Part shown: positions 1 to 64,000 of the stretch, one piece after another
Layout: each line of letters starts with the position of its first letter
Numbering within the stretch: the stretch's first letter is position 1
DNA from: Pseudodesulfovibrio aespoeensis Aspo-2
GTDB lineage: Bacteria; Desulfobacterota; Desulfovibrionia; Desulfovibrionales; Desulfovibrionaceae
Direction of reading: 5' to 3'
Length of the DNA stretch: 64,000 bases
NCBI RefSeq assembly: GCF_000176915.2
Contig: NC_014844.1
Span: 3,100,001 to 3,164,000, forward strand
Made by a program: the position numbers and the translations under genes
The notes under the pieces: generated by a model
What the model saw: only the letters and a program-made list of their open reading frames with translations
Database searches by the model: none
What the model was told of the DNA's origin: nothing

Positions 1-97
1 TGGCCTGATCCGGCCCGGCCAGAGCGCGCGCGGCTTGCAATACCGCGCGCCGCGCCCTATAGTCCCGAAAAAAATCCCCAGACCAGGACACAATGCC

Positions 98-874
98 ATG
101 CCCATCACCCGCAGACGCGCCCTAACCTTGCTCTCCGCCGCCACAGCCGCCATGGCCCTGAACCCGTCCATGGTCCTGTCCGCCCGGCAGACCCTGGTCT
201 GCAACTGGGTCAGGGACTTCCCGCCCTATTGCATGGAGCGCGACGGTTCCATGACCGGCATCCTGGTGGAATGCGCCGACGAGGTGCTCGGCGCACGCAT
301 GGGCTTTGCCCTCGACCACCAAGGGTACGACTGGCCCAAGGCCCAGGCTCTGGTGGCCAGCGGCCAGGGCGACATACTGTGCACCAATCCGACCCGGGAG
401 CGCCTTGATTTCGCCCTCTTTGCCGACGCGCCGGTGCTCGAAGTCCCGCCCTCCATCTTCTGCGCCGCCGACAATCCCCGGCTGGCCGAGATCGACGCAG
501 TAAAAACCCTGGACGACCTGGCCGCCTTCCGGCAGGTGGACTACAAGGGCAATGGCTGGGCCGCCCAGACCTTTCCGCCCACGCTGTCCGTCACCTATGC
601 GGACACCCTGACCCTGGCCCTGGAAATGATCGCACGCGGCGAGGCCGACCTGTTCGTGGGCAACGGGCTTGGCGCGCTTTACGCCATCCGTCAGGCCGGG
701 CTCACCGGCGCCATCCTTGCCCGCGAACTGCCGGTGGGCGAGCCGTCGAGCTTTCATTTCGGCCTGCGTGCCGACTATCCGCAAGCCCAAGCCGTCATGG
801 CCCGGCTGGCCACCTTCCAGGACGAGGCCATGGCCCAGGGCGCGATCCGCGAGATCATCCTCAAGTACATCTAG
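98..874 (+). CDS. periplasmic amino-acid-type solute-binding protein (SBP_bac_3)
   Basis: This 258-aa secreted protein looks like a family 3 extracellular solute-binding protein, which binds small polar ligands in the periplasm. The N-terminus has a run of arginines followed by a hydrophobic stretch (RRRALTLLSAATAAMA), a signal peptide that could be of Tat type. The body starts with the familiar family 3 pattern of a short beta strand then 'FPPYCMERDGSMTGILVE'. I chose the ATG at 98 because AGGA lies at 85-88; an upstream TTG at 35 in the same frame has no such support. No permease or ATPase gene is adjacent, so it may feed a distant transporter or act as a sensor. The ligand is unknown. Confidence 0.8.
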   Translation: MPITRRRALTLLSAATAAMALNPSMVLSARQTLVCNWVRDFPPYCMERDGSMTGILVECADEVLGARMGFALDHQGYDWPKAQALVASGQGDILCTNPTRERLDFALFADAPVLEVPPSIFCAADNPRLAEIDAVKTLDDLAAFRQVDYKGNGWAAQTFPPTLSVTYADTLTLALEMIARGEADLFVGNGLGALYAIRQAGLTGAILARELPVGEPSSFHFGLRADYPQAQAVMARLATFQDEAMAQGAIREIILKYI

Positions 875-934
875 AACCCGCGCCAAGAGCGGCAGGGCAG
901 CCAACCACAACCCCCTGCCCGCGAGACAGTTGCC

Positions 935-1708
935 ATGACAGCCCATTTGCCCTTGACCCATGACCGCCTCTACCGCATCCGCTCCTACGAGCCCCGCCCG
1001 GACGGGCTCGCCCCCATCACCGCCATCTGCAACCAGTTGCAGGACATCGCCTCCGGCCACGCCGACGCCCTGGGCTTCGGCTATCACGACCTGGAGACCG
1101 GCGGCCATTTCTGGCTGCTGGCCCGGCTCCACGTGATGATGGACAGGCTGCCCGCCTATGGCGGGGCCGTGCGCGTGCAGACATGGCCCTCGGGCAACGA
1201 GCGGCTGGTGGCCAACCGCGACTTCCTCATCCTCGACCCTGCCGCGGCTCAGGAAACGGTCATGGGTCGCGCCACCTCGTCGTGGGTGACCATGAACGCG
1301 TCCACACACCGGCCCGAATCGCCGTCGGAGGTGTTGAGCACTCGATTCATCCCCGACCGCGAGCGCGCCCTGACCTTCCCGGCCAAATCCATCACCCGGC
1401 TCAAGGATGGCGAACACGAGACCGGCCTGACCGCCCGGCGTGCCGATCTCGACATCAACGGCCACGTCAACAACGTCCGCTATGCCGAGCTCTGCCTGGA
1501 GGCCGTGCCACAGGCGTGGGAGGCGGCGCACCGCTGCCTGGGGCTCGACATCCAGTTCCGCAGCGAATCCTTTGCCGGGGACGCCTATGTCTCGGCCTGT
1601 GCCGAGGCCGGGCCGGACAGCGGCATGCGCACCCTGCTGCACCGGCTCACCCGCATCAATGACGACCGCGAGATCGTGCGCATGCGCTCCTGGTGGCAAA
1701 CGGGCTGA
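935..1708 (+). CDS. acyl-ACP thioesterase
   Basis: A 257-aa protein resembling FatA/FatB-type acyl-ACP thioesterases, which hydrolyse acyl-ACP to free fatty acid in the cytoplasm. Two hotdog folds are expected. The second contains the clear family motif 'DINGHVNNVRYAE' near residue 170, holding the catalytic Asp, Asn and His of the plant-type enzymes. No signal peptide is present. It sits between two unrelated solute-binding protein genes and so has no informative operon partner. Function is inferred from family resemblance; chain-length preference cannot be read from the sequence. Confidence 0.85.
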   Translation: MTAHLPLTHDRLYRIRSYEPRPDGLAPITAICNQLQDIASGHADALGFGYHDLETGGHFWLLARLHVMMDRLPAYGGAVRVQTWPSGNERLVANRDFLILDPAAAQETVMGRATSSWVTMNASTHRPESPSEVLSTRFIPDRERALTFPAKSITRLKDGEHETGLTARRADLDINGHVNNVRYAELCLEAVPQAWEAAHRCLGLDIQFRSESFAGDAYVSACAEAGPDSGMRTLLHRLTRINDDREIVRMRSWWQTG

Positions 1709-1818
1709 CCATGCCCCTGCCCGCTCAATCTGCCGGGCCGCAGGGCCGCAGGGCCGCCGGCCCCCCTGCTTTTGACAGGCCATTGCCGTTTGCCCGGATT
1801 CCGGTATATGGATGGGGT

Positions 1819-2685
1819 ATGTCTGGACGGTTGCCGACACTCTTTCTCGCCTTTTTCGCCATCCTCGCCCTCCCCGGCCTGCTCGCCCCGCCATGCCTGA
1901 CAGCGCAAGCGGACGCGACAAGCCCCGTGGATCAACCCGGCCAGATGATCATCGCCCATGACGCGGGCTATCCGCCGTTCTGCTTTCTCGACCAGGACGG
2001 TGAGCCTACCGGGTATCTGATTGATCTCTGGCGCGCCTTTGGCCGCGAGAACGACATCGAGATCACCTTTCTGCTCGGCACCTGGCAGCAGTCGCTGGAC
2101 ATGGTCATGGACGGCAGGGCCGACGTACACGGCGGGTTGGTCCACTCCAACGACCGGGACAGGGTATTTGATTTCGGCCCGGAACTGATCGAGCTTTCAA
2201 CCCATCTCTTCGTGCGCAACGGCTTCGACGCCCGCCAGACCCAGCCGGTGGGCGTGGTCCGGGGCGGGTACGAGGAGGACTTCATGCGCGCCAACAGGCC
2301 CACCACCCGGCTGGTCCTGTTCGACGACAACATGACCATGGTCAGGGCAGCCACGGACGGGCACATCCCGGCCTTTGTCGCGGACAGTCCCACGGTCAGC
2401 TACTGCCTGGGCCTGTACGGGGCACGCAGCGATTTCGCGGTCTCGGACCTGATCTACAGGAAACCGCTCCAGGCAGCTGTGTGCGAGGGGCGGCACGACA
2501 CCCTCGACCTCGTAAACTACGGATGGGCCCGCATGGACCAGAAGACGCTCACCCGGATTCACGGCAAGTGGTTCTTGGACACGGCAAACAGACCTCCATG
2601 GCTGCTGGGCGGCATGCTCATCGCCGGTCTGGCCCTTGTCCTGGCCTTTGCCATCCGGGGCGTGACCAAGCGGCTCCACGACTAG
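1819..2685 (+). CDS. solute-binding protein with C-terminal membrane anchor (SBP_bac_3)
   Basis: A 288-aa protein with an N-terminal signal sequence, a family 3 solute-binding domain beginning 'IIAHDAGYPPFCFLDQDGEP', and a hydrophobic C-terminal segment (about residues 258-280) followed by a short basic tail. That layout is typical of the sensory input part of larger signalling proteins, but here the chain ends right after the membrane segment. I chose the ATG at 1819 because it starts at the signal sequence; the frame is open further upstream to 1693 but would add 42 residues of low-quality leader. It may be a truncated sensor or a membrane-tethered binding protein. It converges with the HD-GYP gene downstream. 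Confidence 0.75.
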   Translation: MSGRLPTLFLAFFAILALPGLLAPPCLTAQADATSPVDQPGQMIIAHDAGYPPFCFLDQDGEPTGYLIDLWRAFGRENDIEITFLLGTWQQSLDMVMDGRADVHGGLVHSNDRDRVFDFGPELIELSTHLFVRNGFDARQTQPVGVVRGGYEEDFMRANRPTTRLVLFDDNMTMVRAATDGHIPAFVADSPTVSYCLGLYGARSDFAVSDLIYRKPLQAAVCEGRHDTLDLVNYGWARMDQKTLTRIHGKWFLDTANRPPWLLGGMLIAGLALVLAFAIRGVTKRLHD

Positions 2686-2741
2686 ACCGACCCCGGCCTC
2701 CCTTTTCAGTATCCCGATTCCTGCCTGCGGCACTCTATGGG

Positions 2742-3818
2742 TTAGACACCTGAGTCCTCTCCAGCCTCGCCGGGCTTGCGGCAGGCGGGCACGCCCCTGG
2801 AGACGAGCACGGCCAGCAACCCGGCCAGGGTCTTGTCGTATCGCCGCGAGTCATGGACCAGGGTGGTGGCGGCCTCGGCCACGACCCTGGCGTCGCGGTA
2901 GGGCCGCCTGCCGATCATGGCGCAAAAGGAATCGGCCACCGCGCACAGCCGCCCCGGCAGCGAGACGGCCTCGCCCCGCAGCCCCCTGGGATAGCCTGAT
3001 CCGTCGAGCCGCTCGTGGTGCTGCTCCAGACACTGGCGCACCACCGGGTCATTGACCTTGAGCCGGTCGAGCATGCGCAGCCCGGCCTCGATGTGCCGCT
3101 CGATGGAGTCGCGGTCACGGCGCACCAGATAGCGTTCCTTGTCCGTGACGAACCGGGGCACGTTGGTCATGCCCAGATCGTGCAGGGCCAGGCCCAGGGC
3201 CACATTGGCCAGGACCGGCCTGTCAAGCCCGCCCGAACCGTCCTGCCTGCCAAGCGAGAGCATGACAAAGAGGCCCAGCCCGACGAACAGGGTGTTCACG
3301 GCGTGGACAGCCGGGTCGTGGTCCTTGTGCAGGGAGCCGGTCAAAAACTCCACCCGGCACGGGTCGGCCCACAGGTACTCGGCCAGGATGGCGATGTCCC
3401 CGCGCAGCCGGTCGAGCTGCGCCCGTTTGGGCTGGTCCATGAACCGGGCCACCCTGTCGCGAAAGGCGAGGAAGAATATCTCGGCCACCTCCCGGTGGTT
3501 GAGACCGTCCTCCACCAGCACCAGCCCGAGCTTGCGGCTCAGGTGCTCGGCATAGACGAGGTAGTCCTCGCGCAACAGGAAAAGACGGCCTGCCAAAGCG
3601 TGCCCGGCCACCCGCGCCTGGGCCTCGGTCCCCAGCCGCGCCCCGGCCCGGTGGATCCGCCCGACCCGGCCCACGGCCTCGTCGTGCAGGTAGAGGTCCA
3701 CGGGCGGACGAAACCTGGGAAATATTTCAAGGATGTTCGGACTGATCTGAAGATAGGTCTCGGACAGGGCTGGAACCGTGGGCGGTCTGTCCGGCAAAGG
3801 CGTGGCTGGCTGGGTCAT
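2742..3818 (-). CDS. HD-GYP domain protein (probable c-di-GMP phosphodiesterase)
   Basis: A 358-aa cytoplasmic protein. The C-terminal half carries HD-superfamily metal-binding features: 'LHDLGM', then 'IERHIEAG', then 'QHHERLDGSGYP', which together match the HD-GYP class that hydrolyses cyclic di-GMP. The N-terminal 120 residues look like a PilZ-like or other small sensory domain and I cannot assign them firmly. No receiver domain is present. It is monocistronic on the minus strand and converges with the upstream binding-protein gene. Biochemical activity is inferred from motifs. Confidence 0.85.
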   Translation of the reverse strand: MTQPATPLPDRPPTVPALSETYLQISPNILEIFPRFRPPVDLYLHDEAVGRVGRIHRAGARLGTEAQARVAGHALAGRLFLLREDYLVYAEHLSRKLGLVLVEDGLNHREVAEIFFLAFRDRVARFMDQPKRAQLDRLRGDIAILAEYLWADPCRVEFLTGSLHKDHDPAVHAVNTLFVGLGLFVMLSLGRQDGSGGLDRPVLANVALGLALHDLGMTNVPRFVTDKERYLVRRDRDSIERHIEAGLRMLDRLKVNDPVVRQCLEQHHERLDGSGYPRGLRGEAVSLPGRLCAVADSFCAMIGRRPYRDARVVAEAATTLVHDSRRYDKTLAGLLAVLVSRGVPACRKPGEAGEDSGV

Positions 3819-3976
3819 GGGCTATCCGGGGTTGTGGGCGCGTTTTCCCGGACCATACAGCGGTTTGCCCGCCATTGGAAGGGACGCGCCCAAGGGGTTG
3901 GGCGGCCAGTCACGAAAAAGGAGGGCCGCCCGATGGCGACCCTCCCGCTGAAGTCATGCTGTCGTCTGCCCTACGA

Positions 3977-4912
3977 CTAGCTCTTGCCCTTGCCCCCGGA
4001 ATTGCCGCCTCCCTTGCCGTTGCCGGAATTGCCGGAACTGCCGGAGCTGCCCGAATTGCCGCCGCCCTTGCCGCTGCTGCCGGAGTTGCCCCGGCCTCCG
4101 GAGGCGGACGCGCTGCTCGACGATGCCGAGCCCTTGGCTCCGGTCTTGGCCTTGGACGAGGCACGGCTCAGGCCCACGGAGTTGACTCCCTCGCCCGCAG
4201 CCACGCCGGGCGTCTTTGACACGCCGGTCTTGACATCACGGCCCGTGGCCTTGCCGGATGCGGCGGCAGCGTTCACACTGGCCCGCTCCCGGCCCACGCC
4301 CTTACTGGCCACCTGGGCCTGCTCGCGGTTCTTGTGTCCAAGGCCCAGGGAACTGGGATGAACGCCAAGTTCGTGGGCGATCTCGCCCCAGCCCATGCCC
4401 GACGCGCGCATGGAGGCGATGGCCCCCACATCCACGGACGACGCCTCGGCCACGGCGGTGTCGGCTGCGGTCCTGGCAGCGGCCAGATCCGCCTCGGCTG
4501 CGGCCAGGGCGGCCTGCGCCTCAGCCACAGCCGCCTCGTCTTCGGCGGCTTCGGCGGCGGCAACGGCTGCCGCAGCGGCGTCCACCGCGCTCTGCGCCTC
4601 GGCCACGGCGGCCTCGGCAGCTTCCACGGCTTCCGCGTTGACCTCGGCAGCCTCGGCAGCGGCAGCTTCGGCCAGGGCCTCGGCATGGGCGGCCTGGGCC
4701 GGGTTGGCAAAGGCCGGAGCCTCCTCGCCAGTGCCGCTGCCGGTCGTGCCGTCGTCGGTCGTGCCATCGCCAGTCGTGTCGCCAGTCTCGGCGGCCACGC
4801 CGTCACCGGCTGTCGTCGTGTCGTCCTGAGCCATGGCCGCAGCCACGCCGAGGGCCACCACAAACATTATGATCGTAAACCAGAGCACTGTCTTCCTGAT
4901 GATCAATTGCAT
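3977..4912 (-). CDS. secreted Ala-rich protein with Gly/Ser-rich tail
   Basis: A 311-aa low-complexity secreted protein. It has a signal peptide or anchor (residues about 8-28), a Thr/Asp/Gly linker, an Ala/Glu-rich segment (about 70-155) with heptad-like spacing that should form a coiled coil, a short conserved-looking motif 'SGMGWGEIAHELGVHPSSLG' resembling a helix-turn-helix-like motif common in proteobacterial secreted proteins, and a Gly/Ser/Asn/Lys-rich disordered tail. The opposite strand is also open over long stretches because of the base composition, but only this frame has a signal peptide. It follows the TPR/OmpA-like lipoprotein gene by 18 nt, so the two are likely cotranscribed and may form an envelope-associated structure. 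Function unknown. Confidence 0.7.
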   Translation of the reverse strand: MQLIIRKTVLWFTIIMFVVALGVAAAMAQDDTTTAGDGVAAETGDTTGDGTTDDGTTGSGTGEEAPAFANPAQAAHAEALAEAAAAEAAEVNAEAVEAAEAAVAEAQSAVDAAAAAVAAAEAAEDEAAVAEAQAALAAAEADLAAARTAADTAVAEASSVDVGAIASMRASGMGWGEIAHELGVHPSSLGLGHKNREQAQVASKGVGRERASVNAAAASGKATGRDVKTGVSKTPGVAAGEGVNSVGLSRASSKAKTGAKGSASSSSASASGGRGNSGSSGKGGGNSGSSGSSGNSGNGKGGGNSGGKGKS

Positions 4913-4930
4913 GAAACCTCTCCTTGCGGA

Positions 4931-5899
4931 TTACCGAACCACGGTAATGAATTGGACCGATTCCGGGAGGGTGTGGACAACATCGCCCACCTCCACGGTT
5001 TCAGCCGTTCCAAACCAACTCAGAGGCAGCCTTGCGAGATCAATGGACCGGCGTCCGGCAAGGAGGTAGTCGCGCACATTCTTCGCGCGCTCCCTTGCCC
5101 GGGCCGGGTCGCCGTTCACGTAGCCGACTATGTGGAGCGCGAGCTTCGCGTTGGTCTCCAGCATGGCGGCCACCACATGGAGCGATTCCTTGCTGTCCAT
5201 GTCCGGCTCATTGGTCCCTGGTTTGAACGTCATGCTCCTCAGCGTGACATTACGATTTCCTATGATGTAGTTGCGGTAGGTGAAATCCCCGTGCAGATTG
5301 AGTCGCTCGGTGGCCGTCAGGGCCAGCATCCCGTCGGGATAGTACTCAAGGAATTCCCTCAACGCCGCAATTTCCCGCATGTCTTGCCCGAGCCCGCGCA
5401 GGGCCACGCTTCTGTTGTAAAGCGCTTCGGGGTTGTAGTTGTCTCTGGCGATGACTGTTTCATACCGGGAAAGGGCCTCATCCCACTCTGCCCGGTCGAT
5501 ACAGCCGTGTCCCAGGTAGAGGTTGGCCGAGATATGACCTGGATCGATGCGCACCGCCTCCAGATAAGCGGCCCGTTCGCCCTCGAAATCAAGCAACGCC
5601 CAGCGGTTGACGCCCTGCCAGAACCTGTAGTCGGCGTTGTCCGGGGCAAGGCGCACGGCCATGTCCAGATAGGTCCTGGCATCCTCCGGCCTGTTCAGGG
5701 CCAGATAATAGCGGCCAATGTAGTAGGCAGAGGAGGCATCGGCGGGGTTTTCGGCCAGTTGCCCGCCCAGCACCGATATCCCTTCCTCGTATTTGCCCTG
5801 CTCAAGATAGTACGGCCCGACAACTCTGGCGCACCCGGCCAACATCAGGAACAATGCGGCCAGAACGCCCAAAAAGACTTTTCTCACGAGGACTCCCAT
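4931..5899 (-). CDS. TPR lipoprotein with OmpA-like C-terminal region
   Basis: A 322-aa lipoprotein. The signal peptide ends in the lipobox LAGC with lipidated Cys23. Residues about 30-200 are tandem tetratricopeptide-like helices ('ASSAYYIGRYYLALNRPEDA', 'HISANLYLGHGCIDRAEWDE'). The C-terminal 110 residues resemble the peptidoglycan-binding OmpA/MotB fold, with a 'LALHIVGYVNGD' strand followed by 'ARERAKNVRDYL'. It probably sits in the outer membrane facing the periplasm and scaffolds protein contacts. It precedes the secreted Ala-rich gene in the same transcription unit. Confidence 0.75.
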   Translation of the reverse strand: MGVLVRKVFLGVLAALFLMLAGCARVVGPYYLEQGKYEEGISVLGGQLAENPADASSAYYIGRYYLALNRPEDARTYLDMAVRLAPDNADYRFWQGVNRWALLDFEGERAAYLEAVRIDPGHISANLYLGHGCIDRAEWDEALSRYETVIARDNYNPEALYNRSVALRGLGQDMREIAALREFLEYYPDGMLALTATERLNLHGDFTYRNYIIGNRNVTLRSMTFKPGTNEPDMDSKESLHVVAAMLETNAKLALHIVGYVNGDPARARERAKNVRDYLLAGRRSIDLARLPLSWFGTAETVEVGDVVHTLPESVQFITVVR

Positions 5900-6036
5900 G
5901 GGTTTGTTCGCGAATCAAACTGTCCTTACCAGAATATACGCCCGCTAGCCCGCGAAGGTCACAAGGCCGGGCAAAAAATCGGGCGGCTGTCCATCCCATC
6001 GCATTACTGGAGCCGGGCGCGCCGGGCAACAAGGGG

Positions 6037-6780
6037 TTACTTGCCGAGTTCCCGACCGCTCAGGTCGCGGTCCGTGAACCCCAGGCTGGCAGAGACATCG
6101 GAGGGGGCGCCGCCGCCACGCAGCACCGCGCAGGCGGCCTCGGCCACAGCCTGATCGGTCAGGCCGCGCTGGCGTGCCACCAGTACCACGCGGACAAAAT
6201 AGCGCCAGTCAGGGGTCAGTCCGCCCGTCGCGAACCCGGCGTCGAGCATCTGGCGGGTCAGCCCGTCGTCGAATCCGGCCCGACTCAGGAGCACGGCCAT
6301 CTCCAGACCCCACAGGAACGGCCCCGGCTCGCGACCAGCATAGCCGCAGACATACGCGTGCAGGGTCTTGGCGGGCACCCCGCCGAAGACCGCCTCGCCA
6401 AGGACGGCCAGCACCTCGGGCGCGGGCTGCAGCCCGCAGTCGCGCAGCATGGCCGCAGCGTGGCGAAAGGCGTCGAGCTTGACGTCCAGGGTGCGGATGA
6501 TGATCGCGGGCGCAACGCCCTTGGCCAGCCCCTCGGCCAGCTTGCCCTCAAACGGGGCCAGGGGGAATCCCTCGTCGCAGGCCAGGGACAGCCGGGCCAG
6601 GATGGCCCCGGCCTGATCCGGTGCAACAGAACTGACCCGCCCGGCCACGGATGGCGACACCGCGCAGGGCTCCTTGCCCGCCTCACCGGCGCACAGCGGC
6701 GCGGGCCGGGCGCACAGGGCCAGGGCAAACGCCAGGGCCAGGAGGAGACGAAGGCTAGAGCGTGTGTTCATGGCGTCCAT
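6037..6780 (-). CDS. hypothetical secreted protein, ECF-sigma operon
   Basis: A protein of about 247 aa (244 if it starts at the second ATG, 6771) with an N-terminal signal peptide and a largely helical mature region containing several Cys residues. I do not recognise the family. It overlaps the end of the preceding glycogen-binding-like gene and so is translationally coupled to the ECF sigma factor operon. Possible roles are an envelope target or accessory of that sigma system; this is inference from position only. Confidence 0.6.
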   Translation of the reverse strand: MDAMNTRSSLRLLLALAFALALCARPAPLCAGEAGKEPCAVSPSVAGRVSSVAPDQAGAILARLSLACDEGFPLAPFEGKLAEGLAKGVAPAIIIRTLDVKLDAFRHAAAMLRDCGLQPAPEVLAVLGEAVFGGVPAKTLHAYVCGYAGREPGPFLWGLEMAVLLSRAGFDDGLTRQMLDAGFATGGLTPDWRYFVRVVLVARQRGLTDQAVAEAACAVLRGGGAPSDVSASLGFTDRDLSGRELGK

Positions 6781-7381
6781 TGACTATGAGGATGGCGTTG
6801 ACGTTGCCAAAACCGTCGTCGCGCGTCAGCCGCGCGCGGGGATCGGCCACGGGCCTGCCATCCACGAGAAACATGTATTCATGGTCGCCGGGCGGCAACT
6901 CGGCTTCGAGCACCCAGACTTTGGCCCCCGCGTCGTAGCGCATGGCCGAGGTTTCGGCCTCCCAGCCGTTGAAAGAGCCAATGACGGACACAGCGCGGGC
7001 CGAGGCATCGGCATCGTTCAGCACGAAGCGGACCGTGGACAAGGTCGGCCCTTCCGGCCCGCCCCCCCCCACAGGCGCGCGGTCCAGGGCAAGGAATCCC
7101 ACGGCCAGCAGGACCATGGCGGCGGCCATGGCCGACGCCAGACGGACGGGCGTGAAGGTCACGGACCTGGGCCGCGTCAGCCACAGCCGCAGCAGCGTCA
7201 GGGGTGATGGCCGCTTGGGCGCAAACCCGGCCATGACCCGCGCGGAGAACCCGTCGGGTGGCGAAGGTTCGGGCGCGCGCCTGACGGCGTCCGCGATCAT
7301 GGCGTCAAGTCGGGCGGTGTCGCGATCACGCGGGCCGCGCGCCGGAGCGTCCTTCTGTCTTGCGTTCCTGCTCTTGGTCAT
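6755..7381 (-). CDS. membrane protein with glycogen-binding-like (CBM48/AMPK-beta type) domain, candidate anti-sigma factor
   Basis: A 208-aa protein with a cytoplasmic N-terminal region of about 75 residues, one membrane segment (about 80-100, 'RLASAMAAAMVLLAVGFLAL'), and a C-terminal early-set domain marked by 'VSVIGSFNGWEAE' and 'PPGDHEYMFLVDG', as in AMPK-beta glycogen-binding modules. It starts inside the end of the ECF sigma gene, with about 56 nt overlap, which is the usual arrangement for a sigma factor and its membrane anti-sigma factor. The outer domain would then be the sensor. The anti-sigma role is inference; no zinc-binding HxxxCxxC motif is visible. Confidence 0.7.
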   Translation of the reverse strand: MTKSRNARQKDAPARGPRDRDTARLDAMIADAVRRAPEPSPPDGFSARVMAGFAPKRPSPLTLLRLWLTRPRSVTFTPVRLASAMAAAMVLLAVGFLALDRAPVGGGGPEGPTLSTVRFVLNDADASARAVSVIGSFNGWEAETSAMRYDAGAKVWVLEAELPPGDHEYMFLVDGRPVADPRARLTRDDGFGNVNAILIVNGRHEHTL

Positions 7382-7931
7382 CGTTCACCTCCGTGAACTT
7401 CAAGCGAACCATCTCCAGCCCCCGGCTGATGCGCATCTTTGCGCCGCTGACGGTGATCCCCAGGGTCCGGGCGATCTCCTGGAAGGAGAAATCGTACCGG
7501 AACCTGAGGAGCATCGCCTCGCGATACTTCGGGGCAAGGCCCATGACATGGTCAAAGGCCTTGGCCCCGTCCAGCCTGTCGTCCATGGCCTGCCGGTCGT
7601 CCGGCTGGTCCTCGACGCGGACCATCCCGACCGCGTCGTCCATGAACACATGCATGTCCCTGCCGTTGCGCCGCATCCAGTCGCGCGACACGTTGAGCGC
7701 CAGGGAATACAGCCAGGGGAAGAACCGCTTTCCCGTCGAAAAGGTCTCAAGCCGCGCATAGGCCCTGGTAAAGGCCTCCTGGGCGAGGTCGGCTGCCGTA
7801 TCGACATCGCCCGTATTCCTGAGCATGAGCGCATAGACCGGCCCCTGATATGTGCGCACCAAGGCCTCGAAGGCCTGGGCGTCGCCCAGGAGCACCTCGC
7901 GTATGATCTCTGCTTCGCGGCTTTCGTCCAT
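7326..7931 (-). CDS. ECF-type RNA polymerase sigma factor
   Basis: A cytoplasmic extracytoplasmic-function sigma factor of about 201 aa. Region 2 is seen in 'DLAQEAFTRAYARLETFSTG' and 'FFPWLYSLALNVSRDWMRR'; region 4 is seen in 'MLLRFRYDFSFQEIARTLGI' followed by 'GAKMRISRGLEMVR'. I chose the ATG at 7931 because 'MDESREAEIIREVLLGD' is the normal family N-terminus; in-frame ATG 7985 and GTG 8012 are alternatives, and none has a convincing Shine-Dalgarno. It heads an operon with the membrane glycogen-binding-like protein and a secreted protein, and is divergent from the nitroreductase operon. Confidence 0.85.
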   Translation of the reverse strand: MDESREAEIIREVLLGDAQAFEALVRTYQGPVYALMLRNTGDVDTAADLAQEAFTRAYARLETFSTGKRFFPWLYSLALNVSRDWMRRNGRDMHVFMDDAVGMVRVEDQPDDRQAMDDRLDGAKAFDHVMGLAPKYREAMLLRFRYDFSFQEIARTLGITVSGAKMRISRGLEMVRLKFTEVNDDQEQERKTEGRSGARPA

Positions 7932-8073
7932 CCATTGTCCCGTCCGCCCCGTGTGGGCGGTGTTCGACTCATCTGCAAAAGACATATACGCGCCCGGCAG
8001 GCAAAGGGTCACACGCCCACTTGCCCGGCGCGCCCACGTAGGCTAAACACCAGGGTTCAAGGAGTACACGCTT

Positions 8074-8595
8074 ATGAGGCATGCCGACAACCCCGTGATC
8101 GCCGCGATGCTTGAGCGGCGCAGCATCCGCAAGTTCACCGGCAAAGCAGTGGCCCGCGAGGACATCCTGACCATCCTCGAAGCCGGCCGCTGGGCGCCCA
8201 GCGGCCTGAACAACCAGCCCTGGCGGTTCCTGGTGATCTCCCGCGACGACCCCCGGCACGCCAAGCTTGCTGAGTGTACCAAATACGCCCACATCGTCCG
8301 GGCCTCGGCCGCATGCATCGCCGTGACCCTCGACAAGGGCGACATGTACAGCGAGATGAAGGACCACCAGGGAGCCGGGGCGTGCATCCAGAACATGCTC
8401 CTGGCCATCCATGCCCTGGGCCTTGGCGCGGTCTGGATCGGCCAGATCGTCAACGACCAGTCCGCTTCGCTCACGGCCCTGGGGCTGGACGAAACCGCCC
8501 ACGAGCTTCAGGCCGTCATCGCCCTGGGCCACCCCGACCAGCAGGGCGGCTCGACCCGGAAACCGCTGGCCGAACTGCTCCTGGAGGAGATATAA
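8074..8595 (+). CDS. nitroreductase family protein
   Basis: A 173-aa FMN-dependent nitroreductase-fold protein. The N-terminus 'RRSIRKFTGKAV' is the classic FMN phosphate-binding start, followed by 'GRWAPSGLNNQPWRF' and later 'HALGLGAVWIG'. The ATG at 8074 is preceded by AAGGAG. It is the first gene of a tight five-gene operon: its TAA is directly followed by the ATG of the metallo-hydrolase gene. Members reduce nitroaromatics, quinones or flavins with NAD(P)H; the substrate here is unknown. Confidence 0.88.
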   Translation: MRHADNPVIAAMLERRSIRKFTGKAVAREDILTILEAGRWAPSGLNNQPWRFLVISRDDPRHAKLAECTKYAHIVRASAACIAVTLDKGDMYSEMKDHQGAGACIQNMLLAIHALGLGAVWIGQIVNDQSASLTALGLDETAHELQAVIALGHPDQQGGSTRKPLAELLLEEI

Positions 8596-9216
8596 ATGGA
8601 AATCAAGAGCTTTGCCCTTGGCCCCCTGCAAACCAACTGCTTTGTGCTGGCAGGCGACGCCCAGGCCGTGGCCGTGGACCCCGGCGGCGACCCGGCCCCG
8701 GTGCTGGCCTATCTCAAGGGCAAGGGGCTGACCCTGACCCACATCCTGAACACCCACCTGCACTTTGACCACACCTACGGCAACAAGGCCCTGGCCGAGG
8801 CCACGGGCGCGCCCATCCTGCACGGGGTCGACGACGCCTACCTGCTCGAAACCGAGCTGGGCCTGGGCCGGATGTTCGGCCTGCCCCCGGTGGACCCATA
8901 CGAGGCGCAGACCGTCGAGCCGGGCCAGGCCGTGTTCGCCGGGTTCGACTGCACCGTGCTGGCCACGCCGGGCCACTCCAAAGGCAGCCTGACCTTCTAT
9001 TTCCCCGAGGCCAGGGCCGCCTTTGTGGGAGACCTCATCTTCTTCCGCTCCATCGGCAGGACCGACTTCGAGGGCGGCGACCTGGACGAACTCAAGCGAT
9101 CCGTGACCTCGCGCATCTTCACCCTGCCGCCCGAGACCCTGCTCCTGTCGGGCCACGGCCCGGAGACCACGGTGGGCGATGAAATGAACCACAACCCCTT
9201 TTTCGCAGGATTCTAG
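8596..9216 (+). CDS. metallo-beta-lactamase fold hydrolase (glyoxalase II-like)
   Basis: A 206-aa cytoplasmic protein of the MBL superfamily. Metal ligands are visible in 'NTHLHFDHTYG' (HxHxDH), 'ATPGHSKGS' and 'LLSGHGPETTV'. Length and motif spacing match the glyoxalase II/YcbL-like hydrolases that cleave thioesters. Its Shine-Dalgarno GGAGGAG lies inside the end of the nitroreductase gene, and the next gene starts 2 nt after its stop, so it is firmly inside the operon. Confidence 0.88.
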   Translation: MEIKSFALGPLQTNCFVLAGDAQAVAVDPGGDPAPVLAYLKGKGLTLTHILNTHLHFDHTYGNKALAEATGAPILHGVDDAYLLETELGLGRMFGLPPVDPYEAQTVEPGQAVFAGFDCTVLATPGHSKGSLTFYFPEARAAFVGDLIFFRSIGRTDFEGGDLDELKRSVTSRIFTLPPETLLLSGHGPETTVGDEMNHNPFFAGF

Positions 9217-9217
9217 C

Positions 9218-9481
9218 ATGAGCCAGACAGTCAGCATCGACATACGCGACAAGTGTTGAGGGGTGGGACTGGAGGTAGGTTGGTACCTCCGTTTCGCCCG
9301 AACGGACCGGATCGAGGCCCTGGTCTGCCCCAAGGGGGTGCCCCAGGTGCGTCACGAGATGCACAGCCATCCGGGCTGGTCCCTTGAGGTCGAGGAACGC
9401 GGCGATCATGCCCTCACGCGCATGACCCGCCTCAAGCCGGTATACGCCGGAGAGGACGCACCCGCGAGCGGGAAGGAATGA
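9218..9481 (+). CDS. probable selenocysteine-containing TusA/SirA-like protein (in-frame TGA at 9257-9259 read as Sec)
   Basis: An 87-codon frame starting at the ATG at 9218 (AGGA at 9207-9210) and interrupted at codon 14 by TGA. After the TGA the same frame stays open to 9481 with normal GC-rich coding usage. Reading TGA as selenocysteine gives the N-terminus 'MSQTVSIDIRDKCUGVG'. By eye, 'DIRDKCU' aligns with the TusA motif DLRGLxC, placing Sec exactly at the catalytic Cys; the rest has the TusA-like strand-helix-strand pattern. A SECIS-like hairpin follows (9261-9299). The stop TGA overlaps the next gene's ATG. TusA-type proteins relay sulfur as persulfide; a Sec version would be more reactive. 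Without Sec insertion only 13 residues would be made. An alternative is a GTG start at 9263, but that leaves the upstream start, its ribosome site and the hairpin unexplained. Confidence 0.8.
9261..9299 (+). promoter_or_regulatory. SECIS-like hairpin downstream of the in-frame TGA
   Basis: The mRNA directly after the TGA (9257-9259) folds into one long hairpin. The lower stem is 9 bp (9261-9269 with 9291-9299, including three G-U pairs). A single unpaired U follows at 9270. The upper stem is 7 bp (GGAGGTA 9271-9277 with TACCTCC 9284-9290) and the loop is GGTTGG (9278-9283). Bacterial SECIS elements bound by SelB have a bulged U in the stem and G/U at the start of the apical loop, within a few tens of nt of the UGA; here the loop begins 18 nt after it. 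The pairing is read directly from the sequence; function is inferred. Confidence 0.78.
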
Positions 9482-10086
9482 TGACAAGCAGAGCCGTGAT
9501 CTACGCATGCAGCCACCGCCGGGGCGGCAACTCGGACCGCGCCGCCCAGTGGCTGGCCGCCGGGGTGCGCGAGGCGGGCGGGCAGGCCGACATCCTGTAT
9601 GTGCGCGACCACGAGGTGCGCCCCTGTCTGGCCTGCGGCTATTGCGACGAGCCGGGCGGGCGGCGCGGGCGCGACCTGTGCGTGCTCGGCCCTGGCGACG
9701 CGGCCTGGGATCTCTTCGAACCATTGCTCACAGCCAGGGCCGTGCTCTTTGCCTCGCCCATCTACTTCTACCATCTGCCCTCCATGTTCAAGACCTGGAT
9801 CGATCGGAGCCAGCAGTTCTGGGCCGCCAGGGCCGAAGGAGCCCCGTGGCTCACGGAGCTCCCCCGGCGCACGGCCAGGGCCGTGTTCCTGGCCGGACGG
9901 CCCAGGGGCGACAAGCTCTTCGAGGGCGCGACTGTGACGCTCAAATATTTCCTGCACAATTTCGCCATGCCCCTTGACGAGCCGCTCGCCTTTCGCGGCG
10001 TGGACGAGCCGGACGACCTGACGGGCCGGACCGAGCGCGAGGCCATCACCGGGCTGGGCCGACACGCCTGGGAAGAGGCCTCCTAG
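9478..10086 (+). CDS. NAD(P)H-dependent FMN reductase/flavodoxin-like iron-sulfur flavoprotein family
   Basis: A 202-aa flavodoxin-fold protein. The N-terminal strand and loop 'AVIYACSHRRGGNSDRAAQW' bind FMN phosphate, 'RPCLACGYCDEPGG' is the Cys-containing loop typical of NADPH-dependent FMN reductases and iron-sulfur flavoproteins, and 'VLFASPIYFYHLPSMFKTWIDR' is the family signature. The ATG overlaps the TGA of the Sec-TusA-like gene (ATGA), implying translational coupling; a second ATG lies at 9481. It likely transfers electrons to a partner encoded in the same operon. Confidence 0.85.
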   Translation: MMTSRAVIYACSHRRGGNSDRAAQWLAAGVREAGGQADILYVRDHEVRPCLACGYCDEPGGRRGRDLCVLGPGDAAWDLFEPLLTARAVLFASPIYFYHLPSMFKTWIDRSQQFWAARAEGAPWLTELPRRTARAVFLAGRPRGDKLFEGATVTLKYFLHNFAMPLDEPLAFRGVDEPDDLTGRTEREAITGLGRHAWEEAS

Positions 10087-10092
10087 ACCGCA

Positions 10093-10875
10093 GTGCGCGA
10101 CCTCCTGACCCGCATCGCCCGATTGACCGGACTGGCCGGTGCGCGCTGCCCTGTCTGCTCGGCCCTGACCAGCGGCGGCGACACTCCACTCTGCCCGGCC
10201 TGCGCCCTGGCGTTGCGCCCGCGCACCCGCGGTTGCTGCGCCCTGTGCGGCGACATGTTCGGCGATGGGAACGAGCCTGGCGGCAGGAAGGAACAAGGCG
10301 TCGAGAACCAGCCCGACCACGCCCAACCGGACACCGTCTGCGGCGAGTGCCGCCTCGACCCGCCGCCGTGGGACCGGCTCCACTTCCACGGCGCGTACTC
10401 CGGCCCGCTGCGCGACCTGATCATCGACTACAAGTTCCACGGCGGCCTGCACCGCACCCGGCTGCTGGTATCCCTGGCCGTCGAGGCCCAGGGACGCGGC
10501 GCAGCAGGCCCTCCCGACCTCATCCTGCCCGTGCCGCTGCATCCCCGGCGGCTGCTGTGGCGCGGCTACAACCAGAGCACCGAGCTGGCGCGCGGCCTTG
10601 GCCGCGCCCTGCAAAGGCCCGTGCCGTCCAATGCCCTGGTGCGCACGCGCAACACCGTGCCCCAACTCTCCCTGGACATGCACCAGCGGCGCGAGAACAT
10701 CCGGGACGCCTTTGCCGCAAACCCCGCCCAGGTGGCCGGACGCTCCATCCTGCTGGTGGACGACGTGTACACCACCGGCGCGACCCTGACCGAATGCGCC
10801 CGGACCCTGCGCCGGGCCGGAGCCGCCGGGCTCAGCGTCCTGGTCCTGGCCCGCGCCCGGCGCGAGCCTGACTGA
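10093..10875 (+). CDS. ComF family protein (amidophosphoribosyltransferase-like)
   Basis: A 260-aa protein starting at GTG 10093. An N-terminal zinc ribbon is built from CPVC (about residues 17-20), CPAC and CALC motifs. The C-terminal phosphoribosyltransferase domain has 'LPVPLHPRRLLWRGYNQS' and the PRPP loop 'LLVDDVYTTGATLTECA'. ComF proteins act in DNA uptake or nucleotide salvage in some bacteria; the role outside competent organisms is unclear. It is the last gene of the nitroreductase operon, 6 nt after the FMN reductase stop. Confidence 0.88.
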   Translation: MRDLLTRIARLTGLAGARCPVCSALTSGGDTPLCPACALALRPRTRGCCALCGDMFGDGNEPGGRKEQGVENQPDHAQPDTVCGECRLDPPPWDRLHFHGAYSGPLRDLIIDYKFHGGLHRTRLLVSLAVEAQGRGAAGPPDLILPVPLHPRRLLWRGYNQSTELARGLGRALQRPVPSNALVRTRNTVPQLSLDMHQRRENIRDAFAANPAQVAGRSILLVDDVYTTGATLTECARTLRRAGAAGLSVLVLARARREPD

Positions 10876-10947
10876 GCAGGCAATGCGGAACAACCCCTGA
10901 AACCAGCCGGCCATGAGAGAAAAACGCAAAAAAGCAGCGGATGGGGC

Positions 10948-10977
10948 TTGACTTCACCCCCCGGTTGCGGCTAGCTT
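10948..10977 (+). promoter_or_regulatory. candidate sigma-70 promoter of rplU-rpmA
   Basis: TTGACT (10948-10953) and TAGCTT (10972-10977) are separated by 18 nt and lie about 30 nt upstream of the rplU start, in a gap after the ComF gene. The -10 match is only partial. Confidence 0.4.
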
Positions 10978-11007
10978 GCCTCCTCTTACGAATTGGAGGT
11001 TCCAACT

Positions 11008-11319
11008 ATGTTCGCTATCATCGAGACCGGCGGGAAACAGTACCGCGTTGAAGAAGGTCTTGAACTCAATGTAGATTTGCTCAAGGCCGAAACCGGCGAC
11101 AACTTGAGCATCGATTCCGTTCTCCTGATCGACAAGGACGGCGAGACCAAAATCGGCGAGCCTTTTGTTCAGGGTGCGAAAGTCGAGTGTGAAGTCCTTG
11201 GTCACGCCCGCGGCAAGAAGATTGTGGTCTTCCACAAGCTTGCCAAGAAGGACTCCCGGAAGACCCAGGGTCACCGGCAGGACTACACCAAAATCAAAGT
11301 CAAATCCATCACGGCCTAG
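11008..11319 (+). CDS. rplU: 50S ribosomal protein L21
   Basis: A 103-aa protein with the standard L21 start 'MFAIIETGGKQYRVEEG' and the conserved C-terminal 'KTQGHRQDYTKIKVKSI'. It binds 23S rRNA in the large subunit. ATG 11008 is preceded by GGAGG at 10996-11000. The gene is followed after 19 nt by rpmA, the conserved rplU-rpmA-obgE arrangement. Confidence 0.97.
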   Translation: MFAIIETGGKQYRVEEGLELNVDLLKAETGDNLSIDSVLLIDKDGETKIGEPFVQGAKVECEVLGHARGKKIVVFHKLAKKDSRKTQGHRQDYTKIKVKSITA

Positions 11320-11338
11320 CGCCTGAAGGGAGGATGTC

Positions 11339-11608
<270 letters not shown>

Positions 11609-11629
11609 CCCCAAAGAGACCGACACATC

Positions 11630-11668
11630 CGGGCAGGGGACGCCATGTGCGCTCCCTGCCCGTTTTTT
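11630..11668 (+). terminator. rho-independent terminator after rpmA
   Basis: CGGGCAGGG (11630-11638) pairs with CCCTGCCCG (11654-11662) and is followed by a run of T. It separates rplU-rpmA from obgE, though readthrough would explain the conserved gene order. Confidence 0.85.
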
Positions 11669-11723
11669 GCGTTGTCCCGGAGCGGGCGTGCCGCCCAGCG
11701 GCGAGCGGGTAAGGAGTTAGTGT

Positions 11724-12752
<1,029 letters not shown>

Positions 12753-12824
12753 GCAGCACCCCCGCCCATTCCCTGCGCATTCTCCGCCCATCCTGCTTGC
12801 CACCCGACGGGGTGATGCTGTACC

Positions 12825-14024
12825 GTGCGCTCCATGACGAATTCCCCTGCGGCAATAGAATCCCCTGTGGACAGAAAAGCCCTGCTGGCCCATGTCAAAC
12901 GGGTGGTGGTCAAGGTGGGCAGCGCCGTGCTGACCACCAGCGACGGCCTCAACCCCGCCGCCATCAGCCGGCTGGCGGCCCAGCTTTCGGCCCTGCGCGA
13001 CCGGGGGCTTGATGTGGTCCTGGTCTCGTCGGGCGCAGTGGCCGCAGGCCGCCAGCGCATCCGCGAGCGCACCTCGAAGCTCACCTCGAAACACAACAAA
13101 TGCTCCACCGACCTGCCCGCGCGCCAGGCTGCCTCGGCCATCGGCCAGGGGCGGCTCATGCACGACTACGACGAGGCCTTTGCCGCGCACGGCAGGATCA
13201 CGGCCCAGGTGCTGCTCACCCGCAGCGGCCTCAAGGACCGCGAGCGCTTCCTCAATGCGCGCAACACCCTTGAGCGGCTGCTCGAATGGGGCGTCATCCC
13301 GATCATCAACGAAAACGACACCGTGTCCGTCAAGGAGCTTGAATTCGGCGACAACGACACCCTGGGGGCCATGTGCCTCGGGCTGATCGGGGCCGACCTG
13401 TTCATCAACCTGACCAGCGCGGACGGCGTGTACGACAGGAATCCGGAGACCAACCCGGACGCCCGGCCCATGCCCTGCATCGAGGCCATCGCGGCCCTGG
13501 ACATCGAGGCCATGTGCGACGGCAAGACCAGCGTGGGCACAGGCGGCATGTACTCCAAGCTGCGGGCGGCCCGGCGCGCGGCCCAGCTGGGCGTGCCCAC
13601 CCTCATCGTCTCGGGCCGGGGCGAGTTCGACCTGCCAGCCGTGCTGGACGGCCAGGAGCGCGGCACCCTGGTGCTGCCCGAGGACCGGACCGTGTCCAGC
13701 AAGAAATTCTGGCTCGCCTACCACGACGATCCTTCCGGGGCCATCATGGTGGACCGGGGCGCGGCCAGCGCCCTGGTGGCCAAGGGCAAATCCCTGCTGC
13801 CCATCGGCGTGCGCGGGGTGGAGGGATGCTTTGCGCGCGGCGCGCTGGTGTTCATCAAGACCCTGGAAGGCGACGCGCTTGGCGTCGGGCTGACCAATTT
13901 CTCGTCCGCCGAGCTCGACCGCATCAAGGGGCTGCGCACCTCGGAGCTGGCCCGCGCCATCGGCCCGGTCAGCTTTGACGAGGCCGTGCACCGCGACAAC
14001 ATGCTGCTCGACGCGGCCATCTAG
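12825..14024 (+). CDS. proB: glutamate 5-kinase
   Basis: A protein of about 399 aa catalysing ATP-dependent phosphorylation of glutamate, the first step of proline synthesis. The amino acid kinase domain is marked by 'VVVKVGSAVL', 'VVLVSSGAVAAG', 'NENDTVS' and 'GTGGMYSKLRAA'. The C-terminal 80 residues form the PUA domain common in ProB. The start could be GTG 12825 or ATG 12834 ('MTNSPAAIESPVDRK'); neither has a strong Shine-Dalgarno. It lies 72 nt after obgE, an arrangement shared by many deltaproteobacteria. Confidence 0.95.
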   Translation: MRSMTNSPAAIESPVDRKALLAHVKRVVVKVGSAVLTTSDGLNPAAISRLAAQLSALRDRGLDVVLVSSGAVAAGRQRIRERTSKLTSKHNKCSTDLPARQAASAIGQGRLMHDYDEAFAAHGRITAQVLLTRSGLKDRERFLNARNTLERLLEWGVIPIINENDTVSVKELEFGDNDTLGAMCLGLIGADLFINLTSADGVYDRNPETNPDARPMPCIEAIAALDIEAMCDGKTSVGTGGMYSKLRAARRAAQLGVPTLIVSGRGEFDLPAVLDGQERGTLVLPEDRTVSSKKFWLAYHDDPSGAIMVDRGAASALVAKGKSLLPIGVRGVEGCFARGALVFIKTLEGDALGVGLTNFSSAELDRIKGLRTSELARAIGPVSFDEAVHRDNMLLDAAI

Positions 14025-14035
14025 CCGGGACCATT

Positions 14036-15193
14036 TTGCGACGACTCTATCTCGACAAGAATCTCCAGCTCGTCTTCGGCGTCACGCTGATGGCGATTCT
14101 CGGCGTATCGAGCATCATCCCAGCCCTGCCCGACATGATCACCGGGCTTGGCATCTCCCCGGTCCACATCGGGCTGGTCATTTCGGCCTTCACCCTGCCC
14201 GGCGCGCTCTTTGCCCCGCTGGTGGGCATCCTGGCCGACAGGCTGGGCCGCAAGGCGGTCCTCGTGCCCGGCCTGTTCATCTTCGGCGTGTTCGGCTTTG
14301 CCTGCTTCTTTGCCGAGAACATCGAGCAACTCCTGGTCCTGCGCTTTTGCCAGGGCATCGGCGCGTCGCCTCTGGGCGTGCTCTACGGCACCATCATCGG
14401 CGATCTCTACCAGGGCCGCGACCGGGGCAGGGCCATGGGCTACAACGCCTCGGTGCTGTCCATGGGCACTGCGGGCTTTCCGGCCATCGGCGGCGTGCTG
14501 GCCATGCTCGGCTGGCAATACCCCTTCATCCTGCCGCTCCTGGCCATCCCCCTGGGGCTGACGGTCCTCGCCCGCCTGGACGCGCCCGAGCCCAAAAGCT
14601 CCGGCAGCTTCGGCGAGTACCTCGCCGGGGCCTGGGTCCGCATCAAGACCCGGCAGGTGCTCGCCCTGTTCGCCACCACCCTGATGACCTTCATGGTCCT
14701 CTACGGACCGATCATCACCTACCTGCCCATTCTGCTCAGCCACAAGTTCCAGGCCTCGCCCCTGATGATCGGCCTGATCTTCCTGATCGCCTCGGGCTTC
14801 TCGGGCATAGCCTCGTTCCTGCTCGGTCCGCTGGCCGAGCGGTTCGGCCAGCGCAGGCTGCTCATGGCCTCGGCCCTGTTCTACATGCTCTCCATGGTCC
14901 TGACCCCAGACGCGCCCGGCCTGTGGCACGTCATCCCGCCGGTCATCTGTTTCGGCCTGGGCCAGGGGCTCAACATCCCGACAGTCATGACCATGCTGGC
15001 CGGGATCGCGCCCATGGAGCAGCGCGGCGCGTTCATGGCCGCCAACGGGCTGCTCCTGCGGCTGGCCCAGACCCTGGCCCCCCTGCTCATGGGCGGTCTC
15101 TACGCCCTCTACGGCATGACCGGCGTGTTCCTGGGCGGCCTGGCCTGCGCAGTCTCCATCCTGCTCCTGGCAATTTTCCTCGTTCAGGAATAA
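14036..15193 (+). CDS. MFS transporter
   Basis: A 385-aa inner membrane protein with about 12 hydrophobic segments and the major facilitator loop motif 'GILADRLGRKAVL' between helices 2 and 3. It probably exports small molecules or drugs by proton antiport; the substrate is not predictable. The start is TTG 14036, 11 nt after the proB stop. The DUF1566 gene begins 9 nt after its end. Confidence 0.85.
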   Translation: MRRLYLDKNLQLVFGVTLMAILGVSSIIPALPDMITGLGISPVHIGLVISAFTLPGALFAPLVGILADRLGRKAVLVPGLFIFGVFGFACFFAENIEQLLVLRFCQGIGASPLGVLYGTIIGDLYQGRDRGRAMGYNASVLSMGTAGFPAIGGVLAMLGWQYPFILPLLAIPLGLTVLARLDAPEPKSSGSFGEYLAGAWVRIKTRQVLALFATTLMTFMVLYGPIITYLPILLSHKFQASPLMIGLIFLIASGFSGIASFLLGPLAERFGQRRLLMASALFYMLSMVLTPDAPGLWHVIPPVICFGLGQGLNIPTVMTMLAGIAPMEQRGAFMAANGLLLRLAQTLAPLLMGGLYALYGMTGVFLGGLACAVSILLLAIFLVQE

Positions 15194-15202
15194 CATGCGG
15201 GC

Positions 15203-16165
15203 ATGATCCGCCCTCCACTCCCCACCGGGCAGACCTTCTGCGCCGATGCGTCCGGCGCGGCCATCCCCTGCCAAGAGACCGGCCAGGACGCCGAGTTCTT
15301 TGCCCAGGCCGCGCCCGGCCCGGACCGCTTCGCCCCATCTGAACACACCGTGCTGGACCGGCTCACCGGCCTGACCTGGCTGCGCGACGCCAATGCGCCG
15401 GGCTTTCCCCTCGCCTGGCAGGAGGCCCTGGACTTCATCGACACCATGAACCAGCGCGGCCATTACGGACACCGCGACTGGCGCATGCCTGACCGGCGCG
15501 AGCTCTTCAGCCTCATCTCCTTTGATCACGCCAACCCGGCGCTGGCCGAAGGCCATCCCTTTGCCAACGTGTTCAGCGGCTGGTACTGGACCGCCACCAG
15601 GTCGGCCATGCATCCGGCCCAGGCGTGGCATGTCCAGCTCTCCGGGGGGCGGATGTTCTGGGGCACCCGGACCGGCTTCGAGCTGGTCTGGCCCGTGCGC
15701 GGCGCCAGTCCCGCGCTGCCAGTCACAGGCGCGGACGATGTTGTCAACGCGCCCTGGCCGAAGCCGCGCTATACCAGACAGGGACCAGCCGTGCTGGACG
15801 CCCTGACCGGGCTGACCTGGACCGCGTCCGCCGACCTGACCCGCGGCCCCACGGGGTGGAGCGACGCCTTTGCCGCCATTGCCCAGCTCAACCGGGACCG
15901 GCTCGCCGACATTGCCCACTGGCGGCTGCCCACCATCCGCGAGCTGGAATCCCTGATCGATGCCTCGCGCCATTCACCGGCCCTGCCGCAGGATCACCCC
16001 TTCGACCACCCCCGCGAGGCGTATTGGTCGTCCACCAACAGCGCGTTTGAGCACGACTGGGCCATGTGCCTGTATCTGCACAAGGGGGCCGTGGGGGTGG
16101 CCTACAAGGGCGATGGGGGGTTTCATGTCTGGGGGGTGGCCTCGGGCGTGGATGTGGGCGGATGA
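15203..16165 (+). CDS. DUF1566 (Lcl C-terminal) domain protein
   Basis: A 320-aa protein with two copies of the DUF1566/Lcl_C module. Each copy shows 'LDRLTGLTWLRDA'/'LDALTGLTWTASA', then 'WRMPDRRELFSLI'/'WRLPTIRELESLID', then 'YWTATRSA'/'YWSSTNSA'. The fold is C-type-lectin-like and is usually extracytoplasmic, but I see no signal peptide here. It follows the MFS gene closely. Function unknown. Confidence 0.82.
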   Translation: MIRPPLPTGQTFCADASGAAIPCQETGQDAEFFAQAAPGPDRFAPSEHTVLDRLTGLTWLRDANAPGFPLAWQEALDFIDTMNQRGHYGHRDWRMPDRRELFSLISFDHANPALAEGHPFANVFSGWYWTATRSAMHPAQAWHVQLSGGRMFWGTRTGFELVWPVRGASPALPVTGADDVVNAPWPKPRYTRQGPAVLDALTGLTWTASADLTRGPTGWSDAFAAIAQLNRDRLADIAHWRLPTIRELESLIDASRHSPALPQDHPFDHPREAYWSSTNSAFEHDWAMCLYLHKGAVGVAYKGDGGFHVWGVASGVDVGG

Positions 16166-16249
16166 TGAAGACTGTTGGAGAATCGAGGGGGGATTCCGCT
16201 AATCTTTTGCCGCATGTCTGCCGATAAGAGGGGCAAAGGGAGGTGGTCC

Positions 16250-16393
16250 ATGTCTATCCGGTCGCGATTGCAGCACAGGTTGAATCCATTGCATGTTTAC
16301 TGTCGCCTGCGTTGCATGGGGGTGGGCCACAGCCCGGCAAAAGCGGTGTCATACTGCTATGAACGGATGCTCTATCGGTTGGTGCTGGCTTGA
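16250..16393 (+). CDS. small basic protein, 47 aa
   Basis: A short frame starting at ATG 16250 with GGGAGG at 16238-16243, ideal spacing. The product begins 'MSIRSRLQHRLNPLHVYCRL', followed by a Cys-containing basic helix and a hydrophobic end. The 'NPLHVYCRLR' pattern resembles small uncharacterised proteins I associate with Desulfovibrio genomes, but I cannot verify this here. The good ribosome site and the unusual composition relative to the flanking repeats favour a real gene. Function unknown. Confidence 0.55.
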   Translation: MSIRSRLQHRLNPLHVYCRLRCMGVGHSPAKAVSYCYERMLYRLVLA

Positions 16394-16474
16394 GAGATGA
16401 GGAAGAAAGAGGGATACGGAAGCCGCCTGCGGCGGCATGTAGAACCGCAAAGGGTTTCGCTCCTCCGTCGCGAC

Positions 16475-16504
16475 TTACTTTTGGGCCAAAGCGGCCAAAA
16501 GTAA
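16475..16504. repeat. inverted repeat TTACTTTTGG...CCAAAAGTAA
   Basis: Two 10-bp arms (16475-16484 and 16495-16504) around 10 nt. The sequence style (CCAAAAGTAAGCAAAAAC) resembles dispersed intergenic repeats of proteobacteria. Confidence 0.7.
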
Positions 16505-16755
16505 GCAAAAACCGCTTTTTAAGAGTCTGTGATCGGGGCTCCCGCATCGCGCGCCAGTAGCATCGACCCGCTGGCGAAACAGTTGGGAGCGGTCGAAGAC
16601 TCCGCTCCCGCCGGGTTTCGCCCAAGACGCGGCCCGACGCAACTGGCGCTGCGACGCTCCCGCCCATTGTCCGGCTGGCGAAGGGAAGGCGGAGATGGCG
16701 TGTCCGGGCAGGACAGTAAGAAGTGAACGGGGGTTTTCCTTTGAATTGAACCTCT

Positions 16756-16822
16756 GCCGCATGCAATGGCGCGGGCCTGTCCATCCCGAAAGGGTGGGCA
16801 GGCCCATGCCATTACATGCGGC
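16756..16822. repeat. 67-nt near-perfect hairpin
   Basis: GCCGCATG pairs with CATGCGGC, AATGGC with GCCATT, and a 14-bp inner stem beginning GGGCCTG pairs with a matching CAGGCCC arm, closing on CGAAA. Only one mismatch and one 2x2 internal loop interrupt about 28 bp. No T-run follows, so it is not a standard terminator. Confidence 0.75.
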
Positions 16823-16827
16823 TCTTA

Positions 16828-16877
16828 CCGCCGGAGGCTCGCCTGGGGTCCAGGGCAGCGCCCTGGCCGCCGGAGGC
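16828..16877. repeat. GC-rich repeat: CCGCCGGAGGC direct copies flanking a hairpin
   Basis: CCGCCGGAGGC occurs at 16828-16838 and 16867-16877. Between them CCAGGGC (16850-16856) pairs with GCCCTGG (16860-16866). Similar 'CCGGAGGC...GGGTCCAGGGC' units are frequent in Desulfovibrio intergenic DNA. Confidence 0.6.
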
Positions 16878-16931
16878 ATTTCCCTGGCTGTTGACAGAGG
16901 CGCGCGGTTGGTGGAGAATCCGGCACAATAA

Positions 16932-17873
<942 letters not shown>

Positions 17874-17892
17874 GCTTCACAGGAGTTGCCCG

Positions 17893-18300
17893 ATGTCCTA
17901 CCCCGACTGGACCGACGTGCTCGACATAGGGTTGCCGATTCTCGACGACCAGCACAAGCAGCTCCTGGCTGTGGCCGACGATCTGCTGAACGCCATCGCC
18001 CGCGACGAGGGCGAGGCAGCGCTCAAGGACACCTTTGAACGGCTCAAGGCGTATACCCGGTACCACTTCAAGGAGGAAGAGGCGTACATGACGCGGATCG
18101 GGTATCCCGGCCAGAGCGAGCACTCGGCGGAGCATGTGTTGCTGCTGATCCGGGTGAACACCTTGTGGCGGCTCATCGAATCGGGCCAGATCGTGTCACC
18201 CAAGGGCATCTCCCTGTTCATCAATGACTGGATCGTGGAGCACATCATGCACAAGGACGCGATGATCGGCGAATACGCCAGGGCGTTGCGCCAACCCTAG
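17893..18300 (+). CDS. bacteriohemerythrin
   Basis: A 135-aa four-helix di-iron O2-binding protein. The metal ligands are visible as 'DDQHKQLL', 'YHFKEEEAYM', 'HSAEHVLLL' and 'HIMHKDAMIG'. ATG 17893 follows AGGAG (17881-17885). Such proteins bind O2 and serve in oxygen sensing or protection in anaerobes. It sits 19 nt after argB, which has no obvious functional link. Confidence 0.92.
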   Translation: MSYPDWTDVLDIGLPILDDQHKQLLAVADDLLNAIARDEGEAALKDTFERLKAYTRYHFKEEEAYMTRIGYPGQSEHSAEHVLLLIRVNTLWRLIESGQIVSPKGISLFINDWIVEHIMHKDAMIGEYARALRQP

Positions 18301-18325
18301 CAGGTCGTCAAAAAATCAGAACATG

Positions 18326-18448
18326 CAGGCTGTTCAAAAATGTTCAGTGCTAGGCGCGAAAAAAGGTCAAGGCCGAAGTGTACTTTTAGTACGTGAGGAT
18401 TTGACCTTTTTGAAGCAACGCAGCAATCGGATGTTTTTCAACAGTCTG
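18326..18448. repeat. 123-bp imperfect palindrome
   Basis: The arms are symmetric about position 18387. CAGGCTGTTCAAAAATGTTC (18326-18345) matches the complement of GGATGTTTTTCAACAGTCTG (18429-18448) imperfectly. AAAAAGGTCAA (18360-18370) pairs with TTGACCTTTTT (18401-18411), and GTAC-TTTTA-GTAC (18380-18392) forms the centre. The unit lies between hemerythrin and moeA and contains no gene. It looks like a dispersed MITE-type repeat. Confidence 0.7.
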
Positions 18449-18580
18449 CTAGCGGTGCCGGACCTGCGGCAAAAGGGCAGGCCTTGCCAGAGCCCGGCCC
18501 TGCCGGTAGCGTGCATTCCACATGCCTGATCACGGGGGGTCCGCCGGATGCCCATGAAGACACAAGGGGGTCACCCGAGC

Positions 18581-19837
18581 ATGAGCCAGCCTAACACGCC
18601 CCACGGATTTTTCACCATCATCAGCCGCCCCAGGTTCGAGGAGCTGCTCCGGCAGTTCCCGCCCCTTGAGAGCGAGCAATGCGGTCTGTCCGAATCCTCG
18701 GGCCGGGTACTGACCGAGGATCTGATCGCCGAACACGACTGGCCCCTGCTCGACCGCTCGTGCATGGACGGTTTTGCCGTCAACGCGCGGGATGCCTTTG
18801 GCGCGAGCGAAACCAACCCCGCGTATCTGGAATGCACGGCCACCCTGTCCATCGACGTGGTGCCGGACACCCCGCTCGGTCCGGGGGAATGCGCCAGGAT
18901 ACCCACGGGCGGCGTGCTGCCCGAGGGTGCGGACGCGGTGATCATGATCGAACACACCGGCGAGATGGACGGCACAACCATTGAGGTGCGCAAGAGCGCG
19001 GCTCCGGGCGAGAACGTCATGCTGCGCGGCGAGGACGCCCGCCAGGGACAGATCGCTCTGGCGCGGGGCACGGTCATGCGTCCGCAGGAGATCGGGCTGG
19101 CCGCGGCGCTCGGCTTTCAGGAGATGGCTCTGGGCAGGCGTCCGCGCGTGGGCATAGTGTCCACGGGCGATGAGCTGGTCGGCGTCAGGCAGATGCCCCG
19201 GCCCGGCCAGGTGCGCGACGTGAACAGCCACACCGTGGCCGCGCTGGTGGCCCAGGCGGGCGGCATCCCGGTGCACTACGGGCTGGTCAGGGACGAGTTG
19301 GAGAGCCTGACCGAGGCGCTGACCAAGGCCGTGGCCGAAACCGACGTGGTGCTGCTCTCAGGCGGCAGCTCCATCGGGGTGCGCGACCTGACAGTGGCGG
19401 CCCTGGAGGAACTGGGCGACTCGGCCATCCTGGCCCACGGCGTGGCCTTGAGCCCAGGCAAGCCGACCATCCTGGGCCGCGCCTCTGGCAAGCCGGCCAT
19501 CGGCCTGCCGGGTCAGGTGACCTCGGCCCTGGTGGTCATGCATGTGCTCATCCTGCCGCTGCTGCGCCACTTGCAGGGCGACCGCAACGCCTTTGACACC
19601 ACGCTGCGGCCCGTGCTCCAGGCCGAGCTGGCCCGCAACGTGGCCTCCAAGCCGGGCCGCGAGGACTATGTGCGCATCAGGCTTGAGCCGCGCGCAGGCG
19701 CGCTGCCGCTGGCCCATCCCGTGCTGGGCAAGTCGGGCCTCTTGCGGACCATGCTCCAGGCCCACGGGCTGGCCACAATCCCTGCCGAATCCGAAGGGCT
19801 GGACCAGGGACGGTTGATTGATGTGTGGATCGTGTAA
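18581..19837 (+). CDS. moeA: molybdopterin molybdotransferase MoeA
   Basis: A 418-aa protein (429 if the ATG at 18548 is used) inserting molybdate or tungstate into adenylylated molybdopterin. Motifs are 'DRSCMDGFAV' near the N-terminus, 'RIPTGGVLPEGADAV', 'VGIVSTGDEL' and 'LLSGGSSIGVRD'. The middle MoCF-binding domain and the C-terminal beta domain are complete. Start choice: ATG 18581 follows AAGGGGG; ATG 18548 follows a G-run too, so this is unresolved. Molybdenum or tungsten enzymes such as formate dehydrogenases are the expected clients. Confidence 0.92.
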   Translation: MSQPNTPHGFFTIISRPRFEELLRQFPPLESEQCGLSESSGRVLTEDLIAEHDWPLLDRSCMDGFAVNARDAFGASETNPAYLECTATLSIDVVPDTPLGPGECARIPTGGVLPEGADAVIMIEHTGEMDGTTIEVRKSAAPGENVMLRGEDARQGQIALARGTVMRPQEIGLAAALGFQEMALGRRPRVGIVSTGDELVGVRQMPRPGQVRDVNSHTVAALVAQAGGIPVHYGLVRDELESLTEALTKAVAETDVVLLSGGSSIGVRDLTVAALEELGDSAILAHGVALSPGKPTILGRASGKPAIGLPGQVTSALVVMHVLILPLLRHLQGDRNAFDTTLRPVLQAELARNVASKPGREDYVRIRLEPRAGALPLAHPVLGKSGLLRTMLQAHGLATIPAESEGLDQGRLIDVWIV

Positions 19838-19861
19838 TCAGCTGGAATAAAATAGGAAGGA

Positions 19862-20845
19862 TTAATAGCCGTCCTGTCCATCCAGTTCGACGATCTTCCA
19901 CCCCTCCGGATCCTTGACCACCACGAAGACCGAATCCTCATCCAGATTCCTGTCCAGGTTCGCCACCTTGACGCGGTAGGCGCCAAAGACGCGGACCTCG
20001 GCGAAGTTGCCCTCGCTGCGGACCATCTCGAATCCGAGGCCCGAGGTGTCCACCTCCGCAGTGCGCAGGGTGCGCAGGGTGCCGAGCTGACGCTGGGTCT
20101 CCTTGAAGACCTCGAACTGAAAATCGTTGCGGTCGCGCACATCCGCGGCAAAGAGCTCGGCAAAATCGTCGGCCAGAGTCGTCTGCCTGACGTAGAACTC
20201 GCGCAGCAGCGCGATGAGCGGCTCGGGCACGGCAGCGGCGGGGTCTGACGGGGGCGGGGCTGCCAGCCGCGCGGGGTCCGGCACGTCGCGCTCCGACTCG
20301 CCGCCGGGCGCGGCCATGAGCGAGAGGTAGAGCTTGATTTCGGACACGGCCAGCTTGACCTTGGCCGTCAATTCACCTTTGGGAAAGACCTCGTCCACCA
20401 CGATGCGCAGGGATTTGTAAGGCCTGCCGCTGCACTCGACCAACTGCTCGCCCGGCTCGTCGCGCAGCCAGAACCGCGTCTCGGTGCCGTCCGGGTAGAG
20501 CACCCGGCCAGAGCGGATGCGCCGGTACTCCTGAAACAGCCCCTCGCCCTGATGGCCGTTGTAGATGCCCAGCCGCTCCACGCGCGTGGGCAGCCCGAAG
20601 ATCAGGTCGATCCACTGGCCCACACCCGGCCCGATTCCGCCGCTGACCCAGGCCGTGGCCGGATTGTCGTCCAGCAGATTTTCAGGCGCGTGGGGCAGGC
20701 CGAAATCCACCTTGACGCTCGACACCTTGACGGTCACGTCAAGGGCGCTGGCAACGGACGGCCAGAGGAGCATGGCCAGCAGGAGGACCAGGGCCGGAAC
20801 ATGGGCCCGGAACAAGACGAAATTGGCGGTGCGCGTATGATGCAT
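19862..20845 (-). CDS. secreted protein with discoidin-like N-terminal domain
   Basis: A 327-aa exported protein with a signal peptide ending near 'SVASA'. The first mature domain begins 'VKVDFGLPHAPENLLDDNPA' and 'GQWIDLIFG', a galactose-binding/discoidin-like beta sandwich of the kind annotated as NADase-type glycan-binding. The C-terminal half is a separate helical and strand region ending in a small alpha/beta module that resembles a DUF4440-like fold. ATG 20845 is preceded by AGGA at a good distance. It converges with moeA and follows ahcY, separated by a terminator. Role unknown. Confidence 0.75.
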   Translation of the reverse strand: MHHTRTANFVLFRAHVPALVLLLAMLLWPSVASALDVTVKVSSVKVDFGLPHAPENLLDDNPATAWVSGGIGPGVGQWIDLIFGLPTRVERLGIYNGHQGEGLFQEYRRIRSGRVLYPDGTETRFWLRDEPGEQLVECSGRPYKSLRIVVDEVFPKGELTAKVKLAVSEIKLYLSLMAAPGGESERDVPDPARLAAPPPSDPAAAVPEPLIALLREFYVRQTTLADDFAELFAADVRDRNDFQFEVFKETQRQLGTLRTLRTAEVDTSGLGFEMVRSEGNFAEVRVFGAYRVKVANLDRNLDEDSVFVVVKDPEGWKIVELDGQDGY

Positions 20846-20919
20846 GACAGGGTTCCTAGCACATTCCGGGCCGGGCCGCCTCCACCAAAATGCGGGGGCC
20901 GCGACAGGGGCCGCACGCG

Positions 20920-20941
20920 GAAAGGGGGCCGTTGGCCCCCT
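20920..20941 (-). terminator. terminator after ahcY
   Basis: On the minus strand AGGGGGCC (20941-20934) pairs with GGCCCCCT (20930-20923) and ends in TTT. It lies 24 nt after the ahcY stop. Confidence 0.6.
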
Positions 20942-20964
20942 GCATTCCACGATCATTGGTGCTT

Positions 20965-22395
<1,431 letters not shown>

Positions 22396-22422
22396 TGAAT
22401 CCTCCAAATAAGGGGTTGGTTG

Positions 22423-23334
22423 CTATTTTTTCTCGGCCTCGTAGACGACGACGACAAGGCCCATGTTGACGGTGAACTTGGTCACCCCGGTGACATTGAA
22501 CCGGGCCTGATCGAGCCAGTCGAGCATCTTCTGGCTGGGGATGCCGAGCCTGCGGTCGCCGTATTCGGTGCGCATCAGCTCGTTGGCGTGGCGCTCGAAC
22601 TCGGCGATGATCAGCCTGCCTCCGGTCTTGAGCACGCGCCCGGCCTCGCGGATGGCGTCCAGCGGCCTGGGCAGGTGGTGGAGCACCAGGGACATGACCG
22701 CACAGTCCGCCTCCCAGTCGCGCAGGGGCAGGTGGGTCAGCTCGCCGATGCGCAGGCTCATGCTGGCGTCGCCGGAGAACCGCTCCTCGGCCAGTTCGAG
22801 CATCTTGGGCGAGTTGTCCACGCCGATGACCACATCGGCAGAGGCGGCCAGGATAGCCAGCATGTCGCCCGGCCCGCAGCCCAGGTCCGCGGCGCAGGCG
22901 CATCGGGGCAGCCGGGCCTGGATCTCGCGCCCCAGCTCGATCTCGCCCAGCACCTCGGCGGTCATGCGGTCCCAGTCCGGGGCGATGTCGTCAAAGAACT
23001 GCCGGGTGGCCGCGGTGCGCTCCCGGATGACCTTGACGGCCACGTTGCGGTCCCGCTTGAGCGCGTTCTCGCCCGCCATGAGCGGGGCCACGCCGTCCAG
23101 GAACTCGCGCCCGTTGCCGCTCTCGCTGGCCCGGTAGAAGGCCCACAGGCCATCGCGCCGCACTTCCACCAGCCCGGAATCCGACAATATCTTGAGGTGA
23201 CGCGATATGCGCGACTGCCCCATGCCCATGACCTGCACGATCTCGCCCACGTTCAATTCATATTCGAGAAGAACGTTGACCAGCCTGGCCCGGGTTTCGT
23301 CAGACAATGCTTTGCAATACTTTATTATTTCCAT
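22423..23334 (-). CDS. sahR: ArsR-type regulator fused to SAM methyltransferase domain (SahR-like)
   Basis: A 303-aa fusion. Residues 1-95 form an ArsR-type winged helix ('VGEIVQVMGMGQSRISRHLK'). Residues about 125-300 are a class I methyltransferase fold ('CAADLGCGPGDMLAILA', 'GVDNSPKML', 'SLVLHHLPRPLDAIREAGRV'). SahR regulators of Desulfovibrionales repress methionine-cycle genes and release DNA on binding S-adenosylhomocysteine, and have this ArsR-methyltransferase layout beside ahcY. ATG 23334 was chosen because it begins the helix; the operator lies 11 nt upstream. Whether the methyltransferase domain is catalytic or only binds SAH is not known. Confidence 0.85.
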   Translation of the reverse strand: MEIIKYCKALSDETRARLVNVLLEYELNVGEIVQVMGMGQSRISRHLKILSDSGLVEVRRDGLWAFYRASESGNGREFLDGVAPLMAGENALKRDRNVAVKVIRERTAATRQFFDDIAPDWDRMTAEVLGEIELGREIQARLPRCACAADLGCGPGDMLAILAASADVVIGVDNSPKMLELAEERFSGDASMSLRIGELTHLPLRDWEADCAVMSLVLHHLPRPLDAIREAGRVLKTGGRLIIAEFERHANELMRTEYGDRRLGIPSQKMLDWLDQARFNVTGVTKFTVNMGLVVVVYEAEKK

Positions 23335-23344
23335 TTTTGCCCTT

Positions 23345-23364
23345 ATATCAGGATATCTTGATAT
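23345..23364. promoter_or_regulatory. probable SahR operator
   Basis: ATATCA (23345-23350), GATATC (23352-23357) and TGATAT (23359-23364) form a near-perfect 20-bp palindrome just upstream of the sahR start. The position fits autorepression of the sahR-ahcY operon. Confidence 0.7.
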
Positions 23365-23425
23365 ATGGAATATCCGTTTCCTAGCCCAAGAATTGGAGAG
23401 CGTCAAGCAGAAAGGGGAAAGACCG

Positions 23426-24713
23426 CAGGGCTGACGCATCTCAGGATCGCGTCTGACGCGTTTTTGTCGGTTAAGTGCCTCCTGACTTCATTTATTCGTT
23501 TGACTCAAATGCCATGTGTCAAAGCATTCATAATGATTTTAGTCTGATATAGTGTATGGTGCACTCCAAAAGGGAGTGCAGATGCCAAATTGCGACAAGT
23601 CGTTGATCACCCATCTGTCCATTGTCAAAGACCCGCGAATTGACAGGACAAAAAAACATAACCTTATTGACATACTGGTCATTGCCGTTTGCGCAGTTAT
23701 TGCCAATGCTGAGGGGTGGGAGGATATAGAATGCTTTGGAATAACGAGGGAAAAATGGCTGAAAACATTTCTTGAGCTTCCAAATGGCATTCCATCCCAC
23801 GACACGTTTGCGCGCGTCTTTGCCAGACTGGAGCCCATCGAATTGCAACAAGCGCTGTCGAGTTGGCTTTCGGCCCTACAGATCGAAATGCGCGGCAAAG
23901 TTGTGGCGTTTGATGGAAAGACGGTGCGGCGATCGTTCGATAGGGCAACGCAAAAAACTCTCTTCATTTGGTCAACGCATGGCTTTCACAGGACAACCTT
24001 ATCCTTGGCCAAGTGAAAGTGGATGACAAGTCGAATGAAATTACTGCAATCCCCAAGCTGCTTGAAATGCTGCATCTTGAAGGTGCAATTGTCACCATTG
24101 ATGCCATGGGGTGCCAAAAAGCCATAGCCAAGCAGATCGGATCAAAAAAAGCCGACTATGTGCTTGCCGTAAAACAGAACCAGCCAGAACTTTATGAATA
24201 TATTGATCTTTTGTTTAACGAGTCCAAGGTCAATACATCTTTGCTACATCAGACGCGCCGGACAATCGATTCCGGCCATGGCCGAATCGAAACCCGTGAA
24301 TACAGCACCATTGTGGGTGACGATCTTCTGGCAGGAATAACAGGGTGGGACAATCTCAATGCCATCGGCATGGTTGAATCAAAACGCGAAGTTGGCAACA
24401 CCATATCGAATGAAAAAAGATATTTCATCATGAGTATCAACGGGCACGCTCAACGTTTCGGCGATGCCGTCCGTGAGCACTGGGGGATAGAAAACACAGT
24501 CCATTGGGTGCTTGATGTCAGTTTCGGCGAGGACCAAAGTCGTATACGAAAGGATAATTCGCCGGAAAACCTCTCAATGTTGAGGAAAATAGCGCTCAAT
24601 TGTGTGAAACAAGAGTCTACGAAAACCAGCATGAAGAGAAAGCGCAAAATGGCTGGCTGGGACAACTCGTTTCTTATCAAGGTGCTGACTGGAAATTAGA
24701 TGCGGTTGCCCTG
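23426..24713 (+). mobile_element. ISAs1-family insertion sequence, complete, with 10-bp target duplication
   Basis: The ends are 15-bp imperfect inverted repeats: CAGGGCTGACGCATC (23426-23440) and GATGCGGTTGCCCTG (24699-24713), 13 of 15 matching. GGAAAGACCG is repeated directly outside both ends (23416-23425 and 24714-24723), a target site duplication of the length ISAs1 elements make. Base composition is clearly more AT-rich than the host. It lies in the gap between sahR and the REC-STAS gene. Confidence 0.93.
23582..24699 (+). pseudogene. ISAs1-family DDE transposase, frameshifted at an A6 tract
   Basis: ATG 23582 (GGGAG upstream) begins 'MPNCDKSLITHLSIVKDPRI'. The frame covers 'VVAFDGKTVRRSFDRATQK' and then leaves frame at the A6 tract 23952-23957. 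The remainder continues in the -1 frame from 'HLVNAWLSQDNLILGQVKVD' to 'VREHWGIENTVHWVLDVSF', the usual C-terminal transposase motif. Reading -1 at the A-tract gives exactly the family spacing between the two blocks. Either one A was lost, killing the gene, or the tract permits slippage to make a full protein. Confidence 0.85.
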
Positions 24714-24862
24714 GGAAAGACCGGCTGGGCGGCCAGTCCGGGCGGCACCGACGCTCCAGTGGCAGGAGCGCGCCAGCAAGTGTCAGTGAGAACTGGACAC
24801 GAACGAGTTTTCTGCCATAGACTGAATCCGAGACACGACCGAGCAAACAGCGAGGAGAGTCA

Positions 24863-25576
24863 ATGCCTCTTAAAATACTGGTCATCGACGACGAACGCCC
24901 CACCCTGTCCATGTTCAAGCTCTTCCTTGATGCTTACGGGTTCGAGGTCTACACGGCGGAAAACGGCGACCAGGGCATTGAGCTCTTTTGCGAGCACAAC
25001 ATGCCCATCGTCCTGACCGACATCAAGATGCCGGGCATGGACGGGCTCGAGGTGCTGCGGCGGATCAAGGAGATATCCCCCAAGACTGAGGTCATCATCA
25101 TCACCGGCCACGGCGACATGGATCTGGCCATCAAGGCGCTGGGCCTTGACGCCACGGACTTCATCAACAAGCCCATCCAGCAGCGCAGCCTCGACGCCGC
25201 CCTCAAGCGCGCCCAGGAGCGCATCCAGCTCTCGCAGAGCCGGGACGAGAGCTTCCTGGTCAGACACCTGGACGGCATCGGCGTCATCGAAATCAAGGGA
25301 ACGGTCAACTCCGGTTCCGAGGAGTCGCTGCGCACCGCCTTTGCCTCGGCCAGAGCCGACTCGGGCAAACTGGTCCTCTCCTTTTCCGAGAACACCTCCA
25401 TCAACGGCGCGGGCATCGCCCTGCTGACCCAGCTCCTGCTCGACTGTCGCAAGGACGGAACGCCGGTGGCTATGGCCGGACTGTCCAGCAACTTCACGAA
25501 AGTCCTGACCATGGTGGGCATGACCACCCTGGCAACGCTCTGCGAGACCGAAGCAGACGCCCTCAGAGCCGTCTGA
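24863..25576 (+). CDS. response regulator with receiver and STAS domains
   Basis: A 237-aa cytoplasmic protein. Residues 1-120 are a receiver with acidic pair D9/D10, phosphoacceptor D53 ('VLTDIKMPG') and a 'FINKPI' lysine. Residues about 133-237 form a STAS (anti-sigma-antagonist-like) domain ('GVIEIKGTVNSGSEESLR', 'LSFSENTSINGAGIALLTQL'). The serine normally phosphorylated in SpoIIAA-type STAS domains could be in 'NTSINGAG'. ATG 24863 follows GAGGAGAG. It begins a tight operon with a thiol-disulfide protein, a GAF-rhodanese membrane protein, a MauE-like protein and a lipoprotein. Output would be partner switching rather than DNA binding. Confidence 0.87.
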   Translation: MPLKILVIDDERPTLSMFKLFLDAYGFEVYTAENGDQGIELFCEHNMPIVLTDIKMPGMDGLEVLRRIKEISPKTEVIIITGHGDMDLAIKALGLDATDFINKPIQQRSLDAALKRAQERIQLSQSRDESFLVRHLDGIGVIEIKGTVNSGSEESLRTAFASARADSGKLVLSFSENTSINGAGIALLTQLLLDCRKDGTPVAMAGLSSNFTKVLTMVGMTTLATLCETEADALRAV

Positions 25577-25606
25577 ACAAAACGCCCTGCAAGGAGACCT
25601 ATCCCC

Positions 25607-26152
25607 ATGAGACACCGCACCCTGCCCTTCCTGCTCCTGGCGCTGTCCCTGGCGCTGTCCTGGGCCGCGCCCGCCTGGGCGGAGCTGCCCAAGGTCGGGG
25701 ACACCCTGCCCAGCTTTGCCATCGCGCCCTTTGCCGTCGAGGCCGACGCGGCGGAGCTGGGGCTGTCCCAAAACGCGCCCTTCACCATCGCCGACATCCC
25801 AACTCCATACATTCTCCTTGAAATCATCGGGGTCTACTGCCCCATCTGTCACGAGATGTCGCCCCAGCTCACCCGACTGACCAAGCGGCTGAAGCGGGCC
25901 GGGCTCGACACGCGCATCACCCTGCTCGGCATTGCCGCCGGGGGCACGCCCATGGAGGTGCAGTATATCCGCCAGCGAGAATACGCCTTCCCGGTCTCGC
26001 CTGACACGGACTATGCGATCTACGACCTGCTCGACAAGCCCAAGACGCCCTTCACCATGATCGTGGACAAGCAGGGCACGGTCCGCTACGCCCACCGGGG
26101 CATGATCCCGGACATGGATGCACTCTTCAGAATCATACAAGAATTGGAATAA
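25607..26152 (+). CDS. secreted thioredoxin-like (TlpA/redoxin) protein
   Basis: A 181-aa exported protein with a signal peptide ending near 'APAWAE' and a thioredoxin fold. The active site is C78-P-I-C81 in 'IGVYCPICHEMSPQLTRLT', and 'DKPKTPFTMIVDKQGTVRYA' carries the cis-Pro strand. It would work in the periplasm as a thiol oxidoreductase or peroxiredoxin-like protein. The stop shares one base with the next gene's ATG. Confidence 0.85.
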   Translation: MRHRTLPFLLLALSLALSWAAPAWAELPKVGDTLPSFAIAPFAVEADAAELGLSQNAPFTIADIPTPYILLEIIGVYCPICHEMSPQLTRLTKRLKRAGLDTRITLLGIAAGGTPMEVQYIRQREYAFPVSPDTDYAIYDLLDKPKTPFTMIVDKQGTVRYAHRGMIPDMDALFRIIQELE

Positions 26153-27906
26153 TGAACAGGGATCGCCCCAAGCCAACCGCCCCGGACGCGCCTCCGGACA
26201 CCGCCGAACACGGGCAGTCCCGGGAGTTCGAGCGCCGGATGTTCCACCTCAGGACCCTGTTTGAAGCGTCCATGGAGTTGTCGGTTCCGGCTGACCCCAG
26301 GACGACCCTCAGACGGTTCCTGCCCATCGCCATGGGGCCGCTGGGCCTGACCTTCGGCTTTGCCGCCCTGGTCGGGCCGGACCGGCTGCAGATGGAGAGC
26401 CTGGGCCTTGAGCCAGCCACCAGAGAGCGGTATGAACGGGCCGGGGCCGGGCTGGTGGAAAAGTTCTTTCCCGACAGGGACCCGGCCACCCCGCAGCCGC
26501 GCCCCACGGTTCTGGCGGGCCAGCATCTGGCCAGCGACCCCAACCTCCCGGCAGGGACCAGCGCCGTGGTCGCCATCCAGATCGACGAGTCCGACTGCGC
26601 CATCCTGGTCCTTGGCCCGAAACTCACCGGCACCCCTTACGGCGAGGACGAGATCGAGCTCCTCCAAGGACTGACCGCCAACCTCTCCATAGCGCTCAAA
26701 CGGGCCTGCGCCGACGAGCGCGTCAGCCGCCTCAACGCCGATCTCAGGGACAGGAACCTGCGCATGGAGCAAGGTCTTGAGAGCGTGAAACAGGCACGCG
26801 AGGAACTCGGCCATCACGCCTTCAGGCTCCAGACCCTGTACGAGACGACCCTGGAGCTTTCGAGCCTGAACAACCCGGAGGCCATCCTCAATGCCTTTCT
26901 GCTCACGGTCATGGGCACCTTCTCCTATTCCACCGGCTGGATAGCCCTGTACGGCCCGGAGTCCGCACGGGCCGACATCGCCTATCGCGGCCCGGATCCG
27001 GGCGAACACGCCGCCCTGGCCGCCCCGGCCGGACGCGAGCAGGTGCTGGCCCGGTTCGTGGACCTCAAGGACAGGATGCCCCAGGCCAACCAGTCCATAC
27101 TCCTGGACGACGCCCAAGCCGTGTCCAACCTGCCCGCGCCCGCAGAGCTGGGCATGCTTTTCTCGCTCGACGACGAATGGCACGGCGCCATCGGGCTCGG
27201 CTCGCCCCTGTCCCCCAAGCCCATGACCCAGGAGATGCGCCAGCTCCTGAGCTCCCTGATGGGCACCTTCATCGTCACCCTGGGCAATGCCAAGCACTGC
27301 CAACTCATCCACGGGCTGAACACCGCCTTGAGCACGCGCAACGCCGAACTCCAGGCAACCCTCGACGCGCTGACCACGGCCAGGCAGGAAGTCACCATCC
27401 AGACCGAGGCCAAGGAGCGCATCATCGGGCTGGTCCACGGCGAGGTGGAGCGGGTCTGGCGCGCGTCCTGGCGCGATGTCTGCCTGATCATCCTGGCCGG
27501 GATCGTCCTGGGCGCGCTCTTCAACGCCACCAGCCCAAGCGGCGTCGAGCTGGTCCCGCAGGCCCTGTTCGAGCCGCCCCCGGCCATGATCGACGCCAGG
27601 CAGGCCCACCGCATGGCCCAAAGCGGCGAGGCCGTGCTCATCGACGCCCGGCCTGCGGACTTTCACCAGCAACAGGCCATCCAGGACTCGATCAACCTGC
27701 CCAAGGACCTGTTCGACTTCGTCTATTCCATGAAGCTCGCCGCCATGGACCCGGAGACCACCCTGCTCGTCTACGGACGCACCATCAGCCGACACTACGA
27801 CGCCGAGGTGGCACGCGAACTGCGTATGCTCGGGCACAGCAATGTCCTGGTCATCGAGGGCGGCCTTGCGGCCTGGGAAGCGGCGGGATACGAGGTGACC
27901 CCATGA
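26152..27906 (+). CDS. GAF-GAF-TM-rhodanese protein, rhodanese lacking catalytic Cys
   Basis: A 584-aa protein with two GAF-like regions (about residues 35-190 and 235-390), each followed by a coiled-coil segment ('RVSRLNADLRDRNLRMEQGL', 'EVTIQTEAKERIIGLVHGEV'). One membrane segment follows (about 441-461), then a C-terminal rhodanese domain (about 475-584: 'EAVLIDARPADFHQQQAIQD', 'GHSNVLVIEGGLAAWEAAGY'). At the active-site position the usual 'VYC' reads 'LVYGRTISRH', so the sulfur-accepting Cys is replaced by Gly. The protein is probably a sensor or scaffold rather than a sulfurtransferase. The ATG of the next gene overlaps its TGA. Confidence 0.8.
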   Translation: MNRDRPKPTAPDAPPDTAEHGQSREFERRMFHLRTLFEASMELSVPADPRTTLRRFLPIAMGPLGLTFGFAALVGPDRLQMESLGLEPATRERYERAGAGLVEKFFPDRDPATPQPRPTVLAGQHLASDPNLPAGTSAVVAIQIDESDCAILVLGPKLTGTPYGEDEIELLQGLTANLSIALKRACADERVSRLNADLRDRNLRMEQGLESVKQAREELGHHAFRLQTLYETTLELSSLNNPEAILNAFLLTVMGTFSYSTGWIALYGPESARADIAYRGPDPGEHAALAAPAGREQVLARFVDLKDRMPQANQSILLDDAQAVSNLPAPAELGMLFSLDDEWHGAIGLGSPLSPKPMTQEMRQLLSSLMGTFIVTLGNAKHCQLIHGLNTALSTRNAELQATLDALTTARQEVTIQTEAKERIIGLVHGEVERVWRASWRDVCLIILAGIVLGALFNATSPSGVELVPQALFEPPPAMIDARQAHRMAQSGEAVLIDARPADFHQQQAIQDSINLPKDLFDFVYSMKLAAMDPETTLLVYGRTISRHYDAEVARELRMLGHSNVLVIEGGLAAWEAAGYEVTP

Positions 27907-28382
27907 TCGCCCTGCTCAAGCGAATAGTGACCCATCCGTGGCTGGCCCTGGCCTTTCGCCTCTACATCGGCGGCCTGTTCGTCTACGCGGCCATGTACAA
28001 GATCAACTACACCGCCGAATTCAGCGAGACCATTGCCTCATACCGGCTCGTGCCCTACTGGGCGGTCAACGCCCTGGCCGTGTTCATGCCCTGGACCGAG
28101 ATCATCTGCGGCGCGCTGCTCATCCTCGGCGTGCGGGTCAAGTCCGCCGCGGCCATCATCACGGCCATGCTCGGCGTTTTCACCCTGGCCATCGTCGTCA
28201 ACCTGTTCCGGGACGCACCCATCAGCTGCGGCTGCTTCAAGACCATCGAAGACCCCATCAGCTGGTGGACCGTGCTGCGCGACCTGTCCTGGATCGCCAT
28301 GACGCTCCACGTCTTCCGCAACGACTCGGCCTTCCAGACGGATCAACTCTTCCTTGGCAAGCTCGGGAGGATCGAATCATGA
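27903..28382 (+). CDS. MauE/DoxX-like membrane protein
   Basis: A 159-aa inner membrane protein with four hydrophobic segments. The first contains 'RLYIGGLFVYAAMYKI', and the loop between helices 3 and 4 holds 'APISCGCFKTIEDPISWW', the CxCF-type motif of MauE/DoxX_4 proteins. MauE-type proteins support disulfide formation or maturation of periplasmic redox proteins. ATGA overlap with the GAF-rhodanese gene and with the lipoprotein gene after it shows one translation-coupled unit. Confidence 0.83.
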   Translation: MIALLKRIVTHPWLALAFRLYIGGLFVYAAMYKINYTAEFSETIASYRLVPYWAVNALAVFMPWTEIICGALLILGVRVKSAAAIITAMLGVFTLAIVVNLFRDAPISCGCFKTIEDPISWWTVLRDLSWIAMTLHVFRNDSAFQTDQLFLGKLGRIES

Positions 28383-28696
28383 CACTGCGCACGGCACTGC
28401 CCTGGCTGCTGCTCCTGCTCCTGACTCTGGCCGCCTGCGCCCCGGACAGAGGCGAGGCCGTGGGCAGCTATGTGGCCGACACCGAGGACACCGAAATCGT
28501 CCTGACCCTCAACGACAACGGACGCGGCACCTGGAGCACGGACACGGACGAAATCCCCTTCAAGTGGTCCCTGCCCAAGGCCGGACAGCTGTGGCTGCAC
28601 ACCAGGGAGGGCGGCGTGATCCAGGGCCGCATCGAGGACAGGCGCGTGACCATCACCCTGCCCGGCGTGGGGGAACTGGTGTTCGAACGCCGGTAG
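28379..28696 (+). CDS. small lipoprotein
   Basis: A 105-aa lipoprotein with lipobox LAAC and lipidated Cys20. The mature part is a small beta-rich domain ('TEIVLTLNDNGRGTWSTD', 'GGVIQGRIEDRRVTITLPG') of the kind found in outer membrane-linked single-domain lipoproteins. It overlaps the MauE-like gene by 4 nt and ends the coupled series. Function unknown. Confidence 0.75.
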   Translation: MTLRTALPWLLLLLLTLAACAPDRGEAVGSYVADTEDTEIVLTLNDNGRGTWSTDTDEIPFKWSLPKAGQLWLHTREGGVIQGRIEDRRVTITLPGVGELVFERR

Positions 28697-28871
28697 CGGC
28701 CTGACCGTTATCAGGCCGCCGTTGCGGGCCGTCATGCGGAACGCCATGGCGATTCCGTTTCACAACCCGGCCAAATTGCTGTATGCCTGGGACAAAAGCC
28801 GGGCCTGTTCGACCAAGAGATCGACACGGGACACCGCCCCGGACGCACGACCGTCCGGGTGGAGACGCGCC

Positions 28872-30656
28872 ATGTTCCTCATTGTCCTGTGTTCGACCCT
28901 TCTCCAGTTCGCGGCAGGCTTCTTCGCGTTCAAGCTCATTGTCGATGCCGGGAAAAAATGGGCCTGGACCCTGCTCTCTGCAGGCATCTTCACCATGGCC
29001 TTCCGCCGCGCCTACTCCCTGGTTGGCGTCTATCTCGGTCATGAAGTCCCCTCGCTCTCCTACGAGGTGATCGGCCTGATCATCTCGATCCTGGTTTTTG
29101 GCGGCGTCCTCCTGATCGGCCCCCTGATCCGGGCCATGCGCCATGTGGCCGAAAAACTGGCCGAGAGCGAGGAGCGCTACCGGACTGTGGCCGAGTTCAC
29201 CTTTGACTGGGAATACTGGCTCGCCCCGGACGGCTCCTTTGTCTTTGTCTCCCCGGCCTGCGAGCGGATCACCGGGTACACCTGCCAGGAGTTCATGGAC
29301 GACCCGGCTCTGTTCGCGGATCTGGTCCATCCCGACCACAAGGAGGAGTTCCTCAAGCGCACCGCGACCTTCGACGCCCTGCGCAAACCCGCGAGCTTCG
29401 ACCTTCGGATCATTGACAGGCAGGGTCTGGAACACTGGGTAGCCCACAGCAGCCTGCCGGTTTTCTCGAAAAAAGGCGTGTTCCTCGGCACGCGCGGCTC
29501 GATCAGGAACATCGACCCCCGCAAGCAGCTTGAGGAAGAACTCAGAAGCAGCCGGGCCGTCTACGAGAGCATGGTCCAGAACGCGCGCTGCCTTGTCCTG
29601 CGCCTGGACCGGGACGGGGCCGTCACCTTTGCCAACCGGTACGCCGAGGAGCACTTCGAGCGGCGAGGCCCGACGCTGATCGGGCTGCCCATCACCGAAC
29701 TGCTCGCCCCCAAAGACACGTCAGGGCCGGACATGGCTGAGAACAACGCCCTGCTCTCCGAACTGGGCCGGACCATCGCCGCGGGCGAACGCCTGGATTT
29801 CGAGTGCGAGAGCGTGGGACTGGCCGGGAACCACTTCTGGGCGGAGTGGGTCAACAGCCCGGTCGCAGACGTCCACGGCGAGGCCAGGGAATTCGTCTGC
29901 GTGGGCATCGACGTGACCCGGCGCAAGGCCCTGAGCAAGCTCAAGGAGGATGTGACGCGCATCGTGCGCCACGACCTCAAATCGCCGCTGTCAGGCATCA
30001 TCGGCATCCCGCGCATCATCCGGCAGGCCGACAACATCACCCCGAGACAGGCCGAAATGCTCCAGGCCGTGGAAGACGCCGGAACCATGATGCTCGCCCT
30101 CATCAACCAATCCCTGGAAATGTACAAACTGGAGACGGGAACCTACGAGTTCCGCTTCGAGGAGTTCGACCTGCCCGCCCTGCTGCGCGAGGTCATCCGC
30201 AACACCCAGATGGGCAGGGAGCGGCCTGTTCCGGTGACCCTGACGCTGGACGGGCGCGACATCGACGACCAGCAGCCTGTCCTGCTCCATGCCGAGCGCC
30301 CCCTGATCTACACCATGCTCGGCAACCTCATCAAGAACGCCGTGGAGGCGAGCGAGGACAAGCCTGTTTCCGTAGACATAGGCATGGATCGCGACTGCCG
30401 CATCAGCATCAGCAACGCGGGTCTGGTTCCGCTCTCCATACAGCCGAGATTTTTTGAGAAATATGCCACAGAAGGGAAACGCGGCGGCACTGGACTCGGC
30501 ACCTACAGCGCACGGCTGGTGGCCGAAAAACACGGCGGTTCCATCGCCATGTGTTCGGCCCCGGACACCGGCACCACGGTCTCGGTCAGAATCCCGCGCG
30601 AACAGCCGGACTCGGCCACGGCCCGACTCCGGCATTCTGAAAATCAATCAGGATAG
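28872..30656 (+). CDS. PAS-PAS sensor histidine kinase
   Basis: A kinase of 594 aa from ATG 28872 (GGTGGAG upstream); the frame is open to 28722. Two membrane segments come first, then PAS 1 ('SPACERITGYTCQEFMDD'), PAS 2 (starting 'RSSRAVYESMVQNARCLVLR'), HisKA with H-box 'VRHDLKSPLSGIIG', and a HATPase with N-box 'NLIKNAVEAS' and G-box 'GGTGLGTYSARL'. It sits just after the thiol/rhodanese operon and could be its kinase, with the REC-STAS protein as a possible target; that pairing is inference. Confidence 0.88.
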   Translation: MFLIVLCSTLLQFAAGFFAFKLIVDAGKKWAWTLLSAGIFTMAFRRAYSLVGVYLGHEVPSLSYEVIGLIISILVFGGVLLIGPLIRAMRHVAEKLAESEERYRTVAEFTFDWEYWLAPDGSFVFVSPACERITGYTCQEFMDDPALFADLVHPDHKEEFLKRTATFDALRKPASFDLRIIDRQGLEHWVAHSSLPVFSKKGVFLGTRGSIRNIDPRKQLEEELRSSRAVYESMVQNARCLVLRLDRDGAVTFANRYAEEHFERRGPTLIGLPITELLAPKDTSGPDMAENNALLSELGRTIAAGERLDFECESVGLAGNHFWAEWVNSPVADVHGEAREFVCVGIDVTRRKALSKLKEDVTRIVRHDLKSPLSGIIGIPRIIRQADNITPRQAEMLQAVEDAGTMMLALINQSLEMYKLETGTYEFRFEEFDLPALLREVIRNTQMGRERPVPVTLTLDGRDIDDQQPVLLHAERPLIYTMLGNLIKNAVEASEDKPVSVDIGMDRDCRISISNAGLVPLSIQPRFFEKYATEGKRGGTGLGTYSARLVAEKHGGSIAMCSAPDTGTTVSVRIPREQPDSATARLRHSENQSG

Positions 30657-30711
30657 CATGATCTCAATGGAAGGCGGCCCCAACCAATGAGCAAGGTTCC
30701 TTCCGCCTGAC

Positions 30712-30939
30712 TCAGACGAGCTGGCGGACCTGGACTTGCCCGTCACCCGCGTCGCAGCGCAGGTCGTCCAAGGCTCCGGCCTTGAACAGGATATCCGCAC
30801 ATTTGGCGCAGTAGTGGTGGCCCTCCTGCGATCGGGCGGCAGTGGCGATGTCCCGGATGGGGGCGAAGCAGACGGAGCAATGACGCTCCACTGCCAGGAA
30901 ACAGCGATCAGGGCTTTCGACAACTTGCTGGAATTTCAT
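30712..30939 (-). CDS. small zinc-ribbon-like protein, 75 aa
   Basis: ATG 30939 is preceded by GGAGG (30946-30950). The 75-aa product has two Cys pairs, 'HCSVCFAPI' and 'HYCAKCADIL', a zinc-ribbon or rubredoxin-like metal site, with an N-terminal helix and an acidic C-terminal tail. It converges with the histidine kinase. No family assignment; possible roles are a metal-dependent adaptor or redox sensor. Confidence 0.7.
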   Translation of the reverse strand: MKFQQVVESPDRCFLAVERHCSVCFAPIRDIATAARSQEGHHYCAKCADILFKAGALDDLRCDAGDGQVQVRQLV

Positions 30940-31189
30940 GTCAAATCCTCCAAGATGCATCTGAGCCAGGAGAATGCCCCCTGACGCGGAACGAACAATA
31001 TCCCATTTTTCAGAAACTTCTGTGACAAACAGGTGACAATTGCAATCTTTGCCGCGCGGCCAGGGCAGGCCGTCGCGGCCAAGGCTGCCCTCGCGCCAGG
31101 AGCAACGGGCCTTGACGGCCTCCCGCGCCTTGCCTCCCCTTTGCAATGGAAGAATCCTGACGGAACACAACGGCCAAAGCGTCGCGGAC

Positions 31190-31351
31190 GGCTCCACCAC
31201 CGAGCTGGAAGTGGACGGCGCGTTCGTGGCCATCGGACAGGTGGCGGCCACGAATCTGGCCAAGAGCCTGGGCGTGGCCCTGCGCGAGGACGGCTTCGTG
31301 GCCATGGACACGGCCATGAGCGCCTTCGAGGACATCAGCCGCCCCTCCTGA
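31190..31351 (+). pseudogene. thioredoxin reductase C-terminal remnant
   Basis: A short frame holds 'ELEVDGAFVAIGQVAATNLA' and 'DGFVAMDTAMSAFEDI', clearly the C-terminal part of a TrxB-type flavoprotein ('VDGVFVAIG...G.I.TD'). The N-terminal FAD and CxxC regions are missing upstream and the frame ends before the conserved 'GVFAAGD'. It is a degraded gene fragment in a 580-nt gap between the zinc-ribbon gene and the RTX gene that otherwise holds only GC-rich hairpins. Confidence 0.6.
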
Positions 31352-31519
31352 AATGAGCGGGACTGACGGCGGGACGCGGCAGGCGCACCGCCTGCGGGAG
31401 GCCCGGCGCAGCGAGCCGGGCGGGGTCTGGTCGCCATGCCCTTTGACTTTTTCCTGCCAATGTTGTTAGACGGATGCGATCGTTGACCGGAAGACCAGTC
31501 CATTCATCATGGAGGATGA

Positions 31520-33304
31520 GTGACCCACGCCATGCCAAACCACGAAGCAGATCCGTCCGACCAGGAATCCGCGCCCGGCGGACCCGACACCGGCCCGCCC
31601 GCCAAAGGCGAGCCGGGGCCGCTGTTCATCTTCCCGCTGGACGACGGCAGGCAGCACCTGATCACCTTCCAGGACATGGACCAGGACGGCGACAAGGACA
31701 TTGTCGTCGCCGTCCCCGGCAGCCCCGCCTACTGGATCGAGAACACGCTGGGCACGGAAGCCGAGACGCTGTTCACGGACTCCTTCTTCGCCTTCACCGC
31801 GCCCACAGCCCTGGCCGCCGGGGATCTCAACAACAACGGGCGGCCCGATCTGGTGATCGGCCACCGGGACGGGCTCAAGATCTTCCACAACGACGGCGAC
31901 TGGAGCGAGGAATCCGTCCGGGTGCGCCTCGACCATCCGCAGGCCATTGTCATTGCGGACGTGGACAACGACGGCCATGCCGACATCATCATCCGCGACA
32001 GCCGGGAACTGGTGCTGCTCAAGGGGCAATCCGGCATGTTCGGAGTCCAGGCCATGAGCTGGCCCAACCTGGGCGGCAGCTCGCTCCTGGCCGTGGGCAA
32101 CTTCGACTTTTCCAACACGACCCTTGAGCTGCTGACCACCCACGGGAAAACCGGCGCGCTCGTCATGATCACCCATAACGCCACCAGTTGGCAGGCCTTC
32201 CAGACCATCCACGAGACCGCCGTGGTCACCGTGCGCGTGCAGGACATCAACAACGACGGCCTGGACGACGTGTATGTCGAGGACACCCAGGGCCGCGAGG
32301 CCTGGCTCATCAGCGACGGCGCGGGCAACTTCGCGACCCAGGAGGTTGCCGATCCGGTCCAGGAGGCGGGCACCGGGTTGCGCGGCCCGGTCTTCAACGT
32401 GAACGGGACCACAAGCGGGAATACCAGCGAAACCGTTCCGCTCAAGTCCCTGGGCCTGACAAGCGCAAGCGGCAAGCTCGGCTCGTTTCTTCTTGCCAAA
32501 ACAGCAAAGCCGGACCCCGCCTTCGACTTCGACGCCGAGCCAGATCCCGAAACAGACCCGGACAACACGATGGATCATTCGGCAAGCAAGGTCGCCGTGA
32601 AATTAGCCCTGTCCGGCAACAGCCCCGCCAACGCCGTGGGGTCGTCCTTTGGCGACCGCATCACGGGCGACGCCCGGGCCAACACCATCCTGGGCGGCAA
32701 CGGCAACGACTGGCTCGACGGCCAGGACGGCAACGACACCCTTGTCGGCGGCAGCGGCCACGACTGGCTCCTGGGCGGCAACGGCAACGACCTGCTGCTC
32801 GGCGGGGACGGCAACGACTTACTCTTCGGCGACGCAGGCAGCGACCAGCTCTACGGCGGCAACGGCGACGACATCCTCTTTGGCGGCAACGGCAACGACA
32901 CGCTCCTTGGCGGCAACGGCGGCGACATCCTCTTTGGCGGCAACGGCGACGACGTGTTGTGCGGCGGCCTGGGCCACGACATCCTCGTGGGCGGCAAGGG
33001 GAGCGATACCTTTCACTACTCCTCTCCCGACGAGGGCGGCGACCTGATCACCGGCTTCACACAGGGCGAGGATGTCCTTCAATTCGCCTTTGGCTCCAAA
33101 TCACTGCACACGGTCCACGAACCCTACGGAGGAACCCTGGCCGGTGCGGGCGAATCCTTTGTCTGGGAAACCACCGACCCCGGTTCGGGCAAGCTCTACT
33201 ACGACCCGGACACCTCGCTGGCCGGGGACGAAATCCTCATCGCCGAAATCGGACTGACCGACCCGGAAAGCACCCTGACCATCGACGACATCACCCTGGT
33301 CTAG
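31520..33304 (+). CDS. RTX calcium-binding protein with FG-GAP/VCBS-like repeats
   Basis: A 594-aa protein starting at GTG 31520 (GGAGG 31511-31515). The N-terminal half has FG-GAP/VCBS-type repeats with calcium motifs ('DMDQDGDKDIVVAV', 'DLNNNGRPDLVIG', 'DVDNDGHADIIIR', 'DINNDGLDDVYVE'). The C-terminal part carries about a dozen RTX nonapeptides ('GGNGNDWLDGQDGNDTL'-type). There is no classical signal peptide, fitting type 1 secretion with a C-terminal signal; no ABC/HlyD/TolC genes are nearby. It is probably a secreted surface or adhesion protein. Confidence 0.88.
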   Translation: MTHAMPNHEADPSDQESAPGGPDTGPPAKGEPGPLFIFPLDDGRQHLITFQDMDQDGDKDIVVAVPGSPAYWIENTLGTEAETLFTDSFFAFTAPTALAAGDLNNNGRPDLVIGHRDGLKIFHNDGDWSEESVRVRLDHPQAIVIADVDNDGHADIIIRDSRELVLLKGQSGMFGVQAMSWPNLGGSSLLAVGNFDFSNTTLELLTTHGKTGALVMITHNATSWQAFQTIHETAVVTVRVQDINNDGLDDVYVEDTQGREAWLISDGAGNFATQEVADPVQEAGTGLRGPVFNVNGTTSGNTSETVPLKSLGLTSASGKLGSFLLAKTAKPDPAFDFDAEPDPETDPDNTMDHSASKVAVKLALSGNSPANAVGSSFGDRITGDARANTILGGNGNDWLDGQDGNDTLVGGSGHDWLLGGNGNDLLLGGDGNDLLFGDAGSDQLYGGNGDDILFGGNGNDTLLGGNGGDILFGGNGDDVLCGGLGHDILVGGKGSDTFHYSSPDEGGDLITGFTQGEDVLQFAFGSKSLHTVHEPYGGTLAGAGESFVWETTDPGSGKLYYDPDTSLAGDEILIAEIGLTDPESTLTIDDITLV

Positions 33305-33402
33305 GCCGCCCCCAAGGGCTCCTGGCACCAAACGCCTCTGTCTGCCAGACCGCCTTTTCTTGACAGCCGGACAGGCGTCATGCTAGCGGTGACCTCTGCA
33401 AA

Positions 33403-33433
33403 TGACCTTCGGTCACTTTTTGACCAAGGGTCA
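33403..33433. promoter_or_regulatory. double palindromic operator upstream of tetR-type gene
   Basis: TGACCTTCGGTCA (33403-33415) and TGACCAAGGGTCA (33421-33433) are each palindromic (TGACC-N3-GGTCA) and are centred 18 bp apart. They lie about 50 nt before the TetR start, as expected for an autoregulated operator bound by two dimers. Confidence 0.7.
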
Positions 33434-33484
33434 TTTATCCCCAGCCAGTCACTTGAACCTAGCGAAATCACTGCAGGAATGGCA

Positions 33485-34078
33485 ATGGCGAAGAAGCAGC
33501 AGGAAAAATCCCGGCAGACCATGCAGGAGCTGATGGACTCGGCCTTTGTCCTGTTCGGTTCCAAGGGGTTCGTGCAGACCTCGGTGGCCGAGATCACCGA
33601 GCACGCGGGCTATGCCAAGGGGAGCTTCTACCGCCACTGGAACAGCAAGGACGAGCTGTTCCTGCTCATCGTGGAGCAGAAGTTCCGCCACTACCGGGCC
33701 GAGCGCAACGGCAAGGTGGATCAGGCCCAAAGCCTCGAAGCGGTCATGCACATCATCTGGGATTTTCTGGAGTCCATCCTCGACGACGAGAACTGGTCGT
33801 CCATCTTCCTCGAATTCACGGTCTACTCGGCGCGCAACGACGTGCTGCGCCAACGCATGAACAAGTCCGGCTACCGGCTCTCCAACGCCATTTTCGCCGA
33901 TCTGGTGCGCGACCACATTGAGACCGGCTATCCGCCGGAGAAGATCGGCGCGCTCAACACCGCACTGTTCGAGGGGTTTCTCATCCACCGCGCCCTGGGC
34001 ACCCAGCTGCTGACCGTTGCAGACGTGCGCAGCGCGGCCATCGCCATGGCCCTGAAGCACGGGACTCAACAAGGCTGA
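33485..34078 (+). CDS. TetR/AcrR family transcriptional regulator
   Basis: A 197-aa regulator with an N-terminal helix-turn-helix ('AFVLFGSKGFVQTSVAEITE' then 'AGYAKGSFYRHWNSKDEL') and an all-helical ligand-binding domain. ATG 33485 follows AGGA (33475-33478). The double operator upstream implies autoregulation. It precedes the TRAP transporter genes by 55 nt and may control them, with the imported compound or a metabolite as ligand. Confidence 0.87.
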   Translation: MAKKQQEKSRQTMQELMDSAFVLFGSKGFVQTSVAEITEHAGYAKGSFYRHWNSKDELFLLIVEQKFRHYRAERNGKVDQAQSLEAVMHIIWDFLESILDDENWSSIFLEFTVYSARNDVLRQRMNKSGYRLSNAIFADLVRDHIETGYPPEKIGALNTALFEGFLIHRALGTQLLTVADVRSAAIAMALKHGTQQG

Positions 34079-34133
34079 AACCGGCGGGCGTGAGCCCGGT
34101 CCGGATCAAAAATCATAACCAGCGAGACACGCC

Positions 34134-35144
34134 ATGAAAAAACCGTTCCTGACCCTGACCGCCCTTGTCATGCTCTCCCTGGCCCTGGCCGCCACGGCCC
34201 TGGCCGGGCCTGTCCGGCTGACCTACTCCAATTTCTTCCCCCCCACCCACGTCCAGTCGCAACTGGCCGAAGAGTGGTGCCGCGAGGTGGAGAAGCGCAC
34301 CGACGGCGCGGTGGTCATCGACTACTTTCCCGGCGGCACCCTGACCCCGGCCCAGCAGACTTACGACGGCGTGGTCGAGGGCATCGCGGACATCGGGCTC
34401 TCCTGCCTCGCCTATTCGCGTGGCCGGTTCCCGGTCATGGCCGCCCTGGACCTGCCCATGGGCTACGCCACCGCGGCCCAGGCCACGGCAGCGGCCAACA
34501 AGGTCTACGCCAAGTTCACCCCTGCCGAGCTGGATGACGTGGCCCCCATGTATTTCCACGCCCACGGCCCCGGCCTGCTCTTCACCACCCCGCGCGCCGT
34601 GGCCACCCTTGAGGACATGAAGGGGCTCAAGATCCGCTCCACCGGCAACTCGGCCCAGCTGGTCGAGGCACTGGGCGGCACCCCGGTGGCCCAATCCATG
34701 CCCACCTGCTACCAGTCCCTGCAAAAGGGCGTGGTGGACGGCTCCATGCACCCCATCGAGTCCAACAAGGGTTGGAAGCTGGCCGAGGTGGTCAAATACG
34801 GCACCGAGTCCTTTTCCGTGGCCTACACCACCACCTTCTTCGTGGTCATGAACAAGGACAAGTGGGCGAGCCTTGACGACAAGACCCGCGCCATCATCAG
34901 CAAGATCAACGCCGAGTGGGCCGTGCGCCACGGCGTTGCCTGGGACGAGGCCGATGAGGAGGGCAAGCGGTTCTTCCTTGAGAAGGGCGGCAGCTTCGTG
35001 CCCCTGACCGAGGGCGAGGCCGCGCGCTGGGTCAAGGCCGCCGAGCCGGTCATCGCCGCCTATGAAACGAGCGTATCCGAAAAGGGCGTGGACGGCGCCA
35101 GGGTGGTCGAGTTCCTCAGGGCGGCCATGGCCGAGGCCAGATAG
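34134..35144 (+). CDS. dctP: TRAP transporter substrate-binding protein DctP (copy 1)
   Basis: A 336-aa periplasmic DctP-type binding protein with a signal peptide ending 'ATALAG'. Conserved motifs are 'LAEEWCREVEKRTDG', 'GGTLTPAQQTYDGVVEGIAD' and 'LKIRSTGNSAQLVEALGG' containing the carboxylate-binding Arg. It is about two-thirds identical by eye to the following gene. Ligand unknown, but the Arg signature indicates an organic anion. Confidence 0.9.
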   Translation: MKKPFLTLTALVMLSLALAATALAGPVRLTYSNFFPPTHVQSQLAEEWCREVEKRTDGAVVIDYFPGGTLTPAQQTYDGVVEGIADIGLSCLAYSRGRFPVMAALDLPMGYATAAQATAAANKVYAKFTPAELDDVAPMYFHAHGPGLLFTTPRAVATLEDMKGLKIRSTGNSAQLVEALGGTPVAQSMPTCYQSLQKGVVDGSMHPIESNKGWKLAEVVKYGTESFSVAYTTTFFVVMNKDKWASLDDKTRAIISKINAEWAVRHGVAWDEADEEGKRFFLEKGGSFVPLTEGEAARWVKAAEPVIAAYETSVSEKGVDGARVVEFLRAAMAEAR

Positions 35145-35242
35145 CGGGAAAAGCACGCCGCGCGAGGCCGCCCTGACGGCCCGGCGATCACATATACGGA
35201 GGGCCAACCCCTCCCAGGATCAATGCAACCCCGGAGACACCG

Positions 35243-36244
35243 ATGAAAAAACTGATTCTGTCACTGGCGGCCCTGGCCGTGCTCTGCGCGTCCCTGCCCA
35301 CCGTGGCTCAAGCCGACCCTGTCAAGCTGACCTATTCCAACTTCTTCCCGCCCGCCAACCACCAGTCGCAACTGGCCGAGGAGTGGTGCCGCGAGGTGGA
35401 GAAACGCACCGGCGGCAAGGTGGTCATTGACTACTACCCCGGCGGCACCCTGACCCAGGCCAAGCAGACCTACGACGGCGTGGTCGAGGGCATGTCCGAC
35501 ATCGGGCTCTCCTGCCTCGCCTACACGCGCGGACGCTTCCCGGTCATGGCCGCCGTGGACCTGCCGCTCGGCTACAAGACCGCAGCCCAGGCCACGCACA
35601 CGGCCAATGCCGTGTACCAGCACTTCAAGCCCGAGGAACTGGCCGATGTCGAGGTCATGTACTTCAACGGCCACGGTCCGGGCCTGCTCTTCACCACCAC
35701 CAAACCCGTGGCCACCCTTGAGGACATCAAGGGGCAGAAAATCCGCTCCACCGGCAACTCGGCCCAGCTGGTCCAGGCCCTGGGCGGCACCCCGGTGGCC
35801 AAGCCCATGCCCGAAAACTACCAGCTCCTGCAAAAAGGCGTGGTGGACGGCTCCATGCACCCCATCGAGTCCAACAAGTCCTTCAAGCTCGGCGAAGTGT
35901 GCAAGTTCGGCACCGACTGTTTCGACGTGGCCTACACCACGGTCTTCTTCATCGTCATGAACAAGGCCAAGTGGGCTTCGCTCGACGCCGACTCCCAGAA
36001 GGCGATCCGCGAGATCAACGCCGAGTGGGCCCCCAAACACGCCAAGGCATGGGACGAGGCCGACATCGAGGGCCGCCAGTACCTCATCGACCAGGGCGGC
36101 AAGATCATGGAGCTTTCCCCCGAGGAGTCGGCCCGCTGGGTGGCGGCCTCCCAGCCTGTCATCGAAGGCTACATCAAGGAAACCGACGCGCGCGGCCTGG
36201 ACGGCAAGGCGATCATCGAGTTCACCCGCTCCACCCTGAAATAG
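35243..36244 (+). CDS. dctP: TRAP transporter substrate-binding protein DctP (copy 2)
   Basis: A 333-aa second DctP with signal peptide ending near 'TVAQAD' and the same motifs ('QKIRSTGNSAQLVQALGG', 'VVDGSMHPIESNKSFKLGE'). Differences from copy 1 cluster in the second lobe, so the two may bind related but different ligands with one shared permease. It lies 99 nt after copy 1 and 62 nt before the small permease gene. Confidence 0.9.
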   Translation: MKKLILSLAALAVLCASLPTVAQADPVKLTYSNFFPPANHQSQLAEEWCREVEKRTGGKVVIDYYPGGTLTQAKQTYDGVVEGMSDIGLSCLAYTRGRFPVMAAVDLPLGYKTAAQATHTANAVYQHFKPEELADVEVMYFNGHGPGLLFTTTKPVATLEDIKGQKIRSTGNSAQLVQALGGTPVAKPMPENYQLLQKGVVDGSMHPIESNKSFKLGEVCKFGTDCFDVAYTTVFFIVMNKAKWASLDADSQKAIREINAEWAPKHAKAWDEADIEGRQYLIDQGGKIMELSPEESARWVAASQPVIEGYIKETDARGLDGKAIIEFTRSTLK

Positions 36245-36306
36245 CGAAACACCCGGCGGGGCGGGCTCGCTGTCCGCCCCGCCGCAATCACAAGGATTCT
36301 TGATTC

Positions 36307-36795
36307 ATGGAAGAAGTGAAAAGCGGCCTGCTCGACCGGGCCGAGGCGGGCATGCGCATCGCCGCCGCCATATGCCTGTTCGGCATGGCGCTCCTGACCG
36401 GGGCCGATGTCCTGCTGCGGGGCATCTGGAACACCCCCATCTTTGGCTGCGAGGAGATTGTCTCCATCCTGGGCATCGTGGTGGTCGGATTCGCCCTGCC
36501 CTACGCCCACGAGCAGAAAAGCCACATCGGCGTCGAGATTTTCGTGCGCAGGCTGCCACGCGGGCCGCGCCGCGCGGTCAAGCTCGTCACCGACACGGCC
36601 ACCCTCGCCCTGGTGGCGGTCATCGCCTGGCGCATGGCCCTCTACGCCCGGACCCAGTCCGAATCGGGCGAGGTGTCCATGAACCTGGAGCTGCCCGACT
36701 ACCTGATCATCTATGTGCTGGCCTTCGGCTTCCTGGTCTACGCCCTGTGCGTGGCCCGCGACATTGTGCGCTTCTTCAAGGGCAGGGAGGACTAG
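36307..36795 (+). CDS. dctQ: TRAP transporter small permease DctQ
   Basis: A 162-aa inner membrane protein with four hydrophobic segments and the DctQ pattern 'LLTGADVLLRGIWNTPIFGCEEI'. It pairs with the large permease that starts 2 nt after its stop. Confidence 0.9.
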   Translation: MEEVKSGLLDRAEAGMRIAAAICLFGMALLTGADVLLRGIWNTPIFGCEEIVSILGIVVVGFALPYAHEQKSHIGVEIFVRRLPRGPRRAVKLVTDTATLALVAVIAWRMALYARTQSESGEVSMNLELPDYLIIYVLAFGFLVYALCVARDIVRFFKGRED

Positions 36796-36796
36796 C

Positions 36797-38110
36797 ATGG
36801 ACCCGACAATAGCCGGAGTCACCGGCATCGCCATCATGGTCTTTCTCTTCATGACCCGGATGCCCGTGGCCTTCGTCATGATGCTCGTGGGGTTCGTGGG
36901 CTTCTCCCTGCTCACCTCGTGGAAGGGCGGGCTCAACCTCATGTCGCGCAACATCTACGACGCCTTTGCCTCCTACGAGCTGTCCACCATTCCGCTGTTC
37001 ATCCTCATGGGGCAGATCGCCTTCAACTGCGGCATCTCAAGAAGGCTGTACAACACGGCCTACCACTTCCTGGGCGATATCCGGGGCGGGCTGGCCATGG
37101 CCACGGTCTCGGCCTGCACCGCGTTCGGCGCGGTCTGCGGCTCCAGCCCGGCCACGGCGGCCACCATGTCCACGGTGGGCATCCCGGAGATGAAGCGCTA
37201 CGGCTACGCCAACTCCCTGGCCACGGCCTCGGTGGCCTCGGGCGGCGGGCTGGGCATGATCATGCCGCCCAGCGTGGTGCTCATCATCTACGGCGTGCTC
37301 ACCGAGCAGTCCATCGGCGCGCTCTTTGTTTCAGGCATCTTCCCGGCCTTCCTGCTCACGGTCCTGTTCGTCATCGCCATCTACATCCAGTGCCGGATCA
37401 ATCCCAGGCTCGGCCCCAAGGGCGACTCCTTCACCTGGCCGCAGAAGTTCCGGTCCCTGGCCGGGCTCATCGACACCCTGATCATCTTCGCCCTGGTCAT
37501 CGGCGGGCTCTTCCGGGGCTGGTTCACGCCCACCGAGGCCGCGTCCATCGGCGTGCTCGGCGTGCTGACCCTGGCCCTGATCAAGCGCCAGCTCAGCTGG
37601 GCCGCCTTTGTCAACTCGCTCTATGAGACCCTGCGCACCTCGTGCATGGTGCTGGTGCTCATCGCAGGTGCGGTGGTCTTCGGCAAGTTCCTGGCGGTCA
37701 CGCGCATCCCGTTCGACATCGCCAACTGGGTCTCCTCCTTTGACATGCCGCATTTCGCCATCATGGGGACCATTATCCTCATCTACTTCATCGGCGGCTG
37801 CTTCATGGACTCACTGGCCCTGATCATGCTGACCATCCCGGTCTTCTTCCCGGTGGTCACCAGCATGGGCTACGACCCCATCTGGTTCGGCATCATCATC
37901 GTCCTGGTCACCGAGATGGGGGTCATCACCCCGCCGGTGGGCATCAACGTCTACGTGGTCTACGGCATGTGCCAGAAGATCGCGCCCGGCGTGACCCTGG
38001 AGCAGGTCTTCCGGGGCATCGTGCCCTTCATGCTGGCCATCATCGTGGGCATCGCCCTGCTCTTCGTCTTCCCGCAGATCATCCTCTTCCTGCCAGGTCT
38101 CATGTACTGA
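36797..38110 (+). CDS. dctM: TRAP transporter large permease DctM
   Basis: A 437-aa sodium-coupled permease with about 12 membrane segments. Typical DctM motifs are 'STIPLFILMGQIAFNCGIS', 'CGSSPATAATMSTVGIPEM' and 'VITPPVGINVYVVYGM'. ATG 36797 is 2 nt after the DctQ stop; the frame is open further upstream inside dctQ but without a better start. A bidirectional terminator follows. Confidence 0.93.
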   Translation: MDPTIAGVTGIAIMVFLFMTRMPVAFVMMLVGFVGFSLLTSWKGGLNLMSRNIYDAFASYELSTIPLFILMGQIAFNCGISRRLYNTAYHFLGDIRGGLAMATVSACTAFGAVCGSSPATAATMSTVGIPEMKRYGYANSLATASVASGGGLGMIMPPSVVLIIYGVLTEQSIGALFVSGIFPAFLLTVLFVIAIYIQCRINPRLGPKGDSFTWPQKFRSLAGLIDTLIIFALVIGGLFRGWFTPTEAASIGVLGVLTLALIKRQLSWAAFVNSLYETLRTSCMVLVLIAGAVVFGKFLAVTRIPFDIANWVSSFDMPHFAIMGTIILIYFIGGCFMDSLALIMLTIPVFFPVVTSMGYDPIWFGIIIVLVTEMGVITPPVGINVYVVYGMCQKIAPGVTLEQVFRGIVPFMLAIIVGIALLFVFPQIILFLPGLMY

Positions 38111-38137
38111 CCCCGGAACAGAGCCGACAAGAAAAGA

Positions 38138-38172
38138 CCCCCCGTGGCCCGGCACAGCCGGACCACGGGGGG
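38138..38172. terminator. bidirectional terminator between dctM and ald
   Basis: CCCCCCGTGG (38138-38147) pairs with CCACGGGGGG (38163-38172). On the minus strand the hairpin is followed by TCTTTTCTTG. It serves the convergent ald gene and probably dctM. Confidence 0.75.
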
Positions 38173-38227
38173 TTCTACACTTTCGGGCCGGGCGGCCTGG
38201 CCAGACCGCCCTGCCCGCAGGGAATCT

Positions 38228-39331
38228 CTAGAGCACGTCCGCCGGGGTCACGGAGTCGATGCCCAGCGCCTGACCCACGGCCGGGCAGGTCAGCTTGCCC
38301 TCGAAGGTGTTCAGGCCCAGGGCCAGACCAGGGTCCTTTTTCAGGGCGCCCATGCCGTCGCGGGCAATGCGCATGGCGTAGGGCAGGGTCTGGTTGACCA
38401 GGGCAAAGGTGGAGGTGCGGGGCACCGCGCCGGGCATGTTGGCCACGCCGTAGTGGACCACACCGTCCACGGTGTAGACCGGGTTGTCGTGGGTGGTGGC
38501 CTTGATGGTCTCCACGCAGCCGCCCTGGTCCACGGCCACGTCCACGATGACCGAGCCTTCCTTCATGGTCGGCAGCATCTCGCGGGTGACCAGCTTGGGA
38601 GCCTTGGCGCCGGGCACCAGCACAGCGCCGATAACCAGATCCGCACTCTGAATGGCAGCGCGGATGTTGGGCTCGGTGGAGGCCATGGTGGTCACCCGGC
38701 CCTGGAAGATGTCGTCCAGGTACTGCAACCGGCGATGGGAGAGGTCGAGGATGGTCACCTGCGCACCCATGCCCACGGCGATGCGGGCCGCGTTGGTGCC
38801 GACCACGCCGCCGCCGATGACCACCACCGAGGCCGGGGCCACGCCGGGCACGCCGCCCAGCAGCATGCCGCGTCCGCCCTGGTTCTTCTCAAGGTAATGC
38901 GCGCCCACCTGGGTGGCCATGCGTCCGGCCACCTCGCTCATGGGGGTGAGCAGCGGCAGGGAGCCGTCGGGCAGGGTCACGGTCTCGTAGGCGATGCCAA
39001 TGGTGCCCGCCTTGAGCAGGGCGCGGGTCAGGGATCCGGCAGCGGCAAGGTGCAGGTAGGTGAAGAGAATGAGGTCCTTGCGCAGGAAGCCGAACTCGGA
39101 CTCCAGCGGCTCCTTGACCTTGATGACCATCTGCGCGCCCCAGGCCTCGGCGGCAGTGACCATTTTGGCTCCGGCAGCGGCATATTCCTCGTCGCTCAGA
39201 CCGCTGCCCAGGCCGGCGCCGGCCTCGACCAGCAGGGTGTGGCCCTGGCGCACCAGGGTTTCGACCGCGCCGGGGGTCATGGCGACACGATTCTCCAGTG
39301 TTTTGATTTCCTTGGGAATACCGATGATCAT
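38228..39331 (-). CDS. ald: alanine dehydrogenase
   Basis: A 367-aa NAD-dependent enzyme interconverting alanine and pyruvate plus ammonia. The start '[20 protein letters not shown]' is the family signature, '[10 protein letters not shown]' carries the catalytic His, and '[20 protein letters not shown]' binds NAD. ATG 39331 has AAGGAG upstream. It follows an Lrp-type regulator by 44 nt in the same direction and is probably activated by it in response to alanine. Confidence 0.96.
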
Positions 39332-39375
39332 GACAGGCTCCTTGGTGTTAAAAAATTCGTCCGCCTTGCTGCGGG

Positions 39376-39858
39376 TTAAGCGTTGAACTCTTTGACCACG
39401 GCGTCGGGCAGGAAAAGCCACTTGCGCCGTGATTTCATGACGACGAACGACTCGCTGGAATTGACCCCGCCCACCTTGGAGAGGTCCTGGTCCAGAAAGT
39501 CGTAGAGGTCTCCGATATCCTCGGAGCAGACGATCTCCACGATGATGTCGTAGCGGCCCGTGACCACAGCGCACCAGTTGACGCGCGGCAGGGAGCCGAT
39601 CTGGGCGAGCTTTTCGTCCAGCTGCTCGTGGCTGCTCAGCGAGATGCCCACCAGGGCCACGGTCAGGCCGCGCGCCTTCATGGGGTCGATCAACCCGGCG
39701 ACCTTGAGCACTCCGGCGCAGATCAGATTCTTCATGCGCGAGCGCACCGTGGGCGCGGTCACGCCCATCTCCTCGGCCACCTTGCCGGGCGAGAGCTGCC
39801 CGTCCGCGGTCAGGGCCGCAACCAGCTTCCTGTCATGGGGATCAAGGATGTTCTTCAC
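39376..39858 (-). CDS. Lrp/AsnC family transcriptional regulator
   Basis: A 160-aa regulator with an N-terminal helix-turn-helix ('GKVAEEMGVTAPTVRSRMKN') and a C-terminal RAM ligand-binding domain ('GSLPRVNWCAVVTGRYDII'). Regulators of this type beside ald control alanine catabolism with L-alanine as effector; that role is inferred from position. Confidence 0.9.
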   Translation of the reverse strand: MKNILDPHDRKLVAALTADGQLSPGKVAEEMGVTAPTVRSRMKNLICAGVLKVAGLIDPMKARGLTVALVGISLSSHEQLDEKLAQIGSLPRVNWCAVVTGRYDIIVEIVCSEDIGDLYDFLDQDLSKVGGVNSSESFVVMKSRRKWLFLPDAVVKEFNA

Positions 39859-39907
39859 GAGTGCCTTCCGCGCTTAAATCTTGCTTTTTGAAAATCGGGA
39901 TGTCTTT

Positions 39908-39937
39908 TTTTTACAGAACAGATAAAATCATTGTCAA
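39908..39937 (-). promoter_or_regulatory. candidate promoter of lrp-ald
   Basis: On the minus strand TTGACA (39937-39932) and TAAAAA (39913-39908) are 18 nt apart, in an AT-rich patch within otherwise GC-rich DNA, about 50 nt upstream of the lrp start. Confidence 0.45.
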
Positions 39938-40131
39938 CTTGTATTTTATAAAGAAATGCCGCGGCGCCGAACCGTCGGGTTGCAACGCAGCGCGTCAGGC
40001 ACTGCCGGACTCGCCGCAGGGCGCGGCCCGAACAGGCCTTTGCCGTGAACATAGCACGCCACGTCCGGTGCGCATACCAATGGCCGCCAATAATCACCCC
40101 CGACGCGCGACCGCGCCACGGAACGCGGAAA

Positions 40132-40153
40132 GGGCCGCCCACCCGGACGGCCC
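40132..40153 (-). terminator. terminator after glycine-zipper lipoprotein gene
   Basis: A 9-bp stem (40153-40145 with 40140-40132, one G-T pair) followed by TTT on the minus strand, about 30 nt after the gene's stop. Confidence 0.5.
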
Positions 40154-40182
40154 CTGATCGCGAGCAGGTCGGAACGCGCGGC

Positions 40183-40641
40183 CTACTGGACGAGCTGCCA
40201 GCTGCCGTCGGACTGCCGGTACGCCCTGGCGTACACGGTCTCGGTCCGCCCGTCGGCCATCTGCGCCCGGAGGGTCACGTCGCGCTCGACCCGTCCGTCG
40301 TCGTGAAAGCGCGGCTGCCGGGGAATGGCCTGGTAGTGGGTGCGGGTGTCCGGGTTGACCCAGGCGGTCGGCTGGCCCGAGGGCATGGTCTCCAGCGCGT
40401 GCGCGACCTGGGCGCTGTCGGACTTGTCCATCTCGTTGCCCACGAGGTAGCCCACGAGCAACCCGGCCCCGGCCCCGATGGCCGCGCCAGAGACCTTGTT
40501 CTTGAAGGTCAGCGCGCCCAGGGTGGACCCGGCCAGGGTGCCGAGCATGGCCGCATTCTGGGCCTTGGTGGTGGTGCAGCCCGCCAGGATCGAGAGGGTC
40601 AGGACCAGGACCAGCGCTGGCCTCAGGGGGGTGATCGGCAT
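40183..40641 (-). CDS. glycine-zipper lipoprotein
   Basis: A 152-aa lipoprotein (lipobox LAGC, Cys22). Residues about 32-70 form a glycine zipper ('GTLAGSTLGALTFKNKVSGA', 'AIGAGAGLLVGYLVGNEMDK') as in outer membrane SlyB/17 kDa-like proteins. The C-terminal domain is small and beta-rich. Two GTGCGCAC boxes lie upstream. It probably supports outer membrane integrity. Confidence 0.82.
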   Translation of the reverse strand: MPITPLRPALVLVLTLSILAGCTTTKAQNAAMLGTLAGSTLGALTFKNKVSGAAIGAGAGLLVGYLVGNEMDKSDSAQVAHALETMPSGQPTAWVNPDTRTHYQAIPRQPRFHDDGRVERDVTLRAQMADGRTETVYARAYRQSDGSWQLVQ

Positions 40642-40738
40642 GACAGTTCTCCTTTTCGGCCCGATGCGGCCTTGTGTCGTTGCCGTCAGGATTGCAACGG
40701 ACGTGCCTGATCAAAAATGCTGGAATAACTGCGTATTT

Positions 40739-40787
40739 TGTGCGCACAGTGTGCAAGGCAAAGGGGACGTGGAAAAAGTGTGCGCAC
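40739..40787. promoter_or_regulatory. paired TGTGCGCAC boxes
   Basis: Two identical TGTGCGCAC boxes (40739-40747 and 40779-40787), each containing the palindrome GTGCGCAC, are exactly 40 bp apart, about 100-145 nt upstream of the lipoprotein start. The regulator is unknown. Confidence 0.5.
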
Positions 40788-40828
40788 CGGAATGCAAAAA
40801 TCGTCGCGCGCCCTGAGGGAGGAAGGCG

Positions 40829-42976
40829 CTACTTGGGCGACAGCAGGCGGCTGAGGCTCCCGATGAGGTCATGCTTGAGGATGGGCTTCATGATGAAATC
40901 CCCGATGCCGATGTCGCGCAGCCGGTCGTAGGAGACCGCGTCCGAGAACCCGGTACACAGGATGATGGGCATGTCCGGGCGGATCTTGAGGATTTCGCGG
41001 GCCAGCTCCATGCCGGTCATGTTGGGCATGGTCTGGTCGGTGATGACCAGATCATAGTCCTCGGCCCGGTGCCGGAACGCCTCCAGGGCCTCGATGCTCG
41101 ACGTGCGCGTGACCACCTCGAACCCGCAGGATTCGAGCATCTCGCGGCCTATGTCCGTGAGCGGCTTCTCATCGTCCACGAACAGGATGCGCCCGTCGCG
41201 GAAGACCAGATCGGCGGCGACCTCGGCCACGGGCCGCTCGGCCATGGATATTCTGGGCAGGAGAACATGGAAGGCCGCGCCCGCGCCCGGATGGTTCTCC
41301 AGCTCCAGATAGCCGTCGTGCCGCTTGACGATGCCGTGGACCATGGCCAGCCCCATGCCCGTGCCCTCGCCCTGGGGTTTGGTGGTGAAGAACGGATCAA
41401 AGATGCGGCCTACCACGTCCGGGTCGATGCCCGGCCCGGTGTCGGCCACGCTCAGGCGCACGAACCGCTCCGGGCGGCCCAGATCGGCGGGCGGCAGCAC
41501 CGGGTCTGCGTCGCGCACGTCGGTCAGGGTCACGGTCAGGGTGCCGCCGCTCTCGCCCATGGCGTGGGAGGCGTTGCCGCACAGGTTGAGCATGATCTGG
41601 TGCATCTGGGTGGGGTCCACCAGCACGTTGTCCTGATCGGTCTCGATGCGCGAGATGATCTCCACATTGGCGGGCACGCTGGAGCGCAGGAGTTTGAGGG
41701 CCTCCTTGATCAGCGGGGTCAGGGTGACGGGGTGGCGCTCCTGCGGCCCCTGGCGCGAAAAATTGAGGATCTGGTTGACCAGGTCGCGGGCGCGCTTGCC
41801 CGCCCGGCTGATCTCCCGGACCCGGCGCTCCAGCCCGGAGTCCGGCTCGGCCCCGCTCTCGATGATCTCGGCATAGCCGAGGATGACGCCGAGGATGTTG
41901 TTGAAGTCGTGGGCAATGCCCCCGGCCAGGGTGCCCAGCGCCTCCATCTTCTGCGACTGGCGCAGCTGCTCCTCCATGCGCTTGGGCTCGGAGATGTCGA
42001 AGAGGTAGCCGCGCAGCTCGTCCAGCTCGCCCTCCTCGTCGCGCACGGCGTCGAAGTTGACGATCAGGTGCCGCCGGAGCCCGCCGCGTCCGAGCACCGC
42101 CTCGTGGTTGGTCAGGCGCGAGTCGTCGCCCAGCAGGTCGCGCAGGGGCTCGGGCGCGCCCATGGCGTCCCAGAGCTGGTACAGGTTCACCCCGTGGGCG
42201 TCCTGGGGCGAGGCAAAACCGAAGAGGTTGGCAAAGGCGGTGTTGCAGTCGAGGATCAGGCCGTCCTTGTCCGCGGCCAGGTTGCCGGTGATGTCCTTTT
42301 CGAACAGCAGCCGGTACCGCTGCTCGCTGGCCCTCAGCTCGCGCAGCACGGCGGCGCGCTTGGAGATGTCCAGGCGCAACCTGCGGTTGGCCGCGTTCAG
42401 CTCCGAGGTGCGGGCCTCGACCTTGCTGGCCAGGGTCTCGTTGAGGTCGCGCAGCCGGTTCTCGGCGTCCCACTTGGCGCACAGGGACATGGATATCTGC
42501 TTGAGTTCTGGCGAGCGAAAGGGTTTTTGGATGTAGAGGAGCTTTTCGGGCGGGGTGACGCGCTTGTTGATCTCCTTGAGGGGCACATCGGCCCGCGAGG
42601 AGAGGAGCACGATCTCCACATCCGGGTCCAGGGCGCGCAGACGTTCGGCCAGCCGCAGCCCGGCCAGCGGCTGCCCGCCCGCCTCAAGGTGCATCTCCAC
42701 CAGGGCCACGGAAAAGAGTGCGCCCTGCTCCACGGCCCTGGTCGCCTCGCGCCAGGCCGCCTCCGCCGTCAGACAGGGGACCACCTCAAAGACCGGCTTG
42801 TCCGCCTCGGCTTCCACCTCCTCGCGCGAGGGCAGCTTGACGTCGTCGCCAAAGAGCGCTTCCAACTCGGACGGTTCCTCGCTCTCATAGCAGAGCACGT
42901 CGCGATAGAAGGTGAGCATGTCCTCTTCGTGATCCACGGCGAGGATGCGAAAACTGCGTCTGGTGTCGGCGGCCAC
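40829..42976 (-). CDS. hybrid histidine kinase: receiver-like, PAS, kinase, receiver
   Basis: A 715-aa protein from GTG 42976 (AAGGGA upstream; the frame is open to 43162). The N-terminal receiver-like region carries a long acidic insert ('[14 protein letters not shown]...[10 protein letters not shown]') and Glu where the phosphoacceptor Asp is expected ('[12 protein letters not shown]'). A coiled coil, a PAS domain, HisKA ('[20 protein letters not shown]'), HATPase ('[20 protein letters not shown]') and a normal C-terminal receiver ('[17 protein letters not shown]') follow. Located just past the Tad locus on the same strand, it could act on the Tad activator; that is inference. Confidence 0.87.
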
Positions 42977-43178
42977 GGGTCGTTCCCTTGCGCAATCCGG
43001 ACCGGCTGCCCGGATGCGCCTGTTTTCCAGAACATAATGAAACGATCTGGAAAAGGAAAGGGCCGGCCCAGGCAGGACCGTGTCCCGATCCTGGCCCAGC
43101 CGCCCCTCCTCATGCGTTGTGTCCGCAGCGGGCCGCGCCCCCTGCCTCGTCCTGGCCGCCATCGCCCGCTCCGACCGG

Positions 43179-44549
43179 CTACAGGTCCGCGCCGTCAGCC
43201 GTGGGGATCATCCGCTCGTAGACCATGGCCCGCTCAAGGCCCAGGGCCGAGAGGATGGCCGGACGCCCGGCCTGGGCCGCGCCCACCGAGTCGTAGCTGC
43301 CCACCAGCACGCGGAACCAGACGCCCTTGTCGCCGAGATCGATCCGGTTGATCCACGGCTCGTACCCCTGCCCCCTGAGCGTGGCGCACTGGGCAAAGGC
43401 GTGGTCGTGATCCTTCCACGAACTGACATGCAGTCCGTAGGTCTTCATCCGTATCATGTCCCCGGAACCCTCCCCGGAGCCGGGCGCATGCGCGATGACG
43501 CGGATGACGCCCTGGGGTGGCGGGCCTGCGGCGGCGGGTGTTGCCGCAGGCCCGCCGGGGATCTGCCCGGCGTCGGGGAAAGACGCCTTGGGCAGCGGGT
43601 TCGGGGTGGAACCGTCCAGATTGCGCGCCGTGGCCGACTTCCGGAAACGGGCGGCCAGCCGGGCGCGGTTGAGATTTTCGGCGGCCTTGACGTAGTAGCT
43701 GGGGGCCAGCTCCACGGCCCGCTCAAAGTACGGCACGGCCTTTTCAGGCTGGTCGTCGGTGAGCAGGACATAGCCGAGGTTGTTGTTGGCCCGGAACGCG
43801 CCGCCCGCGTACTTGAAGGATTCCAGGGCCTCGTCCAGCCGGTCGAGCCGGGTCAGGGCCAGGCCGAGGTTGTTGTAGGTGCGAGGCGAAACGTCGCCGT
43901 CCTTGAGGGCGCGGCGGAAGGCATCGACAGCCAGCCCGTATTCCTTGCGGGCGATGTGGACCACGCCGAGGTTGTTGTATATCTCGCCAGAGCCGCTGGC
44001 AGGGCCGTGGGCCAGGGCTGCGGTGTAATGCTCCACGGCCCGTTCGTGATCCCCGGCACGGTCGCTGAGTATGCCCAGGTAGTTGCTGGCCCGCCACAGG
44101 GTCGGATCAAGGCGCGCGGCCCTTTCCAGGTGCGCGCGCGCCTCGCCGTAGAGCCCGGCCCGGAAGTAGACCGCCCCGGCGGCCCCGTTGGCCACGGCGT
44201 GGTCGGCGTCGCGGGCCAGCACTTCGAGATATTCGGCCAGGGCCTGCTCGTCCAACCCCTTGAGGACCAGGAGGTCGCCCTTCTTGACCCGGACCGAGAG
44301 GTTGTCCGGATCAAGACCTATGGCCGTGTTGTAGTGCATGAAGGCCATCTCCGGCTTGTCGCGGCGCAGGAAGCCGTCGGCCACCTGCTCGTGCTGGGCC
44401 GGGGTCAGGGTGACCGGCCCATCCTCGCCATAGGCGAACTCCTTGAACGACTGGTCATGCTTCGCGGACCCGGCGCACCCGCCGAGCAGCAGCCCGGCCA
44501 GCAGCAGCCCGGCCAGTTGCGCGGCTGTGATGACGATACTTCTCTTCAT
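43179..44549 (-). CDS. tadD: TadD-like TPR lipoprotein with C-terminal SPOR domain
   Basis: A 456-aa lipoprotein (lipobox LGGC, Cys25). It has about seven TPR repeats ('EIYNNLGVVHIARKEYGLAV', 'RTYNNLGLALTRLDRLDEAL') and a C-terminal SPOR-like domain ('YGLHVSSWKDHDHAFAQCAT'). TadD lipoproteins help assemble the secretin. ATG 44549 follows AAAGGAG. It is the last Tad gene of the minus-strand unit, 68 nt after tadC. Confidence 0.85.
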   Translation of the reverse strand: MKRSIVITAAQLAGLLLAGLLLGGCAGSAKHDQSFKEFAYGEDGPVTLTPAQHEQVADGFLRRDKPEMAFMHYNTAIGLDPDNLSVRVKKGDLLVLKGLDEQALAEYLEVLARDADHAVANGAAGAVYFRAGLYGEARAHLERAARLDPTLWRASNYLGILSDRAGDHERAVEHYTAALAHGPASGSGEIYNNLGVVHIARKEYGLAVDAFRRALKDGDVSPRTYNNLGLALTRLDRLDEALESFKYAGGAFRANNNLGYVLLTDDQPEKAVPYFERAVELAPSYYVKAAENLNRARLAARFRKSATARNLDGSTPNPLPKASFPDAGQIPGGPAATPAAAGPPPQGVIRVIAHAPGSGEGSGDMIRMKTYGLHVSSWKDHDHAFAQCATLRGQGYEPWINRIDLGDKGVWFRVLVGSYDSVGAAQAGRPAILSALGLERAMVYERMIPTADGADL

Positions 44550-44617
44550 GGCCTTTTCTCCTTTCCCTTGTCCGGCCCGTGGCCAGACCCGTGAACACGG
44601 CGACGGCGCCCGGCCCG

Positions 44618-45571
44618 TCACATCTTGATCCGTGCAAAGACGTCGATGAACAATATGACCGCCGGCCCCATGATGGCGATGAACAGGGCGGGCAGAATGA
44701 ACCCGATGAGCGGCAGCAGGAGCAGGACCGGCAGCTTGGCCGCCTTTTCCTCGGCCCGCTGCGACCGCTTGGTGCGCATGGCGTCCGAGTAGACTCTGAG
44801 CGTGCGCCCGACGCTGATGCCGAAAATGTCCGCCTGGACCAGGAGCGAGGTCAGGCTGTTCAGGTCGTCGAGCCCCACCCGCTCGGACAGCCCCCGGAGC
44901 GCGTCGCCGCGCCCCTTGCCCGCCCGCAGCTCCAGGGTCAGGAGCTTGAACTCCGCGCTGATGACCGGGCCCGAGGTCCGCATCTCGTGGCAGACCCGGT
45001 CCAGGGCCTGATCAAGCCCCATGCCCGATTCCACGCAGACCACCAGCAGGTCCAGCGCGTCGGGCAGCTCGTTGGCCACGGCCAGCCGCCGCTTGGTGGT
45101 GCGCCGTCTGAGCCACACCTCCGGGCCGTAAACGCCCAGCGCGGCCAGCCCCACGGCCACAAAGCAGGTCAGGGACACGGACAGGTCCGAGAGAGTGAAA
45201 GAACGCACGACCAGGAACAGGGAGGACAGGCACAGCGCCAGGGCGACCTTGGTCCCCTGAAACTTGATGACCGCGCCGGGCGAGCGCAGCCCGGCCTGGA
45301 CGAGCGCCTTGCGCGTCCTGTCCGCCTCGTCGGCGTCCTTTGGCGCAACCTTGGACCCCAACCGCTCGAACGCCCCGCTCACGGCCCGGCGCAGGCCGTC
45401 GAACAGAGGCCGCGATTCGACGGACCGGCCAGTCGGGCCGCCCGCCACGCGCTCGCGCAGCCGCGCCGCCTGCCCCGCACCGCCGAAATATCCGGCCATG
45501 CCCAGCCCGGCCACAAGTACCGTGGCAAAGGCCAGCCCTGCGGCAATGAAAGGGATGAGCGCGCTGTCCAT
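44618..45571 (-). CDS. tadC: Tad pilus inner membrane protein TadC
   Basis: A 317-aa GspF-domain membrane protein with hydrophobic segments at both ends and 'VCVESGMGLDQALDRVCHEM' in the middle, as in TadC. With TadB it forms the inner membrane platform. ATG 45571 starts the membrane segment 'DSALIPFIAAGLAFATVLVA'. It begins 11 nt after tadB. Confidence 0.92.
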   Translation of the reverse strand: MDSALIPFIAAGLAFATVLVAGLGMAGYFGGAGQAARLRERVAGGPTGRSVESRPLFDGLRRAVSGAFERLGSKVAPKDADEADRTRKALVQAGLRSPGAVIKFQGTKVALALCLSSLFLVVRSFTLSDLSVSLTCFVAVGLAALGVYGPEVWLRRRTTKRRLAVANELPDALDLLVVCVESGMGLDQALDRVCHEMRTSGPVISAEFKLLTLELRAGKGRGDALRGLSERVGLDDLNSLTSLLVQADIFGISVGRTLRVYSDAMRTKRSQRAEEKAAKLPVLLLLPLIGFILPALFIAIMGPAVILFIDVFARIKM

Positions 45572-45582
45572 GGTGTCTGCTC

Positions 45583-46557
45583 CTAGACCTGTATCTTGAC
45601 CATGCGACGCATGACCACGATGCCGACGATCATTGAGGCGACCGCGCCCCAGGCCATGGAACGCCCGAGTTCGTTGGTCCACAGCAGGCTGATGTAGTCG
45701 GGATTAATGAAATAAAGCACGCCTGCGATGAAAAACGGCAGGGCCGAGAGCAGCAGGGCCGAGATGCGCCCCTCGGCAGAGAGCACCCGGACCTTGCCGA
45801 ACAGGGCGAACCGCTCGCGCACCAGCCGGGCGATGTTGGCAATGATCTCGGCCAGGTTGCCGCCGGTCTCGCGCTGGATGTTGACCGAGACGACGAAGAA
45901 CTTGAGGTCTTCCACATCCACCCGCAGCTGGAGATTGGCCAGGGCGCGGTCCACGTCCATGCCGTAGTTGATCTCGTCGAGCGTCTTGCCGAACTCGCCG
46001 CCAATGGGGTCCGCGAATTCGTTGGCCACCATGCGCATGCCCCCGCCAAAGGTGTGCCCGGCCTTGAGGGCGCGGCTCATGAGGTCGAGCGCCTCGGGCA
46101 GTTGCGCCTGGAACCGGCCCATGCGCCGTGCCTTGAGCCTGCGCAGATGCCACACGGGCATGGAGCCGAGCAGCCAGGCCAGGACCATGCCCACCCACAG
46201 CCTGTCGGCCATGGCCAGGCCCGCGTACGCGCCGAGCAGCCCGAGCAGTCCGCAGGCGAGCAGATACACGCCCGCCGTGCCCCTGGCATTGGCCTGGCTG
46301 ATGGTCCGCTTGAGACCCGCGGCCAGACGCATGCCCGAGAGCATCCGGTTGAACCACGGCATGGAGCTCATGGCCGATTGCTTGAGCACCAGATCAATGG
46401 CCCCGGCCTCGCTCCCGGTCAGGGCAAACCGGCGCAGCCTGTGCTGCACCCGCTCGCGGGCGGCGGCCTGGCCCGCCCGCGTGAGCGACGCCACGCCGGT
46501 GAGCAGCAGAAAAACGATAACGCCGCCGCCAAGGGCAATGAGCAGTGACACGGGCAT
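45583..46557 (-). CDS. tadB: Tad pilus inner membrane protein TadB
   Basis: A 324-aa GspF-domain membrane protein, 'LMSRALKAGHTFGGGMRMVA' being the conserved TadB helix and 'INIQRETGGNL'-like 'VNIQRETGGNLAEIIANIAR' the second. Start 2 nt after tadA. Confidence 0.93.
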   Translation of the reverse strand: MPVSLLIALGGGVIVFLLLTGVASLTRAGQAAARERVQHRLRRFALTGSEAGAIDLVLKQSAMSSMPWFNRMLSGMRLAAGLKRTISQANARGTAGVYLLACGLLGLLGAYAGLAMADRLWVGMVLAWLLGSMPVWHLRRLKARRMGRFQAQLPEALDLMSRALKAGHTFGGGMRMVANEFADPIGGEFGKTLDEINYGMDVDRALANLQLRVDVEDLKFFVVSVNIQRETGGNLAEIIANIARLVRERFALFGKVRVLSAEGRISALLLSALPFFIAGVLYFINPDYISLLWTNELGRSMAWGAVASMIVGIVVMRRMVKIQV

Positions 46558-46559
46558 GG

Positions 46560-47990
46560 CTACCCCCGTCTCCCGGCCAGGGGCGAGACCTCGAACATGT
46601 CGCGCGGGAACGTGTGGCCCATGCGTTCGAGCTTCTGCGCGAACCTGGGCCGGATGCCACGGGCCGTGAAATACCCCTCCACCTTGCCCTCGGCGCTGAC
46701 GTTGGTCTGCTCAAAGGCGAATATCTCCTGCATGGTGATCATCTCGCCCTCCATGCCCGTGACTTCCTGGATGGAGATGACCTTTCTGGTGCCGTCCACC
46801 AGCCGGGTGGCCTGGATGATCACTTCGATGGCCGACGAGATGTACCGCTTCATGGAAATGGGCGAGAGGTTGAGCCCGGCCATGGAGACCATGGTCTCAA
46901 GGCGCATGAGCGCGTCGCGCGGGGTGTTGGCGTGGACCGTGGTCAGGGAGCCGTCGTGGCCGGTGTTCATGGCCTGGAGCATGTCCAGGGCCTCGGAGGC
47001 GCGCACCTCGCCGAGAATGATGCGGTCCGGGCGCATGCGCAGGCAGTTCTTGACCAGCTCGCGCTGGCCGATCTCGCCGCGCCCCTCGATGTTGGCCGGG
47101 CGCGTCTCCAGCCGGACCACATGGTCCTGCTTGAGTTGCAGCTCGGCGGCGTCCTCGATGGTGACGATGCGCTCGTCCTCCGGGATGCTGCGCGACAGGC
47201 AGTTGAGCAGCGTGGTCTTGCCCGATCCCGTGCCGCCGGAGATGACCACGTTGAGCCGCGCCTTGACGATGCCGTCCATCAGCTCGGCCATGGGCTGGGT
47301 CAGGGAGTTGAAGGCGATGAGGTCGGATGTCTCCAGCGGGTCCTTGGAAAACTTGCGGATGGAGAGCGACGGGCCGTCGATGGCCAGCGGCGGGATGATG
47401 GCGTTGACGCGCGAGCCGTCGAGCAGGCGCGCGTCCACCAGGGGCTGCGACTCGTCGATGCGCCGCCCCACCAGGGAGACGATGCGGTCGATGATCCTGC
47501 GCAGGTGGTTGTCGTCCTTGAACCGGGCCGGGGTCAGCTCCAGCTTGCCCGCCCGCTCCACATAGACCTGGCGGTAGCCGTTGACCAGGATGTCGTTGAC
47601 CGTGGGGTCCTTGATGTACGGCTCAAGCGGCCCCAGGCCGATGACCTCGTCCTGGATCTCGGAGAGCATCCGCTTGCGCTCGGCCAGGTTGAGGGGCGCG
47701 TTCTGGAACTCCTCCCAGAGCAGCCCCTCGGCCACCCTGGCCACCTCGGCGCGCATGTCCGCCTCGCCCAGGGCGTCGAGCAGCGAGAGGTCGATCATGT
47801 CGATAAGCCGGTCGTGGATGCGCGTCTTGATCTCGAAGTAATGGTCCGCCATGTCCGCGCGCACGGACTTGGCCGCGCCGCGACCAGAAGCGGAGGCAGA
47901 AGCAACGGAAGGGGCGGAAGAAGACGCCGTGGTTCCGGCCTTGGCCGCAGTGCGGGCGGGCCTGCCGCTCAACCTTGCAGCCAGGCTCAT
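46560..47990 (-). CDS. tadA: Tad pilus ATPase TadA/CpaF
   Basis: A 476-aa secretion ATPase. Walker A '[17 protein letters not shown]', Asp box '[14 protein letters not shown]' and Walker B-region '[20 protein letters not shown]' followed by '[14 protein letters not shown]' are all intact. It powers pilin extension and possibly retraction. It overlaps the tadZ end by 4 nt. Confidence 0.96.
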
Positions 47991-49186
47991 GACGCCGCCC
48001 CGGCCAGATGCTGGCCCGCGCCCCGCCGCCTGCCAAACAGCGCGCCAAGGGAGAAGGACGCGCGGGCTGGCCCGGCCATCTGCCGGTGGTCGAGGTCTGC
48101 GGCCATGCGCTCGATGGCCCTGGCAGCGGGCGACTTGGGGCAGGCTCCGGTCAGGGGCGTGCCCTGGTTGAGGGAGGACAGGGCCGAGGCGAAATCCTCG
48201 GGCACCACCCAGGCGATGTCGCGGCCCAGGACCTCGGCGGCCTCGGCCACGCCTATGGTGGAGTCCCTGATTACCCGGTTGGCCACCAGCCTGACCTTGG
48301 CCTCAAGGGCCGGACTGTGGCGGCGGACAGCCTCCAGCAACCGCGTGGTGCGCGACAGGCACGGCAGGGTCAGGTGCAAAGGCAGATATAGGGTGTCCGC
48401 CGTGTCCATCTCGGCTGGCAACCCGTCGCCTGCAAGAGAGGCGTCCTCAGGAAAGGCCGTGTCCACGACGATGAAGTCATAGCCGAAACGGAGCTGTTCG
48501 AGGATCTGGGACAGGGCGCCCCGGTCGGGCGCGGTGTTGTCGGTCGGGCCGGGCAGCACGGCCAGCCCGGACTCGTGCCCGGTGACCACGCTGTGCAGAT
48601 AGGTGGCGTCAAGGCGCGAGATGTCCTCCATCAGGTGGCCCCAGGTGTACTCGTACTTGAGGTCCAGAAAATATGGGATCTCGCCCACGGGCTGGCGCAG
48701 GTCCAGGAGCAGGGTGCGGCCCGGCGCGCGCCGGTTGAGCGACCAGGCCAGGCTGGCGGCCAGGGTGGAGACGCCGACCCCGGCCTTGCACCCGGCCAGG
48801 GTCACGATCCGGCCCCGCTCGCCGTCGTCGCAGTGCTGGCTGCGGCGCATGGCCGTGCGCATGATGGCGGCGCGGAAATCCTCCTCGGCCACCGGAAAGG
48901 GCAGGAACTCGCGGATGCCGCTACGCATGGCCCTGATGAGGATGTCCGGGTCGGCCCGGTGGCCGGTCAGGTAGACATCGTCCACCCGGCCCGATTCCAG
49001 GGCCTTGATGATGTGGGACAAATCCTCGTCCACAGCAGCGCCTGGTTCGTACACGAGCACGCCGGTCTCGCCCGCGTCCTCGTCGGCCAGCCGGACCATG
49101 TAGCTGGCGGCCACGATGCGCTCCAGCCGCTTGCGCTCTTCCTTGTCGGCCAGTGCCAGCGTGACGGGCATGATCCTGTTGTCCAT
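47987..49186 (-). CDS. tadZ: Tad pilus polar localisation/assembly ATPase TadZ/CpaE
   Basis: A 399-aa protein with an N-terminal receiver-like domain lacking conserved acidic residues, and a MinD/ParA-type ATPase domain with a deviant Walker A ('[20 protein letters not shown]'). TadZ localises the pilus machine. It overlaps tadA by 4 nt. Confidence 0.9.
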
Positions 49187-49230
49187 GGATTTCTCCCTCT
49201 CTTTCCTGTCCCGGTCGTCGGCCTGCCGGG

Positions 49231-49509
49231 CTATCGGCCTTGAATAATGATTTCAGAGACGCTCTGGCCTTCGCTCGAGTCGGTCTTAGGCCCTTCCTGA
49301 TAGGTGGTGCCGACCTTGGCGGCGTAGCGGCCATCCAGGCCCACCACGGGCGCGTCGGTCCCGGCCTCCGGGTTGAGTATCTGCTGGTTCAGGGCCTGGC
49401 GCACCGAAGCGCCGAACGGCGCGGCGGATTCCTCGTGCCGGGTCAGGGGGCTGCACCCCATCTGGAGCATGATGCCGAGAACAGCGGCGTAGACGAGCAT
49501 ATTGCGCAT
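49231..49509 (-). CDS. small Tad-locus lipoprotein
   Basis: A 92-aa lipoprotein (lipobox MGC, Cys19) between rcpA and tadZ, the position where CpaD/RcpB-type lipoproteins are usually found. It is shorter than CpaD and I do not recognise its domain. It probably helps the secretin. Confidence 0.75.
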   Translation of the reverse strand: MRNMLVYAAVLGIMLQMGCSPLTRHEESAAPFGASVRQALNQQILNPEAGTDAPVVGLDGRYAAKVGTTYQEGPKTDSSEGQSVSEIIIQGR

Positions 49510-49517
49510 GGTTTCTC

Positions 49518-50954
49518 CTATCTCGGCCAGGCGTGGCCGAAGTCTCCGTCAAAGCCCGTTGTCGGGCGAACAACCGCCTCGGACCCGCTGCGGGCCTGCG
49601 CGCCGACCATGGCCGCCGGGGACGCGCCCTGGCCCTCAAGCAGACCGAGCATGTAGAATTCGTAGTCGGTCGGCTCCTTGAAGCCGTCTCCGGGCAGGGT
49701 CTGCCCGGCCATGTCCAGGGGCTTGACCAGATGGGCGGTGACGATGATCACCAGCTCGGTCTTGTTCTTCTGGTAGTCGGAGCTTCTGAAGAGCGTGCCG
49801 AGCACCGGGATGTCGCCCAGCACCGGGAAGCGGTGGTTGTTTTCCTTCAGGGACTCGCTGATCAGCCCGGCGATGGCAAAGCTCTGGCCGTCGGCCAGAT
49901 CGACCACGGTGGACGCCTTGCGGGTGGAGATGGCCGGGATCTCGTAGCCCTGGTAGCGCAGGGCGTTGGTGTAATCGAGCTCGGACACCTCGGGGCTGAC
50001 GTGCAGGTTGATGGCCCCTGAGCTGAGCACCGTGGGCGTGAATTCGAGGCCCACGCCAAAGGGCTTGAACTCGATGCTGACCGTGCCGAGCGCGCCGGGC
50101 TTGGGGATGGGGATTTCGCCGCCCACCAGGAAGTCCGCCGACTCGCCGGACACGCAGGTCAGGTTGGGCTCGGCCAGGAGCCGGGCCAGCCCGTGCGCCT
50201 TGAGGGCGTCGAGCATGCCGACCACGTTGGTCGATCCGCTGTTGTAGCGGACCACGCTGTTGATCTTGTCGGTCAGCTCGATGACGTTGGAGCCTGTGTT
50301 GGCCAGACTGCTCAGGTTGTTCAGGAAGGAATAGACCGTGAAATTGGAGAAAGTGGCAGCCAGGTTGATGCCCATGCGCTTGAGGGCGGTGCGGCTCATC
50401 TCGGCCACGCGCACTTGGAGCATGACCTGCTGCACGCCGTCCACGCGCAGGAGGTTGACCACCTTGCCCGGAGCCTCGGCCTCGGCCAGGGAGAGGACCG
50501 AGGTCAGGTCGCCGGTGTTGGAGACCGAGCCGGACAGGGTGATGGACTCGCCCGACGAAAGCACCTGGACCGACCGCTCGCGCGGCAGGATCTCGTGGAT
50601 CATGCGCTTGAGCCGGGTCACGTCCGGGGTGATGACCAGATCGTACACGCCGCTGACCTGCCCGCCGGACCACAGGGTCAGGGTGGTGGTGCCGAGCTTC
50701 CTGCCGGTGATGTATATCTGGGTGGGCGAGAGGACCACCACCGAGGCGGTCTCGGGCTGGGCCAGGGAGACGCGGCTCACGGGCGCGTCTGCGGTCAGGA
50801 TGGTGGACTTGGAGACCACCAGGCTGATGACGCCGGGGGCCTCGGTGTTGAGCACGTCCACGTCGGCCACAGCCAGGGGGACCAGACCCGAAACGGTCAC
50901 GGCCAGGGCCATCAGGAAAGCCAGGAGGAAAGAGCGGGGGGGGCGGGTCTTCAT
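49518..50954 (-). CDS. rcpA: Tad pilus secretin RcpA/CpaC
   Basis: A 478-aa outer membrane secretin with a signal peptide, an N-terminal domain and BON-like region ('RSVQVLSSGESITLSGSVSN'), then the secretin domain ('VMLQVRVAEMSRTALKRMGI', 'LLAEPNLTCVSGESADFLVG', 'VPVLGTLFRSSDYQKNKTEL'-type motif). It forms the outer membrane pilus pore. Confidence 0.95.
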   Translation of the reverse strand: MKTRPPRSFLLAFLMALAVTVSGLVPLAVADVDVLNTEAPGVISLVVSKSTILTADAPVSRVSLAQPETASVVVLSPTQIYITGRKLGTTTLTLWSGGQVSGVYDLVITPDVTRLKRMIHEILPRERSVQVLSSGESITLSGSVSNTGDLTSVLSLAEAEAPGKVVNLLRVDGVQQVMLQVRVAEMSRTALKRMGINLAATFSNFTVYSFLNNLSSLANTGSNVIELTDKINSVVRYNSGSTNVVGMLDALKAHGLARLLAEPNLTCVSGESADFLVGGEIPIPKPGALGTVSIEFKPFGVGLEFTPTVLSSGAINLHVSPEVSELDYTNALRYQGYEIPAISTRKASTVVDLADGQSFAIAGLISESLKENNHRFPVLGDIPVLGTLFRSSDYQKNKTELVIIVTAHLVKPLDMAGQTLPGDGFKEPTDYEFYMLGLLEGQGASPAAMVGAQARSGSEAVVRPTTGFDGDFGHAWPR

Positions 50955-50963
50955 GGCGGCCTC

Positions 50964-51785
50964 CTAGAACTTCAGGGTCGTGGTTTCGCCGCCGGTGATG
51001 ACCTCGACCGAGACCTGGTTGCGCCTGACCGGCGCGGGCTTGGGGGCCGGACGCAGGGCGGCCAGGGCCTTGTTGACCGTGACGCCGTCGGTCAGCACCT
51101 TGTCCGTGTCCGTGGCGTTGCGCAGGGCGAAATTCAGCGTTCCCTGGGTGGCGGCCAGGGCGAGGCGCTCGCTCTCGTCCGGGGTCAGCTCCAGGGTGTA
51201 GACATCGACCGAGGCGGCCTTGCCCTCTGTGTCCGGGGCCTGCAATTCGGTGCCCGTGGCCAGGACCTTGACCCGCTCCAGCACCAGCTTGGTCACGGGC
51301 TCTTCCTGGTTGCCGCGCCCCTGGACCAGCGAGACGATGACATCCACCCGGTCGCCGGGACGGACGAATCCGGCCAGCCCCATGACCGCGTTGCCCTTGA
51401 CCGACATGGCCCGCTTGCCCGGCTCGATGAGCGCGCTCACACCGCCGCCGATGACCGAGGCATCGGCCAGCTTGGCCTCGGTCACGGCCTCGTTGGCCCC
51501 CACGGCCACGCCCAGCACGCGCCCGTCCAGCAGGCCCGGCTCGCCGAACGCGCCCGAGGGCCGCGAGTCGGGGGTGAATTGACGCGTTTCAAGCATTGCC
51601 GGGGTCAACTTGATTCCGGGACGCAGGTCTGTCAGGGCCACCACCACGGGCACGGTCTCGGCCCTGGGCGCGGCCACGGGCTGTTGGGTCACGCCGCTGG
51701 TCCACATGAAGATGAGCACGCCCGTGCCAAGGGCGAGGATCAGGGAAATGCCGATCTGGATGAGTGCGCGGGCCGATCTGCTCAT
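50964..51785 (-). CDS. rcpC: Tad pilus assembly protein RcpC/CpaB
   Basis: A 273-aa protein with one N-terminal membrane segment and a SAF domain ('VVVALTDLRPGIKLTPAMLE') as in CpaB. ATG 51785 is 6 nt after GGGGAG; an ATG at 51791 abuts it directly. It supports the secretin at the periplasm. Confidence 0.92.
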   Translation of the reverse strand: MSRSARALIQIGISLILALGTGVLIFMWTSGVTQQPVAAPRAETVPVVVALTDLRPGIKLTPAMLETRQFTPDSRPSGAFGEPGLLDGRVLGVAVGANEAVTEAKLADASVIGGGVSALIEPGKRAMSVKGNAVMGLAGFVRPGDRVDVIVSLVQGRGNQEEPVTKLVLERVKVLATGTELQAPDTEGKAASVDVYTLELTPDESERLALAATQGTLNFALRNATDTDKVLTDGVTVNKALAALRPAPKPAPVRRNQVSVEVITGGETTTLKF

Positions 51786-51800
51786 GAGCATCTCCCCTGG

Positions 51801-52346
51801 TTAGCGGGCCAGGACCGAGCCGGTCTGGGCCACGTTGACGACCATGGCGGCCACGGTGCCCACGGCAATGGCCACGCCGTAGCACAACCGGGGCATGGAC
51901 TGGGCCTCGACCACGGGCGTGTACTCGAACCTGCGGGTGGACGCGGCCAGCAGAAAGGTGGCCCAGATGTTGACCAGCACGGCCTTGAACTGGTCAAAAT
52001 GGCGCGCGAGCACGACCACGGCGTAGAACCCGCCCGCAAGGCAGGTGAAGAGAAAGGCGGTGAAGGCGGCCTGGGCGCCGAGCCACGCGCCCACCCCGGC
52101 CATGAGCTTGACATCGCCCGCGCCCATCAGGCCCAGGAAAAACGGCACGACCATGACCCCAAGGCCCAGGGCAAACCCGCCGCTGCTGAGCAGCAGGCCG
52201 TCGAGCCCGGCGTGCAGGGTGTGCGCGGCCAGCCCGGAAAGAATGAGCGGGAAGGTCAGCCAGTTGTAGATGCGCTGGCGCCTGATGTCGGTGACAGTGG
52301 CCACGGCCAACGCCGCGACGAGCATAGTGGCAATGAGATGGTCCAT
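51801..52346 (-). CDS. tadV: prepilin peptidase TadV/CpaA
   Basis: A 181-aa membrane aspartic protease with the two catalytic Asp motifs 'VTDIRRQRIYNWLT' and 'GAGDVKLM'. It cleaves the Flp pilin and the TadE-like pseudopilins. The N-methylating domain of PilD is absent, as normal for TadV. Confidence 0.93.
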   Translation of the reverse strand: MDHLIATMLVAALAVATVTDIRRQRIYNWLTFPLILSGLAAHTLHAGLDGLLLSSGGFALGLGVMVVPFFLGLMGAGDVKLMAGVGAWLGAQAAFTAFLFTCLAGGFYAVVVLARHFDQFKAVLVNIWATFLLAASTRRFEYTPVVEAQSMPRLCYGVAIAVGTVAAMVVNVAQTGSVLAR

Positions 52347-52403
52347 GGTTCCCCCGATGATCAGAGCGCCTTGCCCTGCCGTCCGTTTTCCCCTCGGACG
52401 ACA

Positions 52404-52444
52404 GGACCGGGGCTGGCGGGCTGCATTCCCGCGCGCCCCGGTCC
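52404..52444 (-). promoter_or_regulatory. large intercistronic hairpin between flp and tadV
   Basis: GGACCGGGGC (52404-52413) pairs with GCCCCGGTCC (52435-52444), with an inner GCGGG/CCCGC helix. No T-run follows on the minus strand. It probably acts as a partial terminator or mRNA stabiliser giving more flp mRNA than downstream mRNA. Confidence 0.65.
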
Positions 52445-52493
52445 GGCTGCTCTGCTGCTTCCGTTATACGGATTCGCTTGTTGGACGCCCGGC

Positions 52494-52676
52494 CTACGGA
52501 GCGGTGGCGGTGGCCGCCTGCATGCTCGTGGCGATGGAGCTGAAGGTGGTGGACACGACGCCGCCCAGGGTGGTGACTGCGCCGACGATGGCCGCGGCGA
52601 TCAGGGCTGCGAGCAGACCGTATTCAAGAGCGGTCGCGCCTTCTTCATTCATGATCAGGTTCATGATCTTGGACAT
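52494..52676 (-). CDS. flp: Flp-type pilin
   Basis: A 60-aa major pilin. The prepilin site is 'NEEGATALEYGLLAALIAAA': cleavage after Gly, with Glu5 and Tyr6 of the mature Flp motif. ATG 52676 follows AAGGAG. It is the first gene of the minus-strand Tad unit, about 80 nt after the predicted transcript start. Confidence 0.95.
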   Translation of the reverse strand: MSKIMNLIMNEEGATALEYGLLAALIAAAIVGAVTTLGGVVSTTFSSIATSMQAATATAP

Positions 52677-52768
52677 TGCTTTTCTCCTTGGTTTCTTTTT
52701 TTGGTCCCGACCCTCAAGGGGCCTGAAATTCGTTTTGCGAGGATTCGCACCAGCCACGCCCCGACAAT

Positions 52769-52784
52769 AGCAACCGCTGTGCCA
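52769..52784 (-). promoter_or_regulatory. sigma-54 promoter of the flp-tad operon
   Basis: The minus strand reads TGGCAC-AGCGG-TTGCT, a full -24/-12 match. The flp start is about 80 nt downstream of the expected transcript start. Confidence 0.87.
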
Positions 52785-53043
52785 CCGCCGCAGACCGATG
52801 AAAAAACACACATCAACATGCTGTAATTTTTACAATAAAAATTTCTCAGCGCACGAATTGCCCTCCTCGCGACCCTTTCGGCCCCAGGCACGAATCCACG
52901 ATCAGTGGACTGCTCCGGGCTGCCGAAGCCGGGCTGCTTCCCTGAAAACTCCAAATGATTCGGGAGAATACGCAAATACACGAAAAATGGATGGCGCACC
53001 CAGGAGTCGGAGAGGGGTGCGTTTGCGGGCGCAAAGGCACGCG

Positions 53044-53074
53044 AAAAAGGGGCTGCGCCGAAGCCCAGCCCCTT
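53044..53074 (-). terminator. terminator after the sigma-54 activator gene
   Basis: On the minus strand AAGGGGCTG (53074-53066) pairs with CAGCCCCTT (53055-53047) and runs into TTTTT. It insulates the activator gene from the flp operon downstream. Confidence 0.8.
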
Positions 53075-53097
53075 GCGGAGACATCTGTGTCCTGTCG

Positions 53098-54522
<1,425 letters not shown>

Positions 54523-54579
54523 GGTTCCTCCCCTCTTCCCCTCTGTCTTGCCGACACGATACACGGTCATGGCAGGGAA

Positions 54580-54602
54580 ATCCATGAAAAATGGATATCC
54601 AT
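54580..54602. promoter_or_regulatory. nested inverted repeats, candidate activator-binding site
   Basis: ATCCAT (54580-54585), ATGGAT (54591-54596) and ATCCAT (54597-54602) form overlapping palindromes about 100 nt upstream of the tadE sigma-54 promoter and 58 nt upstream of the activator start. The 11-mer GAAAAATGGAT of this site (54586-54596) recurs at 52982-52992 upstream of the flp promoter. Confidence 0.5.
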
Positions 54603-54703
54603 GTTTGAACACCGGGCCCGCGCCGGACCCGGCTGAGGGACGATCTTTCAAATATCAATGAATAACAGCGATATGCAATGAAACGTTGCCCGGCACCCCA
54701 TGA

Positions 54704-54719
54704 TGGCACACCCATTGCT
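54704..54719 (+). promoter_or_regulatory. sigma-54 promoter of the tadE-tadG unit
   Basis: TGGCAC-ACCCA-TTGCT, a full -24/-12 match, about 70 nt upstream of the first pseudopilin start. Confidence 0.87.
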
Positions 54720-54789
54720 ATGACAAGGGCGTTCGGCCCGCTGTCAGGGCCGTTGCACGGAGCCTGTCCTTTGTTAAGGAGATATGCAC

Positions 54790-55176
54790 ATGAGGAAGCG
54801 GGACGATTCACGCCGGGGACTGGCCGCAGTCGAATTCGCGCTGATGCTGCCGTTCATGGCCCTCTTGCTCTTCACCCTCGTGGAAGGTGCCGGGGCCATG
54901 CACGCCTATTCGAGCGTGGTCCAGGCGAGCCGCGAGGGCGCGCGCATGGCGCTCATGGACGGCACGGCCTCGGACATCGAGGCCCTGGTCCAGGCCGTCA
55001 CTCAGGGACTCAAGAGCGAGGCCGTGACCACCTCCGTCACCGCCGACTCCGCCTCCAACACTGTCACCGTCGAGGTTTCCTATGCCTACCACCCGTTCAT
55101 CCAGAACGCCCTCGAGCTGCTCACCAGTCAGGCGTCCCTCGAACTCGTCGCCCAGACCACAATGCCCCTGCCCTAG
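54790..55176 (+). CDS. tadE: TadE-like pseudopilin (first)
   Basis: A 128-aa minor pilin-like protein with N-terminal 'RRGLAAVEFALMLPFMALLL', the TadE processing and membrane motif with Glu at +5-like position. ATG 54790 is well spaced after AAGGAG (54776-54781); an ATG at 54784 is too close. It is processed by the prepilin peptidase. Confidence 0.88.
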   Translation: MRKRDDSRRGLAAVEFALMLPFMALLLFTLVEGAGAMHAYSSVVQASREGARMALMDGTASDIEALVQAVTQGLKSEAVTTSVTADSASNTVTVEVSYAYHPFIQNALELLTSQASLELVAQTTMPLP

Positions 55177-56410
55177 GTCCGAGAGCGGCGCGGCCAGCAC
55201 CTTCATCGCCCTGCTGCTGCCGGTGCTGCTGGCCGTGGCCGGGCTGGCCGTGGACATGGGCAACATGTACGTCACCCACACCCGGCTCCAGGCCGCGGTG
55301 GACGCGGGCGCCCTGGCCGGCAGCCTGGAGCTGCCCTATGACCCGGACCTGAGCAAGGGCATCGTCCAGCAGGCCGTGAGCGACATGATCCACACCAACA
55401 TGCCCGATGCCGTGGTCGAGAGCGTCTCCCCCGGCACCGAGGTGCGCAGCGTGGTGGTCACGGCCAAGGCCAAGGTCAACCTGCTGGTCATGGGCTTCCT
55501 CAACCTGGCCGACCAGTGGGTCGAGGCCGGGGCCGCAGCCGGGTTCAACAAGCTTGAGATCGTCTTTGTCATCGACAACTCCGGCTCCATGAAGGGCACG
55601 CCCATCAACCTGGTCAAGGAGGCGTCCATCGGCCTGACCGACCTGCTCATCCCGGACGGGCAGCAGCCGGACACCAAGGTCGGGCTGGTGGCCTTTCGCG
55701 GCAAGGTGCGCCTGGGCGGCGACGTGGACGGGCTCGAAGCGGGCTGCCGCAACGCCGACGGCTCGGTCAACACCGGCATCCACGAGGATTTCATGAGCAT
55801 GTACTGGGCGCTCTCGTCCTACTACAGAAACCAGATCGACCTCGACACCTGCTCCAGCATCCCGGAATCCAGGCCCCTGAGCCAGGACAAGGGCGACATC
55901 GTCGAAGGCATCAACTCCCAGACCGCGCTGGGCAGCGCGTCGGGCACGGTCATCTCCGAGGGCATCAAGTGGGCGCGCCACATGCTCACGCCAGAGGCCC
56001 CCTACACCCAGGCGGGCGACAAGAAGGACTTCCGCAAGATCATGATCGTGCTGACCGACGGCGACACCGAGGACGGCGAATGCGGCGGCTCCTACCGGGC
56101 CTCGTTCAGGCCCAACAACTACTGGACCAACGCCTATTACGGCATGGGCGTGGACACTGCCCACTGCCAGGACGGCGGCGTGCTCAACCAGGACATGCTG
56201 GCCGAGGCACAACTGGCCAAGGACGAGGGCATCGAGATCTTCGCCATCCGCTTCGGCGTGTCCGACAACACCGACATCTCCCTCATGAAGCAGATCGCGT
56301 CGAGCAAGGCCGGGACAAACGACCACTATTTCGACGCCCCGTCGGTCTACGACATCCCGGATGTCTTCAAGAAGATCGGCAAGCAACTGGGCTGGCGGCT
56401 CCTGAACTAG
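55082..56410 (+). CDS. tadG: TadG-like protein with von Willebrand factor A domain
   Basis: A 442-aa protein. The membrane anchor and Tad motif 'GAASTFIALLLPVLLAVAGL' is followed by a VWA domain whose MIDAS motif is 'VFVIDNSGSMKGTP' (DxSxS), with 'IVLTDGDTEDGE' further on. The only usable start in frame is ATG 55082 (GAGG upstream), 95 nt inside tadE, which adds about 35 Arg/Ser/Pro-rich residues before the membrane motif. That leader suggests either a real translational overlap or a start lost by frameshift near the tadE stop. TadG is thought to anchor the pilus machine in the envelope. Confidence 0.85.
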   Translation: MPTTRSSRTPSSCSPVRRPSNSSPRPQCPCPRSESGAASTFIALLLPVLLAVAGLAVDMGNMYVTHTRLQAAVDAGALAGSLELPYDPDLSKGIVQQAVSDMIHTNMPDAVVESVSPGTEVRSVVVTAKAKVNLLVMGFLNLADQWVEAGAAAGFNKLEIVFVIDNSGSMKGTPINLVKEASIGLTDLLIPDGQQPDTKVGLVAFRGKVRLGGDVDGLEAGCRNADGSVNTGIHEDFMSMYWALSSYYRNQIDLDTCSSIPESRPLSQDKGDIVEGINSQTALGSASGTVISEGIKWARHMLTPEAPYTQAGDKKDFRKIMIVLTDGDTEDGECGGSYRASFRPNNYWTNAYYGMGVDTAHCQDGGVLNQDMLAEAQLAKDEGIEIFAIRFGVSDNTDISLMKQIASSKAGTNDHYFDAPSVYDIPDVFKKIGKQLGWRLLN

Positions 56411-56419
56411 GAGGAACAC

Positions 56420-56890
56420 ATGCTGCACCAACACTCCACAGACTCCCGCCGCCGGGGCATGACCACCATGGAATTCGCCCTGATCCTGCCTTTCATGCTG
56501 GCCATGGCCATGGCCACCATCGAGGCCGGGACCATGTTCTACTCCTGGCTGACCATCCAGAAGGCGGCCCAGAGCGGCGCGCGCTTCGCCTCCACCGGCC
56601 AGGGCGACGAGCAGGGAACCCGCATGGCCCAGATCCTCGCGACCACCGAGTCGTGGCTCGAACACCTCGACAATGGCGGCACCGAAATCACCGTGCGCTC
56701 CTGGCCCGAGACCGCGGCCACGGGCGACGGCACGGCGGACGACGCAGGCGGCCCCTGTCAGCTGGTCGAGGTGGCGGTGATCTACAACTACCACCCCTTC
56801 ACCCCGCTGATCGGGGCCATGCTGCCGAGCGTCATCCCCCTGGCTGGCTCGGACCGAAAGCTCAACGAACCCTGGCGGCCCTGCGAGTGA
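56420..56890 (+). CDS. tadF: TadE/TadF-like pseudopilin (second)
   Basis: A 156-aa protein with N-terminal 'RRRGMTTMEFALILPFMLAM', the pseudopilin motif. It lies 9 nt after tadG and is followed by a strong terminator. Confidence 0.87.
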   Translation: MLHQHSTDSRRRGMTTMEFALILPFMLAMAMATIEAGTMFYSWLTIQKAAQSGARFASTGQGDEQGTRMAQILATTESWLEHLDNGGTEITVRSWPETAATGDGTADDAGGPCQLVEVAVIYNYHPFTPLIGAMLPSVIPLAGSDRKLNEPWRPCE

Positions 56891-56960
56891 TCCCGACCGG
56901 AAACGGGACGCACACGGCACCACCCGCACCCTCCTCCCGGCCAACCACCCCGGCCACCAG

Positions 56961-56982
56961 AAAAGCCCCGACCGGGGCTTTT
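56961..56982 (+). terminator. terminator after tadF
   Basis: AAAAGCCCCG (56961-56970) pairs with CGGGGCTTTT (56973-56982), a symmetric hairpin with T-run, 70 nt after the gene. Confidence 0.85.
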
Positions 56983-57028
56983 CCCGTCGCGGCCGGCTGC
57001 TCCCCGCCCGGCAAGACAAGAAGAGTTA

Positions 57029-57057
57029 TTGCTTTTTATTACTGGCTGGAATATATT
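57029..57057 (+). promoter_or_regulatory. sigma-70 promoter of the TPR-SBP unit
   Basis: TTGCTT (57029-57034) and TATATT (57052-57057) are 17 nt apart in an AT-rich patch. It places the transcript start near 57064, inside what an upstream start choice would make coding. Confidence 0.6.
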
Positions 57058-57142
57058 TTCATGTCATATCCATTCGCCACTCGTCGACGGCCACAAGGGT
57101 TTCCGGATACGAATGCGGACAGACCGCGGGGAGAGATTCAAA

Positions 57143-57883
57143 GTGAGCAACTATCCATTGATCCTGGGCGTATATTCCCTTTTGCTGGATGCGGACATCG
57201 GCTCTGGCGGCACGCAGGGCAAGCATCAGAACCTGACCCACTGGTACGCGCGCCAGCTCTCGGCCACCGAGTTCGAAGTGCAGCCGCTCAACGCCCACCA
57301 CGTCCCGTCGGGCGTGCGCAGCGTGCTCGGCGAGATGGACTTTCTCAAGCAGTACACCCCGGAGCCGACCTACTACCGCATCCACACGGTCCCGGCCCTC
57401 GAAACCCTGAGCCGCAAGCTCAAGATGGGCGAGGACGCCTTCAAGGCGGGCAACCTCGACGAGGCCGAGCGGCAGTTCATCAAGGCGCTCATGATTGACG
57501 ACAAGAGCGTGGAGGCCAACTACGGCCTGGGCGAGGTCTACTCGGAGAAAAAGGACTTCGACAAACTCAAGAAGGTGCTGAACACCCTGCTCGGCGTCAG
57601 CGAGGCGTTCACCTATGAACACCGGCAGAAGTTCAACCAGTTCGGCATCTCCCTGCGCAAGAACGGCCACTACGACGAGTCCATCCGCTACTACACCAAG
57701 TCCCTCGAAATAGTCGAGGACGACGAGAACGTCTATTTCAACCTGGCCCGCGTCTACTACGAGAAAGGCCTCAACGACCTGTGCGTCGAGAATCTGGAGC
57801 AGGCCCTGAGCCTCAACCCGGAGTTCATCGAAGCCCAGAAATTCCTCAAGCACTGCAAGAAGCCACTGCAACCCAGGGCCTAG
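57143..57883 (+). CDS. TPR protein
   Basis: A 246-aa protein from GTG 57143, preceded by GGGGAGAG. It has three or four TPR-like helix pairs ('DAFKAGNLDEAERQFIKALM', 'GISLRKNGHYDESIRYYTKS', 'NVYFNLARVYYEKGLNDLCV'). No signal peptide. It is followed after 10 nt by a solute-binding protein gene. Function unknown, probably a protein interaction scaffold. Confidence 0.78.
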   Translation: MSNYPLILGVYSLLLDADIGSGGTQGKHQNLTHWYARQLSATEFEVQPLNAHHVPSGVRSVLGEMDFLKQYTPEPTYYRIHTVPALETLSRKLKMGEDAFKAGNLDEAERQFIKALMIDDKSVEANYGLGEVYSEKKDFDKLKKVLNTLLGVSEAFTYEHRQKFNQFGISLRKNGHYDESIRYYTKSLEIVEDDENVYFNLARVYYEKGLNDLCVENLEQALSLNPEFIEAQKFLKHCKKPLQPRA

Positions 57884-57893
57884 CGGGCCGGCC

Positions 57894-58652
57894 ATGCCGC
57901 GCCTGATCGCCGCCCTTGGCCTCCTGTGCCTCCTGGCCTCCACGGCCCTGGCGGATCAGCCCCTGCGGGTGGCAGTGGAAGACCATTATCCGCCCTACAG
58001 CTATGCGGACGAGGCGGGCCGGATGGCCGGGTTCAACGTGGACATCGCCCACGCCCTGGCCAGGGCCATGGGCCGGGAGTGCGTCATCGTGGCCCTGCCC
58101 TGGAACGAACTGCTGCCCGGACTGGCCCACGGCCAGCACGACGCCATCGTGGCCTGCATGGCCGTCAAGCCCGACAGGCTTGAATTCGCGGACTTCACCA
58201 ACTACTACCTGCGCTCAAAGACCGGGTTCATCGGGCGGGCGGGCATGGACCACGACACTTCGCCCGAGGCCCTGCGCGGCTGGACCCTGGTCTCGCAGGA
58301 GGACACGGCCCAGCTCGCCTACCTGCGCGAGACCTACGGCGCAGTGGCCGTGGTCGAAGGGCATCCGTCCATGGAGGAGGCCTTCCTGGCCGTGGCCCGT
58401 GGCCGGGCAGACCTCTGCCTGACCCCGCTCCTGGCCGGGCTGGAGTTTCTCAAGGGCGAGGCGGGCAAGGGGTGCGACATCATCGGCCCGGCCCTGACCA
58501 ACGAGCAGTTTGCCCACGCCCCGGCCCACATCGCTGTGCGCAAGGGCGACACCGGACTGCGCGACCAGCTCAACCAGGGGTTGAGGACCATCCGGGCCAA
58601 CGGCGACTTTGCCGCCATCAGCCGCCGCTACTTCCCCTTCAGCGTCTATTGA
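57894..58652 (+). CDS. periplasmic solute-binding protein (SBP_bac_3)
   Basis: A 252-aa family 3 binding protein with signal peptide ending 'STALADQ' and the start 'LRVAVEDHYPPYSYADEAGR'. It resembles the two SBP_bac_3 proteins at the left end of the window, but is not closely similar. Ligand unknown; no ABC permease nearby. Confidence 0.82.
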   Translation: MPRLIAALGLLCLLASTALADQPLRVAVEDHYPPYSYADEAGRMAGFNVDIAHALARAMGRECVIVALPWNELLPGLAHGQHDAIVACMAVKPDRLEFADFTNYYLRSKTGFIGRAGMDHDTSPEALRGWTLVSQEDTAQLAYLRETYGAVAVVEGHPSMEEAFLAVARGRADLCLTPLLAGLEFLKGEAGKGCDIIGPALTNEQFAHAPAHIAVRKGDTGLRDQLNQGLRTIRANGDFAAISRRYFPFSVY

Positions 58653-58662
58653 TCCGGGACCG

Positions 58663-59481
58663 TCACAGCCAGCGCACGTCGGCCCTGGGCCGTGGCGGCG
58701 CGGCCACGAAACGGCGGGCGGGCCTGCCAAGGGTGAGCGCGCCGCAGCAGGTGTGGTCGTCCGGGATGCCCAACAGGCGGCGCACGCCCGCATCGTGCAG
58801 GGCCGCGGCGCGCAGGTAGCCGCACCAGCACGCGCCAAGCCCGGCTCCGGACGCGGCCAGCTCCAGATAGGTCACGGCGATGATGCCGTCCTCAAGCGGG
58901 GTCACCCCGCGCGTGGGCGCATGGGCCACGGCCAGCATGGGCGCGTCCCGGCAGATCATGTCAACGCCCGCATCAAAGGCAGCCACCAGCCCGGCCAGGT
59001 GCAGGGTCGCGGCCAGCGGGGTCTCCCGCTGAGCCTCGTCGCGCATCCAGTCCACGATGGCCTCGGCCACGGTGCGCACGCCCTGCGGGGTGGAAACCAC
59101 CACCCAGCGCACCGGGCGGGCGTTGTGGCCCGAGGGCGCGTACTGGGTCAGGTCGAGCAGCCGCGCCACCAGATCGCGGTCCGGCGGCTCGGGCTTGTAG
59201 GCGCGCATGGACCGCCGCCCCAGGAGCAGCTGCTCCACCTGCTCAAGCGATGGCCTGTGCCCGCTGTCGAGGGACACCGGTCCGGCGGGGAACCGGTCCA
59301 GGTGCAGCGCCCCGTGGGGACAGACGGCCACGCAATGGCCGCACCCGATGCAATAGGCGAACTTCTTCTCATGGGGCACGGGCAGTTCGCCCGGCTGCCA
59401 GTCGATGCACCCGGCAGGGCACACCGAGGCGCACAGGCCGTCGCGCGCGCACGTTTCGGCATTGACGGTGAACAGGGTCAT
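58663..59481 (-). CDS. ferredoxin-domain nitroreductase
   Basis: A 272-aa protein. The N-terminal 2x[4Fe-4S] ferredoxin domain has 'CARDGLCASVCPAGCIDW' and 'YCIGCGHCVAVCPHGAL'. The C-terminal FMN nitroreductase domain has 'RRSMRAYKPEPPD' and 'YAPSGHNARPVRW'. ATG 59481 follows GGAGG. Electrons from a ferredoxin partner would reduce an FMN-bound substrate. It converges with the solute-binding protein and is divergent from glnS. Confidence 0.88.
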   Translation of the reverse strand: MTLFTVNAETCARDGLCASVCPAGCIDWQPGELPVPHEKKFAYCIGCGHCVAVCPHGALHLDRFPAGPVSLDSGHRPSLEQVEQLLLGRRSMRAYKPEPPDRDLVARLLDLTQYAPSGHNARPVRWVVVSTPQGVRTVAEAIVDWMRDEAQRETPLAATLHLAGLVAAFDAGVDMICRDAPMLAVAHAPTRGVTPLEDGIIAVTYLELAASGAGLGACWCGYLRAAALHDAGVRRLLGIPDDHTCCGALTLGRPARRFVAAPPRPRADVRWL

Positions 59482-59533
59482 GGTCTTCCTCCATATTCTC
59501 TTGCCGCCCATTGTGTCTGCTTTCGCCCGCAAG

Positions 59534-59618
59534 GACAAGAGCGCGTCCCAGACAAAGGCGCATCCCAGACAAGGGCGCGTTATAGACAGGAGCGCGTTGC
59601 GGGCAGGGACGCGTTGAC
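59534..59618. repeat. 17-bp minisatellite, five imperfect copies
   Basis: Copies begin at 59534, 59551, 59568, 59585 and 59602. The consensus is GACAAGGGCGCGTYCCA-like. They lie in the 263-nt gap between the divergent nitroreductase and glnS genes. Confidence 0.8.
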
Positions 59619-59744
59619 CAGCCAGCGGTTTTCCCGTATTTCGTTGACCCGGCGCGATTATCATTCCCCGTTTCATCAGCACCCGGCAATCAACATGGAC
59701 AGGGCAGCGCCCGCCCGCCCCAAATGGCAGCAAGGAAACCGCAC

Positions 59745-61520
<1,776 letters not shown>

Positions 61521-61637
61521 CCTGACCACGGCACCCCCGAGCGCTCGCAGTGCAAGAACGCTGACGCCGCTATCCGTTTACAGGGCCTTTGTTCACAGGT
61601 ATACAGAGACTTGCACACAACGACGCTGGAGGTCAGC

Positions 61638-62114
61638 ATGGAAGTGAAAACAACGGATCTGCCCGGAATCGGGAAGAAATATTCCATGACAACGGTGAGC
61701 GGGAAGCACATCGTGGTCCTGCTGCACCTCACGGGCAACAGGGAGATATACTATTTCGACGACCCGGACGACGATCCGCTGACCACTGTCCAGTTTAGCG
61801 ACGAGGAGTCCCGCAAGCTCGGCGCCATCCTGCTCGGCGTGGACTACCAGCCAGTGGCCGACGACCGGATGGACCTGCTGCTCAAGTCGGTGCGCATCGA
61901 GTGGCTCAGGATCGAGCCGTCGAGCCAGCTCCTGGGCAAGACCATCGCCGAATCCCAGATCAGGAAAATGACCGGCTCCACCATCATCGGCATTGACCGG
62001 GGCGGCATAATCATCGGCAGCCCCGACATCTCCGAGGTCATCACTGCGGGCGACGTGCTCATGGCCATCGGCTCGCGCGAGCAGATCAAGGCCCTCGAAG
62101 ACCTCTGCCGGTAA
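61638..62114 (+). CDS. KhtT-like TrkA-C regulatory protein
   Basis: A 158-aa cytoplasmic protein with an N-terminal domain like KhtT ('DLPGIGKKYSM') and a C-terminal TrkA-C (RCK_C) domain ('LGKTIAESQIRKMTGSTII', 'VITAGDVLMAIGSREQI'). ATG 61638 is 5 nt after GGAGG (61628-61632). It is followed by the antiporter gene, matching the KhtTU potassium/proton antiporter pair. Confidence 0.88.
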   Translation: MEVKTTDLPGIGKKYSMTTVSGKHIVVLLHLTGNREIYYFDDPDDDPLTTVQFSDEESRKLGAILLGVDYQPVADDRMDLLLKSVRIEWLRIEPSSQLLGKTIAESQIRKMTGSTIIGIDRGGIIIGSPDISEVITAGDVLMAIGSREQIKALEDLCR

Positions 62115-62180
62115 GCGGGCACAGCCTCCCGGCCTTGTGGTCCGGATCGCCCGAAACCAGAGACGCCCAAGCGAGACATT

Positions 62181-63356
62181 ATGGACAGCCTGCCCTTTTT
62201 GCTTCTTGCCGGGATCGTATTGATCACTTTTTTCGGCGCCTCCCTGACCTCCATGAAGATCAAGGTGCCGTCGGTGCTGGTGTTCATCCTCCTGGGCATC
62301 GTGCTGGCCGGACAGTTGAGCCACAACGACCACATCCACGAGGCCGCGGAAATCGGCATCGTCTTCCTGTTTTTCATCGTGGGCCTGGAGTTTCCGCTCA
62401 TCCGGATGATGGACGTGGGGCGGCGCATCTGGCCCGCCGGGCTGCTCGACGTGGCCCTGAATTTCGGCGTGCCCATGGCTTTCGCCACATGGCTCGGCCT
62501 TGATCTGCTGTCCGGGTTCATCATCGGCTCGGTGGGCTACGCCACCAGCTCGTCCATCACGGTCAAGATGCTCGAAGAGGAAAAACGCCTCGCCAACCCG
62601 GAGTCCGAGTTCATCCTGGGCCTGCTCATTTTCGAGGATCTGGTGGCGCCCCTGCTGGTCACCTTCATCGCCGCCACCCAGGGCGGCGGCGAGATGACCG
62701 CCGGATTCGCCGGACTGCTCACCCTCAAGATCGTGCTCTTCGTGGCCGGGGCCGTGCTCATCGCCTTTTTCGGATTCCGGCGCATGTCCGTGTTCGTGGG
62801 CAGGCACATCCAGAAGGACTTCATGCCCCTGTTCGCGGCGGGCATCGCTCTGGGATACGCCGGACTGGCGCTCTGGCTGGGACTGTCCGAGATCCTGGGC
62901 GCGTTCCTGGCCGGGGTCATGCTCTCGGAGACCGGCAAGGCGCATGATCTGGAGCAGCTCTTCATGCCGCTGCGCAACATCATGCTCCCCTTCTTCTTCT
63001 TCTGGTTCGGCACCACGGTCACCCTGGGCGAAGGCGTACCCATGCCGATTCTGCTCGGCCTGTGCGTGGTCTGGGCCGTGGCGGGCAAACTCTTGACCGG
63101 CTACTTCGGCGGACGCATTTCGGGCCTGACCCCGAAGATCGCGGCCCGCGCCGGGCTCTCCCTGGTGGCGCGCGGCGAGTTCTCGGCCATCATCGCCAGC
63201 CTGGCCGCGCCGCAACTGCGGATATTCAGCGGCGTCTACGTCATTGTCACGGCCATGATCGGGGTGTTCCTCTTCCAGAAGGCTCCGGCCTACGCCAACC
63301 ATCTGCATGAGTGGAAAAAACGCCGCAAGGCGGCCAAAACCGGCCAATCCGCCTGA
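62181..63356 (+). CDS. KhtU-like cation:proton antiporter (CPA2 family)
   Basis: A 391-aa inner membrane protein with about 12 hydrophobic segments of the Na/K:H exchanger fold ('VLVFILLGIVLAGQLSHNDH', 'GLEFPLIRMMDVGRRIWPAG', 'GYATSSSITVKMLEEEKRLA'). The TrkA-N domain is not attached; the separate KhtT-like protein provides regulation. It would release potassium in exchange for protons. Confidence 0.9.
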   Translation: MDSLPFLLLAGIVLITFFGASLTSMKIKVPSVLVFILLGIVLAGQLSHNDHIHEAAEIGIVFLFFIVGLEFPLIRMMDVGRRIWPAGLLDVALNFGVPMAFATWLGLDLLSGFIIGSVGYATSSSITVKMLEEEKRLANPESEFILGLLIFEDLVAPLLVTFIAATQGGGEMTAGFAGLLTLKIVLFVAGAVLIAFFGFRRMSVFVGRHIQKDFMPLFAAGIALGYAGLALWLGLSEILGAFLAGVMLSETGKAHDLEQLFMPLRNIMLPFFFFWFGTTVTLGEGVPMPILLGLCVVWAVAGKLLTGYFGGRISGLTPKIAARAGLSLVARGEFSAIIASLAAPQLRIFSGVYVIVTAMIGVFLFQKAPAYANHLHEWKKRRKAAKTGQSA

Positions 63357-63407
63357 TTCCATCTGGCCCCAATGTCCAGGATCTGACAAAACCACGGGAC
63401 CAACGCC

Positions 63408-64000
63408 ATGAAGTTCATTCCGTCCCAGATACTCTACCTCATTCAGGACCGGCGCGCCCAGCGCAACCTGGGCTCCCTGGTCAAGTTCATTGTATTCCTG
63501 CTCTTCTTCATCACCCTGTACAGCTTCCTGTTTCATGTGCTCATGGAGCGCGAAGGACAGGAGTTCTCCTGGATCACGGGCTTCTATTGGACCCTGACAG
63601 TCATGTCCACACTGGGCTTTGGCGACATCACCTTCGCCACGGACCTGGGCAGGATATTCTCCCTGGTGGTGCTGCTTTCGGGCATCGTGTTCCTGCTGGT
63701 CATGCTCCCCTTCACCTTCATCCAGTTCTTCTACGCCCCTTTTCTGGACGCACAGTCCAAGTCCCGCGCCGTCCGCGCAATGCCCGAGAACGCGTCCGGC
63801 CACCTGATCATCGTGGGCGCCGACCCTGTGGCCCTGGCCCTGGCCTCGCGCCTTGGTCAGTTCAACTTCGATTACTGCATCCTGGTCCCCGACGTGCATC
63901 ACGCGCTCGACCTGATGGACCAGGGATACAAGGCCGTGGTGGGCGACTCGGACGACTCTGAAACCTATGCCCGGCTTCGGACGAACAAGGCCGCCATGGT
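63408..64000 (+). CDS. potassium channel with TrkA-N domain (cut by window edge)
   Basis: An open frame from ATG 63408 to the end of the window, 197 codons. Two membrane segments bracket the pore helix and selectivity filter ('WTLTVMSTLGFGDITF', TLGFGD), then a RCK/TrkA-N domain begins with the nucleotide-binding loop 'HLIIVGADPVALALASRLGQ'. It would be a ligand-gated potassium channel. With the two preceding genes it forms a potassium homeostasis module. Confidence 0.88.
   Translation, partial: MKFIPSQILYLIQDRRAQRNLGSLVKFIVFLLFFITLYSFLFHVLMEREGQEFSWITGFYWTLTVMSTLGFGDITFATDLGRIFSLVVLLSGIVFLLVMLPFTFIQFFYAPFLDAQSKSRAVRAMPENASGHLIIVGADPVALALASRLGQFNFDYCILVPDVHHALDLMDQGYKAVVGDSDDSETYARLRTNKAAM

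Follow-up and report, generated by a model that had tools for sequence, protein, structure and literature searches.

The window, by which we mean the whole 64,000-nucleotide stretch of Pseudodesulfovibrio aespoeensis Aspo-2 DNA analyzed here, contains a short reading frame that is interrupted by a TGA and lies within a conserved gene cluster, between genes for a metallo-beta-lactamase-fold hydrolase and a flavodoxin-fold FMN reductase (Table 1). The initial annotation had described a frame that starts at ATG 9218 with its own ribosome site, is stopped at codon 14 by a TGA directly preceded by a Cys codon, stays open thereafter and is coupled to the next gene by an ATGA; every one of these elements was reproduced, the ATGA overlap lying at 9478-9481. 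The shortened frame from GTG 9263, which it expected annotation pipelines to call if they did not miss the gene altogether, is likewise present in the window. Read with the TGA as selenocysteine (Sec), the product has the sequence MSQTVSIDIRDKCUGVGLEVGWYLRFARTDRIEALVCPKGVPQVRHEMHSHPGWSLEVEERGDHALTRMTRLKPVYAGEDAPASGKE.

Table 1. Features of the predicted selenoprotein locus (positions are those of the window).
Feature	Position	Strand	Remarks
Nitroreductase-family flavoprotein	8074..8595	+	First gene of the conserved cluster; PF00881; conserved context
Metallo-beta-lactamase-fold hydrolase, GloB-like	8596..9216	+	HxHxDH; immediately upstream of the selenoprotein gene; PF00753, E 3.5e-30
Shine-Dalgarno-like AGGA	9206..9209	+	About 8 nt 5' of ATG 9218; read from the sequence
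Predicted selenoprotein gene	9218..9481	+	87 codons; TGA = Sec at codon 14; stop TGA 9479-9481
In-frame TGA, predicted Sec codon	9257..9259	+	Cys codon TGT 9254-9256 directly before
SECIS-type hairpin	9261..9299	+	Apical stem GGAGGTA/TACCTCC (9271-9277 with 9284-9290); loop GGTTGG 9278-9283
Short ORF from GTG 9263	9263..9481	+	Could be reported by conventional gene calling; judged not the real gene
Flavodoxin-fold FMN reductase	9478..10086	+	CxxCxxC..C; PF03358; overlaps the selenoprotein stop by ATGA
ComF-like phosphoribosyltransferase-type gene	10093..10875	+	End of the conserved order; conserved context; presumed ComF-like

Searching 60 relatives with the selenoprotein gave matches in 46, every one with an in-frame TGA, the closest named relative being Pseudodesulfovibrio pelocollis. 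With a family profile built from 23 members, homologues were detected in 142 of the order's 247 genomes, representing 32 of 51 genera; when the profile was run on 395 genomes sampled across the phylum, only genomes of the same family matched, and a plasmid protein search with the selenoprotein gave no match. TGA occupied the exact site in 143 of 153 distinct profile matches and a Cys codon stood just before the site in 148, the matches without TGA being one site-orthologue and a small group of paralogues. The UGA is thus conserved at one position, as in bacterial selenoproteins, and we rejected an ordinary stop; the same TGA in independent genomes excludes a sequencing error at 9257-9259. Among 142 homologues, the recoded site was always TGA and never TAA or TAG, while the terminal stops of the same genes varied (TGA 82, TAA 32, TAG 28). 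Under random stop usage such invariance has P ~1e-34 with kinship ignored; as the family sequences are related, such probabilities are indicative only. The residues 5' of the TGA (D-x-R-x-x-C) were nearly invariant, with Asp at -6 in 142, Arg at -4 in 134 and Cys at -1 in 141 of the 142 homologues, and 61% of the substitutions upstream of the TGA fell at third codon positions. These two observations indicate that the parts before and after the TGA belong to one protein, which continues after the Sec for a median of 65 coding residues.

The SECIS-like hairpin that had been proposed 3' of the TGA proved stable. The hairpin containing GGAGGTA-GGTTGG-TACCTCC (9271-9290) had a folding energy of -26.5 kcal/mol (z = -3.4), which was matched by 2 of 200 shuffled sequences and by none of 2000 synonymous recodings. 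A stem-loop thus directly follows the UGA, with a seven-pair apical stem and G in its apical loop, GGUUGG, located 18 nt after the UGA. RNAalifold returned no structure on the family alignment block, and the observed pairs were therefore compared with synonymous recoding instead. Across the 142 sequences, 6.35 of the 7 apical pairs were kept, compared with 4.59 +/- 0.08 (sd) after recoding, and the mean hairpin energy was -17.7 versus -12.3. Where the V/I codon base was A, it was paired with T of the Tyr codon in 40 of 40 cases, against a control T fraction of only 0.44 in comparable codons of the same genes; where it was G, it was paired with C or T in 95 of 102. The stem is kept far beyond synonymous recoding, with compensatory changes, and most members with few pairs in the standard register fold an offset stem at about the same position.

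The source genome, a single contig of 3.63 Mb, carries selA, selB, selD, and the tRNA-Sec gene selC, all over the cut-off, so that the machinery on which the initial annotation made its reading depend is complete; selD itself contains one TGA. Across the order, selA accompanied the TGA gene in 136 of 140 genomes and was present in 80 of the 107 others (Fisher p 1e-7), and the four TGA-gene genomes without it are incomplete or highly fragmented assemblies. Most of the 80 selA-bearing genomes outside the TGA group lack the gene, which is therefore not a universal need. Conservation, hairpin and selA association strongly support the selenoprotein reading, and positions 9218-9481 are almost certainly a selenoprotein gene with a predicted Sec at codon 14.

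Two explanations that dispense with Sec were weighed against this assignment. The TGA could end a 13-residue leader whose hairpin regulates translation, the protein itself starting at GTG 9263; in the window this GTG does follow closely on the TGA, and a start codon of some kind occurs within five codons of the TGA in 95 of 142 homologues. The other 47 have no ATG, GTG or TTG there, so a start at this position is not conserved, and a Shine-Dalgarno-like motif precedes the upstream in-frame start in 121 of 142 homologues. The conserved residues and coding-type substitution before the TGA, the lack of TAA or TAG at the site and the association with selA all argue against a leader, and the shortened protein would lose strand 1 and the reactive site of the AlphaFold2 model described below, making such an internal start very improbable. 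Readthrough of the TGA as Trp or Cys would agree with a frame that is open whatever residue is used, but TGA is the normal end of 82 of these 142 genes, the SECIS-type hairpin and the selA association are specific for Sec, and the site-orthologue that has lost the TGA sits in a genome where no selA match was found. We regard the probability of such decoding as negligible.

That site-orthologue (L137/L245, genome G483; DLRQACPCTLTRD) occupies the same place in the operon and reads DLRQACPC, with CPC shifted by one relative to the Sec position. Its hairpin is weak (-10.9 versus -22 to -24 in TGA-bearing relatives), the assembly is 85% complete, and the copy likely represents a natural loss of Sec. 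A second, divergent paralogue (DLREVCCGLVPAI...) also lacks the TGA and has Cys at the Sec position, in the motif DLREVCCGLVP; its copies (L140, L142, L143/L078, L145, L146, also L138, L139, L144) occur outside the operon in g14 genomes and a few others, most of which also hold the Sec gene. Two further copies look degraded, one with an extra in-frame TAA (L048, genome G023) and one in which several conserved residues are gone (L054, G020); they possibly reflect ongoing loss in single lineages of the genus. In G030 (L264), of the same genus, selA is present and the selenoprotein gene absent, and the nearest hydrolase match is 40% identical and does not adjoin the flavoprotein. One copy (L163, G533) keeps the TGA and has Gly in place of the preceding Cys (NIGUG).

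Pfam, NCBIfam, and PDB sequence searches with the selenoprotein gave no family match. An AlphaFold2 model based on an alignment of 60 family members (pLDDT 89.8) has the strand-helix-strand-helix-strand-strand order of the TusA topology, placing the Sec after strand 1 and just before helix 1, while a single-sequence prediction made without the alignment reached pLDDT 60 and gave a fold without confidence. Foldseek related the model to the SirA-like 3hz7 (TM 0.58/0.67, probability 0.99) and to the YeeD domain of 8k1r (TM 0.63, probability 1.00), both at E ~0.05; no match reached E 0.001, and other small folds ranked equally with the SirA-like ones. The beta-alpha-beta-alpha-beta-beta two-layer fold is seen in the model, and the Foldseek matches support it but are not significant by E-value. 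At the profile level, hhalign of the family against TusA gave a probability of 2-5%, and a forced global alignment, which matches the TusA Cys to the Sec, had a probability of only 2%. PF01206 matched none of 23 members, nor did the NCBIfam TusA model match; CUG stands where TusA/SirA proteins have CPxP after D-x-R-G, and the CC paralogues, tried as a sequence bridge to TusA, had no PF01206 match. Two ordinary TusA domains are encoded elsewhere in the same genome. As the predicted fold matches while the profile probability and E-values are weak, we describe the selenoprotein as TusA-like in predicted fold and layout and not as a member of the TusA family. Judging from the model, a TusA-type fold is very probable. 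The TusA-like label of the initial annotation therefore stands for the predicted fold and the position of the reactive residue and falls for membership in the sequence family, and its alignment by eye of the TGA with the catalytic Cys agrees with the modeled position and with the forced alignment of 2% probability.

Comparison with TusA/SirA (PF01206, including YeeD/TsuB) shows the same beta-alpha-beta-alpha-beta-beta order in the predicted fold and a D-x-R that precedes a reactive residue where helix 1 begins; the present family differs in having Sec for Cys, CUG for CPxP, a vicinal Cys, and a different operon. An earlier proposal of Sec-containing TusA/SirA proteins in deltaproteobacteria, assumed in the initial annotation, found no support in the literature examined, and none of the 119 prokaryotic selenoprotein families listed in the inventory of May 2026 is TusA/SirA-like (PMC13188914). 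The literature describes a SirA-like/YedF protein that contains Cys and is linked to SelD (PMC2432076, PMC5322559); this protein also has a SirA-type domain tied to selenium use, but it carries Cys (CPxP) and a second, DsrE-like domain and is not described as a selenoprotein. In the same organism group, predicted Desulfovibrio selenoproteins include SelD, FdhA, DsrE-like, GlpC, HesB-like, FrhA, and DsbA-like proteins, and the present gene is absent from the published D. vulgaris and D. desulfuricans lists (PMC1794560). CU-motif families in the 2026 inventory are HgcA, SaoL, SaoC, MbdU, KCU-star (a DUF466 protein), and a CopZ-like protein (PMC13188914). KCU-star shares the Lys-Cys-Sec motif, and its NCBIfam model (NF033934) does not match the selenoprotein. 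The Sec of KCU-star is C-terminal, unlike that of the present family with its 65 or so coding residues after the Sec. A vicinal Cys-Sec-Gly, comparable by analogy only, is found in thioredoxin reductase, whose C-terminal Gly-Cys-Sec-Gly cycles as a selenenylsulfide and is reduced by flavin; that protein is unrelated, and in the present family the pair lies close to the N-terminus and the flavin would belong to a separate protein.

The gene neighborhood is widely preserved. Nitroreductase, hydrolase, flavoprotein, and ComF genes occur together at 84 of 151 loci, and the flavoprotein is found with ComF, the hydrolase or both at 125. At the 121 loci with both hydrolase and flavoprotein, all are on the same strand as the selenoprotein, with the hydrolase directly upstream at 111 and the flavoprotein directly downstream at 120. 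The flavoprotein residues C50, C53, C56, and C68 are present in 100% of 126 aligned sequences, in a CxxCxxC..C pattern that we take to resemble that of iron-sulfur flavoproteins. In genera g16, g261, and g273, the selenoprotein gene lies elsewhere and hydrolase and flavoprotein adjoin without it, and the pair persists in many genomes that lack the gene. The link to these neighbors is therefore strong and not obligatory, and we infer a partnership from it. The relocated g16 genes L074 and L182 directly follow a gene for a small ELGDKTQ-type membrane protein, presumably UPF0016/GDT1-like, which is a possible alternative partner of the selenoprotein in that genus.

On these comparative data, the gene product is very probably a small cytosolic selenoprotein with a TusA-type fold, its Sec inserted at a hairpin-directed UGA. 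Its most likely function is that of a redox or chalcogen (sulfur or selenium) carrier that would act through the vicinal Cys-Sec pair. SelB with Sec-tRNA would read the UGA of codon 14 as Sec under the direction of the downstream hairpin. The Sec, at the N-terminus of helix 1, would take the place of the persulfide-bearing Cys of TusA, and the vicinal pair could close as a selenenylsulfide. Reaction of the Sec with a sulfane, persulfide, peroxide or thioester-type substrate might then be followed by re-reduction of the Cys-Sec bond or Se-S adduct by the neighboring CxxCxxC flavoprotein, while the metallo-beta-lactamase-fold hydrolase might process a related thiol adduct. This combination of Sec carrier, re-reducing flavoprotein and hydrolase is offered tentatively; it is plausible, and we lean slightly against its being right as a whole.

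Other functions would leave the selenoprotein assignment intact. Sec in anaerobes often serves oxidant removal, and the two flavin enzymes of the cluster would suit a small peroxidase or repair reductase that draws its electrons from the flavoprotein and involves no persulfide chemistry. However, no peroxidase-type family match and no thioredoxin fold were found, and persulfide carriers have the fold that is predicted here, which makes this role unlikely. Equally, the Cys-Sec pair could bind a toxic metal such as Hg or As and take no part in redox or sulfur transfer, as the vicinal CU families SaoL, SaoC, MbdU, and HgcA are metal-linked (PMC13188914). A metal-binding role nonetheless appears doubtful, given neighbors that are flavin reductases and a hydrolase and a conserved order that lacks transporters, regulators and metal-resistance genes.

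We return to the preferred reading of a Cys-Sec redox or chalcogen carrier. The selenoprotein family is common to much of the order and is missing from the current catalogues examined. Bacterial selenoproteins have mostly been found via Cys homologues. The authors of deep-Sep, a recent deep-learning method, noted that a family lacking Cys homologues may escape detection, and they reported no new family from Salidesulfovibrio onnuriiensis or Desulfomicrobium orale (PMC12013277). The present family fits that blind spot. The two test genomes appear to be G023 and G471 of our set, both of which hold the gene, the G023 copy being apparently decayed. A near-obligate selenoprotein family of one order, with a TusA fold, a vicinal Cys-Sec pair and almost no Cys orthologue, may have been kept for its selenium chemistry and may, together with the neighboring flavoprotein and hydrolase, constitute an undescribed sulfur/selenium-handling module of sulfate reducers, a proposal that we find nearly as easy to accept as to doubt. 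Its range takes in much of the Desulfovibrionales, an order that includes well-studied sulfate reducers. The family's NIGUG copy is a natural test of the need for the vicinal Cys, and the family as a whole gives a compact setting in which to study the advantage of Sec over Cys in a TusA-type scaffold.
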